Notes under the pieces: model-generated | Database searches by the model: none | Seen by the model: the letters and a program-made list of their open reading frames with translations, nothing else | What the model was told of the DNA's origin: nothing | Part shown: positions 1 to 64,000 of the stretch, piece after piece | How the letters are laid out: every line of letters begins with the position of its first letter | How positions within the stretch are numbered: the stretch's first letter is position 1 | Translations under genes and position numbers: made by a program | Source of the DNA: Lewinella sp. IMCC34183 | GTDB taxonomy: Bacteria > Bacteroidota > Bacteroidia > Chitinophagales > Saprospiraceae | DNA length: 64,000 nucleotides | Direction: 5' to 3' | Assembly: GCF_003390915.1 (NCBI RefSeq) | Contig: NZ_QMEM01000003.1 | Span: 186,001 to 250,000 of the forward strand

Positions 1-321
1 TGCCGCCAGCTCGGCGGCGTAGCCGGCGGGCAGCTCTTCCCAGTTGACGATCAGCTCGAGCATCTTCCGCGTCACGTCGGGGGCGGCCCCGATGGCCTCG
101 GTCAGTAGGGTACGGATCTCGAGTACGCCGCCGTCGCCCAGTACGGCCCGCAGTACGGCGGTGAAGACATCGTGCTCCTCCTGGAGCCGCGGCAGGTAGA
201 CGATATCGTCGAACAGCAGTTCTTCCGCCCGGCGGGGCGTGATGGTCGCGGTGCCGGCGTCGGGGCGGTGGACGATCACGCGGCGGAGGGGGGCAATTTC
301 GGAATGGACTTGGATGGGCAT
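1..321 (-). CDS. Arginine deiminase family protein (N-terminal part, runs off window)
   Basis: The minus strand reads from an ATG at 321 to the left window edge, 107 codons without a stop. The residues follow the N-terminus of arginine deiminase/amidinotransferase-family enzymes: SEIAPLRRVIVHRPD, then an RRAEELLFDDIVYLPRLQEEH segment equivalent to the conserved ELLFDDI block that lines the active site. Members hydrolyse L-arginine to citrulline and ammonia or carry out related guanidine chemistry. The catalytic Cys, His and Asp lie outside the window, so exact activity cannot be judged. A TACCTTTGC element stands four bases upstream of the ATG, which supports this start. Family assignment is secure, substrate is inference. 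Confidence 0.8.
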   Translation of the reverse strand, partial: MPIQVHSEIAPLRRVIVHRPDAGTATITPRRAEELLFDDIVYLPRLQEEHDVFTAVLRAVLGDGGVLEIRTLLTEAIGAAPDVTRKMLELIVNWEELPAGYAAELAA

Positions 322-325
322 GGGG

Positions 326-334
326 GCAAAGGTA
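326..334 (-). promoter_or_regulatory. Bacteroidota -7 promoter element for the arginine deiminase family gene
   Basis: On the minus strand the sequence is TACCTTTGC, an exact match to the Bacteroidota -7 consensus TAnnTTTG, ending four bases before the ATG at 321. Transcription would be expected to start at or next to the start codon. No clear TTG was seen about 19 bases upstream. Confidence 0.55.
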
Positions 335-459
335 GGGCGGGGACGCAGGTGCGGGGTAAATCCAAAAAAAAGCTAAAATTCTTGGCTTCTATCTACCAAC
401 CACCTGATTTTAGCCGTTAGCGAGGTAACGCCCCCTGACCCCCCGACATAGACTGCATT

Positions 460-1818
460 ATGAAACCAATCCTTTTTGGCCTACTCTGCCTGTTGCACCA
501 TTCCGCGCTGATGGCCGCGGCCCCCGCCGACCTGCCCTTCACCTGGACCGCCGAGGAAATCACAGACCAGGAGGTCTACATCGAGCGCTACCGGACCATC
601 GCCATGCAGGAAATGGAGCGCACCGGCGTGCCCGCCAGCATCAAGCTGGCGCAGGGCATTCTGGAGAGCGACTCCGGCCGCAGCTACCTGGCCCGCACCG
701 CCAAGAACCACTTCGGGATCAAGTGCGGCAGCAACTGGAACGGCGACAAGGTCTACCGCGAAGACGACGATTACGACGAGCGCGGCCGGCTCACCAAGAG
801 CTGCTTCCGCCAGTACCGCAACGCCGACGCCAGCTACGTGGCCCACTCCGAGTTTCTGCGCGACCCCAAGAAGGCCTTCCGTTACGGGTTCCTCTTCCGC
901 CTCGAGCCCACCGACTACAAGTCCTGGGCCCGCGGCCTCCGCAAGGCCGGCTACGCCACCAACCCCCGCTACCCCGAACTGCTCATGACGCTCATCGAGC
1001 GCCACAACCTGCACCAGTACGACGTGCCCGGCGTAATCGACCCCGTCGACATCGAAGTACCCGTCGAGGAGGCGATCACCGGCATCCTCAATACCAACGA
1101 CGTCAACTACTTCGTCAGCGAGGCGCCCGTCAGCCTGCAGCAGGTGGCCCGCGAAGTGGACCTCAGCGTCCGCCGCCTGCTCAACTACAACGAAGCCCTG
1201 GTCAGCGAGAATCAGACCGTGCCCGCCAACGAGCGCATCTACCTCCAGAAGAAGCGCCGCGCCTACCGCGGCGGCGACAAGTACCATACGGTGGCGCCCG
1301 GGGAAGACCTCTACGACATCGCCCAGCGCTACGGCGTACGGCTCAGTTCCCTCGCCCGCCGCAACCGGCTCGGGGAGCAGGCCGACCCGGCCACCGGTGA
1401 GCAGATCAAGCTGCGCGGCTGGTTCAAGGTGAAGACCCCGCCCCGCCTCGAGCGCGACGGTGGCGGCGATCCCACCGCCCCCTTCACACCGTCTCCTACG
1501 CCCTCGCCCACGGGCGACCCCGCCCGCGAGACCGATGACGGCTACCTCGACATGGGTGAGCCCATCTCCCCGAATACCCCGACCCCGCGCCCCGATCCCC
1601 GCCCGGTGACCCGCCCCGAGCAGCCGGTGGTCCCGACTCCGCCCGCGGTGCCCGCGACCGACCCCAACCGCCCCGCGGCGGTCTACCACGCGGTAACCGC
1701 GGGCGAGACCCTCTACGGCATCAGCCGGCGCTACGGGGTCACGGTCGACGACCTCAAGCGTCTCAATGCACTGAACGGCAATACGATTTCGGTTGGCCAG
1801 CAACTGCGGATCCGCTAA
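460..1818 (+). CDS. Glucosaminidase domain protein with LysM repeats
   Basis: Secreted peptidoglycan hydrolase of 452 residues. After a signal peptide (first 20 or so residues) comes an endo-beta-N-acetylglucosaminidase domain at about 40-180, with the putative catalytic Glu in LAQGILESDSGRS (E69) and the family hallmark NHFGIKC. A LysM module follows at about 270-325 (HTVAPGEDLYDIAQRYGV), then a Pro/Thr-rich linker, and a C-terminal LysM at 408-452. LysM modules bind glycan strands, so the protein probably trims cell-wall peptidoglycan in the periplasm. The start is the ATG directly before the hydrophobic signal. The next gene begins 9 bases after the stop, suggesting co-transcription. Confidence 0.9.
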   Translation: MKPILFGLLCLLHHSALMAAAPADLPFTWTAEEITDQEVYIERYRTIAMQEMERTGVPASIKLAQGILESDSGRSYLARTAKNHFGIKCGSNWNGDKVYREDDDYDERGRLTKSCFRQYRNADASYVAHSEFLRDPKKAFRYGFLFRLEPTDYKSWARGLRKAGYATNPRYPELLMTLIERHNLHQYDVPGVIDPVDIEVPVEEAITGILNTNDVNYFVSEAPVSLQQVAREVDLSVRRLLNYNEALVSENQTVPANERIYLQKKRRAYRGGDKYHTVAPGEDLYDIAQRYGVRLSSLARRNRLGEQADPATGEQIKLRGWFKVKTPPRLERDGGGDPTAPFTPSPTPSPTGDPARETDDGYLDMGEPISPNTPTPRPDPRPVTRPEQPVVPTPPAVPATDPNRPAAVYHAVTAGETLYGISRRYGVTVDDLKRLNALNGNTISVGQQLRIR

Positions 1819-1827
1819 TTTGGCGGT

Positions 1828-2607
1828 ATGTCACGACCGGTCGTTCTGCTCTTCCTGTGTTTCGTCTGCCTGCCCACCCTCGGCTTCGCCCAGCTTCTCG
1901 ATGAGGAGGGCGAATACGGCGAGGACTGGGGCGGCTACTTCTTTGGTACACGCGGCGGACTGAGCCTGGGCAGCCAGGATTGGTCGAACATCGAGACGGA
2001 GCTGAACCTCGGCTTTCACGGGGATATGTTTCTGGAGACGATCCCGAGTCAGGGGCGCTTCAGCTTCTGGGGCCAGCTGGGGTACCACCAGCGGGGCAGC
2101 CGCATCAGCCGCCAGCGGCTATTTACCTTCCAGGGCAACCGCGTCACCCTGCCTGCCGACAATTTCGTCTTCAACAACGCTTCCCTCGCGATCGGCGGCA
2201 AGCAGGTGGTCAGCTACCTCGGCCTCGCGGACCTCTACTACCTCATCGGCGTGCGGGCCGAGTACAACCTCAGCACCAACCTCGGCGAATACGATGCCCT
2301 GTCGGCCTTCGGGGCGGGAGTGCGCCGGTCCTACCCCTTCGACTCCTACGAATTCATTAACCGCTTCACCTACGGCGCCACGGTGGGCGGCGGTGCCGTG
2401 ATCCCCCTTTCGGAGAGTATCGGCGGGTTCGTGGAACTCACGGCTCACCCCGACCTGAGCTTCCAGTACAACCAGGGTGCCATTGCCAACGTCATCGATC
2501 CGCTTGGCGGCACCAACACCAGCATTGGGGAGCGGGCCATCCGGAACTTTACCGTCGAGCTGTCCGTGGGCCTCCGTTTTCTCCGCAAGTGGCGCTACAT
2601 CGACTGA
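1828..2607 (+). CDS. Outer-membrane beta-barrel protein (PorT-like)
   Basis: Protein of 259 residues with a signal peptide ending in GFAQ, followed by an acidic stretch and then alternating amphipathic strands (GGYFFGTRGGLSLGSQDW, GFHGDMFLETI, FSFWGQLGYHQRG) typical of small Bacteroidota outer-membrane barrels. The C-terminus FTVELSVGLRFLRKWRYID resembles a closing strand. No enzymatic motif is visible and the specific role is unknown. It lies 9 bases after the glucosaminidase and 1 base before comF, so it is probably in the same transcript. Confidence 0.75.
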   Translation: MSRPVVLLFLCFVCLPTLGFAQLLDEEGEYGEDWGGYFFGTRGGLSLGSQDWSNIETELNLGFHGDMFLETIPSQGRFSFWGQLGYHQRGSRISRQRLFTFQGNRVTLPADNFVFNNASLAIGGKQVVSYLGLADLYYLIGVRAEYNLSTNLGEYDALSAFGAGVRRSYPFDSYEFINRFTYGATVGGGAVIPLSESIGGFVELTAHPDLSFQYNQGAIANVIDPLGGTNTSIGERAIRNFTVELSVGLRFLRKWRYID

Positions 2608-2608
2608 T

Positions 2609-4854
<2,246 letters not shown>

Positions 4855-5137
4855 TCGGACCAAGTTGGTTTCCGGGAACCAGCGGGATACGACCTGACGA
4901 TGCTTGTCCGTAGGGCACGGCGGCCGGCACTGCCGAAGGCAGCGTCGTACCTGCGCGAGGGTGAGGCGGAGCGACCGGGAGGCCAAGTCAATACCCAGCG
5001 CCCCGCAAGTACGCGGAGGTCAGGGGCACGGCAACTGGCGCCCGCCCCAGGTATCGCCGCCGTTATGCACCGATGCAAAGCGGAGCAGAAGTACGGGCCG
5101 GGCGGCGGTCAAGTAAAACAGGTACACCCGCAAATAA

Positions 5138-5168
5138 AAAAAGGCCCGCCGGATAACCGACGGACCGC
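5138..5168 (-). terminator. Orphan rho-independent terminator on the minus strand
   Basis: Read on the minus strand, GGTCCGTCGG TTAT CCGGCGGGCC forms a 10-base stem with two G-U pairs and a four-base loop, followed directly by seven T. No minus-strand protein gene lies upstream of it, since both neighbours are on the plus strand. It may end an unannotated small RNA. Confidence 0.55.
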
Positions 5169-5237
5169 TTACATACACTCACCTTATCTTATACGCTTAG
5201 TTCATACAAGCTTAGAAACCAGCTTTATATAAGGGTG

Positions 5238-5251
5238 TTCACGATTGTGAA
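5238..5251. repeat. Inverted repeat TTCACgattGTGAA, part of a repeated ATTGTGAATAA motif
   Basis: TTCAC-GATT-GTGAA is a perfect inverted repeat. Its right half belongs to ATTGTGAATAA (5244-5254), which recurs as ATTGTGAATAAAATT at 5325-5339, just upstream of the FKBP gene promoter. This looks like a pair of binding sites for a regulator, but no regulator is identified. Confidence 0.4.
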
Positions 5252-5354
5252 TAATAATTGAATATTTTTCTGTCCCAGCATAGTTTAGCGCGATACAGAC
5301 ACACTATGCCAAGACACCAGGGCTATTGTGAATAAAATTAACGCATTTTGTTAA

Positions 5355-5386
5355 TTGCCACTCCCGGCCGCCTGCTGTACTTTTGC
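5355..5386 (+). promoter_or_regulatory. Promoter of the FKBP lipoprotein gene
   Basis: TTG at 5355-5357, a 20-base spacer, then TACTTTTGC at 5378-5386. This fits the Bacteroidota consensus TTG-N19-TAnnTTTG closely. It predicts a short leader of roughly 15 bases before the ATG at 5407 and rules out the in-frame TTG at 5383 as the start. Confidence 0.65.
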
Positions 5387-5406
5387 CGTTCAATTCCACT
5401 ATCCAG

Positions 5407-5880
5407 ATGAAACCCCTCCCCCTCTGCCTGGCAATCGTGCTGGGCCTGCTGGCCGCCGCCGGATGCAACAAGAACGATTGCCTGTCCAGCGACATCAGCA
5501 TCGAGAACTACGTCCAGGATAGTATCGGCAACTTCACCCAGTACCTCACGGGGCCCGACGACACCACGAGCACCGGCCTGTACTACCGCATCGTCACGCC
5601 GGGAGACACGGTGCGCCCCCAGCTCACGGATACGGTAGTGTTCACCTACACCGGGCGTACTACGGGAGATGACATTTTCGGACAGACGGGCGATTCCCCC
5701 CTGGCCCTGCCCCTCGCCGGGCTTATCCGCGGTTGGCAATTCGGTCTCCCCCTGATCGGCCAGGGCGGTCGCATCATGCTGTACATTCCTTCCCGCCTGG
5801 GCTACGCCTCCAGCCAGGCCGGCGAGGTCTGCCCCGACACCGACCTTATCTTTGACGTCACCCTCCAGGAAGTCCGTTAG
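5407..5880 (+). CDS. FKBP-type peptidyl-prolyl isomerase lipoprotein
   Basis: A 157-residue lipoprotein with a type II signal peptide ending LLAAAGC. The C-terminal half is an FKBP fold: TDTVVFTYTGRTTGDDIFGQT, LAGLIRGWQFGLPLIGQGGRIMLYIPSRLGY, and LIFDVTLQEV. FKBP enzymes catalyse cis-trans isomerisation of prolyl bonds; a lipid-anchored form would act on proteins in the periplasm. Similar lipoproteins in gliding Bacteroidota (GldI type) are larger, so that name is not used. The ATG at 5407 is favoured by the signal peptide and by the promoter at 5355-5386. Confidence 0.87.
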   Translation: MKPLPLCLAIVLGLLAAAGCNKNDCLSSDISIENYVQDSIGNFTQYLTGPDDTTSTGLYYRIVTPGDTVRPQLTDTVVFTYTGRTTGDDIFGQTGDSPLALPLAGLIRGWQFGLPLIGQGGRIMLYIPSRLGYASSQAGEVCPDTDLIFDVTLQEVR

Positions 5881-6391
5881 TCAGGCCATCAGACAACTCA
5901 AACACCACGAAAGCAAGAACGGTACGCGGGTCTTTCCACTTACCCTGCTGTGCCCGGACTGGACCGACCCCCGCAACGTCGGATCGGCCTTCCGGTTGGC
6001 GGACGCCGCCGGCCTGCGTGAGCTCGTCCTCGCCGGCACCACCCCGCGACCGCCCCACCCGCGGATCCGCAAAACGGCCCGGGCCACGGAATCCACCGTG
6101 CCCTACCGCTACGTCACGGATTCCCTGGCCTACCTGGAGGAAGCCCGCCGCGGCGGAGCCACCATCCTGGCGCTCGAAATCACGGATACCAGTATCCCAC
6201 TATTTGATTATCCGCTTCCGGCCGGGGAGATCGTACTGGTAACGGGGGCCGAAGCGGCGGGCGTAGCCCCGGAACTGCTGGACCGCTGCGACGCGGCCGT
6301 GCACCTGCCGATGTACGGAAAGAACACCTCGATGAACGTAGCGGTGGCCGCGGGGGCGGCGGTGTACCTATTCCTTATGAAGCTCCAGTAG
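5852..6391 (+). CDS. SPOUT-family RNA methyltransferase (TrmH-like)
   Basis: A roughly 179-residue TrmH/SpoU-type methyltransferase that uses S-adenosylmethionine to methylate a ribose 2'-OH in tRNA or rRNA. Three family motifs are visible: NVGSAFRLADAAG (motif 1), VLVTGAEAAGVAPELL (motif 2) and LPMYGKNTSMNVAVAAG (motif 3) that builds the knotted cofactor site. There is no ATG before motif 1, so the start is uncertain; the TTG at 5852 is the best available and would overlap the FKBP gene by 29 bases. The exact RNA target cannot be inferred. Confidence 0.82.
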   Translation: MTSPSRKSVSQAIRQLKHHESKNGTRVFPLTLLCPDWTDPRNVGSAFRLADAAGLRELVLAGTTPRPPHPRIRKTARATESTVPYRYVTDSLAYLEEARRGGATILALEITDTSIPLFDYPLPAGEIVLVTGAEAAGVAPELLDRCDAAVHLPMYGKNTSMNVAVAAGAAVYLFLMKLQ

Positions 6392-7783
6392 GGACCGTAC
6401 GTCGCTGTCATGCTCCAGTTCGGGGTGCCAATTGAAGAGCAGGTCGTGGTCCTCGTAGTAATCGTGCAGGGTATCGTGCAGCAGGGCCAGGGCCTGCTTA
6501 CGGCGACCGCAGAGCATCAGGATCGCCACGCGACCGTAGGACAGGGCGGAATCCTCGAAGGATTCGGCCACGTCGTCGAGCATGGTCAGGGCATCGGCTT
6601 CCCGGCCCGTCTCGACCAGAAACAGCGCGTAGGAAACGTAGGCGTCACTGAACTGCTCGTCGAGCTCGATGGCCTTCAGGAAAGCCTGCTCGGCCTCCAG
6701 GGGGGCGTTGGTCGCCGAGCTGCAGAGGGCAAGGCCCAGCCAGCAGTCAGCGGTGTGGTTGGGTAGCTCGACGGCGCGCCCGTAGTAGTAGGCGGCCAGG
6801 CCCCATTTTTCTTCGGCTACGCTGCATTCGGCGATGTACTGGTAGATATCGTACATCTCGGGATCGAGCTCCAGGGCACGGAAGTAGGCCTTTTTGGCGG
6901 GGCCCAGTTCGTCCAGCATCTGGTAGCTGCGCCCGATGCGCATACAGGTTTCGTAACTCTCCTCCGCCTCGTCCGCCTCGAAGTAGGCATTGTAGGCCCG
7001 CAGGGCCGGCTCGTACATCTCGAGGTCGAAGAGCTTATCGGCGTACTCGAGGTCGTAGTTGCTGCGGACCTCATTGAGGGAGCGGGCGTTGGCGAAGGCA
7101 TCGAGTGCCTCCAGGTCGTCGCCACCATCGTCGTACCACAGGCCGAGGTAGAACCAGGTCAGGTCATTGAAGGGGTCCGCGTCGGTCTGCCGGCGCAGCA
7201 GCTCACCGATCTCGCGGCGAAAGCCGGAAAGCTCGGGCGCATTGAGCAGCTCGTCGTAGGCGGGTTCCTGGTAGGGGTCGAGACGGATGGCCTCGCTGAG
7301 GGCCGCGAAGCTTTCCCGGAAGCGGTTCTCCTGCATGCAGAGGAGCCCGTCGAAGAAGGCTAGCAGGCTTAGTTTTTCGTCCTCGTCGACCACATTGTAC
7401 AGCTGATCCAGGGCCGCGCGGGCGGCTTCGTGGTGCTCGAAGTGGACGAATACCTCGAGGCGCAGCATCATGACCTCCTCGTCGTTGGGGGCGTAAATAT
7501 TCAGTTGCTCAAGGGTGGAAAGGGCCTCTTCCTCCTCCAGATTGATCTTGTGGATCAGGGCCTTCCATTTGTAGAAATCGGGGGTGTAGTGGTGCTGGCT
7601 GATGGCTAGATCGGCTACCTCGAGCGTCTGCTCGTAATCGTGGTGACCGAAATAGTGCGACAGCAACTCCTCGAACTCCTCTTCCGCCAAAAATACGGTT
7701 TCCCCGCTTTGAGCCCCTTTTTCGTACCTGGCCACGAGGGCCATCAGCGCCTTCTCGCGCTGGTCGTTGCTCTTTCTATTCAT
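6368..7783 (-). CDS. Tetratricopeptide repeat protein
   Basis: About 471 residues, acidic and almost entirely helical, with repeated TPR-like units such as YEPALRAYNAYFEADEAEESYETC, GPAKKAYFRALELDPEMYDIYQYIAEC and LEAEQAFLKAIELDEQFSDAYVSYALFL. No signal peptide or membrane segment is seen, so a cytoplasmic scaffold or adaptor is likely. It is convergent with the methyltransferase gene and overlaps its 3' end by 24 bases. An ATG nine bases further upstream (7792) is an alternative start. Partner proteins are unknown. Confidence 0.85.
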   Translation of the reverse strand: MNRKSNDQREKALMALVARYEKGAQSGETVFLAEEEFEELLSHYFGHHDYEQTLEVADLAISQHHYTPDFYKWKALIHKINLEEEEALSTLEQLNIYAPNDEEVMMLRLEVFVHFEHHEAARAALDQLYNVVDEDEKLSLLAFFDGLLCMQENRFRESFAALSEAIRLDPYQEPAYDELLNAPELSGFRREIGELLRRQTDADPFNDLTWFYLGLWYDDGGDDLEALDAFANARSLNEVRSNYDLEYADKLFDLEMYEPALRAYNAYFEADEAEESYETCMRIGRSYQMLDELGPAKKAYFRALELDPEMYDIYQYIAECSVAEEKWGLAAYYYGRAVELPNHTADCWLGLALCSSATNAPLEAEQAFLKAIELDEQFSDAYVSYALFLVETGREADALTMLDDVAESFEDSALSYGRVAILMLCGRRKQALALLHDTLHDYYEDHDLLFNWHPELEHDSDVRSLLELHKE

Positions 7784-8027
7784 ACCGTGCATCCGCCCCC
7801 GGCTTAGTCACCTGGGCCATTGGCTGGGGATCGTGGTAAAAGTACGGTTTTCGGGCCATAAAGTTTCATCCGCTCCCCGGCTTAACGTGCCGGTAGCGCG
7901 GCCGCGCGCGAGCCCCGGGCAAACCTTACCTTGTGCACTTTACGTTTAGGATAACACCCCGCACGATACCAAACTTTTCGGCGTGCCGTTCCGGGAACCG
8001 GTACCCCGCCGCTCAAGCCAAATCACT

Positions 8028-9374
8028 ATGCTACGCCTCCTTTTCCTCCTGTTGCTTCCCCTCCTGCCCGCCGCCGCCGCCGCCCAGGCCCTTTACAACG
8101 TACGCGTGGGCACCTTCCAGGACGTAAAGGCCGACGATTTCACCGAACTGCGTGAGCTCGGCTTCGTGTACGGGCAGGCACGCGACGGCCAGCTCACCGA
8201 CGTCTACCTCGGCAACTACAGCAGCCGCGAGCGGGCCGACGCCGTCACCGATGAATTGAAGGAGAAAGGCTTCCGCAACGCCGCGCCCTTCGCGGTGCCG
8301 GTTGGCGATACCGGCGAGGCGGCCTTCATCCAGATCGCCCTGCGCGGCCGGAACCGCAACCTCGACTGGACGGCACTCGAGCGCGCCGGCAGCCTGTTCG
8401 TCGACGCGGCCGACGGCGTCACCAAGGTCGTCACCGGCCCCTACGCCACCACCGAAGCCGCCAACGCCGCCCTGCCCGCCGTCCGCGGTCTCGGGTACAC
8501 CGATGCCTTCGTCCGGACCATCCCCAAAGGCTCCCTGATCCCGGCCGGCACCTTCGAAACGGGGATCAAAAAGCCGCTGATCCCGATTTCTCTCGATAAG
8601 GTACCTCCCCCCGCACCCGCGCCCCCGCCCGCCCCTTCCCCCGCGCCCGCTCGCGCGGACTCTGCGACCGCTCCCGCCCCACCACCTCCGCCGACCACGC
8701 GCCCCGCCCCGACACCCCCCGCAGAGCCCCTGGGTGAGGAGGCCGTGGCCGCCGCCGAATCACGCCCCGCCCCGCTGCGGGCCGCCGCTCCCAACCTGCC
8801 GGAGATCGACGGGCGTACCAAACGGCACTCCGCCGCCGAGCTGCAGCGCGTCCTTAAGGAAAAAGGGTACTACACCGGCAGCATCGACGGCTACTACGGC
8901 CCCGGCACCCAGGCCGCCTACGACCGCGCCTGGCGGGATATGTCCGAATTGAAAAAATACCAGCTCCTGGCCGACGCCCGCCCCGTGGGAGGCTCCGTAC
9001 TCGCCTGGCCCGGCGTCCGCCTCGCCACTACCATCTCCGACGACCTGGCCGCCGGCACGGGCAATGCCGACCGGGCGCGGACGCTCGCCAACGCGCGGCC
9101 CGCCCTGCTGGCCGCCACCGCTCCCCTGCCCGCGGCGGCCGCTACCCAGGCCCGCGACTGGGAAAACACCGTCTGGGAAAGCCTAGGTGCCTGGGCCACC
9201 GAAGACCCCCTGCACGCGCGCATCCTCAGCGCCTTCCGGGTCGCTTACTATCAGTCCCAGGTCCGCCTGGAGGCCATGTACCAGGACCGTGGGCTCGCCC
9301 CCATAGCGGCCCGTGACCTGGCCACGGCCGCCCTGCAGAATCTCCTGGCCGCCGACCTCGAACGTTTCCGGTAA
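8028..9374 (+). CDS. SPOR and peptidoglycan-binding-like domain protein
   Basis: Exported protein of 448 residues. A signal peptide (LRLLFLLLLPLLPAAAAAQ) is followed by two SPOR-like modules (about 20-90 and 100-175; ALYNVRVGTFQDVKADDF, DVYLGNYSSRERADAVTDEL), a Pro/Ala-rich linker and a peptidoglycan-binding-like segment (ELQRVLKEKGYYTGSIDGYYGPGTQAAYDRA, about 280-310). SPOR domains bind denuded septal glycan, so a role in cell-wall remodelling or division is likely. The ATG at 8028 places the signal peptide at the N-terminus; an in-frame GTG at 7983 would bury it. Confidence 0.85.
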   Translation: MLRLLFLLLLPLLPAAAAAQALYNVRVGTFQDVKADDFTELRELGFVYGQARDGQLTDVYLGNYSSRERADAVTDELKEKGFRNAAPFAVPVGDTGEAAFIQIALRGRNRNLDWTALERAGSLFVDAADGVTKVVTGPYATTEAANAALPAVRGLGYTDAFVRTIPKGSLIPAGTFETGIKKPLIPISLDKVPPPAPAPPPAPSPAPARADSATAPAPPPPPTTRPAPTPPAEPLGEEAVAAAESRPAPLRAAAPNLPEIDGRTKRHSAAELQRVLKEKGYYTGSIDGYYGPGTQAAYDRAWRDMSELKKYQLLADARPVGGSVLAWPGVRLATTISDDLAAGTGNADRARTLANARPALLAATAPLPAAAATQARDWENTVWESLGAWATEDPLHARILSAFRVAYYQSQVRLEAMYQDRGLAPIAARDLATAALQNLLAADLERFR

Positions 9375-9375
9375 G

Positions 9376-10413
9376 TTACTCTTCCTCCATGGCCAGCTGC
9401 CGGCCCTCGTGGGCGGCGCGGCCCTCGATGATAAGCCCGTACAGCAGGTCCTTCAGGGCGGTGATACCTTCACCGGTGACGGCCGATACGTAGAGATGCG
9501 TCAGGTCGGTGGGGATCTCGTGGGCCCGCAGCCGCTTCAGTTCCTCGTCTACCATATCGGCGCGCGTCAGGGCCAGTACCCGGGGCTTGTCGAGCAGCTC
9601 GGGGTTGTACTGCTGCAGTTCGTTGAGTAGGGTACGGTACTGCCCGCGGATATTGTCGGCGTCGGCCGGGATGCAGAACAGCAGAGTGGCGTTGCGCTCG
9701 ATGTGCCGCAGGAAGCGGTGTCCCAGCCCGCGGCCCTCGTGGGCACCCTGGATGATACCGGGGATATCCGCCATGGCAAAGGACTTGCCGTCGCGGTACT
9801 GCACCATGCCGATGTTGGGCACGATGGTCGTGAACTCGTAGTTGGCGATCTCGGGCTTGGCGGCGGTGACCACCGACAGCAGGGTACTCTTGCCCACGTT
9901 GGGCAATCCTACCAGGCCGACGTCGGCCAGCACCTTCAGTTCCAGGATGTACCAGCCCTCGATGCCCTCCTCGCCGGGCTGGGCGTAGTCGGGGCTCTGG
10001 TTGGTGCTCGATTTGAAGTGGCTGTTGCCCAGTCCGCCGCGACCGCCTTCGAGCAGGATATACTCCTCCTCGTGGCGGGTGATCTCGAAGAGAAACTCGC
10101 CGGTCTCCGCGTCGCGGGCGATGGTTCCCAGGGGCACGTCGAGGATCACGTCTTCCCCGGTAGCCCCGGTGCGGTTGTTTTCGCTGCCCCGCTGACCGTG
10201 CTCGGCGCGGATATGCTTCTTGTACTTGAACTGGAGCAGGGTCCACAGATTGCGGTTGCCGCGCAGGATGATGTGGCCGCCACGGCCGCCGTCGCCGCCG
10301 TCGGGTCCGCCCTTGGGGATGCCCTTCGCGCGGTAGAAATGCTTCGAACCCGCCCCGCCGTTGCCGGAGGTCAGGTTGATCTTAACGTAGTCTACAAAAT
10401 TTGCCTTTGCCAT
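9376..10413 (-). CDS. obg: GTPase Obg
   Basis: A 345-residue Obg/CgtA GTPase, a ribosome-assembly and stress-linked protein bound to the 50S subunit. The glycine-rich Obg fold is at 1-158 ([30 protein letters not shown]), then the G domain with Walker [10 protein letters not shown], switch [10 protein letters not shown] and DIPG. The base-specificity motif reads TRAD instead of the common NKxD, a variation in the G4 element. There is no C-terminal extension as found in some Gram-positives. It ends 1 base from the convergent SPOR gene and lies 36 bases downstream of adk, probably co-transcribed with it. Confidence 0.96.
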
Positions 10414-10449
10414 ACGGATACTGCAACGGTCAGGACGGCCGCGTGTGCG

Positions 10450-11034
10450 CTAGGCCTCCTGCAGCCGACGGCCGATGATGGCGTCGATGGCCGCGGCGAC
10501 CTGTTCGGGGGTCTGGGTACCGTCGACGCGGTGCGCCAGGCCTAGGTTTTCGTAAAAATCGAAGACGGGCGAGGTGTAGTTGAGAAAGTTCTCGTAGCGG
10601 GTACGGATCACGTCCTCCTTCAGGTCGTCCGCGCGCCCGCTGGTGGCGCCCCGGCCCAGGATACGCTGCACCACCGTATCAGCGTCGACGTCGAGCAGGA
10701 TGAGCGCGTTGATCTGGCTGTCCTTTTCCCGCATCAGGTCGTTCAGTTCCGCGGCCTGGGGATCGGTACGGGGAAATCCGTCGAAAATGATGCCCGTGAC
10801 GTCGGGGTGCTCGTCCACGCGCTTGCGCAGCATGGCGATGGTGACTTCGTCGGGGACCAGGTGGCCGGCGTCCATGTAGGCGCGGGCTTCCTTCCCGAGG
10901 GGCGTATTGCGGCTAAGCTCCTCGCGGAACATGTCACCCGTACTGATGTGCAGAAAATCGTGCTGCTCCACCAAGATACCGGCCTGTGTCCCCTTGCCAG
11001 AGCCCGGGGGGCCAAATAAAATCAGATTGTACAT
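10450..11034 (-). CDS. adk: Adenylate kinase
   Basis: A 194-residue adenylate kinase catalysing ATP + AMP to 2 ADP. Visible are the P-loop GPPGSGKGTQ, the AMP site STGDMFREE and the DGFPRT motif. The LID is short (GRGATSGRADDLKEDVIRTR) without zinc-binding cysteines, as in many Bacteroidota. The ATG at 11034 starts at the canonical MYNLILFGPPG; a longer in-frame extension upstream overlaps the promoter and is not used. Confidence 0.96.
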   Translation of the reverse strand: MYNLILFGPPGSGKGTQAGILVEQHDFLHISTGDMFREELSRNTPLGKEARAYMDAGHLVPDEVTIAMLRKRVDEHPDVTGIIFDGFPRTDPQAAELNDLMREKDSQINALILLDVDADTVVQRILGRGATSGRADDLKEDVIRTRYENFLNYTSPVFDFYENLGLAHRVDGTQTPEQVAAAIDAIIGRRLQEA

Positions 11035-11057
11035 AGTGACGTTGAGGTGGGTGGGCG

Positions 11058-11088
11058 GCAAATATAGAAAAATTGACCCGGGGGCCAA
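11058..11088 (-). promoter_or_regulatory. Promoter of adk (and obg)
   Basis: On the minus strand TTG (11088-11086), exactly 19 bases, then TATATTTGC (11066-11058). This is an exact match to TTG-N19-TAnnTTTG. It predicts a leader of about 15 bases before the adk ATG. Confidence 0.75.
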
Positions 11089-11095
11089 CCGCCGC

Positions 11096-11719
11096 CTACG
11101 CGCGCAGCAGCAGCGCGCGCAGGTTCTCGTACAGCGGATCGTCGGCCGCCAGGACGGAGGCGACGGTGCGCCACTCGGCCCGTTCGATTCCCTCTCCGGT
11201 CTCGGGGACGAGGTCGTCCTGGGCCGTCGTCATCCGGAACCAGTAGGTAGGCTTGAGGATGCGGTGTTTTTTGGTGCGGTAGGTGTGGAAGGTGGTGGGC
11301 AAGCGTTCGCCGAGGGTGACATCCTCCAGGCCGGTTTCCTCGCGGACCTCGCGGAGGGCGGCGGCGGCGCGGTCCTCGCCGGCGTCGAGCTTGCCCTTGG
11401 GCAGGTCCCAGTATCCCCGCCGGAAGATGAACAACTGCTTGCCGTGGCCGGTATGGGTGACGAGGCCGCCGGCGGCCTCCACCCACTTGTAGTGGGACTG
11501 GAAGTCGTCCCAGAGGCCGGCGAGGTCATCGGTGAGCAATTCCACGCTGCTTACCTTCTGGCTGCCCTTTTCCAGGGTATCGGCGTAGTTGAGCAGGCTC
11601 TTGCGCTTACCGCTGTAGCGGGCGACGAGGTGGGTGTCGGGAGCGGTGTCTCCGTAGGGCCCGGGGGTACCGGCTTCGCGCAGGACCAGCGGCCGGTCGT
11701 TGATATAGATTACGTACAT
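11096..11719 (-). CDS. NUDIX hydrolase
   Basis: A 207-residue NUDIX-family pyrophosphohydrolase. The NUDIX box is visible as GKLDAGEDRAAAALREVREETGLED, giving the G-x5-E-x7-REVxEExG pattern that binds the metal. About 70 residues precede the box, beginning MYVIYINDRPLVL, which looks like a family-specific N-terminal extension. The substrate (nucleoside diphosphate derivative) cannot be told. The start codon at 11719 lies only 20 bases from that of the divergent pyrE, and TAAATTTCG on the minus strand at 11733-11725 may be its -7 element. Confidence 0.88.
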   Translation of the reverse strand: MYVIYINDRPLVLREAGTPGPYGDTAPDTHLVARYSGKRKSLLNYADTLEKGSQKVSSVELLTDDLAGLWDDFQSHYKWVEAAGGLVTHTGHGKQLFIFRRGYWDLPKGKLDAGEDRAAAALREVREETGLEDVTLGERLPTTFHTYRTKKHRILKPTYWFRMTTAQDDLVPETGEGIERAEWRTVASVLAADDPLYENLRALLLRA

Positions 11720-11739
11720 TGGCGCGAAATTTACGACGT

Positions 11740-12387
11740 ATGGACACATCCCGGCAAATCGCGCGTAGCCTCCTGGAAGTGGGCGCCGTCAAGCTCCAGC
11801 CCAGCGACCCCTTTACCTGGGCAAGCGGGCTGCGCTCCCCCATCTACTGCGACAACCGCGTACTCCTCTCTTTTCCCGCCATCCGCGACCAGGTCGTGGA
11901 GGCTCTCGTCGCGGCCGCAGGTGCGGTGGAAACCATCCAGGGGATAGCGGGTGTGGCTACGGCCGGTATCCCCCACGGGGCGCTCCTGGCCGACCGGCTC
12001 GACCTGCCCTTCATTTACATCCGCAGCTCGGCCAAGGAACACGGCCGCCGAAACCAGATCGAGGGACGGCTGGAGCCCGGCCTGCGGTACCTGGTGGTGG
12101 AGGACCTGATCTCCACCGGCGGCAGCAGCCTCAAGGCGATCGATGCCCTCCGCGCGGCCGGCGGCGAGGCCGCCGGTGCCCTGGCCATTTTTACTTACCA
12201 GTTTCCCTCCGCGGAGCGGGCCTTCCACAATGCCGAGGTACCACTGCATACGCTTTCCGACTACGCTACCCTGGTCGAAGAGGCCACGGCCCTGAGACGC
12301 ATTACCGACTCCGAGGCCGCTACGCTGGCCGACTGGCGCACCGACCCCCGCGCCTGGAGTGAAGCCTACGAACATCCAGAGCGCTGA
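11740..12387 (+). CDS. pyrE: Orotate phosphoribosyltransferase
   Basis: A 215-residue orotate phosphoribosyltransferase that joins orotate and PRPP to OMP in pyrimidine synthesis. The signature PRPP loop is LVVEDLISTGGSS, with FTWASGLRSPIYCDNR near the N-terminus and RSSAKEHGRRNQIEG for the flexible catalytic loop. The ATG at 11740 is chosen over an in-frame TTG at 11719, which would overlap the NUDIX start codon. The M42 peptidase gene follows after 29 bases. Confidence 0.95.
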   Translation: MDTSRQIARSLLEVGAVKLQPSDPFTWASGLRSPIYCDNRVLLSFPAIRDQVVEALVAAAGAVETIQGIAGVATAGIPHGALLADRLDLPFIYIRSSAKEHGRRNQIEGRLEPGLRYLVVEDLISTGGSSLKAIDALRAAGGEAAGALAIFTYQFPSAERAFHNAEVPLHTLSDYATLVEEATALRRITDSEAATLADWRTDPRAWSEAYEHPER

Positions 12388-12416
12388 ACGCTCCCACTTT
12401 CACACGAACAACACAA

Positions 12417-13502
12417 ATGTCCATTCTAACCAAATCTTCTGAATCCTTTCTTCACCAATATCTAAATAACGCTTCCCCGACCGGCTTTGAAAGCGCCGGG
12501 CAGCAACGCTGGATCGAATACGTCCGCCCCTTCGTCGACGAGATCGGCCTCGACACCTACGGCACCGCCTACGGCGTCATCAACCCGGGCCGCGACTACC
12601 GCGTGGTCATCGAGGGGCACGCCGACGAGATCAGCTGGTTCGTCAACTATATCACCGACAGCGGTTACCTCTACGTGGTACGTAACGGTGGCAGCGACCA
12701 CATGATCGCCCCCTCCAAGCGGGTCAACGTACACGGCGACAAGGGAGTAATCCGCGGCGTTTTCGGTTGGCCGGCCATTCATACCCGCCGCGGCGACGAC
12801 GCCAAGCTGCAGCCCAAGATTGAGAACATCTTCATCGACGTCGGCGCCAAGGACAAGGACGAGGTCCTCGAGATGGGCATCCACGTCGGCAGCGTCATCA
12901 CTTACCCCGACGAGCTGGAGGTGATGAACGACCGCTACTACTGCGGGCGCGCCCTCGACAACCGCATGGGTGGCTTCTGCATCGCCGAGGTGGCCCGCCT
13001 GCTCCGCGAACGCGAGATCGAGCTGCCCTATACCCTCTACATCGTCAACTCGGTACAGGAGGAGGTCGGCCTACGCGGCGCCCAGATGATCACTGACCGC
13101 ATCAAGCCGCAGGTAGCCATCGTGACCGACGTGACGCACGACACGAACACGCCGATGCTCGACAAGAAGAAGGTCGGCGACGTGAAGACCGGTAAGGGAC
13201 CCAGCGTGACCACCGCCCCGGCCGTACACAATAAGCTGCTGAACCTCATCATCGACGCGGCCAAGGAGAACGGCATTGACTTCCAGCGGGAGGCCAGCAG
13301 CCGTGCCACGGGTACCGATACGGACGCCTTTGCCTATTCCAACGGCGGCGTGGCCTCGGCCCTGATCAGCCTGCCGCTGAAGTACATGCACACCACCGTG
13401 GAGATGGCCGCCAAGAGCGACGTCGAGGGTGTCATCGAGTTGATCCTGCAGAGCCTGCTGAAGATCGACGACGGTATGAGCTTTAACTACTTCGAGGTGT
13501 AG
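12417..13502 (+). CDS. M42 family metallopeptidase
   Basis: A 361-residue di-zinc aminopeptidase of family M42. Metal ligands and catalytic residues are visible: GHADEI (His), ALDNRMGG (Asp), QEEVGLRG (Glu-Glu), DVTHD (Asp) and KYMHTTVE (His). Such enzymes form large tetrahedral assemblies and trim N-terminal residues from peptides in the cytoplasm; no signal peptide is present. It is followed after 11 bases by a membrane protein gene on the same strand. Confidence 0.92.
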   Translation: MSILTKSSESFLHQYLNNASPTGFESAGQQRWIEYVRPFVDEIGLDTYGTAYGVINPGRDYRVVIEGHADEISWFVNYITDSGYLYVVRNGGSDHMIAPSKRVNVHGDKGVIRGVFGWPAIHTRRGDDAKLQPKIENIFIDVGAKDKDEVLEMGIHVGSVITYPDELEVMNDRYYCGRALDNRMGGFCIAEVARLLREREIELPYTLYIVNSVQEEVGLRGAQMITDRIKPQVAIVTDVTHDTNTPMLDKKKVGDVKTGKGPSVTTAPAVHNKLLNLIIDAAKENGIDFQREASSRATGTDTDAFAYSNGGVASALISLPLKYMHTTVEMAAKSDVEGVIELILQSLLKIDDGMSFNYFEV

Positions 13503-13513
13503 AACCCCCGCCC

Positions 13514-14326
13514 ATGCGCAATCCCGTACTCAACTGGCTCTTCTACGGCCACGGCTGGATTGCGCTGGCGGCGGCGGCCCTTGCCTGGCAGTCCACCTAC
13601 CTGGCTACGGGTGACCCCGGGTTGCACGCCGCCCACCTCTTCGTGGGCTGCGCTACCCTGGCCGTCTATACCCTGCACCGGCTGCTCAGCTTCCGGCGGG
13701 CGGGCGGGCAGCCCGACGGCCGCCGCTACCGCGTGGTCGCCCTTCACCCCGGCCTGTCGCTGGGCGTGGGCGTGGTCGCCCTGCTGGCCTCGCTCGCACT
13801 GGTCTTCACCTTTCCGCTGCGGGCCTTCTGGCCGGTGGTATTCGCCCTGCCCTTCACCTGCTTCTACCTCATCCCGCTGTATCCAGGCGGACCGCGGCTG
13901 CGCGACCTGCCCTTCCTCAAGGTGGTGTGGGTAGCACTGGCGTGGACCTTCATGACCGATCTTTTTCCCGCCTTTTCGGTGCACGCCCGACCGGTGGAAC
14001 CTTTCCTTCGCTTTGCCTTCACGCTTGCCGTGGCCCTGCTCTTCGACCTGCGTGATGTCGGCCTCGACCGGCGACAGGGCGTCCGTACCCTGGCCGGCGC
14101 GCATCCGGCCCTCAATCGCGGGCTGGCGCTGGGACTTCTGGTGGCCTGTGCCCTGGTTTCCTTTGCCCGCTACCCCGCCGACGCGGGCGCGGGCCTGGGG
14201 GTCGCCTATCTCGCAGCCGTGGGCATCGGGGTGGCGACGACCGCGGACCGGGGAGAAGATTTCTTTGCCGTGGCCGTCAACGGTATGCTCTTCCTCCCGC
14301 CGTTGGGGCTGTTGCTGTTCACCTAA
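13514..14326 (+). CDS. UbiA-like polytopic membrane protein
   Basis: A 270-residue protein with about eight hydrophobic segments. The loop DLRDVGLDRRQGVRTLAG resembles the second aspartate-rich motif of UbiA prenyltransferases, which transfer prenyl groups to aromatic acceptors. The first aspartate motif (NDxxD) is not recognisable; YTLHRLLSF occupies its place, so catalytic activity is doubtful or uses altered chemistry. Its 3' end overlaps the convergent kinase gene by four bases. Family assignment is moderate. Confidence 0.65.
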   Translation: MRNPVLNWLFYGHGWIALAAAALAWQSTYLATGDPGLHAAHLFVGCATLAVYTLHRLLSFRRAGGQPDGRRYRVVALHPGLSLGVGVVALLASLALVFTFPLRAFWPVVFALPFTCFYLIPLYPGGPRLRDLPFLKVVWVALAWTFMTDLFPAFSVHARPVEPFLRFAFTLAVALLFDLRDVGLDRRQGVRTLAGAHPALNRGLALGLLVACALVSFARYPADAGAGLGVAYLAAVGIGVATTADRGEDFFAVAVNGMLFLPPLGLLLFT

Positions 14327-15657
14327 TCGCGATCCGCCATCCGCGCCATCAGGGCGGCGCCGTAGGCGCTGGCCTGGGGGGTATGCGCGATCTCCACGTG
14401 GCGATCGGCGCGGGCCGCCAGCAGCTCTACCCAGCCGCGCGAGCGGGTGAACCCCCCACTGGCGTAGATGACCTCCGACCGGCAAGTGGCCTGCTCTACC
14501 TGCTTGAGGATCTCGATAATGTTGTCGGTCACGCCCAACAGTACGGCGCGGGCCAGGTCGGTGGGGGTATGGTCGCCGCGAAGTCCCTCGAAGGCGGCGG
14601 TCGCCAGGGCGTCCCAGATGGGGGCCCGCTCGCCGTTCAGGAAGGGCCGGAAGCGTAAGCTCGAATCGGGGGCCGCGGCGGCGGCCTCGATCATGGTACC
14701 GATGTCGTCGAAGTGGCCGCGGAGCAGCTCGTAGGTCCACTCCAGTACCTTGCCGCCGTTGTTGGTGGCCCCACCCAGTACGAAGTAATCGTCGTAGAGG
14801 AGGTAGTTGAACAGCTGCACGCCGCCCGTATTGCTGTCGCCCCGGTGGGTAGCGCGTACCGCTCCGCTGGTCCCGATGGTTAGTGACACCTTGCCCGGTT
14901 CGAGCAGCCCGCTGCCGAGGTTGGCCAGGCAGCCGTCGGAGCCGCCGATACAGAGAGGCAGGTCGCGGGCACCGAGGCGCTCCGCTACCTCCGGACGCCA
15001 GTGCAGGCGGCGGCGGGCCGGTACCAGTCCGGGGAGGCGGAGGGGGAGCCGCTGGCCGTCGCCGGCCAGGCGGAGGGCTTCCTCGTCCCAGTCCCGTCGC
15101 CGGAGATCGAGCAGGCCGGTGGCACTGGCCAGTTGTTCGTCGAGCAGCGGGCCGTCGGTGGTCCAGCGGTCGACCAGGTACGACTTGATATCCGAGAGGT
15201 AGGCAGCCTGCGCGATCCGGTCGGGGTGAAAGCGCGAGAGCCAGCGCAGCTTGACCAGGGGCGACATCGGATGTACGGGGGTACCCGTGCGGCGCAGCAG
15301 GGCCTGCCGCTGGTCCGTATCGAACTCCCGCATCACGGCCTGGGCCCGGGTATCGGCCCAGGTGATGGCCGGCCCGGTGGGGCGGCGGTCGGCGTCGAGC
15401 AGCAGTACGCCGTGCATGGGGCAGCTAATACCCAGGCCGGCAGGCGCGTCGGGTAGTTCGGCGAGCAGGTCGGTAAGGATCCGTTCGGCCACGGCCACAA
15501 TGCCGTCAGCGTCCTGCACGGCCGCCCCCGGTTCCGGCTGCAACAGCTCGTAGCCGCCGCTGCGCTCCGCCACGAGGCGGCCGTCTTCGGCGAAGGCACA
15601 TACTTTGGCAGAGGTCGTCCCCAGATCGAGTCCGAGGTATAAAGGGGCAGCGGGCAT
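14323..15657 (-). CDS. FGGY-family carbohydrate kinase, probably gluconokinase
   Basis: A 444-residue FGGY sugar kinase. The N-terminal phosphate-binding motif is LGLDLGTTSAKV; SCPMHGVLLLD and VHPMSPLVKLRWL are substrate-side motifs that resemble gluconokinases more than glycerol kinases; LTIGTSGAVR and GGATNNGGKVLEW belong to the C-terminal domain with the catalytic Asp in GGSDGCLANLG. It phosphorylates a sugar or sugar acid with ATP. The ATG at 15657 begins three bases after a TACCTTTGG promoter element. Gluconate as substrate is inference. Confidence 0.85.
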   Translation of the reverse strand: MPAAPLYLGLDLGTTSAKVCAFAEDGRLVAERSGGYELLQPEPGAAVQDADGIVAVAERILTDLLAELPDAPAGLGISCPMHGVLLLDADRRPTGPAITWADTRAQAVMREFDTDQRQALLRRTGTPVHPMSPLVKLRWLSRFHPDRIAQAAYLSDIKSYLVDRWTTDGPLLDEQLASATGLLDLRRRDWDEEALRLAGDGQRLPLRLPGLVPARRRLHWRPEVAERLGARDLPLCIGGSDGCLANLGSGLLEPGKVSLTIGTSGAVRATHRGDSNTGGVQLFNYLLYDDYFVLGGATNNGGKVLEWTYELLRGHFDDIGTMIEAAAAAPDSSLRFRPFLNGERAPIWDALATAAFEGLRGDHTPTDLARAVLLGVTDNIIEILKQVEQATCRSEVIYASGGFTRSRGWVELLAARADRHVEIAHTPQASAYGAALMARMADRD

Positions 15658-15660
15658 GGG

Positions 15661-15669
15661 CCAAAGGTA
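15661..15669 (-). promoter_or_regulatory. -7 promoter element of the FGGY kinase gene
   Basis: On the minus strand TACCTTTGG stands three bases before the ATG at 15657, matching TAnnTTTG. A clear -33 TTG is not seen. It predicts a leaderless mRNA. Confidence 0.5.
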
Positions 15670-15749
15670 GCGAAGTGACAGACACCCGCCGCCGGGCGTG
15701 GCTTCCCTGCGGGGCCGGCGTATATTTACGGGCAACCAACCCCGCTGCC

Positions 15750-18494
15750 GTGCGCTACCCGATTCTTTTCTGCCTTGCCCTGTTACTCTGCACCCGCGTC
15801 ACCGCCCAGAAAGCCATCAGCGTAGCCGATATGCAGGCCTGGATGGAAATCGAGCGCGAACAGTTGAGCGCCGATGGCTCCCACGTGCTCTACACCCTCA
15901 CCCCCGACGTGGGCGACCCGGTGGCCGTCGTGCGCTCGGTAGCCGACGGCAGCGAACGCCGGTTCCCGCGGCTGCACGGCGCTACCCTCACCTACGACGG
16001 CAATTACCTGGTTGGTACGCTGAAGCCCTCCCGCGACACCGTCCTGCACTACAAACGGGCGGAGAAAGGCGACGAGCTTAAAAAGCGGGATACACTGCTG
16101 GTCTGGGACCTCAACTCCCCCGCGCCGACCTACTACCCCGAGGTGTACGACGTGAAACTCAGTGAGCGGTCTTCCCAGGTATTCGCGTACACCACCGCCT
16201 CCCTGCTGCCCGACAGCCTGCGCAAGGACCTCGACAAGGACGCGCGGCGGCTGGTGGTGCGGCGGTTCACCAAGCCGGACAGCTTCTACCTCGAGGGGGT
16301 GATGGAATTCCGCGTGGCCCGCGACGCGCCCATCGTGGTGGCCCGGCGCACGGCCAAGGACAGCACCTGGTCGGACGGCATCTTCCGGGTCGACCCCAAC
16401 CAGCTCGAGTGGCAGACCCTGAGCGAGGGGCCGGCCCACTTCGCGGGCCTCAACGTCAGCTACGACGGCGACCACGTGGCCTTCCTGAGCAGTGAAAAAA
16501 GCAAGAAGGAGGAAAAGCAGCCCCCCTTCCACCTCCACTACTGGTCGGCCGGCAGCGACTCCGCCTACATGGTTACCGGACGCGACATGGCCTGGCTGCC
16601 CCGGGGCTACCGCATCAGCGACGACCGGCGGCCCGAATTCAGCGCCGACGGCAAGTACCTCTTCTTCGGCACCACACCGCGGCGGCCCGAGCTCGACAGC
16701 AACGATATAGCCAGCGAACTGGCCGACGTAGAGGTCTGGACCACCGAAGACCCCCTGCTCTACACCCAGCAGAACAATCAGCTGGCCCAGGACCGCAAGT
16801 TCACCTACCTAGCCGTCTACCGAACCGGGGTCGACAAGTTCCAGCAGCTGGCCACCCCCGAATATCCGGAGACCAGCCGCCCCGCCGAGGGGCGCGGACA
16901 CTACGTCCTGCTGTACACCGACACCCCCTACAGCAAGGAAACCATGTGGACCGGCGGGCCCGCCGCCCGCGACGCCGTGGTGGTGGACCTGGAGAACGGC
17001 CGGCGTACCCCCGTGGCCACCGCCGAGCCGGGCTTCTTCCAGTGGTCGCCGGAGGGGAAGTACGTGAGCTGGTACAACCCCGTGGACAGCCTCTACCGGG
17101 CGTTCAGCGTGGCATCGGGGGAAGTCAATGACCTGACCTCGAACGAACTGGGCACCTTCTACGACGAACTCAACGACCGCCCTATGGATCCCTACCCCTA
17201 CGGCGTGGCCGGGTGGACCGAGAACGACGACGCCCTGGTCATCTACGACCGCTACGACCTCTGGCTCCTCGATCCCGACGGCGGGCAGGCCGAGCGCCTG
17301 ACCCGGGGCCGGGAAGACAGCACCAGCTACCGCTACTACGACCTCAACCCCGAAAGGGAGGCCCTCGAGGAAACCCTGCTGCTGGGCCTGCAGCGCGACA
17401 GCGACTACTACGGCGGCTACGCCCGCCTCGACGCCGACGGGGAGCTGGAGGTCCTGGCCACCGGCCCCTACACCTATGGCAACTTCCGCAAAGCCCGCAC
17501 CGCCGACCGCTACCTCTTCACCCGCGAGAGCTACGCCGACTTTCCCAACCTGCGCGTGACCGACGCCCTCGGGCAGCCGGGAGAGGTGATCTCCGACGCC
17601 AACCCGCAGCAGGGTGACTTCGCATGGGGGTCCATCGAAGAGTACCGCTGGATCGACCACGAAGGGCGGGAGCTGCGTGGCCTCCTGGTGAAGCCCGCCG
17701 GATTCGACTCCACGAAGCAGTACCCGATGATGGTCAACTTCTATGAGCGCAGCAGTGAGGGTGTGTTCCGTCACCGTACCCCGGTTCCCGGACGCTCCTC
17801 GATCAACTACCCCCACTACGCCAGCCATGGCTACGTGATCTTCAACCCCGACGTGATCTACCGCGAGGGCTACCCCGGCGAAAGCGCCTACAACTGCGTG
17901 ATGAGCGGCATCAGCGCTTTGCTGATGGAGGGTTTCGTGGACAAGGACCGCATCGGCCTGCAGGGGCACAGCTGGGGCGGGTACCAGGCCGCTTACCTGG
18001 CCACCAAGACTGATCTGTTCGCCGCCATCGAGGCGGGCGCCCCGGTCGTCAACATGTTTTCGGCTTACGGCGGTATCCGCTGGGGAAGCGGGGCCAGCCG
18101 GCAGTTCCAGTACGAGCGTACGCAGAGCCGGATCGGCGGCACCATTTGGGATTACCCCCTCCGGTACCTGGAGAATTCCCCCCTGTTCTTCACCGACAAG
18201 GTGAATACGCCGGTACTGATCCTGCACAACGACGAAGACGGTGCCGTACCCTGGTACCAGGGCATCGAGTGGTTCACCGCCCTGCGCCGCCTCGGCAAGC
18301 CCGCCTGGTTCCTCAACTACCGCGGCGAGCCCCACTGGCCGGTCAAGGCCCCAAACCGCGCCGATTTCCAGACCCGGATGAGCCAATTCTTCGATTACTA
18401 CCTGCTGGATGCCCCGATGCCCAAGTGGATGAAGGAGGGCGTTAGCCCCCTGGAGCGCGGTATCGAGCAGAACCTCGAGCCCGCCCGCGAATAA
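15750..18494 (+). CDS. S9 family prolyl oligopeptidase-type peptidase, secreted
   Basis: A 914-residue serine peptidase. A signal peptide (PILFCLALLLCTRVTAQ) directs it to the periplasm. The N-terminal two thirds form a beta-propeller-like region; the C-terminal alpha/beta-hydrolase domain carries the Ser nucleophile in GLQGHSWGGYQAA, the Asp in LHNDEDGAVPW and the His in RGEPHWPVK. It likely cleaves proline-containing oligopeptides for nutrition. The GTG at 15750 is taken as start because it precedes the signal peptide; the reading frame stays open to 15675 but that part overlaps the neighbouring promoter. It abuts birA at the 3' end without any gap. Confidence 0.9.
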   Translation: MRYPILFCLALLLCTRVTAQKAISVADMQAWMEIEREQLSADGSHVLYTLTPDVGDPVAVVRSVADGSERRFPRLHGATLTYDGNYLVGTLKPSRDTVLHYKRAEKGDELKKRDTLLVWDLNSPAPTYYPEVYDVKLSERSSQVFAYTTASLLPDSLRKDLDKDARRLVVRRFTKPDSFYLEGVMEFRVARDAPIVVARRTAKDSTWSDGIFRVDPNQLEWQTLSEGPAHFAGLNVSYDGDHVAFLSSEKSKKEEKQPPFHLHYWSAGSDSAYMVTGRDMAWLPRGYRISDDRRPEFSADGKYLFFGTTPRRPELDSNDIASELADVEVWTTEDPLLYTQQNNQLAQDRKFTYLAVYRTGVDKFQQLATPEYPETSRPAEGRGHYVLLYTDTPYSKETMWTGGPAARDAVVVDLENGRRTPVATAEPGFFQWSPEGKYVSWYNPVDSLYRAFSVASGEVNDLTSNELGTFYDELNDRPMDPYPYGVAGWTENDDALVIYDRYDLWLLDPDGGQAERLTRGREDSTSYRYYDLNPEREALEETLLLGLQRDSDYYGGYARLDADGELEVLATGPYTYGNFRKARTADRYLFTRESYADFPNLRVTDALGQPGEVISDANPQQGDFAWGSIEEYRWIDHEGRELRGLLVKPAGFDSTKQYPMMVNFYERSSEGVFRHRTPVPGRSSINYPHYASHGYVIFNPDVIYREGYPGESAYNCVMSGISALLMEGFVDKDRIGLQGHSWGGYQAAYLATKTDLFAAIEAGAPVVNMFSAYGGIRWGSGASRQFQYERTQSRIGGTIWDYPLRYLENSPLFFTDKVNTPVLILHNDEDGAVPWYQGIEWFTALRRLGKPAWFLNYRGEPHWPVKAPNRADFQTRMSQFFDYYLLDAPMPKWMKEGVSPLERGIEQNLEPARE

Positions 18495-19256
18495 CTAGCG
18501 GAAGCGCAGGCTCTGGAGCGTAAACGTCTCACGGCGTCCGTCGGGGTGCTCGAGCACGAGCTGCCCGTCAGCGTCGACGCCGCGTACCGTCGCACGGAAG
18601 CGTACGTCGTCCGCCACGCGGAGGAAGGTGTGCGGGCGGTCGCGCAGGTAGAGGCGGTCGTGATACGGTGCCTGAAGCTCGGCGAAGCGCCCGGCATCGA
18701 GGGTATCCAGCCGCCGGCCCAGGTAGGTCAGCAACCGCTCCAGTACCCCGTCAGTGTCCAGCGGAGCGCCGTGTAGCTCGTGCAGGGCGGTGGCGGTGGA
18801 ACGGAGCTCGGGGGGAAAGTGCTGCTCGTTGACGTTGAGGCCGATGCCGATCACGCTCCAGGATACGCGGCTCCCCCGCAATCCGTTCTGGATCAGGATC
18901 CCGGCGACCTTGCGGTCGCCCACGTAAACGTCGTTCGGCCATTTGATGCGCACGTCCGCGGCGGCGGCCGGGGCCAGCTCCAGCACGACGTCGGCCACAG
19001 CCAGTGCAGTGGCCCGGGTAAGCGCGAAGATCCGGTCGGCTGACAGATCGGCCGGCCGAAAGAGGGCGCTGAGCGTCAGGTTGTCACCCGGCGTGGCGTG
19101 CCATCCGTTGCTGCCCTGTCCGCGACCGGCCGACTGGTCGCGGGTGAGGTAGACGGTACCCGAAGGAAGGTCGGGCTGTAGGCCCAGGTCGCGCAGGAGC
19201 GCGGCGTTGGTGGAGTCGACCCGGGCGAAGCGGCGGGCAACTTTAGGAGTGAGCAA
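18495..19256 (-). CDS. birA: Biotin--[acetyl-CoA-carboxylase] ligase
   Basis: A 253-residue biotin protein ligase that activates biotin with ATP and attaches it to the carboxyl carrier protein. The ATP/biotin motif is GRGQGSNGWH (usually GRGRRGR-like), followed by KWPNDVYVGDRKVAGIL and GIGLNVN. There is no N-terminal helix-turn-helix, so this is a catalytic-only form and not a repressor. No ATG is available; the TTG at 19256 gives the conserved RFARVDSTNAALL N-terminus. The gene is convergent with the S9 peptidase and its stop abuts that gene. Confidence 0.9.
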   Translation of the reverse strand: MLTPKVARRFARVDSTNAALLRDLGLQPDLPSGTVYLTRDQSAGRGQGSNGWHATPGDNLTLSALFRPADLSADRIFALTRATALAVADVVLELAPAAAADVRIKWPNDVYVGDRKVAGILIQNGLRGSRVSWSVIGIGLNVNEQHFPPELRSTATALHELHGAPLDTDGVLERLLTYLGRRLDTLDAGRFAELQAPYHDRLYLRDRPHTFLRVADDVRFRATVRGVDADGQLVLEHPDGRRETFTLQSLRFR

Positions 19257-19339
19257 CGTGTTTTATTTACACTTGGGTAGCCGGGCGGGAAAGATTTTCG
19301 GTACGCTTTTTGCTACCTTCATTATACTAAATTCCTGAT

Positions 19340-19732
19340 TTGAATACATCCACAAAATCAGCACGTAACGCCATTGGCCCGGAGATGGGGCAGCGGCTCG
19401 ACGTGATCCTGGACAGCATCCGGGACATCAAAGGTAAAAACATCATCCGCCTCGACCTGAGGAAACTGGACGACCGCCCCGCGGAGTTCTTTTTCATTTG
19501 CGAGGGGGAATCCACGACCCAGGTGCGGGCCATTGCCGAAAACGTCCAGAAGCGCATGAAGCACGAGCTGGGCGAGTACACCAAGAACACTACTGGCAGC
19601 CGCCCTGCGAACTGGGTCTGCCTCGACTTTTTCGATACGGTAGTGCACGTGTTCTACCCCGAAACCCGCGCCTTCTACCAGATCGAGGATCTGTGGAGCG
19701 ACGCGGTTGCGACAGAATACGAAACCCTCTAG
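19340..19732 (+). CDS. rsfS: Ribosome silencing factor RsfS
   Basis: A small RsfS/Iojap protein (115-130 residues) that binds L14 on the large subunit and blocks subunit joining during starvation. The core is visible as IIRLDLRKLDDRPAEFFFICEGESTTQVRAIAENV and NWVCLDFFDTVVHVFYPETRAFYQIEDLWSDA. The start is uncertain: the TTG at 19340 gives 130 residues, the ATG at 19385 gives 115. It sits 65 bases upstream of ftsH, the usual Bacteroidota order, and may be co-transcribed with it. Confidence 0.92.
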   Translation: MNTSTKSARNAIGPEMGQRLDVILDSIRDIKGKNIIRLDLRKLDDRPAEFFFICEGESTTQVRAIAENVQKRMKHELGEYTKNTTGSRPANWVCLDFFDTVVHVFYPETRAFYQIEDLWSDAVATEYETL

Positions 19733-19797
19733 GGCGCCCCAGCCTAAATGTGTGCGGACAGCCAACGAAAACCCCTTCCGCACGTTAGCCAATACAT

Positions 19798-21789
19798 ATG
19801 AGCGCAAAGAATCAGAATAACAAGCCCGACGACAGCGGAGGACCGAAGTTCCAGAGTTACTGGATCTACGCAATCATGTCCGTAGTCCTGCTCGCCCTCG
19901 TGCTCACCAACTGGGGCACCGGGACCTCGAGCAAGATCGACCTGGACCGCCTCAACAGCATGATTAAGGATGACGCCGTAGCCTCGATCACCCTGGTCAA
20001 CGGCGAGCGCGCCGAGATCTACCTCAAGGACGACAAGAAAAGCCTGGAGCAGTACCAGGACGCCTCCCCCGAAAGCATGGGCGGCAGCCGCTACGACTAC
20101 TACCTGGAAGTCACCGACGCCAGCACCTTTACGAATTTCGTGGACCGGGCCTACGACGAGGCCGGCGTGGCCTTCGGCGATCGCGTCCGCGTCAACTCGG
20201 AGAAACAAGCCGACTACATCGGCACCGCCCTCCAGTGGCTTCTCCCCCTGGCCGTCATCGCTTTCATCTGGATCATCCTGATGCGGCGCCTCGGTAGTGG
20301 CGGCGGCGGCCCCGGCGGTCAGATCTTCAACATCGGCAAGTCCAAGGCTACCCTCTTCGACCAGAACAGCAAGGTGAACATCACCTTCGCCGACGTGGCC
20401 GGTCTCGACGAGGCCAAGGAGGAAGTGATGGAGGTCGTCGACTTCCTGAAGAACCCCAAGAAATACACCGCCCTCGGCGGCAAGATCCCCAAGGGCGTAC
20501 TGTTGGTAGGCCCTCCGGGTACCGGTAAAACCCTGCTCGCCAAGGCCGTAGCCGGTGAGGCAGGCGTACCCTTCTTCACTATGTCGGGCTCCGACTTCGT
20601 GGAGATGTTCGTCGGGGTCGGCGCAAGCCGCGTCCGCGACCTCTTCAAGCAGGCCCGCGAGAAGGCCCCCTGTATCATCTTCATCGACGAGATCGACGCC
20701 ATCGGCCGCGCCCGTGGCCGCGCCAACATGCAAGGCGGCAACGACGAGCGGGAGAATACCCTCAACCAGTTGCTGGTAGAGATGGACGGCTTCAGCACCG
20801 ATAAGGGCGTCATCCTTATGGCCGCGACCAACCGTCCCGACGTACTCGACTCGGCCCTGCTGCGTCCCGGCCGCTTCGACCGGCAGATCGGCATCGACCG
20901 CCCCGACTTGCAGGGACGGGAGGCCATCTTCAAGGTCCACCTCAAGACCATCAAGGTCAACGACACGGTCACCGCACCCGTGCTCGCCGAAATGACCCCC
21001 GGCTTTGCCGGTGCCGAGATCGCCAACATCTGCAACGAGGCCGCCCTCATCGCCGCCCGCCGCAACCAGGACTCCATCGGCCTGGACGACTTCAACTACG
21101 CCCTCGACAAGGTCATCGGCGGACTGGAGAAGAAAAACAAGCTCATCAATCCCGAAGAGAAGAAGATCATCGCCTACCACGAAGCGGGCCATGCCATCTG
21201 CGGCTGGTTCCTGGAGCATGCGATGCCCCTCGTGAAGGTGACCATTGTCCCCCGCGGTGTCGCGGCTCTCGGCTATGCCCAGTATTTGCCCAAGGAGCAG
21301 TACATCACCCGTACCGAGCAAATGCTCGATATGATGTGCATGACCTTCGGGGGTCGCGCGGCCGAGGAAGTGGTCTTCAATAAGATCAGTACCGGTGCCC
21401 AGAACGACCTCGACAAGGTCACCAAAATGGCCTACGACATGGTCACCGTTTACGGCATGAACAAGGACGTCGGCCAGGTAAGCTTCTACGGCATGAGCCG
21501 CGACACCTACCAGCGGCCCTACTCCGACGATACCGCTACCCTGATCGACGATCAGGTACGCGCCCTGCTCGACAGTCAGTACCAGCGTGCCAAGCAGCTT
21601 CTCATGGCCAAACGGGAACAAGTCGGTCTGCTGGCCGAGGCCCTGCTGGAGAAGGAGGTGCTCAGCCGCAAGGACCTCGAGGAGATGATCGGCCCCCGCC
21701 CCGCCGACGCCGAGGAAGGCTTCCAGGAGTGGGCCGGTGTGGTCGACAACTCACACGATCCCAACAACAACGGGAAAGTGATGCCCTAG
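19798..21789 (+). CDS. ftsH: ATP-dependent zinc metalloprotease FtsH
   Basis: A 663-residue membrane AAA+ protease that degrades misfolded membrane proteins and some regulators. There are two membrane segments (about 20-38 and 143-162) around a periplasmic domain, then the AAA module with Walker A GPPGTGKT, Walker [12 protein letters not shown], the [22 protein letters not shown], and the zinc protease site [10 protein letters not shown]. The C-terminus beyond 620 is short and acidic. Length and order match the family. A strong hairpin terminator follows at 21815. Confidence 0.97.
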
Positions 21790-21814
21790 AGACCGGCGGC
21801 ATACAGGAATTTGT

Positions 21815-21868
21815 CACAATGGCTCCCGGACTCGGTTTCGGGGGCCATTGTGGTATTCCTTTTTGTTA
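21815..21868 (+). terminator. Rho-independent terminator after ftsH
   Basis: CACAATGGCTCCCG and CGGGGGCCATTGTG form a 14-base stem with one T-G pair and a ten-base loop (21815-21852), followed by a T-rich stretch around 21859-21868. It separates ftsH from the sigma-54 activator gene. Confidence 0.75.
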
Positions 21869-21905
21869 TCTTCACCAAGCCTAGTCATTTGTAGTCGTCT
21901 TTAAC

Positions 21906-24485
<2,580 letters not shown>

Positions 24486-24548
24486 CGGCGCGGAGCGCAG
24501 GTGCGGTGTTCCCTCCCCATTCCGGGAAGCGATCGGTACCTTGCCGGT

Positions 24549-25613
24549 ATGAACGTAATCGTCTGCCGCGAACCCGGCCATTTCGAACTTCAGTCGCGCC
24601 CGGTACCCACTCCGGGCCCCGGCGAGGCCCTGCTCCGTATCCGGCGCGTCGGCATCTGCGGCACCGACCTGCACGCCTACGCCGGCCGCCAGGCCTATTT
24701 CACCTACCCCCGCATCCTGGGCCACGAACTCTCCGCCGAGATCGAGGCCATCGGCGACGGTACCGGCTTAGCGGTCGGGGACCGCGTGATCGTCATGCCC
24801 TACATCCACTGCGGGAACTGTATCGCCTGCCGGGCCGGCAAAACCAACTGCTGCCGCCACATGCGGGTACTCGGGGTACACGCCGACGGCGGTATGCAGC
24901 AACGCATCGTGGTCCCGGTGGACCTGCTACTTGCCGCCGGCCCCCTTAGTCACGACGAGACGGCGATCGTGGAGCCGCTGGCCATCGGCGCCCACGCCCT
25001 GCGCCGCGCGGCGGCCACGGCGGGGGAGACCGTAGTGGTCGTAGGCTGCGGCCCCATCGGCATCGGCCTGCTGGCCCTGGCGCGGCTGCGCGGCTGCCGG
25101 GTGATTGGCATCGACACCAATACCGACCGGCTGGCCTTCGCGCGGGAAGCCATCGACGGCGTGGAGACCGTCGTAGGCGGACCCGACGCGGTCGCCCGCG
25201 TCACGGAACTGACCGACGGTGAGCTTGCCCCCGTGGTATTCGATGCCACCGGCCACCCGGCGGCACTGGAGAGCGGTGTCCGTTACCTCGCCCACGGCGG
25301 CCGCTACGTGCTGGTGGGGCTGAGCCGCGGCGACCTCACCTTCAACCACCCCGAGATCCACGCCAAGGAAACCAGCCTGCTCTGCAGCCGCAACGCTACC
25401 CGCGACGACTTCATCTACGTCCGCGACCAGCTGGCGGAGGGCCGTTTCCCCACCGACCGCTTCATTACCCATTCGGTGCATTACTCAGAGCTCATCGGCC
25501 ACTTTGACGCCTGGCTGCGGCCGGAAACCGGCGTGGTAAAGGCTATGGTCCACTGGGACGACCGCGACCACCCGGTAGCGGGGGCGGAAGTCGGGGGAAT
25601 TCCCCTACCTTGA
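24549..25613 (+). CDS. Zinc-binding alcohol dehydrogenase
   Basis: A 354-residue medium-chain dehydrogenase. Catalytic zinc ligands are in VGICGTDLH (Cys) and GHELSAEI (His-Glu), the structural zinc site is the four-Cys run CGNCIACRAGKTNCC, and the NAD(P)-binding motif is VVGCGPIGIG. It is the first gene of an operon with an SDR, a FucP-like symporter, a metallo-beta-lactamase protein and AceK, which suggests oxidation of a deoxysugar acid or polyol, for example in the non-phosphorylating L-fucose route. The ATG at 24549 directly follows a TACCTTGCC element and begins the conserved N-terminus. Confidence 0.88.
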   Translation: MNVIVCREPGHFELQSRPVPTPGPGEALLRIRRVGICGTDLHAYAGRQAYFTYPRILGHELSAEIEAIGDGTGLAVGDRVIVMPYIHCGNCIACRAGKTNCCRHMRVLGVHADGGMQQRIVVPVDLLLAAGPLSHDETAIVEPLAIGAHALRRAAATAGETVVVVGCGPIGIGLLALARLRGCRVIGIDTNTDRLAFAREAIDGVETVVGGPDAVARVTELTDGELAPVVFDATGHPAALESGVRYLAHGGRYVLVGLSRGDLTFNHPEIHAKETSLLCSRNATRDDFIYVRDQLAEGRFPTDRFITHSVHYSELIGHFDAWLRPETGVVKAMVHWDDRDHPVAGAEVGGIPLP

Positions 25614-25655
25614 CGGACCCGCCGTATGGCGGAATCAGCGCGTAAGGCTCACCCG

Positions 25656-26450
25656 ATGGATACCAAACTGGACGGAAAAGTAATCGTGATCGCCGGGGGT
25701 GCCGGCAAACTCGGCAGTATCGGCGAAGTGATCGTCCGCACCCTCGCCCGTGAGGGGGCCCGACCGGCGATCATCGACCGGAGCGACCGCGGCCACGCCC
25801 TCGTCCACGAATTGCAGGACGCCGGCGCCGACGCCTGCTTCGTAGCCGCCGACGTCACCGACGAGGCCCAGCTGACCGCCGCCGTGGCCACCATCGTGGA
25901 GCGGTACGGCCGCCTGGACGGGCTGGTCAATAACGTAGGCGTGAACGACGGGATCGGCCTGACGGGCTCCCTGGACGACTTCCTGGACAGCCTCCGCCTC
26001 AACCTGGCCAGCTACTGGCTGCTCACCAAGCTCTGTTTTCCCCACCTGCGCGAGCGGGCGGGGGTGGTGCTTAACATCGGATCGAAGGTGGGCCTCACCG
26101 GCCAGGGCGGCACATCGGCCTACGCCGCGGCCAAGGGGGGCGTGCTGGCCCTGACGCGGGAGTGGGCCGTAGATTTCGTGCCCCACGGGATGCGGTGCAA
26201 CGCCATCGTGATCGCCGAATGCTACACCCCCGCCTACCAGGAGTGGATCGAAACCCTCGACGACGGCCCGGAAAAACTGCGCGCCATCTCCGACCGCATC
26301 CCCCTCGGTAACCGCATGACGACCCCGCAGGAGATCGCCAATACGGCCGTGTTCCTGCTCTCGGAACTGTCTTCCCACACCACCGGGCAACTGGTCTTCG
26401 TCGACGGGGGATACGTCCACCTCGACCGCGCCCTTCTCACCCAAGCCTAA
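25656..26450 (+). CDS. SDR family oxidoreductase (possible L-fucose-type sugar dehydrogenase)
   Basis: A roughly 264-residue short-chain dehydrogenase. The NAD(P) site reads IAGGAGKLGSIGE, then NNVGVND, the catalytic Ser in NIGSKVGL and the YAAAK Tyr-Lys pair. The C-terminus ends in FVDGGYVHLDRALL, which I associate with SDRs in Bacteroidota L-fucose gene clusters; that recollection plus the FucP neighbour supports a sugar dehydrogenase role, but substrate is inference. An upstream ATG at 25626 adds ten residues and cannot be excluded. Seven bases separate it from the transporter gene. Confidence 0.85.
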   Translation: MDTKLDGKVIVIAGGAGKLGSIGEVIVRTLAREGARPAIIDRSDRGHALVHELQDAGADACFVAADVTDEAQLTAAVATIVERYGRLDGLVNNVGVNDGIGLTGSLDDFLDSLRLNLASYWLLTKLCFPHLRERAGVVLNIGSKVGLTGQGGTSAYAAAKGGVLALTREWAVDFVPHGMRCNAIVIAECYTPAYQEWIETLDDGPEKLRAISDRIPLGNRMTTPQEIANTAVFLLSELSSHTTGQLVFVDGGYVHLDRALLTQA

Positions 26451-26457
26451 GTCGTAC

Positions 26458-27792
26458 ATGTCCACTTCCGCCCCCGTAGTCGCCCGGTCCGTACTTGTTC
26501 CCTTCATCATCGTCACCTCCCTGTTTGCCCTGTGGGGGTTCGCCAACGACATCACCAATCCGATGGTGTCGGCCTTCAAGAAGGTACTGGAGCTCGATAA
26601 CTTCCGCGCCTCCTGGGTGCAGTTCGCCTTCTACTTCGGCTACTTTACCATGGCGCTGCCGGCCGCCATCTTCGCCAAGCGGTACTCCTACAAAAAGAGC
26701 ATCATCCTGGGGCTGGCGCTGTACGCCACCGGGGCGCTCCTCTTCTACCCCGCCGCGGCCTACGCCAGCTACACCTTCTTCCTGCTGTCGCTCTACATCC
26801 TGACCTTCGGTCTCGCCTTCCTAGAGACCACCGCCAGTCCCTACATCATGTCGCTGGGGGCCGAGGAGACGGCTACCCGCCGCCTCAACCTCGCGCAGGC
26901 CTTCAATCCCATCGGAGCCCTCGGGGGCCTCATCGTGGCCAAGCAGTTCATCCTGTCGCGGTTGCAGGTGGAGGAGCTGGGCGGCGAAGCCTACGCCGCC
27001 CTGGACGCCGGCGCGCAGGCGATCGTACGCAACGCCGACCTGCAGGTGATCCGCGACCCGTACGTTCTACTCGGCGTCACCGTCATCGCCATGCTCGTGC
27101 TGTTCCTGGTGGTCGACATGCCGGAGAAGGCGCACACGCAGCGGGAGCTCGGGATCATGCCGGCCATCCGGCGCCTGTGGCGGCAACCCCGCTTCGCCGG
27201 TGGCGTGGTGGCCCAGACCTTTTACGTGGGCGCCCAGATCATGGTGTGGACCTACATCTACCAGTACGCCGAATCGATCGGCATCTCCAACGCCGACGCC
27301 GTGCCCTACGGCATCTCGGCGCTGGTGATCTTCCTGGTCGGCCGCTGGGTAGGCACCTACGCCCTAAAGTTCCTGAGCGGCGGCCACCTACTGTTCTACT
27401 TTGCGCTGGGGGCCATGGCGATGACCCTGCTGACCATCTTCGTGGTAGGGCAGGCCGGGCTCTACAGTCTCGTGGCGATCAGTTTCTTCATGTCCATCAT
27501 GTTCCCGACCATTTACGGCATCGCCCTCGAGGGGCAGGGTGAGGACGCCAAGTTCGGCGCGGCCTTCCTCGTCATGGGTATCGTGGGCGGCGCGCTGATG
27601 CCCACCCTGCAGGGCCTGATCCTGGACGTGGGCGGCGATGGCTACACGGATGCCCGCCTGCTCGGCGTCCCGGAAGTGAACTTCAGTTTCGTGCTGCCCC
27701 TGCTCTGCTTCGCGGTCGTGGCCGGCTACGGCTACCGCGTATTCCGTCACTGGCCGAACGCTCCCGTACCGGCCCCGCCCGATCCGGGCTGA
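26458..27792 (+). CDS. fucP: Sugar MFS transporter, FucP family
   Basis: A 444-residue major facilitator with twelve predicted membrane helices. The N-terminus LVPFIIVTSLFALWGFANDITNPMV is the hallmark of the FucP (L-fucose:H+ symporter) family, followed by LAFLETTASPYIMSLG and RRLNLAQAFNPIGALGG. It should import a monosaccharide, likely a fucose-like deoxysugar, using the proton gradient. It sits between the SDR and the metallo-beta-lactamase genes in a tightly packed operon (gaps 7 and 11 bases). The exact sugar is inference. Confidence 0.88.
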   Translation: MSTSAPVVARSVLVPFIIVTSLFALWGFANDITNPMVSAFKKVLELDNFRASWVQFAFYFGYFTMALPAAIFAKRYSYKKSIILGLALYATGALLFYPAAAYASYTFFLLSLYILTFGLAFLETTASPYIMSLGAEETATRRLNLAQAFNPIGALGGLIVAKQFILSRLQVEELGGEAYAALDAGAQAIVRNADLQVIRDPYVLLGVTVIAMLVLFLVVDMPEKAHTQRELGIMPAIRRLWRQPRFAGGVVAQTFYVGAQIMVWTYIYQYAESIGISNADAVPYGISALVIFLVGRWVGTYALKFLSGGHLLFYFALGAMAMTLLTIFVVGQAGLYSLVAISFFMSIMFPTIYGIALEGQGEDAKFGAAFLVMGIVGGALMPTLQGLILDVGGDGYTDARLLGVPEVNFSFVLPLLCFAVVAGYGYRVFRHWPNAPVPAPPDPG

Positions 27793-27803
27793 TCGCCACC
27801 GCC

Positions 27804-28631
27804 ATGCCCCTCCTGCGCCGTACCGCCGATTACCTGCTCTTCGAGAGCGCCCTGTTCCAGACCGTCAGCCTACTGATCACCGGGCCGGACCACCTGCTCC
27901 TGGTCGACCCCACCTGGCTGCCCGGCGAGGTGGAAGAGATCGCCGCGGCCGCCGGTGAACTTGCAGCCGGGCGCGAGCGCTACCTGCTCTTCACGCACTC
28001 CGACTACGACCACATCATCGGCTACGGGCGGTTTCCGGGCTACCGTACGCTGGCATCCGCCGCCTTCGTGGCCAACCCCGAACCCGATGACCCCCTGCGG
28101 CAGATCCGCGAGTTCGACGATGCGTACTACGTCACCCGCCCCTACCCGACCGAGTACCCCCGGATCGACATCCCGCTGCCGGCCGCGGAAACCAACCGCC
28201 GGCTCGGCTCCGACGACTATGTCTTCTACCCCGCCCCCGGCCACAACCCGGACGGCGTGATCACCCTCAACCGGACGCGCGGCATCCTGGCCGTGGGCGA
28301 TTACCTGAGCAACGTGGAGTTCCCCTACGTCTACCACTCGGTCGCGGAGTACCGGGCCACCCTCGACCGGCTGGAGACGATCATCGAATCGGGCGTCGTG
28401 CGCACGCTGGTCCCCGGGCACGGCGACAGCACCGACGACCCGGCGGAGATGCGCCGTCGCCTCACCGAATCCCGCGCCTACCTCGACGAGCTGGAAGAAA
28501 GTATCCGCCGCGGCACGCCCTTCGACCTCGACCGGCTGTTTACCCGCTACCGCTTCCCCGGGGTCATGCGCACGTTCCACGCCGGCAACGAGGAGCTGAT
28601 GCGGCAGCACGTGGCCGCCTTCCCCCGCTGA
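27804..28631 (+). CDS. MBL-fold metallohydrolase
   Basis: A 275-residue metallo-beta-lactamase fold protein. The metal motif reads FTHSDYDHIIG, that is H-x-D-x-D-H instead of the common H-x-H-x-D-H, so the second His is replaced by Asp. Further ligands are probably in APGHNPDGV (His), VGDYLSN (Asp) and VPGHGDS (His). It may hydrolyse an ester or lactone; a sugar lactonase role would fit the operon, but nothing in the sequence proves it. No signal peptide is seen. Confidence 0.82.
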   Translation: MPLLRRTADYLLFESALFQTVSLLITGPDHLLLVDPTWLPGEVEEIAAAAGELAAGRERYLLFTHSDYDHIIGYGRFPGYRTLASAAFVANPEPDDPLRQIREFDDAYYVTRPYPTEYPRIDIPLPAAETNRRLGSDDYVFYPAPGHNPDGVITLNRTRGILAVGDYLSNVEFPYVYHSVAEYRATLDRLETIIESGVVRTLVPGHGDSTDDPAEMRRRLTESRAYLDELEESIRRGTPFDLDRLFTRYRFPGVMRTFHAGNEELMRQHVAAFPR

Positions 28632-28649
28632 ACCCAAGTCACGCCCCCC

Positions 28650-30386
28650 ATGGACCCCTCCGCACCTGCGTTCCCCGCCCTCCTGCACTACGAAGTCGCC
28701 CACCGCATCCTGAAGGGCTACATGGACTACTACTACCGCTTCAAGCTGATCACCAAGCGGGCGCGGCTGCGCTTCGAGGCCCGCGACTGGCACGGTACCC
28801 AGGCCGACGCCCGCAGCCGCATTGCCCTGTACCGCGAGGAGGTAAGCCGGACCACCGGAGAGCTCAATCATCTGACCACCGGCACGGCGACCGGCCATGC
28901 CTTCTGGGGCCGGGTGCGCGAGGCCTTCGCCGAGGAGATCGCCCACTTCAATACGCGCAACATCGCCGAAACCTTCTTCAACTCCGTATACCGCTTTGCC
29001 TCCGGTATCGGGGCGGACCCGGCCGTGATGTTCGTGTTGCGGACGGGCAGCTACCGCGAGCACCAGGGCCTGTCGGCCATCAGCTACGACTACGCGCTCA
29101 CGGGGCGCGACCTGGCCGACGTGGTGGAGGAAGTCCTGGACCGTTTCCCCTTCGACGCGCCCTGGGACGACCGCGCCCGGGACGTCCGGCTGGTCGCCAA
29201 GCGTTGGGCCGCCCACCCCACCCGCGGCGCCGACCGGCTGGAGATACTCACCTCGGTGTTCTACCGCAACAAGTCGGCGTATGTCGTGGGCCGGCTGCTC
29301 GATGGAGAGGAGGTCCACCCCTTCGTCCTGCCCGTCCGCCACCCCGACGGCCGCGGCATCCTCATCGACGCCCTGCTGCTCGAGGCAGATCAGGTGGTGT
29401 CGATCTTCAGCTACCACCGCTCCTACTTCCTGGCCGATATAAGCGTGCCGAGCGACATGGTCGACTTTCTGAACACCTTCATGCCGAGTAAGCAGGTGAG
29501 CGAACTCTACAACGCCATCGGCTTCGAGAAGCACGGCAAAACGGTCTTCTACCGCGAGCTGCTCCGTCACCTCAAACGAACGCGGAAGGAAGAGAGCGAG
29601 CGCTTCGTGAGCGCACCGGGCATCGCGGGGATGGTGATGTACGTATTCACCACGCCACAGCTCAATATGGTATTCAAGGTCATCCGGGATCACTTCGCGC
29701 CGCCCAAGCAGGTCACCGCCGAAACCGTACGGCAGAAGTACGAGCTCGTCAAGCACCACGACCGGGTGGGCCGCATGGCCGACAGCTACCTCTTCGAAAA
29801 ACTGGCCCTGCCCCGGGAACGCTTCAGCGCGGAATGCCTGGAAGAACTGCAGCGGACCGCCCCGCAGAAGGTGACCGTAGCCGGGGATACCGTCCTCCTC
29901 TCCCACGTCTACGTGGAGAAGAAGATGACGCCCCTCAACCTCTACCTCCAGACCGCGGAGCCGCCCATGGCGGAAAAGGCCCTGCGCGACTACGGCCGGG
30001 CCATCAAGCAGTTGGCGGCCGCCAACATCTTCCCGGGCGACCTGCTGCTGAAGAACTTCGGCGTGACCCGCGTGCACCGCGTGGTCTTCTACGACTACGA
30101 CGAGATCGAGCTGGTCACCGACTGCAACTTCCGCCACCTGCCCGAACCCCAGACCCCGGAGCAGGAGATGGCCTCCCACCCCTGGTACTACGTCGGGCCG
30201 CGCGACATCTTCCCCGAGGAGTTTCCCGGCTTCCTGATGCGCGCCGGCCCCTACCTGACCTACCTGCGCGAGCAGCACGGACAGATCTTCGACGCCGACT
30301 TCTGGAACGACGTGAAGCGCCGCCTGCAGGCCGGAGAGATCATGGACGTCTTTCCGTACCGGACGGACTGGCGGTTTTTGCAGTGA
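28650..30386 (+). CDS. aceK: Isocitrate dehydrogenase kinase/phosphatase AceK
   Basis: A 578-residue AceK, the bifunctional enzyme that phosphorylates isocitrate dehydrogenase to divert carbon into the glyoxylate shunt and reverses this when carbon is ample. The ATP-site loop APGIAGMVMYVFT, the Lys in VFKVIRD, the catalytic region FPGDLLLKNFGV and the DYDEI metal motif are all present, and length matches the family. It follows the metallo-beta-lactamase gene by 18 bases, as the last gene of a sugar-catabolic operon. No isocitrate lyase or malate synthase lies in the window. AceK is chiefly known from Proteobacteria, so its occurrence here is notable. Confidence 0.94.
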   Translation: MDPSAPAFPALLHYEVAHRILKGYMDYYYRFKLITKRARLRFEARDWHGTQADARSRIALYREEVSRTTGELNHLTTGTATGHAFWGRVREAFAEEIAHFNTRNIAETFFNSVYRFASGIGADPAVMFVLRTGSYREHQGLSAISYDYALTGRDLADVVEEVLDRFPFDAPWDDRARDVRLVAKRWAAHPTRGADRLEILTSVFYRNKSAYVVGRLLDGEEVHPFVLPVRHPDGRGILIDALLLEADQVVSIFSYHRSYFLADISVPSDMVDFLNTFMPSKQVSELYNAIGFEKHGKTVFYRELLRHLKRTRKEESERFVSAPGIAGMVMYVFTTPQLNMVFKVIRDHFAPPKQVTAETVRQKYELVKHHDRVGRMADSYLFEKLALPRERFSAECLEELQRTAPQKVTVAGDTVLLSHVYVEKKMTPLNLYLQTAEPPMAEKALRDYGRAIKQLAAANIFPGDLLLKNFGVTRVHRVVFYDYDEIELVTDCNFRHLPEPQTPEQEMASHPWYYVGPRDIFPEEFPGFLMRAGPYLTYLREQHGQIFDADFWNDVKRRLQAGEIMDVFPYRTDWRFLQ

Positions 30387-30390
30387 CCCC

Positions 30391-31227
30391 CTACTCCCTC
30401 CGCACCACCCACCGCGTACGCAGCGTAGTCGTCTCGCCGTAGCCCAGCGTACGCAGGTCTCCCTGCAGCTCGAATTCGGCGAAGCCGCGGGCGGGGTCGA
30501 TGTATATCTCCAGGGGAGCGTGCTCGGGTGCCACCCGGTAGAAGTCGGTGACCACGGTATGCTTCTCCAGGACCAGTCCGTCGCGGACGTACACCGCCGG
30601 AATGCTGTCGAGGGAGGCGAAAAGTTTGCCCTTAGCGGTGTGGCGGTCGTCGAGGTATAGGGTATGGAGCGAATCGCGGCTTTCCAGCAAGTCGGCCGGC
30701 GGCTCGAAGCGCACCGAATCGGAGAAGAAGGTGAGGGTGCCGGCGTAGGGCAGTCGCGTCACCTCCCAGGGCGCTGCGGCGATGGTACTGTCGCCCTGGT
30801 TGGTGAGCCAGTAGGTGAGCCCCACGTCGGAATCCGGTCCCAGGCGGTAGCGCTTCTGCAACTGGAGGCCGGTCAGGGAATCGCGGGCGCTGATGAGTAG
30901 CACGGAGTAGTCCTCCACCTGCTGCACCGTATACGGGTCCCGGTCGAAGGTGGCGGGTGGGGGCCAGTTCCAGTCCCGCTGGGGAGAGGTCCAGGCCACG
31001 CTGCCCGTTGTGTAGCCCGCGCTGTCGGCGTCGGTTTGCAGCAATTCGGTAGTACCGTAGCGGAGGCTGACGATGCGTCCCCCCCGGGCCGGATCGACGG
31101 TCAGCGACAGGGAGTCGCGGGTGAGGGTGAGGGGGCCGTCGGTGCGCTCTCCCGCCGGCGGGGCGCAGGTGCAGAGGGGCAGCAGAAACAGTAACAGCCA
31201 CGGGTAGTGGAGAGCGGGTGTCGTCAC
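30391..31227 (-). CDS. Lipoprotein with mutarotase-like (DUF4380-type) domain
   Basis: A 278-residue lipoprotein; the signal peptide ends LLPLCTCAPP. The mature part resembles galactose-mutarotase-fold proteins of the DUF4380 type: LTVDPARGGRIVSLRYGTTELL, then GSVAWTSPQRDWNWPPP, then strand-rich sequence. It might bind or modify carbohydrate at the cell envelope, but catalytic residues are not evident. The GTG at 31227 is chosen because it opens the signal peptide and follows a TATATTTGG promoter element by about 40 bases. It is convergent with aceK, four bases apart. Confidence 0.65.
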   Translation of the reverse strand: MTTPALHYPWLLLFLLPLCTCAPPAGERTDGPLTLTRDSLSLTVDPARGGRIVSLRYGTTELLQTDADSAGYTTGSVAWTSPQRDWNWPPPATFDRDPYTVQQVEDYSVLLISARDSLTGLQLQKRYRLGPDSDVGLTYWLTNQGDSTIAAAPWEVTRLPYAGTLTFFSDSVRFEPPADLLESRDSLHTLYLDDRHTAKGKLFASLDSIPAVYVRDGLVLEKHTVVTDFYRVAPEHAPLEIYIDPARGFAEFELQGDLRTLGYGETTTLRTRWVVRRE

Positions 31228-31268
31228 GGGGCCGGGATTTGGAGGGGTTGATGCATGGCGATCTTTTG

Positions 31269-31277
31269 CCAAATATA
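31269..31277 (-). promoter_or_regulatory. -7 promoter element of the DUF4380-like lipoprotein gene
   Basis: On the minus strand TATATTTGG matches TAnnTTTG. It lies about 40 bases upstream of the GTG start at 31227. No good -33 TTG was found. Confidence 0.45.
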
Positions 31278-31488
31278 GCAGCCGGAACGGGCTACGGCCC
31301 CGCCCCCGCCCGCGATGTGTAACGAATCGCGATCTCCGGGTATAAACCGCCAAATGAGTGCCCTGGCTGGCCGGTATGTGCCGCCAGCCGGAGCGCGTTT
31401 GCCACACCACTCCTTTGATAGCAATGATGCTTTGTTCTCGGGCGTTTCCTCCTTTCAGGCGGGGACGCCCCTTTTGTGGGGCAGCCGC

Positions 31489-31497
31489 TATCTTTCC
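31489..31497 (+). promoter_or_regulatory. Possible -7 element of the SWIM protein gene
   Basis: TATCTTTCC resembles TAnnTTTG with the final G changed, and ends six bases before the ATG at 31504. It follows the same start-proximal pattern as guaB and dcd. Confidence 0.35.
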
Positions 31498-31503
31498 CGC
31501 CCC

Positions 31504-32775
31504 ATGATCGACGACCTGCTTCAGCTCTCCCCCGACGCCAAGACCCTAGAGGCCGGGCGCCGGCTGTTCTACAGCCGGCGGTGGCGGTTGCTGGGAGGCG
31601 ACGGCGAGTGGATTTGGGGCGAGTTCGACGTGGGCGGCAAGCGGCCCGTGGAATCGGCGGTGCAGGTCGTACGCGGCCGATTCGTATGCAGCTGCCGGGC
31701 CCGGGCGCGGCCCTGCGCCCACGGGCTGGCCCTCGTGCTGCTGCTCAAAAACAACTCCGACCGCCTCACCGTCGGCCAGCCGCCGGACTGGGTACGGACG
31801 GTGCAGTTCCGTGCCGAGAAGGCGCCGCGCGTCGTCAAGGATGCCCCCAAGGCCGACGACCGGCTGGCCGCCCGCCTGGAACTGATGACCGAAGGGGTCG
31901 ACGAGCTGGAATTGCGCCTGCTCGACGTGGCCCGCCGGGGCATCGCCGATACCGTCGGACAGGGCGAGGATGCCTGGCTGGACATGGCCACCCGCCTGAC
32001 GGATGCCAAACTGCCCGGCCCGGCCGGTCGCGTCCGACGCCTGGCCGGCATCGGCACGGAAGGCACCGAGGCGGAAATAGCGCGCACCCTGGCCGACCTC
32101 TACCTCTTCGTGCGGGCCTGGCGCATCCGGGAGGAGTTTTCGCCCGAGCGGCGCGACGAGCTCTACCAGTATGCGGGCATCACGACCAAGAAGGACGAGC
32201 TACTGGGCCGCCCGGCCCGGGAAGATCACTGGCTGGTGCTCGGTACGGTCTCCGGCGTGGAGGATCGCCTGCGTTACCGGCGGGTGTGGCTGCGGGGCGA
32301 GCGGAGCCGCCGGTACGCCCTGCTGCTCGACTACGCCTTCGGAGAGTTCCCCTTCGAGCAGTCGTGGCCGCTCTCGGCCAGCTTCACCGGGGGGGTACAC
32401 TACTACCCCGGCAGCTACCCGCAGCGGGGAGTCTTTCCCGATCCCCGTCCCGGCGGGCGGCCCTACGACGGGCTCACGGGCTACCCCAACTTCACGGAAA
32501 TGGTCGCTAACTACCGCCGGGCGCTGGCCGTAAACCCGTGGCTGCAGCAGTACCCGGTGTACCTGGGGGCCGTCCGCCCGGTACGCGACCGCCCCGGGGG
32601 AGCTACCTTGGTGGACGCGGAAGGCTACGCCCTGCCGGTGACCCCGGACTTCACGGGATTCTACCGCCTGCTGGCGGTCAGCGGGGGGGCACCGCTGTCG
32701 CTCTTCGCCGAATTCGACGGCTACCGGCTCCGGCCGCTGAGCGTCCTGACGGACCTGGGCCTCGTGGAAGCCTAG
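31504..32775 (+). CDS. SWIM zinc-finger protein
   Basis: A 423-residue protein. The SWIM finger is visible near residues 60-75 as FVCSCRARARPCAHGLAL (C-x-C-xn-C-x-H). The rest lacks a recognised enzyme motif. SWIM proteins bind DNA or proteins; in many bacteria they sit beside MoxR ATPase/VWA genes, but none is present here. The ATG at 31504 is taken because it gives a compact N-terminus and follows a promoter-like TATCTTTCC; the frame is open further upstream. Overlaps prmC by four bases at the 3' end, convergent. Confidence 0.75.
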   Translation: MIDDLLQLSPDAKTLEAGRRLFYSRRWRLLGGDGEWIWGEFDVGGKRPVESAVQVVRGRFVCSCRARARPCAHGLALVLLLKNNSDRLTVGQPPDWVRTVQFRAEKAPRVVKDAPKADDRLAARLELMTEGVDELELRLLDVARRGIADTVGQGEDAWLDMATRLTDAKLPGPAGRVRRLAGIGTEGTEAEIARTLADLYLFVRAWRIREEFSPERRDELYQYAGITTKKDELLGRPAREDHWLVLGTVSGVEDRLRYRRVWLRGERSRRYALLLDYAFGEFPFEQSWPLSASFTGGVHYYPGSYPQRGVFPDPRPGGRPYDGLTGYPNFTEMVANYRRALAVNPWLQQYPVYLGAVRPVRDRPGGATLVDAEGYALPVTPDFTGFYRLLAVSGGAPLSLFAEFDGYRLRPLSVLTDLGLVEA

Positions 32776-33617
32776 GCCTCCGCGGCACGCGCGGCGCGGA
32801 CCATACGCCACTTCTTCTGCAGGTCGCGGCGGCGGATAACGCCGTCGAAACCGGCCTCCTGGAACAGCCGGAGGACCTGCTCGCTGTTGTATTCGTTGGT
32901 CTCGCAGTACAGTTGCCCGCCGGGGCGGAGGGCCGTGGCGGCCAGCTCGGCCAGGCGGCGGTAAAACAGCAGGGGGTCCTCCTCGGGCACGAAGAGCGCC
33001 AGCGAAGGCTCGTGCTCGAGGGTGGAGGCATCCATGCGGGCACGTTCGGAGGGCGGTATGTAGGGCGGATTGGACACCATGACGTCGTAGCGGTCGCCGG
33101 TGAGGGTTTCCTCCAGCACGTTGCCGCGGGCGAAGGTCACGGGCAGCTCGAGCATCTCGGCGTTCTCCCGGGCCACGGCGATCGCTTCCTCACTGAGATC
33201 GATACCGAGGCAGTCCCATTCCGGCCGCCGGGCCTTCAGCGCGAGGGGAATGCACCCCGACCCGGTGCCGAGGTCGGCTACGGTGCAGATGGATTCCGGG
33301 GGGTAGTCTTCCAGGATCCACTCTACCAGCTCTTCGGTTTCGGGACGCGGGATGAGCACGTCGGGCGTCACCTTTAGTTGCAGGCCGTAGAAGTCGGCGA
33401 TGCCCGTCACGTACTGTACGGGCTCCCCGCGCTGCAGGCGGTTCAGGATGGTGTACGAAAGGATTTCCTCCTCCTGGCTCAGGATGCGGGAGCGGTTGCC
33501 CTGCCGGTACCCGAAGACGTCCTCCATGACCAGGCGGGTGACGGAGGCGGCCTCGCCCCCGCCGAGCAGGGGTTTGAGTTCGCGGGCAATGTGTTTGGTC
33601 AGATCGTCGGTGCGCAC
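32772..33617 (-). CDS. prmC: Peptide chain release factor N5-glutamine methyltransferase
   Basis: A 281-residue PrmC (HemK) that methylates the GGQ glutamine of release factors. The SAM motif VADLGTGSGCIPLAL and the substrate-binding NPPY (VMVSNPPYIPPSE) are present, with the N-terminal helical domain ahead and IPRPETEELVEW between. The start is a GTG at 33617. An AT-only inverted repeat lies immediately upstream (33620-33646), between this gene and dcd on the same strand. Confidence 0.95.
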   Translation of the reverse strand: MRTDDLTKHIARELKPLLGGGEAASVTRLVMEDVFGYRQGNRSRILSQEEEILSYTILNRLQRGEPVQYVTGIADFYGLQLKVTPDVLIPRPETEELVEWILEDYPPESICTVADLGTGSGCIPLALKARRPEWDCLGIDLSEEAIAVARENAEMLELPVTFARGNVLEETLTGDRYDVMVSNPPYIPPSERARMDASTLEHEPSLALFVPEEDPLLFYRRLAELAATALRPGGQLYCETNEYNSEQVLRLFQEAGFDGVIRRRDLQKKWRMVRAARAAEA

Positions 33618-33619
33618 GT

Positions 33620-33646
33620 AAATTTTAAATTCTACATTTAAAATTT
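33620..33646. repeat. Perfect AT inverted repeat between dcd and prmC
   Basis: AAATTTTAAAT-TCTAC-ATTTAAAATTT: two 11-base arms, no mismatch, five-base loop, composed only of A and T in the arms inside a GC-rich genome. It fills most of the 34-base gap between the dcd stop and the prmC GTG. It could be an operator or a weak hairpin in the mRNA. Confidence 0.6.
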
Positions 33647-33651
33647 GTGAT

Positions 33652-34188
33652 TCAAAACTCGTTCTTCCACATCATCGACTCCATCGGCCGGTCGCTCACG
33701 CGGTTGTACTTGGCGTTGGGCTTCTTGTTGTAGTAGTTTTCGATGTCGCCCTCGACGGCGAAGTAGATCAGTTGCCCGATGGGCATGCCTTCGTAGACCC
33801 GCACGGGGTGGGTACAGGAGATCTCCAGGGTCCAGTGGTTGCAGAAGCCTACGTCGCCCTTGCCGGCGGTGGCGTGGATGTCTATCCCCAGCCGGCCCAC
33901 GCTGCTCTTGCCTTCCAGGAAGGGAACACTGCTGTGGGTTTCCGTGTATTCCTGGGTGACGCCCAGGTAGAGGGTATTGGGGTGCAGGACGAATCCTTCG
34001 GGGCCGATCTCCATCTCCTCTATCTCGTTGTGGCGGCGGGCATCCAGGATGTGATCCTTGTAGCGCGCCAGGTGGCGCCCCAGGTGCACGTCGTAGCTGT
34101 TGGTACCCAGGTTGGACCGGTCGAAGGGCCGGATCACGATGTCGCCCAGCTCCATGGCGGCCAGAATCTTTTTATCGCTCCAGATCAT
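33652..34188 (-). CDS. dcd: dCTP deaminase
   Basis: A 178-residue dCTP deaminase/dUTPase-fold enzyme making dUTP from dCTP. Visible are MIWSDKKILAAMELGDIVI at the start, LGTNSYDVHLG, EGKSSVGRLGI with the conserved Ser-Arg, and GDVGFCNHWTLEIS. It should form a trimer. The ATG at 34188 is supported by the canonical N-terminus and by TACCTTTGC three bases upstream; a longer frame extends to 34275 but crosses the promoter. Confidence 0.95.
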   Translation of the reverse strand: MIWSDKKILAAMELGDIVIRPFDRSNLGTNSYDVHLGRHLARYKDHILDARRHNEIEEMEIGPEGFVLHPNTLYLGVTQEYTETHSSVPFLEGKSSVGRLGIDIHATAGKGDVGFCNHWTLEISCTHPVRVYEGMPIGQLIYFAVEGDIENYYNKKPNAKYNRVSDRPMESMMWKNEF

Positions 34189-34191
34189 GGC

Positions 34192-34200
34192 GCAAAGGTA
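34192..34200 (-). promoter_or_regulatory. -7 promoter element of dcd
   Basis: On the minus strand TACCTTTGC ends three bases before the dcd ATG. Exact TAnnTTTG match; predicts leaderless transcription. Confidence 0.55.
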
Positions 34201-34273
34201 AGACAAGCGAATCTGGTTCCACCGGTGACCGATTCGCGCCGGCGCGTCTGAGCAGAAATTCCGCTTTCCGCGC

Positions 34274-35698
34274 ATGCACCCCGATACCCGGCAATCGCTT
34301 CAGGAGGTCCACGCTTCCGTAGACACCGACGGTAAAAAGTCGCCCTTCCGCCGCCTCCTTGCGTTCATGGGTCCGGCCTACCTGGTCAGCGTCGGCTACA
34401 TGGACCCCGGCAACTGGGCCACCGACATCGCCGGCGGCTCCGCTTTCGGGTACCGGCTCATCTGGGTGCTGCTGATGTCCAACCTGATGGCCCTGCTGCT
34501 GCAGAGCCTCAGCGTCCGGCTCGGCCTGGTCCGCAAGCTCGACCTGGCGCAGGCCTCCCGGGCCACCTACCCCCGCCCCGTCAACCTCGTACTGTATGCC
34601 CTGGCCGAGGTCGCCATAGCGGCCACCGACCTGGCGGAGATCCTCGGCATGGCCATCGGCCTGCAGCTACTGACCGGGCTACCGCTGCTCTGGGGGGTCG
34701 GGCTCACCGTCTTCGATACCCTGCTCTTCCTGCTACTGCAGCGGTCGGGGATGCGCAAGATGGAGGTCTTCATCATCGTGCTGATCTCCGTCATCGGCGG
34801 CGCGTTCGTGGTGGAGATGTTTTTGGCCCGCCCCGACGTGGGAGAGATCGCCCGGGGCTTCGTGCCGGGGATCCCCAACGCTGCCGCGCTCTACCTCGCC
34901 ATCGGCATCATCGGGGCCACGGTGATGCCCCACAACCTCTACCTCCACTCCGCCCTCGTCCAGACCCGCCGGTTCGGCGGCGAACCGGAGGCGCTGCGCC
35001 GCGCGATCCGCTTCAACTTCTACGACTCGGCCATCGCCCTGAACCTGGCCTTCTTCGTGAACGCCGCCATCCTCATCCTGGCGGCCAGCGCCTTCCACCG
35101 CAACGGGCTCTACGACGTGGCCGAGATCCAGGACGCCCACCGGCTGCTGAGCAACCTGCTGGGCACAGAGCTCGCCCCTACCCTTTTCGCGATCGCCCTG
35201 ATCGCCGCCGGCCAGAGCTCGACCATCACCGGTACCCTGGCCGGACAGATCGTAATGGAAGGGTACCTCCACCTGCGCCTCCAGCCGTGGCTACGCCGCC
35301 TGCTCACGCGCTTGCTTGCCGTGGTGCCGGCCTTTCTGGTCATCTATATTTACGGGGAGGAGGAAACGGGTCCCATGCTGATCTTCAGCCAGGTACTCCT
35401 GAGCCTGCAGCTGGGCTTCGCGATCGTCCCGCTGATTCACCTCGTGTCGGACCGGGCGACCATGGGCGACTTCGCGATCTCCCTGCCTGTGCGGGTGCTG
35501 GCCTGGCTGATCACCGCGGTGATCGTGGCCCTCAACGTCCAGCTGGTCCTCGGTGAGGTCGCGGGCTGGCTGGCGGCGGCGGGCCCGCGGGCGTGGGTGC
35601 TCTGGGTCACGGTGGTGCCTGCCCTGGCTGCGTCCTTGGGGCTGCTGCTGTACCTGATCTTCCGCCCGGTAGACGGCCGCGCGCGCCGCCCTTCCTGA
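34274..35698 (+). CDS. mntH: Nramp family divalent metal transporter
   Basis: A 474-residue transporter with about eleven membrane helices. The metal-binding motifs of the Nramp family are intact: MDPGNWATD in helix 1 and MPHNLYLHS in helix 6. It should couple Mn2+ or Fe2+ uptake to protons at the inner membrane. The N-terminal 30 residues are polar and cytoplasmic. It is divergent from dcd, with 85 bases between start codons. Metal preference is inference. Confidence 0.92.
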   Translation: MHPDTRQSLQEVHASVDTDGKKSPFRRLLAFMGPAYLVSVGYMDPGNWATDIAGGSAFGYRLIWVLLMSNLMALLLQSLSVRLGLVRKLDLAQASRATYPRPVNLVLYALAEVAIAATDLAEILGMAIGLQLLTGLPLLWGVGLTVFDTLLFLLLQRSGMRKMEVFIIVLISVIGGAFVVEMFLARPDVGEIARGFVPGIPNAAALYLAIGIIGATVMPHNLYLHSALVQTRRFGGEPEALRRAIRFNFYDSAIALNLAFFVNAAILILAASAFHRNGLYDVAEIQDAHRLLSNLLGTELAPTLFAIALIAAGQSSTITGTLAGQIVMEGYLHLRLQPWLRRLLTRLLAVVPAFLVIYIYGEEETGPMLIFSQVLLSLQLGFAIVPLIHLVSDRATMGDFAISLPVRVLAWLITAVIVALNVQLVLGEVAGWLAAAGPRAWVLWVTVVPALAASLGLLLYLIFRPVDGRARRPS

Positions 35699-35873
35699 CC
35701 CGCGGGCCCTGCCCTGCCCTGCGCCAACCGGCGTGGCCCGGTTCGGCTTTACCTCGCACCCGCGCGCCGCCGCCGTACTACCTGGGCGTATTGTGCGTTA
35801 ACACTTCAGGTTTTGGCAGCGGTCGTCCTGTTTGACCCGCCGCCCGTCTCTCATCTGAAAAATAACTGCCGTA

Positions 35874-37838
35874 ATGCGTTTCGCGCTATTGCTGGTCCTG
35901 TGCACCGCCGTGCTCACCGGACAGGACTCCCTTTCCGTCAACCCCACCCACATCCTCCGCGACGTACGCTCCGTGCCCCTGGGCCTCAACCTCAACACCT
36001 TCACCGACGACGACGCCAACCGACCGAAACGCGCCGGTACCCTAGCCGAGGCGGTAAGCGCGGGGGGCTTCCGGGCCCTGCGCTTTCCCGGCGGGGAGAA
36101 GTCCGACGTCTACGCCTGGGCCGCGCCGCCCTACGACGACCCCGCCACCTCCGGGCTGCTCCGCACGGGCCCCGACGACTGGCCCGCCAACGATTCCCGC
36201 TTCTGGGACCGGGCCGCCGGTACCTGGTCCGCGAACAACTATAATTTCGATGACTTTATCGCCGATTGCCGGGCCACCGGCGCCGAGCCAATCATCGTGG
36301 TGGCCTTCGACGGCATGTACAAGCCGGCGGGCGCCGGGGGCACCGCGCTGAGCCGCGAGCAGGCCCTCGATATGGCCGTGAAGTGGGTGGAGTACGCCAA
36401 CGTGACCCACGACTACGGGATCAGGTACTGGACGCTCGGCAACGAAACCTGGAACGGCACCACTTACGCCGGCGACAACCCCGGCTTCACGACCTACGGC
36501 AGGGACGCCGCGGAATTCGCCCGGGCCATGAAGGCCGTGGACCCCGACATCCTGGTCGGCATCAACGGACACACCACGAACGACTTCCGGCTGGCGCTGG
36601 CCGAGTGCGCCGACGACGTGGACTGGCTCGACGTGCATACCTACCCCGCCTACGGCTTCCGGACCTACGCCGACTACCGCGACGGCAACCTCGACCCGCG
36701 CCGCGCCGTGGACCGCGCCCAGGATGCCATCGACGAACTGCCCGACGCCGACGTGCGCGATAAGCTGTTCATCATGATGACGGAAGTATCGGCCTACGCC
36801 TTTGACCAGAATAACCCCTGGGACAGCGGCAACAACCTGGGACAGGCCCTCGCCAATTTCGACATCATGGGGCAGATGCTGGAGGACGACCGCGTGACGC
36901 AGACGCTGTTCTGGAATTCGCGGTGGATCGATCCGGACGTAGCCGGCCACCTGCCCACCGACCTCTTTACCGACCTCAACGAACTGAACGCCAGCGGCAC
37001 CGCCCTCTCCCTGCTGACCCGGGAACTACTGGACGAAACCGTAGCTACCGTCTCCTCCGCCCGGGTCCGCACCTTCGCCACCCGCCGGGAGGACAACAGC
37101 GCCCTGACGATCTTCCTGGTCAACAAGGACACCGACGACCGGCCGGTCGTCCTGAGCCTGGACAACTACTTCGCGCCTCCCCAAGCCGAGCACCTTGTCC
37201 TTGCCGGCACCGACCCCACGGCTACGGAGGTGGCCATCACCGAGGAGGATCCCGTTTCCTTCCGGGCCTCCACCGCCAACCTGACCCTGCCGGCCACGTC
37301 GATCACCGTGCTCCGCTTCGTGCCCACCTTCGCCCCCACCACGGCGCTGCCGGTCACCCTGCTGGAGTTTAGGGGGACGGTAACTACTACCCACAATCTC
37401 CTGCACTGGACGGTCGCCGGCGAAGCGGACTTGGCGGGTTACCAGGTGGAGCGCAGCACGGACGGCCGCGAGTGGTCGTTGCTCGCCACGGTCACCCCGA
37501 ACGGAGGCCCGACCTACGCGTACCGCGACCCCGCGTCCGCCACCTGCCACTACCGGCTGCGAATGGTAGAGCGCGACGGCAGCAGCAGGCTATCGGAAGT
37601 GATCGTCCTGGAGCGGGAGGGCCCCGCACACGGCGTCTTCCCGAACCCGACGCCGGGCCGGGTCAACCTGCCACGGGAGTACCGCGGACGTAGCTACACC
37701 ATCCTTACGGAGGCGGGCCGTGCCGTGGCTTCCGGGCGCATTCCCGCCAACGACCGGCTCACGCTCCCGGACGAGGAAGCCGGGGTGTACTACGTGCTCG
37801 TCGACGGCGGGGCCCGTTACCGCATAGTGAAGTACTAA
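35874..37838 (+). CDS. Secreted alpha-L-arabinofuranosidase-like glycosidase with T9SS sorting domain
   Basis: A 654-residue secreted enzyme. A short signal peptide (RFALLLVLCTAVLTGQ) precedes a clan GH-A-type barrel with the acid/base motif WTLGNETWNG and a probable nucleophile in IMMTEVSAY, as in GH51/GH39-like arabinofuranosidases. A beta-sandwich follows (about 380-470), then a fibronectin-like stretch, and a type IX secretion sorting domain (GVFPNPTPGRVNL ... GVYYVLVDGG) that ends in KY. The enzyme likely acts outside the cell on plant or algal polysaccharide. Family number is inference. Confidence 0.85.
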   Translation: MRFALLLVLCTAVLTGQDSLSVNPTHILRDVRSVPLGLNLNTFTDDDANRPKRAGTLAEAVSAGGFRALRFPGGEKSDVYAWAAPPYDDPATSGLLRTGPDDWPANDSRFWDRAAGTWSANNYNFDDFIADCRATGAEPIIVVAFDGMYKPAGAGGTALSREQALDMAVKWVEYANVTHDYGIRYWTLGNETWNGTTYAGDNPGFTTYGRDAAEFARAMKAVDPDILVGINGHTTNDFRLALAECADDVDWLDVHTYPAYGFRTYADYRDGNLDPRRAVDRAQDAIDELPDADVRDKLFIMMTEVSAYAFDQNNPWDSGNNLGQALANFDIMGQMLEDDRVTQTLFWNSRWIDPDVAGHLPTDLFTDLNELNASGTALSLLTRELLDETVATVSSARVRTFATRREDNSALTIFLVNKDTDDRPVVLSLDNYFAPPQAEHLVLAGTDPTATEVAITEEDPVSFRASTANLTLPATSITVLRFVPTFAPTTALPVTLLEFRGTVTTTHNLLHWTVAGEADLAGYQVERSTDGREWSLLATVTPNGGPTYAYRDPASATCHYRLRMVERDGSSRLSEVIVLEREGPAHGVFPNPTPGRVNLPREYRGRSYTILTEAGRAVASGRIPANDRLTLPDEEAGVYYVLVDGGARYRIVKY

Positions 37839-38527
37839 TCCGCTTCCCCGTCGGGTGCCGCGGTTACCTCGTAGGGTCCGGCGGGATTGAAATCATCCAG
37901 CCAGTAGTCGGTACTATCGATCGTCAGCCGGTGGGCGCCCTCGCCGGTCGGCTCCGAAGCCACCCGGTAGAGGATGTGCCGGGCCGCCGGAAAGTCCGTC
38001 CCCGCGAGCTCGTCCTCGTACAGCCGGTGCAGCAGGGCGTGACCGTCCATGGCCGGTGCGAGCAGACGCAGGACCAGGGCGGGGTCCGGATCGGCCAGCA
38101 GTTCGGCGGCTTTACCGGGGCCGGCCACGTCGACGATCAGGCGGTGGCCGTCGGGCTTGGGGTGGCCGCCGTTGTAGGCCGCGTAGAGAAGGCTGCCGAC
38201 GCGGAAGAAATTGCGGTGGTGCTTAGGCTCGGGGTACTCTTCCCAGAGGCGCTCGGTATCCATCTCGTGGCTGGAGTTCTGGATCTGTCCGGGGGTGAGC
38301 GCGTCTTCGGGGAAGACGTAGCGGATCAGCAACTCGGCGGCTTCGGGTTTCGGCAGGTCGGCAAGCGACATATACGCCATCTCCTTGAGTTCGGCATCGG
38401 ACAGGGCGGTGGTGTCGCCGTATTCGGTGAGGTCGAGCAGCTTGCGGTAGTCGTCGGTCGTCCAGTCGCCGGGCAGTTGCAGCAGCGGTTCGGAGGTCAC
38501 GGAGGTCAGGTGGAAAGTAAGGTTCAT
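37835..38527 (-). CDS. Conserved hypothetical protein
   Basis: About 230 residues, acidic, no signal peptide or membrane helix. I do not recognise the family. The N-terminal half has LTEYGDTTALSDAELKEMAYMSLADLPKPEAAELLIRYVF, likely helical; the C-terminal half is mixed. The ATG at 38527 is preferred; another ATG lies nine bases upstream (38536). Its 3' end overlaps the convergent glycosidase gene by four bases. Function unknown. Confidence 0.65.
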   Translation of the reverse strand: MNLTFHLTSVTSEPLLQLPGDWTTDDYRKLLDLTEYGDTTALSDAELKEMAYMSLADLPKPEAAELLIRYVFPEDALTPGQIQNSSHEMDTERLWEEYPEPKHHRNFFRVGSLLYAAYNGGHPKPDGHRLIVDVAGPGKAAELLADPDPALVLRLLAPAMDGHALLHRLYEDELAGTDFPAARHILYRVASEPTGEGAHRLTIDSTDYWLDDFNPAGPYEVTAAPDGEAD

Positions 38528-38681
38528 GGTATGCAAACGGGCAGTCGCATCGCTTGTGCGGGGCCGCGGGTGCGGCGGGGGTTACGGCAAGGCGCGGCGC
38601 GGTAGGTGTGCCACCGGACATCCGGGCGATCCCCTACACCTAATTGGCGGCTCGTTCGTTACTTGGGTGAAAGCTTTCCGT

Positions 38682-39959
38682 ATGCGCCGTAAACTCACCC
38701 TCCTCCTCCTGCTGCTGGTGTTCGCAACCGCCGCCCGCGCCTCCACGATCCTCATCCCGATGGACGATACCCAGACGGATCACCTAAAAGCCTACGGCAT
38801 CACCTACTGGGTGCTCAGCAACGAGATCGAGGCCTGGTGGCTCCTGAACTACCGCGGGGGCAGCTTCGCCTTTCCCCACAGCCGGGCCTTCGAGCGGGAG
38901 TGCCTGACGCGGGGCGTGAAGTACGAGGTAATCGCCGACAGCCGTTTCAACGGGATCCTCGAGGAGATCGCCGACCCGGAGCGCAACATGGACGCGATGA
39001 AACTGGAAAAGGCCCCGAAGATCGCCGTCTACACCCCCGACTACAACTTCCGGGAGGGCACGGAGGTCCAGCCCTGGGACGACGCCGTGACGATGGTACT
39101 CACCTACGCCGAGATCCCCTACGAGACCGTCTACGATACCGAGGTCCTGGAGGACAAGCTGGTCGAGTACGACTGGCTGCACCTCCACCACGAGGACTTC
39201 ACCGGACAGTTCGGTCGCTTCTACCGCAGCTACCATACGGCCCCCTGGTACCGCCGGCAGGTGGCCTACCAGGAGGAGCTGGCCGCCAAGAACGGCTACG
39301 CCAAGGTGAGCCAGCTGAAGCTCGGCGTCGTGAAAAAGGTACGGGAGTACGTCGCGGGCGGCGGCTTCATGTTCGCCATGTGCTCGGCGACCGACAGCTA
39401 CGATATCGCCCTGGCGGCGGACGGCCTAGATATCAATGCCCCCTACTACGACGGCGACCCCATTGACCCGCAGGCCCAGTCGAAGCTGGACTTCAGCAAG
39501 ACCTTCGCCTTCGAGAACTTCCAGCTGGAGCGTAACCCCCTGGAGTACGAATTCAGCGACATCGACCACAACCCCCGGGCGGTGACGCAGGAGCAGGACT
39601 ACTTCACCCTCTTCGACTTCAGTGCCAAGTGGGACCCGGTGCCCACCATGCTGACCCAGAATCACGTACGCACCGTCAAGGGCTTCATGGGGCAGACCAC
39701 GGCCTTTACCAACAGCCACATTAAGAGCAGCGTACTCGTCTTGGGCGAAAACAAACCCGCCAGCGAGGCCCGCTACCTGCACGGACAGGTGGGCGAAGGC
39801 TTTTTCACCTTCTACGGCGGCCACGACCCGGCCGATTACCGCCACCTCGTCAACGATCCGGAAACCGACCTCAGCCTGCACCCCAACAGTCCGGGCTACC
39901 GCCTGATCCTGAACAATATTCTTTTCCCCGCGGCCAAAAAGAAGGAGCGGAAGACGTAG
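38682..39959 (+). CDS. Conserved secreted protein (family often labelled asparagine synthetase B)
   Basis: A 425-residue exported protein with signal peptide RKLTLLLLLLVFATAARAS and mature start TILIPMDDTQTDHLKAYGITYWVL. Bacteroidota proteins with this N-terminus are, as I recall, often named asparagine synthetase B, but no glutaminase Cys or ATP pyrophosphatase loop (SGGxDS) is visible, so the label is probably wrong. The middle part (AVYTPDYNFREGTEVQPWDDAVTMVL, HHEDFTGQFG, GGFMFAMCSATDS) resembles a glutamine-amidotransferase-like or ThuA-like fold. The ATG at 38682 starts the signal peptide. Function unknown. Confidence 0.75.
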   Translation: MRRKLTLLLLLLVFATAARASTILIPMDDTQTDHLKAYGITYWVLSNEIEAWWLLNYRGGSFAFPHSRAFERECLTRGVKYEVIADSRFNGILEEIADPERNMDAMKLEKAPKIAVYTPDYNFREGTEVQPWDDAVTMVLTYAEIPYETVYDTEVLEDKLVEYDWLHLHHEDFTGQFGRFYRSYHTAPWYRRQVAYQEELAAKNGYAKVSQLKLGVVKKVREYVAGGGFMFAMCSATDSYDIALAADGLDINAPYYDGDPIDPQAQSKLDFSKTFAFENFQLERNPLEYEFSDIDHNPRAVTQEQDYFTLFDFSAKWDPVPTMLTQNHVRTVKGFMGQTTAFTNSHIKSSVLVLGENKPASEARYLHGQVGEGFFTFYGGHDPADYRHLVNDPETDLSLHPNSPGYRLILNNILFPAAKKKERKT

Positions 39960-39991
39960 CAGCGCAGCCTACCCGATCGCGGGAACCCCCC

Positions 39992-40183
39992 TTACCGTCT
40001 CCGGTGGCAGAAGTCACACTTGTTTATTGGCCGCGCCGCGGTATTCAAGTGGCGGCCCCGCAATAGCACCGCGACAAAGGCAGCGGACAGGGTGAGCCGG
40101 TGAAGCTTGTCCAGCAGGCTCATCTTTCGATGACAGCGCGGACAGGCCGCCGGCCAGATATAGTCTCGAAGAATGGAGGTCAT
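39992..40183 (-). CDS. Small protein with two CxxC pairs (putative zinc ribbon)
   Basis: A 63-residue reading frame. CPRCHRK near the N-terminus and KCDFCHRRR at the C-terminus give four cysteines plus histidines that could hold one zinc ion; a hydrophobic stretch LTLSAAFVAVLL lies between. Cys pairs at both ends make a chance frame unlikely, but there is no homology evidence here. The ATG at 40183 lies 41 bases from the start of the divergent asparaginase gene. Function unknown. Confidence 0.5.
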   Translation of the reverse strand: MTSILRDYIWPAACPRCHRKMSLLDKLHRLTLSAAFVAVLLRGRHLNTAARPINKCDFCHRRR

Positions 40184-40197
40184 GGAGGGGGAATTGA

Positions 40198-40206
40198 TAC
40201 TTTTGC
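40198..40206 (+). promoter_or_regulatory. -7 promoter element of the asparaginase-domain gene
   Basis: TACTTTTGC matches TAnnTTTG. It lies 17 bases before the TTG at 40224 and downstream of the ATG at 40173, so it decides in favour of the TTG as the start codon. Confidence 0.5.
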
Positions 40207-40223
40207 GCGTACAACTCTATACC

Positions 40224-40712
40224 TTGATTCAGCTCTTCGTTACCGGCGGCACCTTCGACAAAGAATACGACTTCGTAACCGGCAAGCTGTTCTTCCGCGA
40301 CAGTAGCCTGCCCAAGATGCTCGAGGTGGGCCGCTCGACCCTGGACGTCAACATCCGCACGCTCATGATGGTGGACAGCCTCGATATCGGTCCGCAGGAC
40401 CGCGAGAACATCGCCAACAACTGCCGCGCCGCGGAAACCGACCAGGTCCTCATTACCCACGGCACCGATACCATGACCGATACGGCCGAGTACCTGGCCA
40501 AGGCGGACATTCGCGGCAAGACGATCGTGATCACGGGAGCCATGATTCCCTACGCCTTCGGCAGTTCTTCCGATGGATTTTTTAATTTGGGCAGTGCGCT
40601 TGCGTTCGTGCAGTCCCTCCCGGCTGGGGTATACGTCGTGATGAACGGCCGCTACTTCACCTGGGACGGCGTCCGCAAGAACCGCGCCACCGGATTATTT
40701 GAAGCTGTCTAA
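40224..40712 (+). CDS. Asparaginase domain protein (half-length)
   Basis: A 162-residue protein that corresponds to the N-terminal domain of L-asparaginases. The first catalytic Thr loop is VTGGTFDKEY and the second is ITHGTDTMTDTAEYL, so both catalytic threonines appear present. The C-terminal domain of full-length (about 330-residue) asparaginases is missing; stand-alone half-length forms exist in other bacteria. The TTG start at 40224 gives the canonical MIQLFVTGGTFDKEY and follows a promoter element. The acyltransferase gene follows after 12 bases. Confidence 0.8.
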   Translation: MIQLFVTGGTFDKEYDFVTGKLFFRDSSLPKMLEVGRSTLDVNIRTLMMVDSLDIGPQDRENIANNCRAAETDQVLITHGTDTMTDTAEYLAKADIRGKTIVITGAMIPYAFGSSSDGFFNLGSALAFVQSLPAGVYVVMNGRYFTWDGVRKNRATGLFEAV

Positions 40713-40724
40713 CCCTCTCCTCCT

Positions 40725-41381
40725 ATGATGCCCGCCTGGCTGGCCCGTTTTATGCTGCGCCTCAACGGGATGCGCGTCGTCGACCGTAATCAGGGCAACT
40801 GGCCGCCGAAGGCGGTAGTACCCACCGGCCCCCACACCAGTAACCGGGACTTCCCCTACGGGATCTACGCCCGGGCGGTGGTGGAAAAATACATTCAGTT
40901 CGCCGCCAAGTCGAGCCTTTTCAAGGGGCCCCTGGGTTGGGCCATGCAGACGATGGGTGGGGTACCGGTCGTCCGCGAGAAACGGACCAACTTCACCCAG
41001 GCCGTGGCCAACATCTTCCGCGAGCGGGAAACCTTCTACCTCTGTATCGCCATGGAGGGCACCCGCAAAAAGGTGGACCGCTTCAAGACCGGCTTCTACT
41101 GGATCGCGCGGGAAGCCAACGTACCGATGGTCTTCGCCAAGTTTGATTTCGGCAACCGCGTCATCGAGTTCTCCAAGCCGTTCTACCCTACCGGCGACGT
41201 ACGGGCCGACTTCGACTTCATCTACCGCCACTTTGACGGGGTGGAGGGGTTGGTGGCTGAGAATAGTTTTGATTATGATGCTGGGGTGCTGGAGGAGCTT
41301 CCAGAAGAGGGAAATGAGGGTGGCAGAGGACCCGGAGATTCACCGCAGAGGGACGGAGAAGCGCAGAGTTTCGCGGAGTGA
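40725..41381 (+). CDS. Lysophospholipid acyltransferase (PlsC-like) with repeat-derived C-terminus
   Basis: A 218-residue acyltransferase-like protein. The motif GPHTSNRDFPYG fits the H-x4-D catalytic block and AMEGTRKK the substrate-binding EGT block of the PlsC/LPLAT family; a compact size of about 185 residues would be typical. The last 30 or so residues (GGRGPGDSPQRDGEAQSFAE) are encoded by the left repeat block of the adjoining GxxExxY element, so the original C-terminus appears to have been replaced or extended by insertion. It probably acts at the inner membrane on a lipid acceptor. Confidence 0.78.
   Translation: MMPAWLARFMLRLNGMRVVDRNQGNWPPKAVVPTGPHTSNRDFPYGIYARAVVEKYIQFAAKSSLFKGPLGWAMQTMGGVPVVREKRTNFTQAVANIFRERETFYLCIAMEGTRKKVDRFKTGFYWIAREANVPMVFAKFDFGNRVIEFSKPFYPTGDVRADFDFIYRHFDGVEGLVAENSFDYDAGVLEELPEEGNEGGRGPGDSPQRDGEAQSFAE
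41322..41380 (+). repeat. Left repeat block of the GxxExxY element
   Basis: A run of degenerate units of the form CCGCAGAG/GCGCAGAG/TCGCGGAG. The same units occur in opposite orientation at 41848-41903, so the two blocks flank the GxxExxY gene as an imperfect inverted repeat. This block lies inside the acyltransferase reading frame. Confidence 0.6.
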
Positions 41382-41783
41382 TCAGCCGGTCATACGGAAA
41401 TCCGTAGCGCTGTTAATGACTCGCTTTATGCCCGCCGTCATCTTCGTTGCATTAAAATTTAGGAGCAGCCCTAAGTTGAGACCGGACAACTTCAGGTAGG
41501 TCAACAGTTGCGCCGTATCCAAGGGAGTAAGTCGCTCTATGGCTTTTAATTCAATGATCAACTGGCCTTCCACTAGAATATCTATCCGGTACGCGTTTTC
41601 AATTAGCGTACCCTTGTAGCGAAGCGGGAGGGAACGCTGACGCTCTACCGTAAGCCCCGCCTGATTTAGCTCGATCATAAGGCATTTTTCGTACGTCGAT
41701 TCCAGCAGTCCGGGACCTAGCGCACTATGCACACGTATAGCCGCGCCAATGACGGCGTAACTAATTTCATTAAGGCTCTTCAT
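41382..41783 (-). CDS. GxxExxY protein
   Basis: A 133-residue GxxExxY family protein. The name motif is visible as GPGLLESTYEKCL, preceded by EISYAVIGAAIRVHSALG; the core continues DILVEGQLIIELKAIERLTPLDTAQLLTYLKLSGLNLGLLLNFN, which has the D-x(n)-E-x-K layout (D, ELK) of a PD-(D/E)XK nuclease fold. Function is not established. It is flanked by inverted blocks of short repeats, a typical setting for this family and a sign of lateral movement. Codon use is less GC-rich than in the neighbours. It lies between the 3' ends of the acyltransferase gene and the thiolase gene. Confidence 0.85.
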   Translation of the reverse strand: MKSLNEISYAVIGAAIRVHSALGPGLLESTYEKCLMIELNQAGLTVERQRSLPLRYKGTLIENAYRIDILVEGQLIIELKAIERLTPLDTAQLLTYLKLSGLNLGLLLNFNATKMTAGIKRVINSATDFRMTG

Positions 41784-41847
41784 AAGTTTTCTCTAAGTGA
41801 GCGTCGAAAATAACACCGAAGATAATATAAAACAAATTGTTTTAATC

Positions 41848-41903
41848 CACCTCTGCGAACCTTTGCGGATCTCTGCTTCTTTGCGGTTCACTCTGCGCCC
41901 TCC
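41848..41903 (-). repeat. Right repeat block of the GxxExxY element
   Basis: Read on the minus strand this gives repeated CGCAGAG/CCGCAAAG/TTCGCAGAG units, the inverted counterpart of 41322-41380. It lies upstream of the GxxExxY gene on its coding strand. A 7-base palindrome (AAAACAA-A-TTGTTTT) stands just beside it near 41829. Confidence 0.6.
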
Positions 41904-41919
41904 TTCTACTCTATACCCT

Positions 41920-43119
41920 CTACTCTCGAATCGCCTCCAACACCACAGCAGAAGCCCCCCCGCCCCCATTACAAAGCGTAGCCAATCCATACTTCCCCCC
42001 CCGGGAATGCAGCACGTTGATCAGCGTGACGAGGATACGGGCGCCGGAGGTACCCAGCGGGTGACCGAGGGATACGCCGCCGCCGGTGACGTTCATGTTA
42101 TCGCCCTTGAGGCCGAGCTCTTTGGCGAAGGCCATGGGTACGACGGAGAAGGCTTCGTTGACTTCCAAGTAGTCCATGTCGGCGACGGTGAGGCCGGCAC
42201 GTTCGGCGGCGAGGGGGGCGGCCTTGGTGGGGGCCGTCGTGAACCACTGCGGCTCGTGGGCGGCGTCGGCGAAGGAGGCGATCTTGGCCAGGGGGGTGAG
42301 CCCCAGCTCGTCCAGGGCCTTCTGGCTCACCAACACTAGGGCCGCGGCCCCGTCGTTGATGGTGCTGGCGTTGGCGGCCGTGACGGTGCCGTCCTTGGAG
42401 AAGGCGGGGCGCAGGCTGGCCATCTTGTCAAACTTGACCTTCTTGTACTCTTCGTCCTCGCTGACGACCACGTCGTCGCCGCGGCGTTGGGGCACGCTGA
42501 CCGGTACGATCTCCCGCTTGAAGGTGCCGTCGTCGGTGGCGGCGGCGCTGCGCTTGTAGGAATTGGTGGCGTATTCGTCCTGCTCCTCGCGCGAGAAGCC
42601 GTACTTGGTGGCGGTGGCATCCGCGCAGGTACCCATGGCGTTCTGGTCGTAGGCGTCGGTGAGGCCGTCTTTAGTGAGGCCGTCGATGAGCTTGCGGTCG
42701 CCGAACTTGGCGCCCCAGCGGGCGTCGGCTACGTAGTAGGGGATGTTGGACATACTCTCCATCCCTCCGGCCACCACCACGTCGCTGTGACCGAGCATGA
42801 TCGTCTGGGCGCCAAACATCACGGCCTTCATGCCGCTGCTGCAGACCTTGTTGACCGTGGTACAGGGCACCGTATTCGGGATACCGGCCCCGAGCGCGGC
42901 TTGCCGGGCGGGGGCCTGTCCGAGGTTGGCACTGACCACGTTGCCCATGAACACTTCCTGTACCCGGTCGGCGTCAACGCCGGCGCGCTCCAGCGCACCC
43001 TTGATGGCGGCGCTGCCCAGCTGGGTAGCCGAGAGCGAGGCGAGCGCGCCTCCGAAGGAGCCGATGGGCGTACGTACGGCGGCGACGATGTAGACGGGTG
43101 GGTGGTTGTGCTTGGGCAT
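41920..43119 (-). CDS. Acetyl-CoA C-acyltransferase (thiolase)
   Basis: A 399-residue thiolase. The acyl-binding Cys is in VNKVCSSGMKA, the HxxG region is GHPLGTSGARI, the NEAF motif is present, and the second catalytic Cys is in LATLCNGGGGAS. It condenses two acetyl-CoA or cleaves 3-ketoacyl-CoA. Sequence suggests the biosynthetic/AtoB group, which is inference. It lies next to the GxxExxY element at its 3' side. The ATG at 43119 begins a typical N-terminus (PPVYIVAAVRTPIG). Confidence 0.93.
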   Translation of the reverse strand: MPKHNHPPVYIVAAVRTPIGSFGGALASLSATQLGSAAIKGALERAGVDADRVQEVFMGNVVSANLGQAPARQAALGAGIPNTVPCTTVNKVCSSGMKAVMFGAQTIMLGHSDVVVAGGMESMSNIPYYVADARWGAKFGDRKLIDGLTKDGLTDAYDQNAMGTCADATATKYGFSREEQDEYATNSYKRSAAATDDGTFKREIVPVSVPQRRGDDVVVSEDEEYKKVKFDKMASLRPAFSKDGTVTAANASTINDGAAALVLVSQKALDELGLTPLAKIASFADAAHEPQWFTTAPTKAAPLAAERAGLTVADMDYLEVNEAFSVVPMAFAKELGLKGDNMNVTGGGVSLGHPLGTSGARILVTLINVLHSRGGKYGLATLCNGGGGASAVVLEAIRE

Positions 43120-43403
43120 GATCGTGATTTTTGGCTAAGATAGTTGTCTGGCTAACAGTCAGCTGCCGGCAAAAGATTAGCCACCGACATCGGATGTCCC
43201 CCCCCCGCAGACACTCCGGCCGGCAGCGCGCAGGTGCGGTGCAGCGCCAATTACCGGTAATCAGTATGTGGAAGGGCCCGAGGCCACACTTCCCACTCCG
43301 ACGCTCCTGCGTTACCGGGACGGCCGGGCGCCCGTGGTAGCCCGATTAATTAATGATTGCGAATTACAGCACCCGCTAACTTGCTAAGGCAAATCATACC
43401 TCC
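43120..43403. other. Divergent intergenic region between thiolase and the first barrel paralogue
   Basis: No gene seen. It holds one copy of the ACATCGGATGT palindrome (43187-43197) and one copy of the dispersed CGCAGGTGCGG motif (43229-43239), and must contain promoters for both flanking genes. CTAACTTGCTAA at 43375 resembles CTACTTGCTA inside the first palindrome array. Confidence 0.5.
43187..43197. repeat. Single ACATCGGATGT palindrome
   Basis: First of eleven copies of ACATC(C/G)GATGT in 1.7 kb. It stands alone, about 210 bases upstream of the first barrel gene. Confidence 0.7.
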
Positions 43404-43955
43404 ATGGGCAAGTCGACCTTACTTCTTGTGCTGTTTGTGCTAGGAACTGCGGGACTCTGGGCGCAGTCCTCCGCACCCGTCCGCTGGGAATACGACGTAC
43501 TGCAAGTCGGCGTCGCTCACGTCGATGTCGGAGAGCTGGGAGTCCTGCTGGGTACCGAATACCGCCGGCTGGTATCGCCAAGGGGCGCCGTGGGTCTGCG
43601 ACTTACCTCTACCCTCTACGGCGACACTCCCGAGTACCAGCTCGCGCGGGCCGGTGCGACCACGTCCCTGCTGCTCACGGGCGACCGGTACCTCCGCGCA
43701 ACCAACGGATACGGTCTCTTTGCCGGCGGTGGACTGGGCGTGGCCCGGGGTTCGCACCTCAGACTGACCTCTGGCGGTGGCAAGGGTATCGGTCTGGCCT
43801 CGGATGGCCGCATGGGTGCCGTCGGGGAGTTGCACGTAGGCTACCGGTTTCGCTACCTGCGACTGACGATGGGCTACCTGCGCGCCCTACCGGCCGCTGT
43901 CCCCGGCTGCTGGTCGCTGACCGTGGCGCCCACCCTCGGCAACGGGCGGCGGTAG
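43404..43955 (+). CDS. Outer-membrane barrel-like protein, paralogue 1
   Basis: A 183-residue exported protein with signal peptide STLLLVLFVLGTAGLWAQ. The mature part is strand-rich: WEYDVLQVGVAHVDVGELGVLLGTEYRR, GLRLTSTLYGD, TTSLLLTGDRYL, GYGLFAGGGLGVARG. It aligns along its length with the next gene (GTEYRRL/GTEVRFN, LLLTGDRYLRATNGYGLFAGGGLGV / TLITGDYYLKRIGGFRPFAGVGIGM), so the two are tandem paralogues. No enzymatic motif. Seven bases after its stop a palindrome array begins. Confidence 0.72.
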   Translation: MGKSTLLLVLFVLGTAGLWAQSSAPVRWEYDVLQVGVAHVDVGELGVLLGTEYRRLVSPRGAVGLRLTSTLYGDTPEYQLARAGATTSLLLTGDRYLRATNGYGLFAGGGLGVARGSHLRLTSGGGKGIGLASDGRMGAVGELHVGYRFRYLRLTMGYLRALPAAVPGCWSLTVAPTLGNGRR

Positions 43956-43962
43956 GTCCTGG

Positions 43963-44106
43963 ACATCGGATGTCCCCGACATCCGATGTGGGGCTTAAAA
44001 AATCGCCAGACAATTCAATCACTTGATTATCAGCTACTTGCTATTTTAGACATCCGATGTCCTCCAGCGTCAGTCTCCCACATCGGATGTGCACCACATC
44101 CGATGT
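43963..44106. repeat. Five-site ACATC(C/G)GATGT array, copy 1
   Basis: Five 11-base palindromes start at 43963, 43979, 44050, 44080 and 44096. The first two and last two are spaced exactly 16 bases start to start. The first pair and last pair are head-to-head (…CGG… then …CCG…), able to form 11-base hairpins. The array begins 7 bases after the stop of paralogue 1 and ends 36 bases before the start of paralogue 2. The same geometry recurs at 44718-44863. Confidence 0.85.
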
Positions 44107-44141
44107 CGGGAGCGTTTCTACGTGCAAATCACCACCTGCCC

Positions 44142-44711
44142 ATGAATTTCAAGCTATTCCTCGCCGCCATCCTGCTTGCGACCTCCACGCTCCTGACCGC
44201 CCAGTCCAATAACTATCGCCACTTGGAGTGGGACCTCCTGCGCCTCGGCTACACCGCCCCCAGCAGCGAGTTCTACAACGGCGGCGCTGCCATGGGCACG
44301 GAGGTACGCTTTAACGCCACGGATAACCTCTCGGCGGGTATCCGGCTCGAACTGGCCTTCTATACCTCCGACCTCGACGCCGACGTGATCGACATCGGTG
44401 CCGCCAGCAGCACGCTCATTACCGGCGATTACTACCTGAAGCGCATCGGTGGGTTTCGGCCCTTTGCGGGTGTCGGTATTGGAATGTTTACCGGGGCGAG
44501 CGCCACGGTACGCGATTTAGACAACCTGGACCCCGAGGATTTCAGCGGCGGCCGGGGTCTTGGACTTACCCCGCGCCTCGGCCTGGAGCTGGGCCACTTC
44601 CGCGTCAGCGCGGAGTACAATTACACCTTCAGCAACCGGGTGTCCAACTACTTCAGCATCATGGTGGCCCCCACCCTCTTCGGCGGACCGAAGGACGACA
44701 AGCAGCATTAG
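44142..44711 (+). CDS. Outer-membrane barrel-like protein, paralogue 2
   Basis: A 189-residue exported protein with signal peptide FKLFLAAILLATSTLLTAQ and strand-rich mature sequence (LEWDLLRLGYTAP, AAMGTEVRFNATDNLSAGIRLEL, SSTLITGDYYLKRIGGFRPFAGVGIGMFTG, HFRVSAEYNYTFSNRVSNYFSIMVAPTLFGG). It is paralogous to the preceding gene. The ATG at 44142 begins the signal peptide; the frame is open upstream through the palindrome array but that part is not coding-like. A second palindrome array begins six bases after the stop. Confidence 0.75.
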   Translation: MNFKLFLAAILLATSTLLTAQSNNYRHLEWDLLRLGYTAPSSEFYNGGAAMGTEVRFNATDNLSAGIRLELAFYTSDLDADVIDIGAASSTLITGDYYLKRIGGFRPFAGVGIGMFTGASATVRDLDNLDPEDFSGGRGLGLTPRLGLELGHFRVSAEYNYTFSNRVSNYFSIMVAPTLFGGPKDDKQH

Positions 44712-44717
44712 CTTCCG

Positions 44718-44863
44718 ACATCGGATGTGGATCACATCCGATGTGGGGGGCTGCTAACGTAAAATAATCGATAGTTCATTCATTATCAGATCCTTGTCAA
44801 TTTGCACATCCGATGTGCCCAAAGCGTCAAGCAACAACATCCGATGTGCAGCACATCCGATGT
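44718..44863. repeat. Five-site ACATC(C/G)GATGT array, copy 2
   Basis: Palindromes start at 44718, 44734, 44806, 44837 and 44853, giving offsets 0, 16, 88, 119, 135 against 0, 16, 87, 117, 133 in copy 1. The spacer between sites two and three is also related (ATTATCAG…CTTG in both). The array fills the whole space between the stop of paralogue 2 and the stop of the convergent ubiD gene, so it is not upstream of any annotated gene. Confidence 0.85.
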
Positions 44864-44869
44864 CGCGGG

Positions 44870-46687
44870 TCAGTACGTCAGCCCCATCCGCTCCATCAGC
44901 GCATCCACCCGGCGGGTGACGGCGTCGTCGGTGACCAGGCCGGGCGCGTGCCACGGCTTGATGCGGGCGTCGATCACCACCGGCCCGCGGCAGCCCCAGT
45001 GCTTGTGCTCGGTGAAGGCGTCGATGCCGTGGAGGTCGTGACTGGGATTGGACCGGGTGAACGCGGCCCACACGAAGTTGCTGAAGTCAGCGGCGAGGAA
45101 GGCACTGTCGTCGCAAACCACGATAAGTGGCGTCTTTTCCAGTAGCCCCGCACCTGCGTTCGCGCCCAGGAAGGGTTGGAGGGAGGCGTAGCCGTCTTCT
45201 TTAGTGAAGGTCGGTCCCTGGACCGCCAGGATGCCCGGGGCCACCAGCTGCGGCGCGCCATAGCCCTCCGGCAGGGACAGGGCATCGGGTACCGTGGCGG
45301 AGAGCGTACGGCGCGCTTCCCCCCGGCAGGCCCAGATGAGCTTGGAGCCCGCGTTCCAGCCGGAGCCGGAGTAGTCGAGGGTATCGATGGTGGTGCGCGT
45401 CTGGAAGTGGAGATCGCGCGTGGGGTCGAAGCGCTCCAGGAGGTGGCGGAAGAAGGCCGGCTGGTCGTTGGCGTTGAGTGCGGGATCGTCTTCCTGGGCC
45501 ACGATGAGACAGTACTTGGCGAGGCTCGTCTGCCCGCTGCCCAGGATGCGGTTGGCCTGGGTGATGATCTCCTCGGGCACCTTCTCGCGGAACGGCATGT
45601 AGCGCTCCGAGCCGACGGCCAGCAGCAGGGGGTGGACGCCCGCCTCGTCGACGGCGTTGATCTGCCGGATGCCGGGAAATTCGCCGGGGGTGAGGTCCTC
45701 GACGAGCTGGTGGATGAGGTAGCCGAAACTGGAGTCCTCCGCCGGCGGCCGGCCCACGACGGTGAAGTGCCAGAGGGGGTCCTTGCGGTGCCAGACGGTC
45801 TCGACGTCCATGACCGGGAAGTCGTGCTGCAGCGAGTAGTAGCCCAGGTGGTCGCCGAAGGGCCCTTCGGGCTTCTTCTCGCCCTTGCGGATCGTGCCGG
45901 TGATCACGAAATCGGCGTCGGCGCTGAGGAGCCAGTCGCGGTCCCAGGCGTAGCCGAAGCGGCGCCCGGCCAGCATACCGGCGAAGGTCATCTCGCTCAG
46001 CCCCTCGGGCAGCGGCATGATGGCGCTGAAGGCGTGGCTCGGCGGGCCGCCGATGAAGACCGAGGCCCGAAAGGGCGCGTCGGTGCGGTTGTACTCGGTG
46101 TGGTGGACGCCGATGCCGCGGTGCAGCTGGTAGTGGAGGCCGATCTCCTCGTTGGTCACGTAGTCGTTGCCGGTGAGCTGTATGCGGTACATGCCGAGGT
46201 TGGTGTCCATGGGCTTGCGGCTGCCGGGCGGCAGGGTGCAGACCTGCGGCAGGGTGACGAAGGCGCCGCCGTCCATGGGCCAGGACTTCACCAGCGGCAG
46301 CTGGTCGATGGTCGTCTGGGCGTACTTGACGGCGGGGCGCAGGTGCCGGCGGGGCAGGGCGGAGAGGGCCGTAAACGGGCTTTTGGCGTAGCGCAGCGGG
46401 TTCTTGGCGAAGTTGGCGGGGTCGGCCTTGAGTTCCACGACCTTCTTCACATTTGGCAGCGTCTTGCGGAAGAGAAAGTCGGTCCGCGCGTAGGTGCCGT
46501 ATAGGTTGGATACCGCCTGGAAGGGGCTCCCCTTCACCCGTTCGTAGAGGATGGCCGGTCCGCGGGCGGCGAAGACGCGGCGGTGGATCTCGGCCATCTC
46601 CAGGTCGGGATCGACTTCTTCGGTAATGCGGAGGAGTTGGCCGGTGCGTTCGAGGTCGGCGACGGCGGCGCGGAGGGAAGCGTGCAT
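44870..46687 (-). CDS. UbiD family decarboxylase
   Basis: A 605-residue UbiD-type decarboxylase, which uses prenylated FMN to (de)carboxylate aromatic or unsaturated acids. Family features are NLGMYRIQLTG, GVHHTEYNR, DPLWHFTVVGRPPAEDS and FGDHLGYYS. It is about 100 residues longer than E. coli UbiD, as is usual for Bacteroidota members, and may serve in menaquinone synthesis. No UbiX flavin prenyltransferase is in the window. The ATG at 46687 gives the conserved LRAAVADLERTGQLLRI start. The mRNA likely has a leader of about 120 bases with a stable hairpin. Confidence 0.9.
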   Translation of the reverse strand: MHASLRAAVADLERTGQLLRITEEVDPDLEMAEIHRRVFAARGPAILYERVKGSPFQAVSNLYGTYARTDFLFRKTLPNVKKVVELKADPANFAKNPLRYAKSPFTALSALPRRHLRPAVKYAQTTIDQLPLVKSWPMDGGAFVTLPQVCTLPPGSRKPMDTNLGMYRIQLTGNDYVTNEEIGLHYQLHRGIGVHHTEYNRTDAPFRASVFIGGPPSHAFSAIMPLPEGLSEMTFAGMLAGRRFGYAWDRDWLLSADADFVITGTIRKGEKKPEGPFGDHLGYYSLQHDFPVMDVETVWHRKDPLWHFTVVGRPPAEDSSFGYLIHQLVEDLTPGEFPGIRQINAVDEAGVHPLLLAVGSERYMPFREKVPEEIITQANRILGSGQTSLAKYCLIVAQEDDPALNANDQPAFFRHLLERFDPTRDLHFQTRTTIDTLDYSGSGWNAGSKLIWACRGEARRTLSATVPDALSLPEGYGAPQLVAPGILAVQGPTFTKEDGYASLQPFLGANAGAGLLEKTPLIVVCDDSAFLAADFSNFVWAAFTRSNPSHDLHGIDAFTEHKHWGCRGPVVIDARIKPWHAPGLVTDDAVTRRVDALMERMGLTY

Positions 46688-46733
46688 GCAGGGTAAATAG
46701 GCGGGCGGCGCCTTTGGTTCTGCTCCGACGTGG

Positions 46734-46761
46734 GTCGCCCCCGGCGGAGGCCGGAGGCGAC
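46734..46761 (-). promoter_or_regulatory. Leader hairpin upstream of ubiD
   Basis: On the minus strand GTCGCCTCCGGC-CTCC-GCCGGGGGCGAC forms a 12-base stem with one T-G pair and a four-base loop. It lies between the proposed promoter (46814-46845) and the ubiD ATG, about 47 bases before the start codon, and no T-run follows it. A cis-acting leader structure is possible. Confidence 0.45.
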
Positions 46762-46813
46762 GATAAAAAATCCAAATTTCACACCGTGCCGGCGGGCGGC
46801 CCACCGGCTGCCA

Positions 46814-46845
46814 CCAAGATAGGCGGCATAACAGTGAGTTGCAAA
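46814..46845 (-). promoter_or_regulatory. Putative ubiD promoter
   Basis: On the minus strand TTTG (46845-46842), 20 bases, then TATCTTGG (46821-46814). It is close to TTTG-N19-TAnnTTTG with one base short in the TTTG block. It would start transcription near 46807. Confidence 0.45.
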
Positions 46846-46864
46846 CAATGCATTTACGCGATGG

Positions 46865-46981
46865 CTACTTTTCCGGGGCCAGGGGGCAGCGCTTGCAGTA
46901 TTTTCCCTTTTTCAGGTATTTCTCGCAGCATTTCTTTTTCTTGCCCTTGTCTTTCTTACCGCCCTTTTCTTTCTTTCCCAT
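46865..46981 (-). CDS. Tiny Lys/Cys-rich protein (38 aa)
   Basis: A 38-residue frame starting with ATG at 46981 and ending TAG at 46867-46865. The N-terminal half is almost all Lys and Gly; the C-terminal half is KKCCEKYLKKGKYCKRCPL, with a Cys pair and a C-x-x-C-P. I recall similar Lys-rich CC...CxxCP miniproteins in other Bacteroidota, where function is unknown; a metal-binding role is plausible. The start codon is three bases from that of the divergent sulfotransferase gene, and ubiD follows on the same strand after about 180 bases. Confidence 0.6.
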   Translation of the reverse strand: MGKKEKGGKKDKGKKKKCCEKYLKKGKYCKRCPLAPEK

Positions 46982-46984
46982 ACC

Positions 46985-47710
46985 ATGAGAACCACCCGAC
47001 GGATCAACCTGTGGTCATCGCCGCGTAATATTAGCACCGCACTGATGTACGCCTTCGCCCAGCGGCCGGATACGGTGGTGGTCGACGAGCCGCTGTACGC
47101 CCACTACCTCACGCGCCAGCCCACCGAGGCCGACCACCCCGGCCGGACGGCGATCCTGGCGGCCCAGGACACCGATGGCCAGACGGTGGTCAACCGGCTG
47201 CTCCACGACGATTACCCGGCCGAGAACGTGGTCTTCAAGCAGATGACCCACCACCTCGTAGAGCTCGACCCGAACTTCCTCTACGGCATGACCAACGTGC
47301 TGCTCATCCGCGACCCCTACGAGATCCTGGCCTCCTTCGGGCAGGTGATCGACACGGTCACGGCCGAGGACGTGGGCCTGCCCCAGCAGGGCGACCTCTT
47401 CGACCGCCTGACCGTCACCGGCAGCCTCTCCGCCGTGGTCGACGCCCGCCGCCTCCTCGACGACCCCGCCGGGATTCTCCGGGCCCTCTGCGAACGGATC
47501 GATATCGCCTACGACCCCGCCATGCTGCACTGGCCCGCCGGCCCCAAGGCATACGATGGCGTGTGGGCCGACCACTGGTACGCGGGGGTGCACCGCAGCA
47601 CCGGCTTCGAACCGCGCCCGAAAAAGATCATCAAGCTCTCCCCCGACCTCACCGCCGTGGCGGAGGCGACCCACCCCATTTACGAACGGCTGCTCCGGCA
47701 AGCCATCTAG
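46985..47710 (+). CDS. Sulfotransferase-like P-loop protein
   Basis: A 241-residue sulfotransferase-fold protein. The PAPS-binding P-loop variant is INLWSSPRNISTALMYAFAQ, followed by VVDEPLYAHYL and VLLIRDPYEILASF, the usual 3'-phosphate-binding RDP segment. It may transfer sulfate or act on a nucleotide-activated substrate. It is followed after 17 bases by a class IV aminotransferase gene, and I recall fusions of these two domains in some eukaryotic proteins, which would point to a joint role. Substrate unknown. Confidence 0.78.
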   Translation: MRTTRRINLWSSPRNISTALMYAFAQRPDTVVVDEPLYAHYLTRQPTEADHPGRTAILAAQDTDGQTVVNRLLHDDYPAENVVFKQMTHHLVELDPNFLYGMTNVLLIRDPYEILASFGQVIDTVTAEDVGLPQQGDLFDRLTVTGSLSAVVDARRLLDDPAGILRALCERIDIAYDPAMLHWPAGPKAYDGVWADHWYAGVHRSTGFEPRPKKIIKLSPDLTAVAEATHPIYERLLRQAI

Positions 47711-47727
47711 TTGCTTACCCCCCTTCC

Positions 47728-48624
47728 ATGCTCCAAGCTTTCAACCCCGCCAACGAACACATCAAGGTCTACATCGACGGACACCTCCTGCCCCGCGCCG
47801 AAGCGAAGGTCAGCGTCTTCGACAGCAGCGTCCAGGGCGGCGATGCCGTCTGGGAAGGCCTGCGCGTCTACGACGGCCGCGTCTTCTCCCTCGACGCCCA
47901 CCTCGACCGCCTCTTCGACTCGGCCCACGCCCTCTGGTTCCAGAACGTGCCCAGCCGCGAGACCGTCGTAGATGCCATCAAACAGACCCTGGAGGCCAAC
48001 GATATGCGCGACGACGTCCACATCCGCCTCACCCTTACCCGCGGCGAGAAGATCACCTCCGGCATGGATCCCCGCCTCAATCAGCACGGCTGCACCCTCA
48101 TCGTACTGGCCGAGCACAAGCCGCCGGTCTATCCGGACTCGATCACCCTGGCCACCAGCAGCGTCCGCCGCAACAGCCCCATGAGCGTGGACAGCAAGAT
48201 CCACCACAACAACCTGATCAACAACATCATGGCCAAGATCGAGGCCAACCAGGCGGGCGCCGACGCGGGCCTGATGCTCGACAAGGATGGCTTCGTTTCC
48301 GAGGCCAACGGCGTCAACGTCTTCCTGATCCGCCGCGGCAAGGTGCGTACCCCCTGGGCCGACTACTGCCTGCCGGGCATCACCCGCGCCACCGTGCTGC
48401 AGCTCTGCCGCGACAACGGCATCCCCTGCGAGGAGGCGCGCATCAGCCCCAGCGAGTTCTACGTGGCCGACGAGGTATTCACTACCGGCACCATGGGCGA
48501 GCTGACGCCGGTGCGGGCGATCGACGGGCGGGAAATCGTGAATAAGTACGGGGCTTCGGTACTGGATACGGTGCAGGATCTGTTTCGGGGGCTTACGCAG
48601 TCTGGGGGGACTAAACTGGTTTAG
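47728..48624 (+). CDS. Class IV aminotransferase (branched-chain or D-amino-acid type)
   Basis: A 298-residue PLP enzyme of fold type IV. The PLP Lys is in MSVDSKIHHNNLINNIMAK, with SVFDSSVQGGDAVWEGLRVYDGRVF near the N-terminus, SEANGVNVFLIRRGKV, and EVFTTGTMGELTPVRAIDG for phosphate binding. It resembles branched-chain aminotransferases in length and motifs. The ATG at 47728 gives the typical start; an in-frame upstream extension overlaps the sulfotransferase gene and is not used. A degenerate repeat element begins four bases after the stop. Confidence 0.86.
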   Translation: MLQAFNPANEHIKVYIDGHLLPRAEAKVSVFDSSVQGGDAVWEGLRVYDGRVFSLDAHLDRLFDSAHALWFQNVPSRETVVDAIKQTLEANDMRDDVHIRLTLTRGEKITSGMDPRLNQHGCTLIVLAEHKPPVYPDSITLATSSVRRNSPMSVDSKIHHNNLINNIMAKIEANQAGADAGLMLDKDGFVSEANGVNVFLIRRGKVRTPWADYCLPGITRATVLQLCRDNGIPCEEARISPSEFYVADEVFTTGTMGELTPVRAIDGREIVNKYGASVLDTVQDLFRGLTQSGGTKLV

Positions 48625-48939
48625 CGGGCACTCGCTTCGCTCGTGCGGGGAAAGGGGTTCTCACAGATTCGGCTGCGCCGTCAGATTCTCCACAGATTTG
48701 CACGGATTTTCCCGCGGGACTCCGGATTACCCCGATCGGCGATGGTGGCGCTAACCAGTCACCAGTCAACCAGGCCCGCCCACGCTGCTCCATTTCTCAC
48801 CGATTGTCATTGGCTACGCGGAGGGGTCGCGCTTAGGCACAGACGTACACGGGTTCTCGCAGGAGAAATCCGTGTACATCTGTGCATCAATCCGTTCCAA
48901 TCTGTGTGAAACAAATCGTGCGAGCGCAGCGAGTACGCC
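48625..48939. other. Gene-free region filled by a degenerate repeat element
   Basis: No coding sequence. The ends carry GCACTCGCTTCGCTCGTGCG (48628-48647) and its near-inverse CGTGCGAGCGCAGCGAGTAC (48917-48936). Inside, units of the form CACAGATTnGnACGGATT occur forward at 48690-48710 and inverted at 48865-48910. It resembles the repeat blocks around the GxxExxY gene in design and may be a decayed element of that type. Confidence 0.55.
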
Positions 48940-50502
48940 CTACTTCAGCGAAAGATTATACACATCAATCCTACGGTCGCGCAGGTTATGCACGCTGCCG
49001 TGGACGTGCAGTTCCTTCAGCAGGTCGAGGTCGACGTCGGCCACGAGGATCATCTCGGTGTTCGGGGTGGCCTCGGCCTTGACGCCGTTGCTGGGGAAGG
49101 CGAAGTCGCAGGGGGTGAAGACCATCGACTGGGCGTACTGGATGTCCATGTTATGCACCTTGGGCAGGTTGCCCACGGAGCCGGCGATGGCGACGTAGCA
49201 CTCGTTCTCGATGGCGCGGGCCTGGGCGCAGTGGCGCACGCGGCTGTAGCCGTTCTGAGTATCGGTGAGGAAGGGGACGAAGAGGATGTCCACGCCCTGC
49301 TCGGCCAGCAGGCGGGGCAGCTCGGGGAACTCGACGTCGTAGCAGATCAGGATGCCGATCTTGCCGCAGTCGGTGTCGAACGACTTCAGCTTGTTGCCGC
49401 CGGTCATGCCCCACACCTTGGCCTCGTCGGGGGTGACGTGCAGCTTGTAGAACTTCTCGACCGTACCGTCGCGCTTGCAGAGGTAGCCGACGTTGTAGAG
49501 CTTGCCCTTCTCCACGGAGGGCATGGAGCCGGTGATGATGTTGATGTTGTAGCTGATGCTGAACTCGCTGAACTTCTTCACCAGCGGCTCGGTGAACTCG
49601 GCCAGCTTACGGATGGCCTCCGGCTCGGGCAGGTCGTTGTAGTCGGCCATCAGCGGCGCGTTGAAGAACTCGGGGAAGAGCGCGAAGTCGGAGCGGTAGG
49701 CGGCCACGGCGTCGACGAAGTACTCGGCCTGTTCCAGCAGCTCGTCCATGCCGCTGTAGGGGCGCATCTGCCACTGCACGAGGCCGAGGCGCACGACGCT
49801 CTTCTCCGTGCCCACCTTGCGGGTCGGGGCGGCGTAGAGGACGTTGTTCCACATCAGCAGGGCGGCGTACTCCTCGCTCTCGTGGTCGCCCTCCAGGTAG
49901 CCCTTGATGATGCGCTTGACGTTGAAGTCGTTGGCAAACTGAAAGTTGAGCACCGGGTCGTGGATGTCCTTCGACTTCACGCGGTCGATGTACTGCTTGG
50001 GGGTCAGCTCGTCGGAGTACTGGTGGTACTTCGGCAGTCGCCCGCCGAACATGATGCCCTCCAGGTTCATCTCCTCGCAGAGCTCCTTGCGGTAGTCGTA
50101 CATACGCCGGCCGAGCCGGAGTCCGCGGAACTGCGGATCCACGAAGACGTCCACGCCGTAGAGGATATTCCCCTCGGGGTCGTGGGTATCGAAGGTGTAC
50201 TTGCCGGTAATTTGCTCGTAGGTGTGGGTATCCTTGAACTTGGCGTAGTCCACGATGATCGACAGCGCGCAGCCGGCCAGCTGTCCGTTGATGTGGATGG
50301 CAATCTGCCCTTCCGGGAAGCGCTTGATCAGCGCCTGGATCTCCTCCCGCGCCCAGGCGGCATCGGGCAGTACGGCGTAGGCCTCCTCCATGATGCTGCG
50401 CAGCTGCTTGTACTCTTTGATGGTGAGGTACTTGAGCTCTACTTTTTCAATTTCGGGGTGCGCGAGGGCGTTCTTTACTTCCGGGGTTGCGGGACTGGCC
50501 AT
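48940..50502 (-). CDS. GNAT-nitrilase fusion (carbon-nitrogen hydrolase)
   Basis: A 520-residue fusion. Residues 1-210 are a GNAT acetyltransferase domain (DVFVDPQFRGLRLGRRMYDYRKELC holds the acetyl-CoA loop). Residues 230-510 are a nitrilase-type amidohydrolase with catalytic Glu in LFPEFFNAPL, Lys in KFYKLHVTPDE and Cys in ILICYDVEFPELPR. Such fusions are widespread in Bacteroidota but the substrate is not established; the hydrolase half should cut a carbon-nitrogen bond. Both active sites look intact. Confidence 0.9.
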   Translation of the reverse strand: MASPATPEVKNALAHPEIEKVELKYLTIKEYKQLRSIMEEAYAVLPDAAWAREEIQALIKRFPEGQIAIHINGQLAGCALSIIVDYAKFKDTHTYEQITGKYTFDTHDPEGNILYGVDVFVDPQFRGLRLGRRMYDYRKELCEEMNLEGIMFGGRLPKYHQYSDELTPKQYIDRVKSKDIHDPVLNFQFANDFNVKRIIKGYLEGDHESEEYAALLMWNNVLYAAPTRKVGTEKSVVRLGLVQWQMRPYSGMDELLEQAEYFVDAVAAYRSDFALFPEFFNAPLMADYNDLPEPEAIRKLAEFTEPLVKKFSEFSISYNINIITGSMPSVEKGKLYNVGYLCKRDGTVEKFYKLHVTPDEAKVWGMTGGNKLKSFDTDCGKIGILICYDVEFPELPRLLAEQGVDILFVPFLTDTQNGYSRVRHCAQARAIENECYVAIAGSVGNLPKVHNMDIQYAQSMVFTPCDFAFPSNGVKAEATPNTEMILVADVDLDLLKELHVHGSVHNLRDRRIDVYNLSLK

Positions 50503-50699
50503 GGACTGGGGTTGATAAGGGGATAAAGGGAGAGAACGCCCGCAGCGGCAAGCGGGTTGGGTGACGTGGACGTTATTGGAGCGGCGCGGCCGCGGGTGCG
50601 GGGCTTTTGTGGAGGAATCAAGTTGAATCGGGTAGCCTACTACCCTACTGCCGCGTTGACCGATGATCGTTTCCCCCGCCGCTGCGATCGCCCAGGCGC
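50503..50699. other. Intergenic region with a dispersed GC motif
   Basis: About 200 bases. It contains GGCCGCGGGTGCGG at 50588-50601, identical to 38562-38575 and one change from the CGCAGGTGCGG motif. No gene is recognised. Confidence 0.4.
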
Positions 50700-51068
50700 T
50701 CAGGCACTATCCGGCGCGGTGAACAGCAGCCAGAGATTGTAGCCCGGCACCAGCAGCCACCCCGGCGACTTCCCTGCGGCCCGCATCCGGTTGATGCTCA
50801 CTACCACCAGCACGTAGCCATGCGCCACGAACAGGGGCGTAAAAAAGTAGGGCGCGATGGCCATGGGCTCGTGCCCGAAGAGGAGCCCGTCACCCGGCCG
50901 CTTATTCGCCAATACCGACAGCACCGTCGGCACCCCGAAAAAGATCATGATGGGCGTGACCCCCAGCAGCAGCGCGAAGGCGGGAAAGTATTCCCGGCTG
51001 ATGCGGCGGCGGGGGTCGTAGAGGTCCCGGAGGTAGATGCCTTCGGGTGGGGTGGCTGCAGGTGGCAT
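50700..51068 (-). CDS. Small membrane protein (DUF805-like)
   Basis: A 122-residue protein with about three membrane segments (FALLLGVTPIMIFFGVPTVL, YFFTPLFVAHGYVLVVV, WLLVPGYNLWLLF). The C-terminal RMRAAGKSPGWLLVPGYN resembles the RxRDxGKSGWW motif of DUF805 proteins, for which no function is known. The ATG at 51068 is preferred over one at 51110, because TACTTTGC, a -7-like element, overlaps the upstream one. It is the last gene before the accessory island. Confidence 0.6.
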   Translation of the reverse strand: MPPAATPPEGIYLRDLYDPRRRISREYFPAFALLLGVTPIMIFFGVPTVLSVLANKRPGDGLLFGHEPMAIAPYFFTPLFVAHGYVLVVVSINRMRAAGKSPGWLLVPGYNLWLLFTAPDSA

Positions 51069-51110
51069 GGGCGATAGTATTCCCGCTGCAAAGTAGACGA
51101 TCGATTTCAT

Positions 51111-51447
51111 CGCTCGATTGTGCAGTGTATCAATGGATGGTGGCTAAGCTAGATGCGTGGCACTTACTTATGCGTTAAAATCACGTTTCAGCGTACATGA
51201 TAAAAGGAATCAAAGGTTGGAATTATCCAACCAATCAACCTTATTGATTCGCAGGCAACACACAAGAAACAAATTACATGTTTTGACACTAATAGTGATA
51301 ATAACTTTTTCCTTAAAATCAAAAAAGTATCATCTTGAAAGGCTTGGTTAGCTCAAAAAAATGTCCTTTTTTGAGAGAGTATACTCAATGAGTGCTGAAG
51401 TAAGCTTGGTGATTTGATACTATGAACTCTCTCAAGCCCCAGCTAAC
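51111..51447. other. AT-rich boundary of the accessory island
   Basis: No clear gene. Base composition drops sharply from the GC-rich left side. It holds the hairpin GGTTGGA-ATTA-TCCAACC (51215-51232) and CTCAAAAAA-ATGTCC-TTTTTTGAG (51352-51375), a perfect 9-base inverted repeat. A nine-residue frame (MNSLKPQLT, from 51422) ends in TGA overlapping the TTG start of the next gene. No tRNA or integrase is seen. Confidence 0.5.
51352..51375. terminator. Possible terminator or leader hairpin upstream of the PLD membrane gene
   Basis: Perfect nine-base arms CTCAAAAAA and TTTTTTGAG around a six-base loop. The stem is weak and mostly A-T. It could end transcription entering from the left or act as a leader structure. 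Confidence 0.35.
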
Positions 51448-53379
51448 TTGACACAGACCTACTTTACTAATATCCACGAACAACTCGTGGATAACCTCTC
51501 CAAAGCAGAAACCGAAATTGTAGCGGCTCTGGCTTGGTTCACCGACGTCGAACTTGTCAACCTCCTTACGGATAAGGCGCAAACAGGCGTTAAGGTCGAC
51601 CTAGTCTTAGCAAAGAACTCCCATAATGAGGAGGTTGATTTCTCGGCGCTAGAAGCCGCCGGAGGATCGGTGACTTGGATCACCACAAAGGGGTACGGGC
51701 TGATGCATAACAAATTCTGCGTTGTTGATGAGCAGGTTGCTATCACCGGATCCTACAATTGGACAGTAAATGCCAAGCGCAACAATGGCGAAAACATACT
51801 CGTGACCGCCGACCCAGTAGTTGTCAAGCAGTACCGAGATCAGTTCTTCGCATTGAAAAGTGGCGTACCGATTGAGGAAGCTGAAATTTACGGAGATGCA
51901 GGTCCGGTCGGAGATTCAATTCCCAAACACAAGATGGATGCACCAACCGGTGACTATGCCGAGTTCGAGAAGGAATGGAATCACTTCCTAAACAGTCGCG
52001 TGGTTCCGTTTGAACGTAATCTGATGAAGTCTTACGGTGCGGAGATCGCCGAGAGTACGCAGGGTAACGCGGAAGTAATTCCCCAGCAACTGGATTCAAT
52101 CTACCAGCAGTTGCTGTCAGACACCGAAATCAACCATGAAGACATTGAGGTTCTAAAGCGCAGCCTAGAACAGAAAATTTCTTTTCACGAAGCAAAGAAC
52201 AGTACGGCCAATCGCAATGCCATACACGTTGCAGAGATGAAACTGATTGCGCGTAAACGGGTACTGGAAAATCAGATCACCTCGCTGGAAAATGAGCGTG
52301 ATAAGACCCAGCAAGAAATACTCGGCATCTCGGACACCCAGATTCCGATTTTGGAGAAAAAGAGGTTACACAGTCGCGAAGAAATAGATGACTTATCGCG
52401 TGAGGCCGTAAAACGACCTAGCAAGAAAAGAGTCTGGCCGGAGGTAGCACTTCTGATCGGCCTAACCTTTTACCTTGTACTGTTTTACTCTTCAGTGATG
52501 TACAATATCCTGTACGGCAAAGCTGATGCAAGACTCGCAGGTGAACGTGGAGGGGAGGTGGTTATGGAAGTGTTCAACGCGAATGCAATTTGGATGGCGC
52601 TAGATCGAGGCCTTTTTGTCCTTTCGTTTATACTGATTTTTACTGCTATTCCACTGGCTGTTGGGTATTTACTTCATCGTATCACTGGATGGACACGATG
52701 GATTTACGGAGTTGGGGCACTTCTTCTAGACCTCCTGTTAGCTTACATCATTACCAAGGCAATCTATGAGGTCCGATACGAAGAGACACCAGGTTTAGAG
52801 CCATGGGATAAGTTGATGGTGCTGTCATCTGGTGATTTCTACCTCGTTTTAACTATGGGGTTTGTTTCCTTCCTAATCTGGGGAGGGCTGCTTGATCACA
52901 TTTACAAACAACTTGACACCGTCAGCAAATCAGAGAGCTATGAGGTCAACGAGGAAAAGAAATCTCAGTTGCTTGCAAAAGTTGCTGAGTACAACTCAGA
53001 AATTGAGACCATGGAGGAAAAAAAGTTGCTGCTGTCACGGCAAAATATAGATACCTCGGGCAAAATTACCGCCCTCCAGAATGACTTGGCACACACCGAC
53101 TACGAAATGGCCAAGGAAAAGCTATTGATTGACTCTGACTATGAGGACAGAAAACACAAGCTACAGAATCTCAAGGAAACCATCTTGCTCCACCTGAACC
53201 GGGAACGTATTCCCGTATCAATGACCTCGCTGAAGGATCGTGTGAGTACTTTCCTCTCGGGTTGGGACGATTGGCTGTACGACTACTACGCCTCTACACT
53301 CGCCACCGAGCGCTCCCATGCTGCACACAACCGGGCCAAAGAATGGCTACAAAATAAGCGTGATGAAATATTTGCTTAG
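51448..53379 (+). CDS. Membrane-anchored single-PLD-motif coiled-coil protein
   Basis: A 643-residue protein. Residues 1-140 are a phospholipase D-like domain with one HxKx4D motif (HNKFCVVD, H87, K89, D94) followed by ITGSYNWT, as in PLD nucleases that dimerise to make one active site. Coiled coils are likely at about 235-325 and 495-580, with four membrane segments between (about 332-354, 388-410, 420-440, 462-484). So a cytoplasmic nuclease-like head is tied to the inner membrane. The TTG start at 51448 overlaps the stop of a tiny upstream frame. Its 3' end overlaps the next gene by 17 bases. I do not recognise this architecture as a named system. Confidence 0.82.
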   Translation: MTQTYFTNIHEQLVDNLSKAETEIVAALAWFTDVELVNLLTDKAQTGVKVDLVLAKNSHNEEVDFSALEAAGGSVTWITTKGYGLMHNKFCVVDEQVAITGSYNWTVNAKRNNGENILVTADPVVVKQYRDQFFALKSGVPIEEAEIYGDAGPVGDSIPKHKMDAPTGDYAEFEKEWNHFLNSRVVPFERNLMKSYGAEIAESTQGNAEVIPQQLDSIYQQLLSDTEINHEDIEVLKRSLEQKISFHEAKNSTANRNAIHVAEMKLIARKRVLENQITSLENERDKTQQEILGISDTQIPILEKKRLHSREEIDDLSREAVKRPSKKRVWPEVALLIGLTFYLVLFYSSVMYNILYGKADARLAGERGGEVVMEVFNANAIWMALDRGLFVLSFILIFTAIPLAVGYLLHRITGWTRWIYGVGALLLDLLLAYIITKAIYEVRYEETPGLEPWDKLMVLSSGDFYLVLTMGFVSFLIWGGLLDHIYKQLDTVSKSESYEVNEEKKSQLLAKVAEYNSEIETMEEKKLLLSRQNIDTSGKITALQNDLAHTDYEMAKEKLLIDSDYEDRKHKLQNLKETILLHLNRERIPVSMTSLKDRVSTFLSGWDDWLYDYYASTLATERSHAAHNRAKEWLQNKRDEIFA

Positions 53380-54409
53380 TGAAGGTGCCTTGCTGTTGCT
53401 ATGTGCACTGCTATTGTCAGGCTGTGGAAGGGATGAGTCGGGTGAAGGTCTTCTTGCCAGCCAGGAAGAAGAGCCCAAATTTAGCGTTCACAACAACATT
53501 GTGATTCTTCCCGATTTGTCCAACCGAACGGATCAAACGCTTTATCCGAGAAATGTGACGGATGAAGAGATAATAGGCATGGTTGTCGACATGTTTCCCG
53601 ACATGACCCGATACTACCACCGGCGTAGAAGTCAAAGAGATAAGTTGACGCTACAACCCATCAATTACAACGACGTACCTAACTATACGGAGCTAGAGGA
53701 CGCGCTGACTTTCGACCTCGGAGTTTTTGAAAACCAAGGTGAACGCGCTAGCTACTTATTTGACCGCTCCGACAATAACCTAAGCGCGGACATTAAAAAG
53801 TTCAAGGGAACTGTTCCTACCTTCTACAAAGGAACCGAAAACGGGTATGCCTCCGATCTGTATGGTTTCTTCAGAAACCGAATGAAGAACCAGCCGCTGT
53901 TTCAACTGACGCAAGCGCGAAACAATGAGGCTATCGTCGATGACCAGCGCAAGGTACTGATCCTTTTGACGGATGGATACATGGACCTCGCCACGGATGG
54001 TCCAAAATCTTGCCCCGATAAGCAATGCCGTCGCCTCACGCAACATGTACTGAAAGACTTTAGGCGGGATTGCAAGTGCTCCCAAAACCCTGACTCCGCA
54101 GCCGAATTCTTTGCCTCCAGCGGCTACGGTATCCCCCCCGTGGATCCCGCGAATCTAGAAGGCGTGGAAGTTTTGATGCTGGAGGTTTACGATCGCTCTA
54201 AAACAACCAGCGGTCGCAAGACGGTATATCCCACTGACTTCGACGTGCTGGAGTTATTCTGGACGGACTTCTTCAAAAAGTCAGGAGCTAAGCGGTTCCA
54301 CATGGTGGAAACCGCAGTCTCCGAAGCGGCCATCCGGACAGAAATACAAAACTTTTTGGCCGAGGATAAGTATGTGGCTGCTACACCATTGCTTTCCGCT
54401 GCGGAATAG
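53363..54409 (+). CDS. Von Willebrand A-like lipoprotein
   Basis: A 348-residue lipoprotein; signal peptide LLLLCALLLSGC with C21. A VWA-like fold follows: IVILPDLSNRTD is the first strand with a DxS metal-site start (D51, S53, then N-R where a second Ser is usual), and VLILLTDGYMDL is the later DG strand. CPDKQCRR and CKCSQ add cysteines. The ATG at 53363 lies inside the preceding gene, overlapping by 17 bases, so translation is likely coupled and the two proteins probably work together, one in the inner membrane and one in the periplasm or outer membrane. Function unknown. Confidence 0.78.
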   Translation: MKYLLSEGALLLLCALLLSGCGRDESGEGLLASQEEEPKFSVHNNIVILPDLSNRTDQTLYPRNVTDEEIIGMVVDMFPDMTRYYHRRRSQRDKLTLQPINYNDVPNYTELEDALTFDLGVFENQGERASYLFDRSDNNLSADIKKFKGTVPTFYKGTENGYASDLYGFFRNRMKNQPLFQLTQARNNEAIVDDQRKVLILLTDGYMDLATDGPKSCPDKQCRRLTQHVLKDFRRDCKCSQNPDSAAEFFASSGYGIPPVDPANLEGVEVLMLEVYDRSKTTSGRKTVYPTDFDVLELFWTDFFKKSGAKRFHMVETAVSEAAIRTEIQNFLAEDKYVAATPLLSAAE

Positions 54410-54506
54410 CGCAAATAGGTTGTAGCTCGGGTTGCCAGCGCTTAGCTAACATTGCATCGTAGAGCACCAATTAGAAATGCGATCAAACCACCCGTTACGA
54501 GATGTA

Positions 54507-56009
54507 TTAGCGAAGCAAATCTTTGGTGCTACCTTGACCCTCCGGAACGAGTAGGCAGCCGCACACTCGTTCGAACCGCTGTTCAGCGCGACCGCGCTCC
54601 GACCTTAACCAGCGTAAAAATACGTTTTGAATGCGCCGTTCTACCTCATCGGCTCCAACGGCAGCTACTTCCATGTCCGGAGGGCACTTTAACAGGTCAA
54701 AAAGATCATCTTCTGTAGTAGAAAGAAAGCGCCTAGTCTGCTCGTCAAAATGGATAAAATGGGGTCTTCCTTCCTCATCCCGTAAGAGCAAATATACTTG
54801 TGGTCGACTACCAGTATAATAGCGAGCGGAGGCAAGGTCATTAAGGAGCGCTAATGCTTCCGATTGATGCTGTAGTAGGGTACGGGAGTGATCAAGAAAG
54901 GGACTGGTTCCAGTAAACTCTTCCAGTTCCTCAAGAGAAACTTCTTTAAGTCGCGCGACTTTTATGCGGGATAGATCACCAATATCTCCGTATCGTACCG
55001 ATTCTTCATTGGAAAGTAAGGGAAGCTCACTAAACTGCTGGGCCTTTTCAGTCCTTTCAAGAAGTCGATTTAGTCGCTTTCTTATCCGGTTACTTACCTC
55101 GTGCAAATGTGTCTCCACCGGGCCAAAGTCATAGATAAAAGTGTAAAACGAAACCGTTCGTGGCTCTTTCCACAGACGTAAAACACGCCCCGCCCGCTGA
55201 ATGAGGACATCAGGGGTCCAAGGCATATCGTAGTTGATTACTACACTGGCATCCTGAAGATTCACTCCAGTGGATAATGCATTGGTAGTGATTAGTATAT
55301 CAATATCCTTTTTCCTGAATTTGCCTTCAATTTTGCCGTCATTGGCGACTGGTGCAAACCTTTTAATTAATTCTAAAGTGTCCGATTCAAATTTGCGCTG
55401 CTGAACAACATCCCTTCTTTTTTCTACTGTACTGCAAATTGTGATTTCTGGAAAGTCAACTTGCAGTTTTTCTTCAAGGTATAGCGCAGTGCGTAGGTAT
55501 TCGCAGAAAATCAACACTTTCGTGTTAGCAAGTTTACCCCGAAATAATTCTTTCAAAACAAAATATTTGGGGTCAGCATCAGGAGGTAGCGCCTCCAATC
55601 GATCTATGATGGGTCGAATGAGTTCACGCCGTCTCTCCAAAGTGCAGGCATACTTAACTTCCTTCTTTCCCTGCCCCTCCAATAACGGTTTATCAGCTAC
55701 GACGTAGCGTAAACTGTTGATTAACGTAGCTGGAGAACTACTCCAGGCATATTCTATAAGATTTCGTACCCTAGTATTTGTATAGTGCCACAACCCCTTC
55801 CTATCACGGTATTTCAAGGTATCGTGATTGAAAACACCCGATTTAATTAGGCTTGAAATTTCCTTTTCAAGAGGAAGAAAGGACGTGATCGAATGAATAT
55901 CTACAGAGGGTATCCAGCGTTTGTTCTCACGAAACAGAATGTAACTTCCACCATTGCCCTTTATAGCATAATCTTTGGCCACCTGGGAAGTGCTTATAAC
56001 AGTGGCCAC
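54507..56009 (-). CDS. Helicase C-terminal part of a frame-split PLD-helicase
   Basis: A 500-residue frame in the -1 register relative to the upstream half. It carries the second RecA-like domain of an SNF2/DEXH helicase: VLIFCEYLRTALYLEEKL (motif IV region), ILITTNALSTGVNLQDASVVINYD (motif V) and WTPDVLIQRAGRVLRLWKE (motif VI). The remaining C-terminal 170 residues are helical with no known motif. A GTG at 56009 could start it alone, but reading -1 at 56030-56036 joins it without a gap to the upstream half (…EDFFDRFIRLPVATV…), giving one protein of about 940 residues. It is convergent with the lipoprotein gene. Confidence 0.8.
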   Translation of the reverse strand: MATVISTSQVAKDYAIKGNGGSYILFRENKRWIPSVDIHSITSFLPLEKEISSLIKSGVFNHDTLKYRDRKGLWHYTNTRVRNLIEYAWSSSPATLINSLRYVVADKPLLEGQGKKEVKYACTLERRRELIRPIIDRLEALPPDADPKYFVLKELFRGKLANTKVLIFCEYLRTALYLEEKLQVDFPEITICSTVEKRRDVVQQRKFESDTLELIKRFAPVANDGKIEGKFRKKDIDILITTNALSTGVNLQDASVVINYDMPWTPDVLIQRAGRVLRLWKEPRTVSFYTFIYDFGPVETHLHEVSNRIRKRLNRLLERTEKAQQFSELPLLSNEESVRYGDIGDLSRIKVARLKEVSLEELEEFTGTSPFLDHSRTLLQHQSEALALLNDLASARYYTGSRPQVYLLLRDEEGRPHFIHFDEQTRRFLSTTEDDLFDLLKCPPDMEVAAVGADEVERRIQNVFLRWLRSERGRAEQRFERVCGCLLVPEGQGSTKDLLR

Positions 56010-57322
56010 GGGCAGGCGTATGAACCGATCAAAAAATCTTCCTGCTCAAGTACACTCCAGGCATGAGCCGACAGTTTGTCGTCCAGCAGTTGCCAAAACA
56101 CTCCCCTCCCTTTTTCGTCAAATTCTGCGGGCGGGGCAGTGTGAGGTAATAGCTTGAGTTGATTGTTGATGTCGCTCACACCCTTAGAATAAGGTGTCGC
56201 GGTGAGCAGGAGAATCAGTGCTTTACGTTCACGAACTAGTGGTTCGAGTCGTTTGAAACTTCGCCGAAGTGCGGTAGCGTCTGCTTTAACTCTGTTGCGA
56301 AAATGCTGACTTTCGTCGATGATGATTAGGTAGCGGTTGTCCACATACTTGAGGGCCTTTTCTACCTCTTTAAGAGCTTTACCGCTACGACTAACGTCTA
56401 GTAAGTTTCTTGTAAAGATTTCCGCATTCAGCGGGGTAGTACGAATTGACTCTTTCCAATCGGGGTGAACTTGCTTTGGAGAAAAAATTATCACATTGGT
56501 AATGCGCCTTTGGTGGGCCAGCCGAACGGCCACGTGCGTAGCCATCACCGTCTTGCCCAAACCCGTAGAGGCAACGAGCATGGCTCCCCGGTACTGATCC
56601 AGTTGGCGCAGCACCCGCTCGATAACGGCCTTTTGGTAGTCGACCGGATACTTGTACTCCGGTCTTAAATCAAGCGGCTGTTCCTCCCGCAGCAGGACAT
56701 GCAGGGTCTTCAGATAGATATCAAACGGCCGATCCAGCGCTAGCCATCGGAGCAACGCATCCAGTAATTCCTGCGTCAGATCCTCCGTAGCGTCCGAATC
56801 CCATTTGGACTGGAAGGTATCGACGTAGTACTGTACCCGATCGCTTTCCTCCACCGGAGTAAGGTTTTCTACGTTGTTTTTCAAGCCGCTGTGCGTAAGA
56901 TTAGCTGAACCGGCGAGCACATACGTATCATCAAAAATGTACACCTTTCCGTGGTTTCCCCATTGTGCCCGGCCCTCTATCGCGGCACCTTCGGTATGGC
57001 CGATGAACAGTTGGCGGTTTTTCAGACAGCATACTAGCTCGATGACCGCCGCTCGCCGGTCGGCTACGTCCCAGCTTGCCAGGTGAGCCAGTATGTTTTC
57101 GATAACCGCCTCGCGAAGTTTTTCCCGGTCGTTCTCGTCAAAACCTAGCAGCAGCCGTACTCGTACCGCGCCCAAGTGGGGCCGGATAAGGTCGTATCCC
57201 TGTACCGTAAAGTAACCAGTTGCGACATCGACAGATCGCTCGGCACGCTGCAGGTAGGGTTTGAGTGCCTCAACGGCATTACTGGACCAGTGGTCGATCG
57301 GACGATCAGTAGAAGTAGACAT
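55994..57322 (-). CDS. PLD domain and helicase N-terminal part of a frame-split PLD-helicase
   Basis: A 442-residue frame. Residues 1-150 are PLD-like with HGKVYIFDDTYVLAGSANLTHSG (H124, K126, D131). Residues 225-430 are the first helicase domain: ASTGLGKT (Walker A, 251-258), IIIDESQHF (Walker B) and LLLTATPYS. In the zero frame it ends early, just after the T TTTTTG run, with the tail LIGSYACPWPLL. A -1 shift continues into the second helicase half. Similar PLD-helicases occur in phage-defence loci. Whether the split is a programmed frameshift, a mutation or a sequencing error cannot be decided here. Confidence 0.8.
   Translation of the reverse strand: MSTSTDRPIDHWSSNAVEALKPYLQRAERSVDVATGYFTVQGYDLIRPHLGAVRVRLLLGFDENDREKLREAVIENILAHLASWDVADRRAAVIELVCCLKNRQLFIGHTEGAAIEGRAQWGNHGKVYIFDDTYVLAGSANLTHSGLKNNVENLTPVEESDRVQYYVDTFQSKWDSDATEDLTQELLDALLRWLALDRPFDIYLKTLHVLLREEQPLDLRPEYKYPVDYQKAVIERVLRQLDQYRGAMLVASTGLGKTVMATHVAVRLAHQRRITNVIIFSPKQVHPDWKESIRTTPLNAEIFTRNLLDVSRSGKALKEVEKALKYVDNRYLIIIDESQHFRNRVKADATALRRSFKRLEPLVRERKALILLLTATPYSKGVSDINNQLKLLPHTAPPAEFDEKGRGVFWQLLDDKLSAHAWSVLEQEDFLIGSYACPWPLL
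56030..56036 (-). other. Candidate -1 frameshift heptamer
   Basis: On the minus strand, zero-frame codons are GAT TTT TTG, so the heptamer reads T TTT TTG, the X XXY YYZ form of a -1 slippery site, exactly at the point where the two helicase halves would join. A stem TGGCCAC/GTGGCCA (56006-56000 with 55980-55974) lies about 23 bases downstream, farther than the usual spacing. Confidence 0.5.
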
Positions 57323-57328
57323 AGCGTG

Positions 57329-57373
57329 GTACCCGGATTGCCGGGTACTTAAAGTAAAGGGTTTTAGCCCTTT
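57329..57373. other. Two hairpins between the divergent helicase and hsdR genes
   Basis: GTACCCGG-ATTG-CCGGGTAC (57329-57348) is a perfect 8-base stem. It is followed by AAAGGG-TTTTAG-CCCTTT (57356-57373) and a T-rich run on the plus strand. The second looks like a small terminator. They sit in the 156-base divergent promoter region and may insulate or attenuate transcription. Confidence 0.45.
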
Positions 57374-57478
57374 TTATTTTGCCGTGCCGTTAGGGTAACG
57401 CCAGGATTCTTCCCATATCCGGGAAAATCACCATCTTAGGCGCACACTCATCTCAGTCCGCGCTTTTGCGCCCACCCC

Positions 57479-60271
57479 ATGAACCAGACCCCCGAGCAAC
57501 TCGCCCGCGACCGCATCGACCGACATCTGCGGCAGGCGGGCTGGGAAGTACAGGATAAAAACGGCGTCGACCTTTACGCCAACGACGGCGTAGCCGTGCG
57601 GGAGTTCCAGACCAACGAGGGACCGGCCGACTACGTGCTGTTCGTCAAGCAGCAGCCGGTAGGCGTGATCGAGGCGAAGCGGGAAGAGGCCGGCATGAAC
57701 ATTACGGTGGTGGAGGAGCAGAGCCTGCGCTACCTCACCGCCGGCATGAAGTTCGTGAGTACCGACAAGCTCTGCTTCGCCTACGAGAGTACCGGCGAGA
57801 TCACCCGCTTCACCGACTACCGCGATCCACTGCCCCGCAGCCGCGAGGTCTTCAGTTTCCACCGCCCGGAAACCCTGCTCGCCTGGGCGACCACGGCACC
57901 CGCGCTCCGCCGCCGCCTAAAGGAGCACATGCCGCCCCTGCCCGAGCAAGGATTGCGGCCCGCGCAGATCGAGGCCATCAATAATCTGGAGCGGTCGTTC
58001 GCCGACAACCGGCCGCGGGCCCTCATCCAGATGGCCACCGGGGCGGGCAAGACCTTCACGGCCTGCACCTTCGTGTACCGCCTCTTGAAGCACGCCAAGG
58101 CCCGGCGCGTACTCTTCCTGGTCGATACCCGCAACCTCGGCGAACAGGCCGAGCAGGCCTTCCTGAGCTACCAGCCGCGCGACGACAACCGCAAGTTCAG
58201 CGAACTCTACAACGTGCAGCGGCTCACGAGCAGCCACGTGGCCGGCGACAGCCAGGTGGTGATATCCACCATCCAGCGGCTCTACGCCACGCTGAAGGGA
58301 GAGGAACTGGACCCTACTGCCGAGGAGGAGGACCCCAACGAGAGCGGTGGCTGGCGCAAGAAGGAACCGCTGCCCGTGGTATACAACGAGCGCCACCCCA
58401 TCGAGGAGTTTGACTTCGTGGTGATCGACGAGTGCCACCGCAGCATCTACAACCTCTGGCGGCAGGTGCTCGACTACTACGACGCCTTTCTGATCGGCCT
58501 CACGGCTACCCCCGACAGCCGCACCTACGGCTTCTTCAATAAGAACGTCGTGAGCGAGTACACCTACGAGCAGTCGGTGGCCGACGGAGTCAACGTACCC
58601 TACGACGTCTACACCATCGAGACCCGTATCACGAAGGCGGGCGGCCTCATCCCCAAGTCGGAGCGGCGCATCGAGCAGCGCGAGAAGCTGAGCCGCCGCC
58701 GCCGCTGGGAGGCCATCGACGAGGACGTGGAGTACGAGGCGCGGCAGCTCGACCGCGACGTGGTGAGTCCCGACCAGATCCGCACCATCATCCGCGAGTT
58801 CCGGCGGGTATTGCCCGGGCTGTTTCCCGACCGCTACCACGCCGACGGCACCTTCGAGGTGCCCAAGACGCTGGTGTTCGCCAAGAGCGACAGCCACGCC
58901 GACGACATCATCCAGTGCGTACGCGAGGAGTTCGGGCAGGGCAACGACTTCTGCAAGAAGGTGACGTATAAGTCCGACGAAGACCCCAAAAGCGTGCTCA
59001 ACCAGTTCCGCAACTCCTGGAACCCGCGCGTGGCCGTGACCGTGGACATGATCGCCACCGGCACCGACGTGAAGCCGCTGGAGGTACTGCTCTTCCTGCG
59101 CGACGTAAAGAGCAGCAACTACTTCGAGCAAATGAAGGGCCGCGGCACCCGCACCATCGACTTCGACGCGCTGCGGGACGTGAGCGGTACCGCCAAACAT
59201 GCCAAGACCCACTTCGTGATTATCGACGCCGTGGGGGCCACCGAGAGCAAGAAGACCGTCAGCCGCCCCCTCGAGCGCAAGCCCGGCGTACCCCTCAAAG
59301 ACCTGCTTGGTGCCGTCAAGATGGGCGTGCGCGACGAGGAACTCTTCAGCAGCCTCGCCAACCGCCTCATCCGGCTGGAAAAGCAGGTGACCCCCGACGA
59401 GCGCGCGCAGTTTGAACAACTCGCGGGCGGGCGCAGCATCAAGCAGGCCGTCAAACAACTGCTGGACGCCTACGACCCCGACGTACAGGATGCGGCGCGG
59501 ACGCAGGTGCAAAGCGAACTCCGGGGAGCCGCGCCCGACGACATCGACCGGGCCACCGAGCAGGCCCTCGAAGACCTGACCCGCAACGCGGCCCGCATCT
59601 TCAACGGCGCGCTGTGCGAGTACGTGGAGAACGTGCGCAAGGTGCACAGCCAGGTGATCGACCACGTGAGCGTGGACGAGGTACTGCGCAGCGAAGCGGC
59701 CGGCTTCAGCCAGGAGCGAAGCAAGGAGGTGGTCAGGGACTTTCAAGGCTGGCTGCGCGAGCACGCCGAAGAGATCACGGCCCTGGACATCTACTTCCGC
59801 CACCCCCACCGGCGGCGGGAAGTCACCTTCGCCATGGTCAAGAGCCTGCTCGCTACCCTGAAGGCCGACCGGCCCAACCTCGCCCCGCCCTACGTGTGGG
59901 AGGCCTACGCCAAGCTGGAGGAGGTCAAGGGCGGCAAGCCCGAAAGCGAACTGGTGGCCCTGGTGAGCCTGCTGCGGCGGGTGGCCGGTCCGGACGAGCG
60001 GTTGACCGACTACCCCGGACAGGTGGACCGCAACTACAAGCGGTGGATCTTCGCCCGCAACAACGACGGCGGCGTGGTCAAATTCACGGAGGAGCAACTG
60101 GACTGGCTGCGCATGATTCGCGACCACGTCAAGCAGAGCTTCCACCTTGAGCCCGATGACCTGGACTACGCCCCCTTCGACCAGCGCGGTGGGCGGGGCG
60201 GCATGTTCCGCGCCTTTGGTGCGGAGATGAATGCCGTTATTGCGGAAATGAATGAAATATTGGTGGCATGA
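57479..60271 (+). CDS. hsdR: Type I restriction enzyme R subunit
   Basis: A 930-residue HsdR-type translocase-nuclease. The N-terminal nuclease shows GPADYVLFVKQQPVGVIEAKRE, the D…ExK pattern of PD-(D/E)XK enzymes. The helicase core has MATGAGKTF (Walker A), VVIDECHRS (DEAH-like Walker B), LIGLTATP, and the C-terminal ATGTDVKPLEVLLFLRDV and QMKGRGTRTI. With HsdM and HsdS it would cut unmethylated DNA far from the recognition site. Base composition is GC-rich like the host chromosome, unlike the genes on either side. hsdS overlaps its stop (ATGATGA). Confidence 0.93.
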   Translation: MNQTPEQLARDRIDRHLRQAGWEVQDKNGVDLYANDGVAVREFQTNEGPADYVLFVKQQPVGVIEAKREEAGMNITVVEEQSLRYLTAGMKFVSTDKLCFAYESTGEITRFTDYRDPLPRSREVFSFHRPETLLAWATTAPALRRRLKEHMPPLPEQGLRPAQIEAINNLERSFADNRPRALIQMATGAGKTFTACTFVYRLLKHAKARRVLFLVDTRNLGEQAEQAFLSYQPRDDNRKFSELYNVQRLTSSHVAGDSQVVISTIQRLYATLKGEELDPTAEEEDPNESGGWRKKEPLPVVYNERHPIEEFDFVVIDECHRSIYNLWRQVLDYYDAFLIGLTATPDSRTYGFFNKNVVSEYTYEQSVADGVNVPYDVYTIETRITKAGGLIPKSERRIEQREKLSRRRRWEAIDEDVEYEARQLDRDVVSPDQIRTIIREFRRVLPGLFPDRYHADGTFEVPKTLVFAKSDSHADDIIQCVREEFGQGNDFCKKVTYKSDEDPKSVLNQFRNSWNPRVAVTVDMIATGTDVKPLEVLLFLRDVKSSNYFEQMKGRGTRTIDFDALRDVSGTAKHAKTHFVIIDAVGATESKKTVSRPLERKPGVPLKDLLGAVKMGVRDEELFSSLANRLIRLEKQVTPDERAQFEQLAGGRSIKQAVKQLLDAYDPDVQDAARTQVQSELRGAAPDDIDRATEQALEDLTRNAARIFNGALCEYVENVRKVHSQVIDHVSVDEVLRSEAAGFSQERSKEVVRDFQGWLREHAEEITALDIYFRHPHRRREVTFAMVKSLLATLKADRPNLAPPYVWEAYAKLEEVKGGKPESELVALVSLLRRVAGPDERLTDYPGQVDRNYKRWIFARNNDGGVVKFTEEQLDWLRMIRDHVKQSFHLEPDDLDYAPFDQRGGRGGMFRAFGAEMNAVIAEMNEILVA

Positions 60272-61440
60272 TGAAGGAAGGGTGGAATGAGATTAAGTTT
60301 GGTGAAGTTTTGAAGGTCAGTTCCGGCAAAGGTCTACCAAGGTCAAAACAAGATTCTCATGGAACATGCCCCGTATATGGCGGAAACGGAGTTATGGGGC
60401 ACCATTCCGAATACATGTATGCGGATTCTAAGTTAATCATAGGAAGAGTTGGGGCTCAGTGCGGAAATACTCACATTACATCTCCGAATTCATGGATCAC
60501 AGATAACGCCTTTGTAGCAGACTTTGATGAAAAGCTCTACGATAAGCAGTTTTTATGGTATCTCATCCAAGAGATGAGACTCATTCGATATTCTAAATCG
60601 ACTGCTCAACCCGTAATCTCAGGAAGATCCATTTATGGGATACGCCTAGACCTCCCCCCCCTCCCCGAGCAACGCGCCATCGTAGCCAAGCTGGAGCGGC
60701 TCTTCGCGGAGCTGGACCGCAGCGTGGCGGAGCTGGAGGCGGCCCGGGAGAAGCTGGGGGTGTACCGGCAGAGGGTGTTGAAGGAGGCGTTTAGTGGGCG
60801 GTTGACTGAGGGGTGGCGGGTATTAAAGGATGTTGATTTCGATTATCCAAGTGTAAAAATTGGAACTGTAAGTAAAGTAGGTACAGGAGCAACTCCGAAA
60901 CGTGGAAATCCTCTGTACTGGAAGAATGGAAATATACCTTGGATTACTAGTGGCGCCTTAAATAGTGCAAAAGTGACCCAGGCTTCTGATTTTATTACGG
61001 AGGTAGCTATTAAAGAGACTAATGCCTCCATTTTTCCAAAGCACACCCTGTTGATTGCCATGTATGGAGAAGGCAAAACGCGGGGTAAATGTGCCGAACT
61101 TCTATTGGAAGCTGCGACCAACCAAGCTATTGCAGGCGTCGAACTTGATACACAAATGGCGTTTTTGCCTTTTGTTAAGTATTCATTCGAGAGAATGTAT
61201 CATGAAATTAGAACTAAGTCATCCGGAGGAGTGCAGCCAAATTTGAATCTAACCATTATTAGGAATATAGAGATTCCGCTGCCTGCGATCGATGAGCAAA
61301 TGGCTATCGTTGACGAAATAGAAACCCGCTTCTCCGTAGCCGACAAGCTCGAGCAGGAGATTACGGAGAACCTCGAGCGGGCGCGAGGCTTGCGGCAGGG
61401 GGTGTTGAAGCGGGCCTTTGCTGGGGAGTTGGTCCACTAA
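60268..61440 (+). CDS. hsdS: Type I restriction enzyme specificity subunit S
   Basis: A 390-residue HsdS that reads the target DNA sequence. It has two target-recognition domains (about 5-125 and 200-345) and two conserved helical regions (about 128-185: PPLPEQRAIVAKLERLFAELDRSV; about 350-390: EQMAIVDEIETRF). The two recognition domains are AT-rich, the two helical regions GC-rich like hsdR, which indicates exchange of recognition domains between alleles. The start overlaps the hsdR stop by four bases. No hsdM is next to it in this window. Confidence 0.93.
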   Translation: MMKEGWNEIKFGEVLKVSSGKGLPRSKQDSHGTCPVYGGNGVMGHHSEYMYADSKLIIGRVGAQCGNTHITSPNSWITDNAFVADFDEKLYDKQFLWYLIQEMRLIRYSKSTAQPVISGRSIYGIRLDLPPLPEQRAIVAKLERLFAELDRSVAELEAAREKLGVYRQRVLKEAFSGRLTEGWRVLKDVDFDYPSVKIGTVSKVGTGATPKRGNPLYWKNGNIPWITSGALNSAKVTQASDFITEVAIKETNASIFPKHTLLIAMYGEGKTRGKCAELLLEAATNQAIAGVELDTQMAFLPFVKYSFERMYHEIRTKSSGGVQPNLNLTIIRNIEIPLPAIDEQMAIVDEIETRFSVADKLEQEITENLERARGLRQGVLKRAFAGELVH

Positions 61441-61456
61441 AATTCAAGATACCGTT

Positions 61457-62917
61457 ATGATTTATCTTGACGAAAACGGTCAGAGACTGCGTAGGCTCTT
61501 GATTGAAAATGCTTTCAACAACGGAAAGCCAGTATACTATTCAACGGCTGCCGAATGGATAAAGGACGAGCTTGGATATGCACATTCCCAGGAGTTTGCA
61601 AATCTTCTTGGAGATGTGAGCGAGTATGAATATGAGAGCTCACCACAGCGCCCGTTTCTCTCTGCAACGGTGATATATAAAAACCCAAGTAGGAGTGTAA
61701 AGTATGATGCACGATATGGAGATGGGCTCATCAATCGCGCTTTAGCGATGGGTTTAGATAAGAAGTCCAATTTTGATCCGTTGAGTTTCGGTAGAGATGA
61801 AGAATCCGCTGCCTTTAAATTCTGGAGTCATTTATCGCGTTACAAGCAATTTAAAGATTACGTGCCGCCCATAGCTCAAGAACCGGCCGAACCAATTGCA
61901 TATAGTGCACCAACAGTTCCCTTCTTTACTGTCGAAGAAATGGGTTTGTTTCATGAACTGGCTGGGAGACAATATTTAGAACAGAGTATAGGGGAAGCAA
62001 TCAAAGAAACAATCAATAAAAAAGTTCGCTTCTGGCAGGAGCAATTGCTCAGCCGTTTCAACATGACTGATACAAACGTTAGCGAAAATTGGCAACAATC
62101 TGGTAACATCAAGAAGTATATATGGGGTCGCTTGAACCGGCCAGAAGATGAAGAAGCGGACGTTTTTTTTACGATTGACGCTATGGGTACGGAGAATCGC
62201 TTAAAGGCCCGCCTAGGATATAATTTTGGAAGAACAAATCATTTTTCTTCATACCAGATAAACAGACTCGAGGAAATTACAGCGTCCAATACCGATTTCT
62301 TTTCCGTGCCGGCACAGGAACTTCAAGGATGGGACTGGGAACGACTAGTGGTCGCAACCAATAGGTTTATTGATCGAAAGTGGGAAGCCTACCAGTCCGC
62401 AATCGAATATGTCCGTGGAATTACCACTGCATCACAAGAATCAAGACTGCGAACAGGTAATTTTCCAGTTGCACCAGCGGCCGCATCTGCCGAAGACAAT
62501 ACTGACGCTCCAATTGATCCAACAGGGAGTGGGCAAGATTTTGCCGCTCTCGCTCAGCGTAGGCATGTGATCGGTGAGGAAGGGGAAGATTACGTGCGCG
62601 ATATATTAGAAGTAGAATACCCGGATTGGTCTTTCGAAAAGATGCCCGCCGGATCACGCTATGATATACGCGGCAAAACAGAAGGACAACCAGATATTGA
62701 GGTAGAAGTAAAAACTACCACGAGCACAGACGAGAGTGCGCCATTCTACGTGAGTGTTTCCGAATTGGAATACGCTAAGCGAACTACAAATTGCTATTAC
62801 CTATACCGAGTGACGGGGCTAGGAGGCGATCAACAGAAAGTTGCTTACCGGCTCACGCGCGATGAATTGATGAAACGCACTCGGACAGCGATTACATTTC
62901 AAATTGAAGGCAAATAA
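61457..62917 (+). CDS. DUF3883 domain protein in restriction operon
   Basis: A 486-residue protein. The C-terminal 115 residues match the DUF3883 type: VIGEEGEDYVRDILEVEYPDW, SRYDIRGKTEGQPDIEVEVKTT and FYVSVSELEYAKRTTNCYYLYRV, with D403, E417 and K419 arranged as in PD-(D/E)XK nucleases. The first 350 residues are unrecognised; a low-complexity linker (about 338-362) separates the parts. It is AT-rich, follows hsdS by 16 bases and its TAA abuts the ATG of the Mrr gene, so it is probably made together with the restriction enzymes. Function unknown; nuclease activity is inference. Confidence 0.8.
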   Translation: MIYLDENGQRLRRLLIENAFNNGKPVYYSTAAEWIKDELGYAHSQEFANLLGDVSEYEYESSPQRPFLSATVIYKNPSRSVKYDARYGDGLINRALAMGLDKKSNFDPLSFGRDEESAAFKFWSHLSRYKQFKDYVPPIAQEPAEPIAYSAPTVPFFTVEEMGLFHELAGRQYLEQSIGEAIKETINKKVRFWQEQLLSRFNMTDTNVSENWQQSGNIKKYIWGRLNRPEDEEADVFFTIDAMGTENRLKARLGYNFGRTNHFSSYQINRLEEITASNTDFFSVPAQELQGWDWERLVVATNRFIDRKWEAYQSAIEYVRGITTASQESRLRTGNFPVAPAAASAEDNTDAPIDPTGSGQDFAALAQRRHVIGEEGEDYVRDILEVEYPDWSFEKMPAGSRYDIRGKTEGQPDIEVEVKTTTSTDESAPFYVSVSELEYAKRTTNCYYLYRVTGLGGDQQKVAYRLTRDELMKRTRTAITFQIEGK

Positions 62918-63955
62918 ATGTCAGATCAAAATAGTCAAGTATACGTAGTCCGCGCTGGCCGCCATGGCGAGCGTGAAGCCGCTGCTCTGGAAGCGAACGT
63001 GGCGACCATCGGTTTCGACAACATTGGTGATCTCACTCAGTATAAATCAAAGGAGGAGGTTAAGGCCCAGTTTGCCGAGCAGTATCCGGATAAGAGCGCG
63101 GTAGCCATCGGCAACTGGGCGGGGCAAGTTTGGCGCTTCAGTCACGAAATTCCGGTTGGTGCAACGATCATACTACCGAGTAAGATGCAGTCTACCATTC
63201 ACGTAGGCCGGGTAACGGGACCGTATTACTACTCTGACGATCCAAACATGCTACACTGCTTGCCGGTGGATTGGAAGGCGGAAGTCCCCCGTACCTCATT
63301 TGACAAAGACCTGCTGTACTCCTTTGGCACCCTACTTACAGTGGCCTCAATTAAGCGGGAAGCCGGCGCGGAACGTATTTGGAATGCGGTGGAGGGTAAG
63401 CCCACGCCGGTGGTCAATCGGCCTAAGTCAAAAGAAAGCAAAGAAGTCAGCGAAGCGGAAGAGTCCGAAGTTGACCTGGTACAGCAAGCCGAAGATGACA
63501 TTGTCCGCCATTTGAATCGCAGCATCGACGGGCACGATTTTGCTGATCTCGTTACGGAATTACTTGAAGTTCAGGGCTACGTCAGTCAGACAAGTACGCC
63601 GGGGGCAGACGGTGGCGTCGACATCCTGGCGGGGTCTGGTCCATTGGGTTTTCAGGAACCACGGGTATGCGTACAAGTAAAATTTACCTCGGCAACGGTA
63701 GACGTGCGAGTGCTCCGAGAATTGCAGGGAGTAATGCGCCGTACGAAGGCGGATCATGGGTTGCTCGTCTCGTGGAGCGGTTTCAACCGATCCGTGCTAA
63801 AGGAAGCGCGAGACGATCACTTTTTTATTCGTCTTTGGTCTCAGCGAGAGGTGTTAGAGGAGATATATCGTCATTACGATAAGCTGAGTGAAAAATGGCG
63901 GGCGCGGGTGCCGCTGCGGCGGATTTGGGCGTTGGTTTCTGAAGGGGAGGGATAG
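62918..63955 (+). CDS. Mrr-type restriction endonuclease with EVE/PUA-like N-terminus
   Basis: A 345-residue protein. Residues 5-110 (VYVVRAGRHGEREAAALEANVATIGFDNIGDL … VWRFSHEIPVGATIIL … HVGRVTGPYYY) look like the EVE/PUA-related modules that recognise modified bases. Residues 205-320 are an Mrr catalytic domain: DFADLVTELLEVQGY, GADGGVDIL (D235) and CVQVKF (Q253, K255). An acidic linker joins them. Such proteins are type IV restriction enzymes that cut modified DNA. The ATG abuts the preceding stop (TAAATG). The gene ends 45 bases before the window edge. Confidence 0.85.
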   Translation: MSDQNSQVYVVRAGRHGEREAAALEANVATIGFDNIGDLTQYKSKEEVKAQFAEQYPDKSAVAIGNWAGQVWRFSHEIPVGATIILPSKMQSTIHVGRVTGPYYYSDDPNMLHCLPVDWKAEVPRTSFDKDLLYSFGTLLTVASIKREAGAERIWNAVEGKPTPVVNRPKSKESKEVSEAEESEVDLVQQAEDDIVRHLNRSIDGHDFADLVTELLEVQGYVSQTSTPGADGGVDILAGSGPLGFQEPRVCVQVKFTSATVDVRVLRELQGVMRRTKADHGLLVSWSGFNRSVLKEARDDHFFIRLWSQREVLEEIYRHYDKLSEKWRARVPLRRIWALVSEGEG

Positions 63956-64000
63956 CTTGCGACGTTTAAGGACCGATAGTCGATAACGGTTGTTGAGAAG

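Follow-up and report, generated by a model that had tools for sequence, protein, structure and literature searches.

Among the closest described systems are the REPINs and RAYTs of Pseudomonas fluorescens, for which the accessible parts of two studies describe inverted doublets in high copy number within intergenic regions, a variable spacer, the length of which is important, hairpins with compensatory changes and a RAYT gene flanked by the same repeat (PMC3116915, PMC8049555). Another is subclass 2.6 of the TnpA-Y1 transposases (matching RAYT group 5), found mostly in Bacteroidetes according to the available sections, with genes flanked by atypical secondary structures that have copies elsewhere in the genome (PMC6006769). 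Related strains can carry syntenic RAYT genes flanked by different REPs, a situation described under the terms REP orthogroups and orthoswitch; in the model, as given in the accessible portion of the work, the original REPs remain and decay and novel variants might partially replace them (PMC3686654). Finally, TIRYTs and TIRtrons are, in the excerpted text, RAYT-like genes enclosed by inverted ends, of which further copies are scattered as repeats (PMC3733652). The role of RAYTs for their hosts and the persistence of REPs are open questions in the field. Within open-licence papers we found none on palindromic repeats of Lewinella associated with a transposase, and among the open-licence matches listed for in-place motif switching, concerted evolution and conserved locations of REPINs and RAYTs no title dealt with in-place switching.

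Here we have analysed a stretch of 64 kb (the window) from Lewinella sp. IMCC34183, whose genome (5.10 Mb in 57 contigs) is designated G000. The palindromes in it are, with a probability of about 0.87, the ends of miniature elements of the REP/REPIN type belonging to a Bacteroidota RAYT (an HUH Y1 enzyme), and two arrays, A and B, would be non-autonomous copies inserted in this lineage.

Two arrays of a palindrome in the window

The pattern ACATCSGATGT has 12 exact matches in the window, the eleven of an earlier, sequence-only reading plus an isolated copy at 15264..15274 (plus strand), which lies in a kinase gene according to that reading, is outside any element and is probably due to chance. 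Shuffled windows contained 0.02 copies on average, with none of 100 reaching 12, and a search of the window allowing one mismatch returned no further copies. Arrays A (43963-44106) and B (44718-44863) share a common plan (hairpin, core, single unit, pair), and the offsets previously given for their sites, 0/16/87/117/133 and 0/16/88/119/135, were reproduced on recount.

Array A, on the plus strand, begins with the hairpin ACATCGGATGT-CCCCG-ACATCCGATGT (43963..43989), followed by a non-conserved core (43990..44049), in which TGATTATCAG is common to two other cores of G000, a single unit (44050..44060) and a second hairpin, ACATCGGATGT-GCACC-ACATCCGATGT (44080..44106), whose flanks CTCCC and GGGAG could extend the stem beyond one unpaired base. 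Array B, on the same strand, comprises the hairpin ACATCGGATGT-GGATC-ACATCCGATGT (44718..44744), a non-conserved core (44745..44805), a single unit (44806..44816) and a second pair in which both units are C-centred, with one mismatch in the stem (44837..44863). Arrays A and B both open with a G-centred 11-mer followed by a C-centred one, a feature absent from the first reading; the two are exact reverse complements and could pair into a stem of 11 bp closed by a loop of 5 bases. A solitary unit, ACATCGGATGT at 43187..43197 (plus strand), precedes the thiolase start by 67 bases, has no partner unit at 16 or 33 bases and sits in surroundings that fold no better than shuffles (z 0.91); we read it as a relic.

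The neighbours of the elements are barrel gene 1 (43404..43955, plus strand, 183 aa), barrel gene 2 (44142..44711, plus strand, 189 aa), which is 29% identical to the first, neither with a Pfam hit, and a UbiD-family decarboxylase gene (44870..46804, minus strand). As had been stated, the arrays start 6-7 bases past the barrel stops (7 from the end of barrel 1 at 43955 to 43963, and 6 from the end of barrel 2 at 44711 to 44718), and the end of the UbiD gene at 44870 is 6 bases past the end of array B at 44863. The tie between palindrome and barrel genes proved to be incidental, with 221 copies in the genome and the same modules in dozens of other intergenic regions; with so many copies, we have rejected a role as operator or regulon of the barrel genes. 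UbiD homologues were present in all 14 genus genomes searched (our own included), and in the nine relatives that were read, out of the 13 others with UbiD, the 700 bases after the gene contained no match to AC[AG]TCSGA[CT]GT. Homologues of barrel 2 lie near UbiD in G001 (62%) and G007 (53%), and CATCNGATG is absent from the intergenic stretches at barrel 2 and UbiD examined in both. The array is thus missing beside the barrel gene in these two relatives with a barrel-2 homologue, and the motif is common genome-wide (though clustered and intergenic), the two outcomes that the sequence-only reading had named as speaking against it. Among the relatives compared, arrays A and B are found in this lineage only.

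A dispersed repeat family and its probable transposase

The genome-wide count that had been proposed as a check gave 221 copies of ACATCSGATGT in G000, with none of the reversed control pattern. We searched 60 genomes in all, G000 among them, 21 of the genus (G000-G020) and 39 of other genera. Three genus relatives also had many copies (120 in G017, 74 in G007 and 40 in G001); the other 17 genus genomes had 0-5, those of other genera 0-4, and the reversed controls 0-11 across the whole set. The exact 16-spaced hairpin, searched in one genome per GTDB species, was found in a single record, Neolewinella marina, in a search that may have omitted records of the own genome or near-identical ones. 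A longer palindrome of G005, CTTATCACCCTACATCGGATGTAGGGTGATAAG, contains the 11-mer (L203, G005:C68:142000-145000), and the best RAYT match in that genome is 37% identical.

Pairs and gene context were analysed in G000 over stretches holding 211 of the 221 copies, from which 11 copies on contig C44 were excluded, being 525 bases apart within a long open frame. This frame (L033, G000:C44:171000-180500) has 3166 codons, and its 525-base tandem repeat carries the 11-mer in 11 repeats. The 16-base pairing does recur elsewhere, as a second proposed check had asked: the other 200 copies form 76 neighbouring pairs at this spacing (54 G-C, 12 C-C, 6 G-G and 4 C-G). Outside the genes called by a home-made gene caller lie 184 of 201 sites (one of them a one-letter variant). 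Leaving aside 17 clusters that fell within called genes or at edges, 62 could be classified by context, 35 between tandem genes, 16 between divergent and 11 between convergent ones. A 3' UTR structure, one of the three options originally put forward, is weak because the 16 divergent clusters have no neighbouring 3' end; the option of a repeat element is the one that holds, and that of a DNA-binding array is less supported than a cognate RAYT acting on the hairpins, which is the best-supported, if putative, binder of the sites.

The structure of the pairs is visible in their flanks. In the 54 G-C hairpins of G000 the flanking bases are complementary in 76, 80, 72, 67 and 54% of cases at positions 1-5, versus 47, 50, 48, 43 and 27% when partners are shuffled, with none of 2000 shuffles reaching the observed value at any of these positions; the covariation fades beyond position 5. 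The loop has G-C or C-G as its first and last bases in 44 of the 54. Around 199 single units of G000 no such covariation was seen (50 vs 46% at position 1), and a cruciform at the level of the unit was rejected as a conserved structure for this reason. The pairs are 33 bases apart in G017, in G001 and in part of G007, and there the covariation is weak or the signal reflects mostly differences between genomes. Many ends in these three genomes read G,G...C,C, i.e., they are inverted, at a distance of about 100-150 bases. The cores share no conserved sequence, the 8- to 10-mers being common to at most 4 of 30 cores of G000, at or barely above shuffles. Neither is there a constant GTAG or GGAG tetranucleotide at the foot of the hairpin, where the flanks of G000 vary with compensation, and the missing constant 5' tag counts against the REP/REPIN-RAYT reading. 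Many outer units of G001, albeit not all, are preceded by TAR.

A RAYT gene flanked by the ACATCSGATGT repeat of its own genome is present in G000, G001, G017 and G007. These are precisely the high-copy genomes (4/4 vs 0/17, Fisher p=0.00017, with classes defined after looking). In each of G017, G001 and G007 a single element encloses a gene of about 190 codons, and the RAYT of G000, outside the window at G000:C55:80697-81200, is located amid ACATCSGATGT hairpins. The gene of G007 has one in-frame TAG (L042, G007:C2:875000-880000), and the 74 copies of this genome despite the internal stop count against the involvement of the RAYT. With the RAYT of G001 as query against 36 genomes, the matches were 65% identical in G007, 64% in G017, 62% in G013, 56% in G000 and 49% in G020, and the next one by E-value, in G021 (another genus), was 38% identical (3.9e-29).

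The HUH (NHFH) and the YVH.N tyrosine motifs are invariant in the four RAYTs aligned. The proteins match the NCBIfam model NF047646 (REP-associated tyrosine transposase) with E 1e-11 in G000, 3.5e-15 in G001, 9.2e-11 in G017 and 3e-12 in G013, all scoring below the 80-bit cut-off, and they match Pfam Y1_Tnp weakly and also below cut-off; we have counted both shortfalls against the RAYT assignment. The sole hit of a PDB sequence search up to E 1 was TnpA-REP (4er8, E 0.0068). A structural model of the G000 protein (pLDDT 68, moderate; pTM 0.72) gave fold hits to ISDra2 (E 2.9e-4), 4er8 (4.8e-4) and IS608 (from 1.3e-3; overall to 2e-3), with TM-scores of 0.41-0.46 by query length, so that in its predicted fold it resembles the IS200/IS605 and TnpA-REP enzymes.

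The RAYT gene does not occupy the same site throughout. The TonB-receptor/lactonase locus that holds it in four relatives (G001, G007, G017 and G013) has hairpins without a RAYT in G000, and the site orthologous to that of the G000 gene has in G001 an element without a RAYT (L139, G000:C50:178000-184300; L159, G000:C55:78500-84000; L041, G001). Two histories would explain this, a relocation of the gene from one element site to another or the successive loss of two ancestral genes. Further RAYTs accompany other repeats. Among those of G000, two are found amid families of their own, of the TCGGGCCGGAGGCCCTC type (L017, G000:C34:1242819-1246100) and the CGCTGCCGGGAGGCAGCG type (L018, G000:C50:476264-479530), and more distant ones in G016 (L105) and G014 (L089) have on their flanks long hairpins whose core is CGTCSGACG, near the motif of G013 described below. 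The RAYT of G020 is flanked by a related longer hairpin with CATCRGATG, of which the exact 17-mer occurs 9 times in G020, twice in G002, once in G005 and in none of six others.

Taken as a mechanism, two neighbouring 11-mers would pair with each other when the DNA is single-stranded, giving one long hairpin, and an element would consist of a hairpin, a core of free sequence and another hairpin. The RAYT would bind and nick these hairpins, and might through them copy or rewrite the ends of elements already in place, with the copies following its specificity.

A different motif at sites shared between two genomes

In G013 the RAYT gene, at the TonB-receptor/lactonase locus, is flanked by ACGTCSGACGT, which differs by two symmetric substitutions and remains palindromic. 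This motif, predicted from the flank of a single gene, occurs 96 times in G013, against 3 for the control, and 0-2 times in each of the 20 other genomes of a search whose set of 21 excluded G014-G020 and hence G017. The 102 units examined in G017 are 100 ACATCSGATGT and 2 half-forms, with no ACGTCSGACGT. Since G000, G001, G007 and G017 all have ACATC, the motif of G013 is, by parsimony, the derived one.

We compared the positions of clusters by blastn on both flanks, skipping the 20 bases beside each cluster. For G013 we used 18 clusters, the first 17 listed among the 96-copy matches plus the RAYT locus. Sixteen of them have a counterpart in G017 by both flanks; the remaining two are single sites. 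Among 36 clusters of G017, at least 10 match G000, at least 4 match G001 and at least 5 match G007; the sets from G013, G001 and G007 are incomplete, making the sharing counts lower bounds. In total there are 28 groups of sites common to several genomes, 15 shared by two, 8 by three, 4 by four and 1 by five. A common site of G020 and G017 was rejected, the match being one-sided and no element being present at the G020 SAHH locus in the stretch examined.

At the 16 sites common to G013 and G017, the tally of units (those with other changes uncounted) gives 51 ACGTCSGACGT and 6 half-switched out of 57 in G013, with no ACATCSGATGT, and 49 ACATCSGATGT out of 49 in G017. Over all the G013 loci examined no exact ACATCSGATGT is left, and half-switched units amount to 6/59, compared to 2/102 in G017 and 1/201 in G000. 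The spans of the elements agree within 1 base in 7 of 15 comparable pairs (one incomplete pair dropped), versus 1.2 expected by permutation (0/5000). At six pairs core identity is 0.20-0.50, while 23 unrelated pairs of the same length have a mean of 0.344 and a maximum of 0.494; in five of the six the core lengths differ by no more than 1 base.

Intergenic gaps were compared as well, with the caveat that loci were chosen for having elements, which biases the discordant cells low. From G013 to G017, 13 gaps have an element in both, 9 in neither and none is discordant; from G017 to G000 the counts are 8, 6 and 2, and from G000 to G017 they are 8, 4 and 3 (p 0.089). One site was traced across the genus. 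An element just upstream of SAHH is present in G017 and G013 and absent from the other 18 genus genomes with the SAHH locus (about 330 bases; no hit in G003; identity of the far-side gene assumed), a pattern consistent with insertion before G013 and G017 diverged and a change of motif in G013 thereafter.

The different motif at common sites is an observation, from which we infer rewriting in place and its mode. Possibly, at somewhat less than even odds, the RAYT rewrites the hairpin ends in place: sites would be stable and inherited, and a shift in specificity would convert the dispersed copies where they stand, preserving the length of the core and not its sequence. Point mutations selected for a match to the RAYT could have the same outcome. 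If rewriting in place were true, REP families would persist as fixed landmarks in the genome, recognised by a domesticated transposase, and not as wandering copies.

Other explanations and relation to known systems

The sharing of sites between species would also be expected if the palindromes were double-stranded DNA sites of a dimeric host protein (a nucleoid organiser or regulator) whose specificity drifted in G013, the sites following by point mutation. The symmetric compensatory change with half-switched units (6/57 in G013) agrees with this, as do the inner gaps, near 88, 98, 109, 119, 130 and 142 and thus about 11 bases apart (R 0.62, n 51, 0/2000 jittered sets; 1/3000 for G017 alone and 43/3000 for G001 alone). 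However, the periodicity is not significant with each value taken once (1736/3000 in G017, 296/3000 in G001) and a period of 10.5 is absent in G000; we do not claim helical phasing of the gaps, as sites common by descent and repeated values contribute to the signal. Moreover, high copy number tallies with the motif-flanked RAYTs, and flanks covary at the level of the pair and not around single units, all of which makes such a protein unlikely.

The site coincidence might otherwise reflect a strongly site-specific insertion, each species being colonised independently with its own motif. In five genomes the elements do lie near stop codons, at median distances of 12-27 bases, but independent arrivals would hardly account for the agreement of spans within 1 base, for the excess of half-switched units in G013 over G017 and G000, or for the finding that all nine site-free gaps of G013 with a counterpart in G017 are site-free there too (with the bias of locus choice noted above), and we consider this improbable. 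Proximity to stop codons, with medians of 12 bases over 57 distances in G000 and 13 over 33 in G017 and start codons farther away (54 and 88, respectively), could likewise be taken to indicate bidirectional terminators or stabilisers of mRNA 3' ends. The RNA of arrays A and B, folded as had been advised, is also better than shuffles (z -4.2 and -4.0). Against such a function, the clusters of G000 show no preference for convergent genes (35 tandem, 16 divergent and 11 convergent, versus 94, 25 and 25 in site-free gene pairs), and an Rfam search of 42000-46000 gave no match up to E 1, by which a known RNA family is rejected; we regard a terminator or stabiliser function as very improbable.

Read as ends of RAYT-associated elements, the arrays themselves would be ordinary mobile DNA, REPIN-like elements that have doubled-palindrome ends and a Bacteroidota RAYT. 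The switched motif at common sites in a close relative is out of the ordinary, and testable. With different palindromic motifs at the same sites, G013 and G017 are a natural pair for asking if the motif is set by the transposase and if replacement occurs in place, questions that bear on transposase domestication and on the concerted evolution of dispersed repeats.

The elements are like the REPINs of P. fluorescens, as the accessible parts of those studies present them, in their high-copy intergenic inverted doublets, variable spacer, compensatory hairpin changes and the same repeat flanking the RAYT (PMC3116915, PMC8049555). Unlike in these REPINs, each end is here a doubled 11-bp palindrome (one long stem at a spacing of 16 in G000, 33-base pairs in other genomes), there is no constant GTAG tag and the RAYT belongs to a Bacteroidota clade. 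A Bacteroidetes host and flanking structures dispersed in the genome are shared with subclass 2.6, whose motifs in the available sections (NH[LIV]H, WQ and YIH[QN]NP) are matched partially, by eye, by NHFH, FQ and YVH[YFQ]N[PA] (PMC6006769). As in the TIRYTs and TIRtrons, a RAYT-like gene lies between ends that are also dispersed as repeats, although the ends are long terminal inverted repeats in the excerpt on those systems and short doubled palindromes here (PMC3733652). The orthoswitch likewise involves syntenic RAYTs flanked by different repeats in related genomes; unlike in that model, in the portion accessible, the new motif is found here at common sites, with no exact old copy in the G013 loci examined (PMC3686654).
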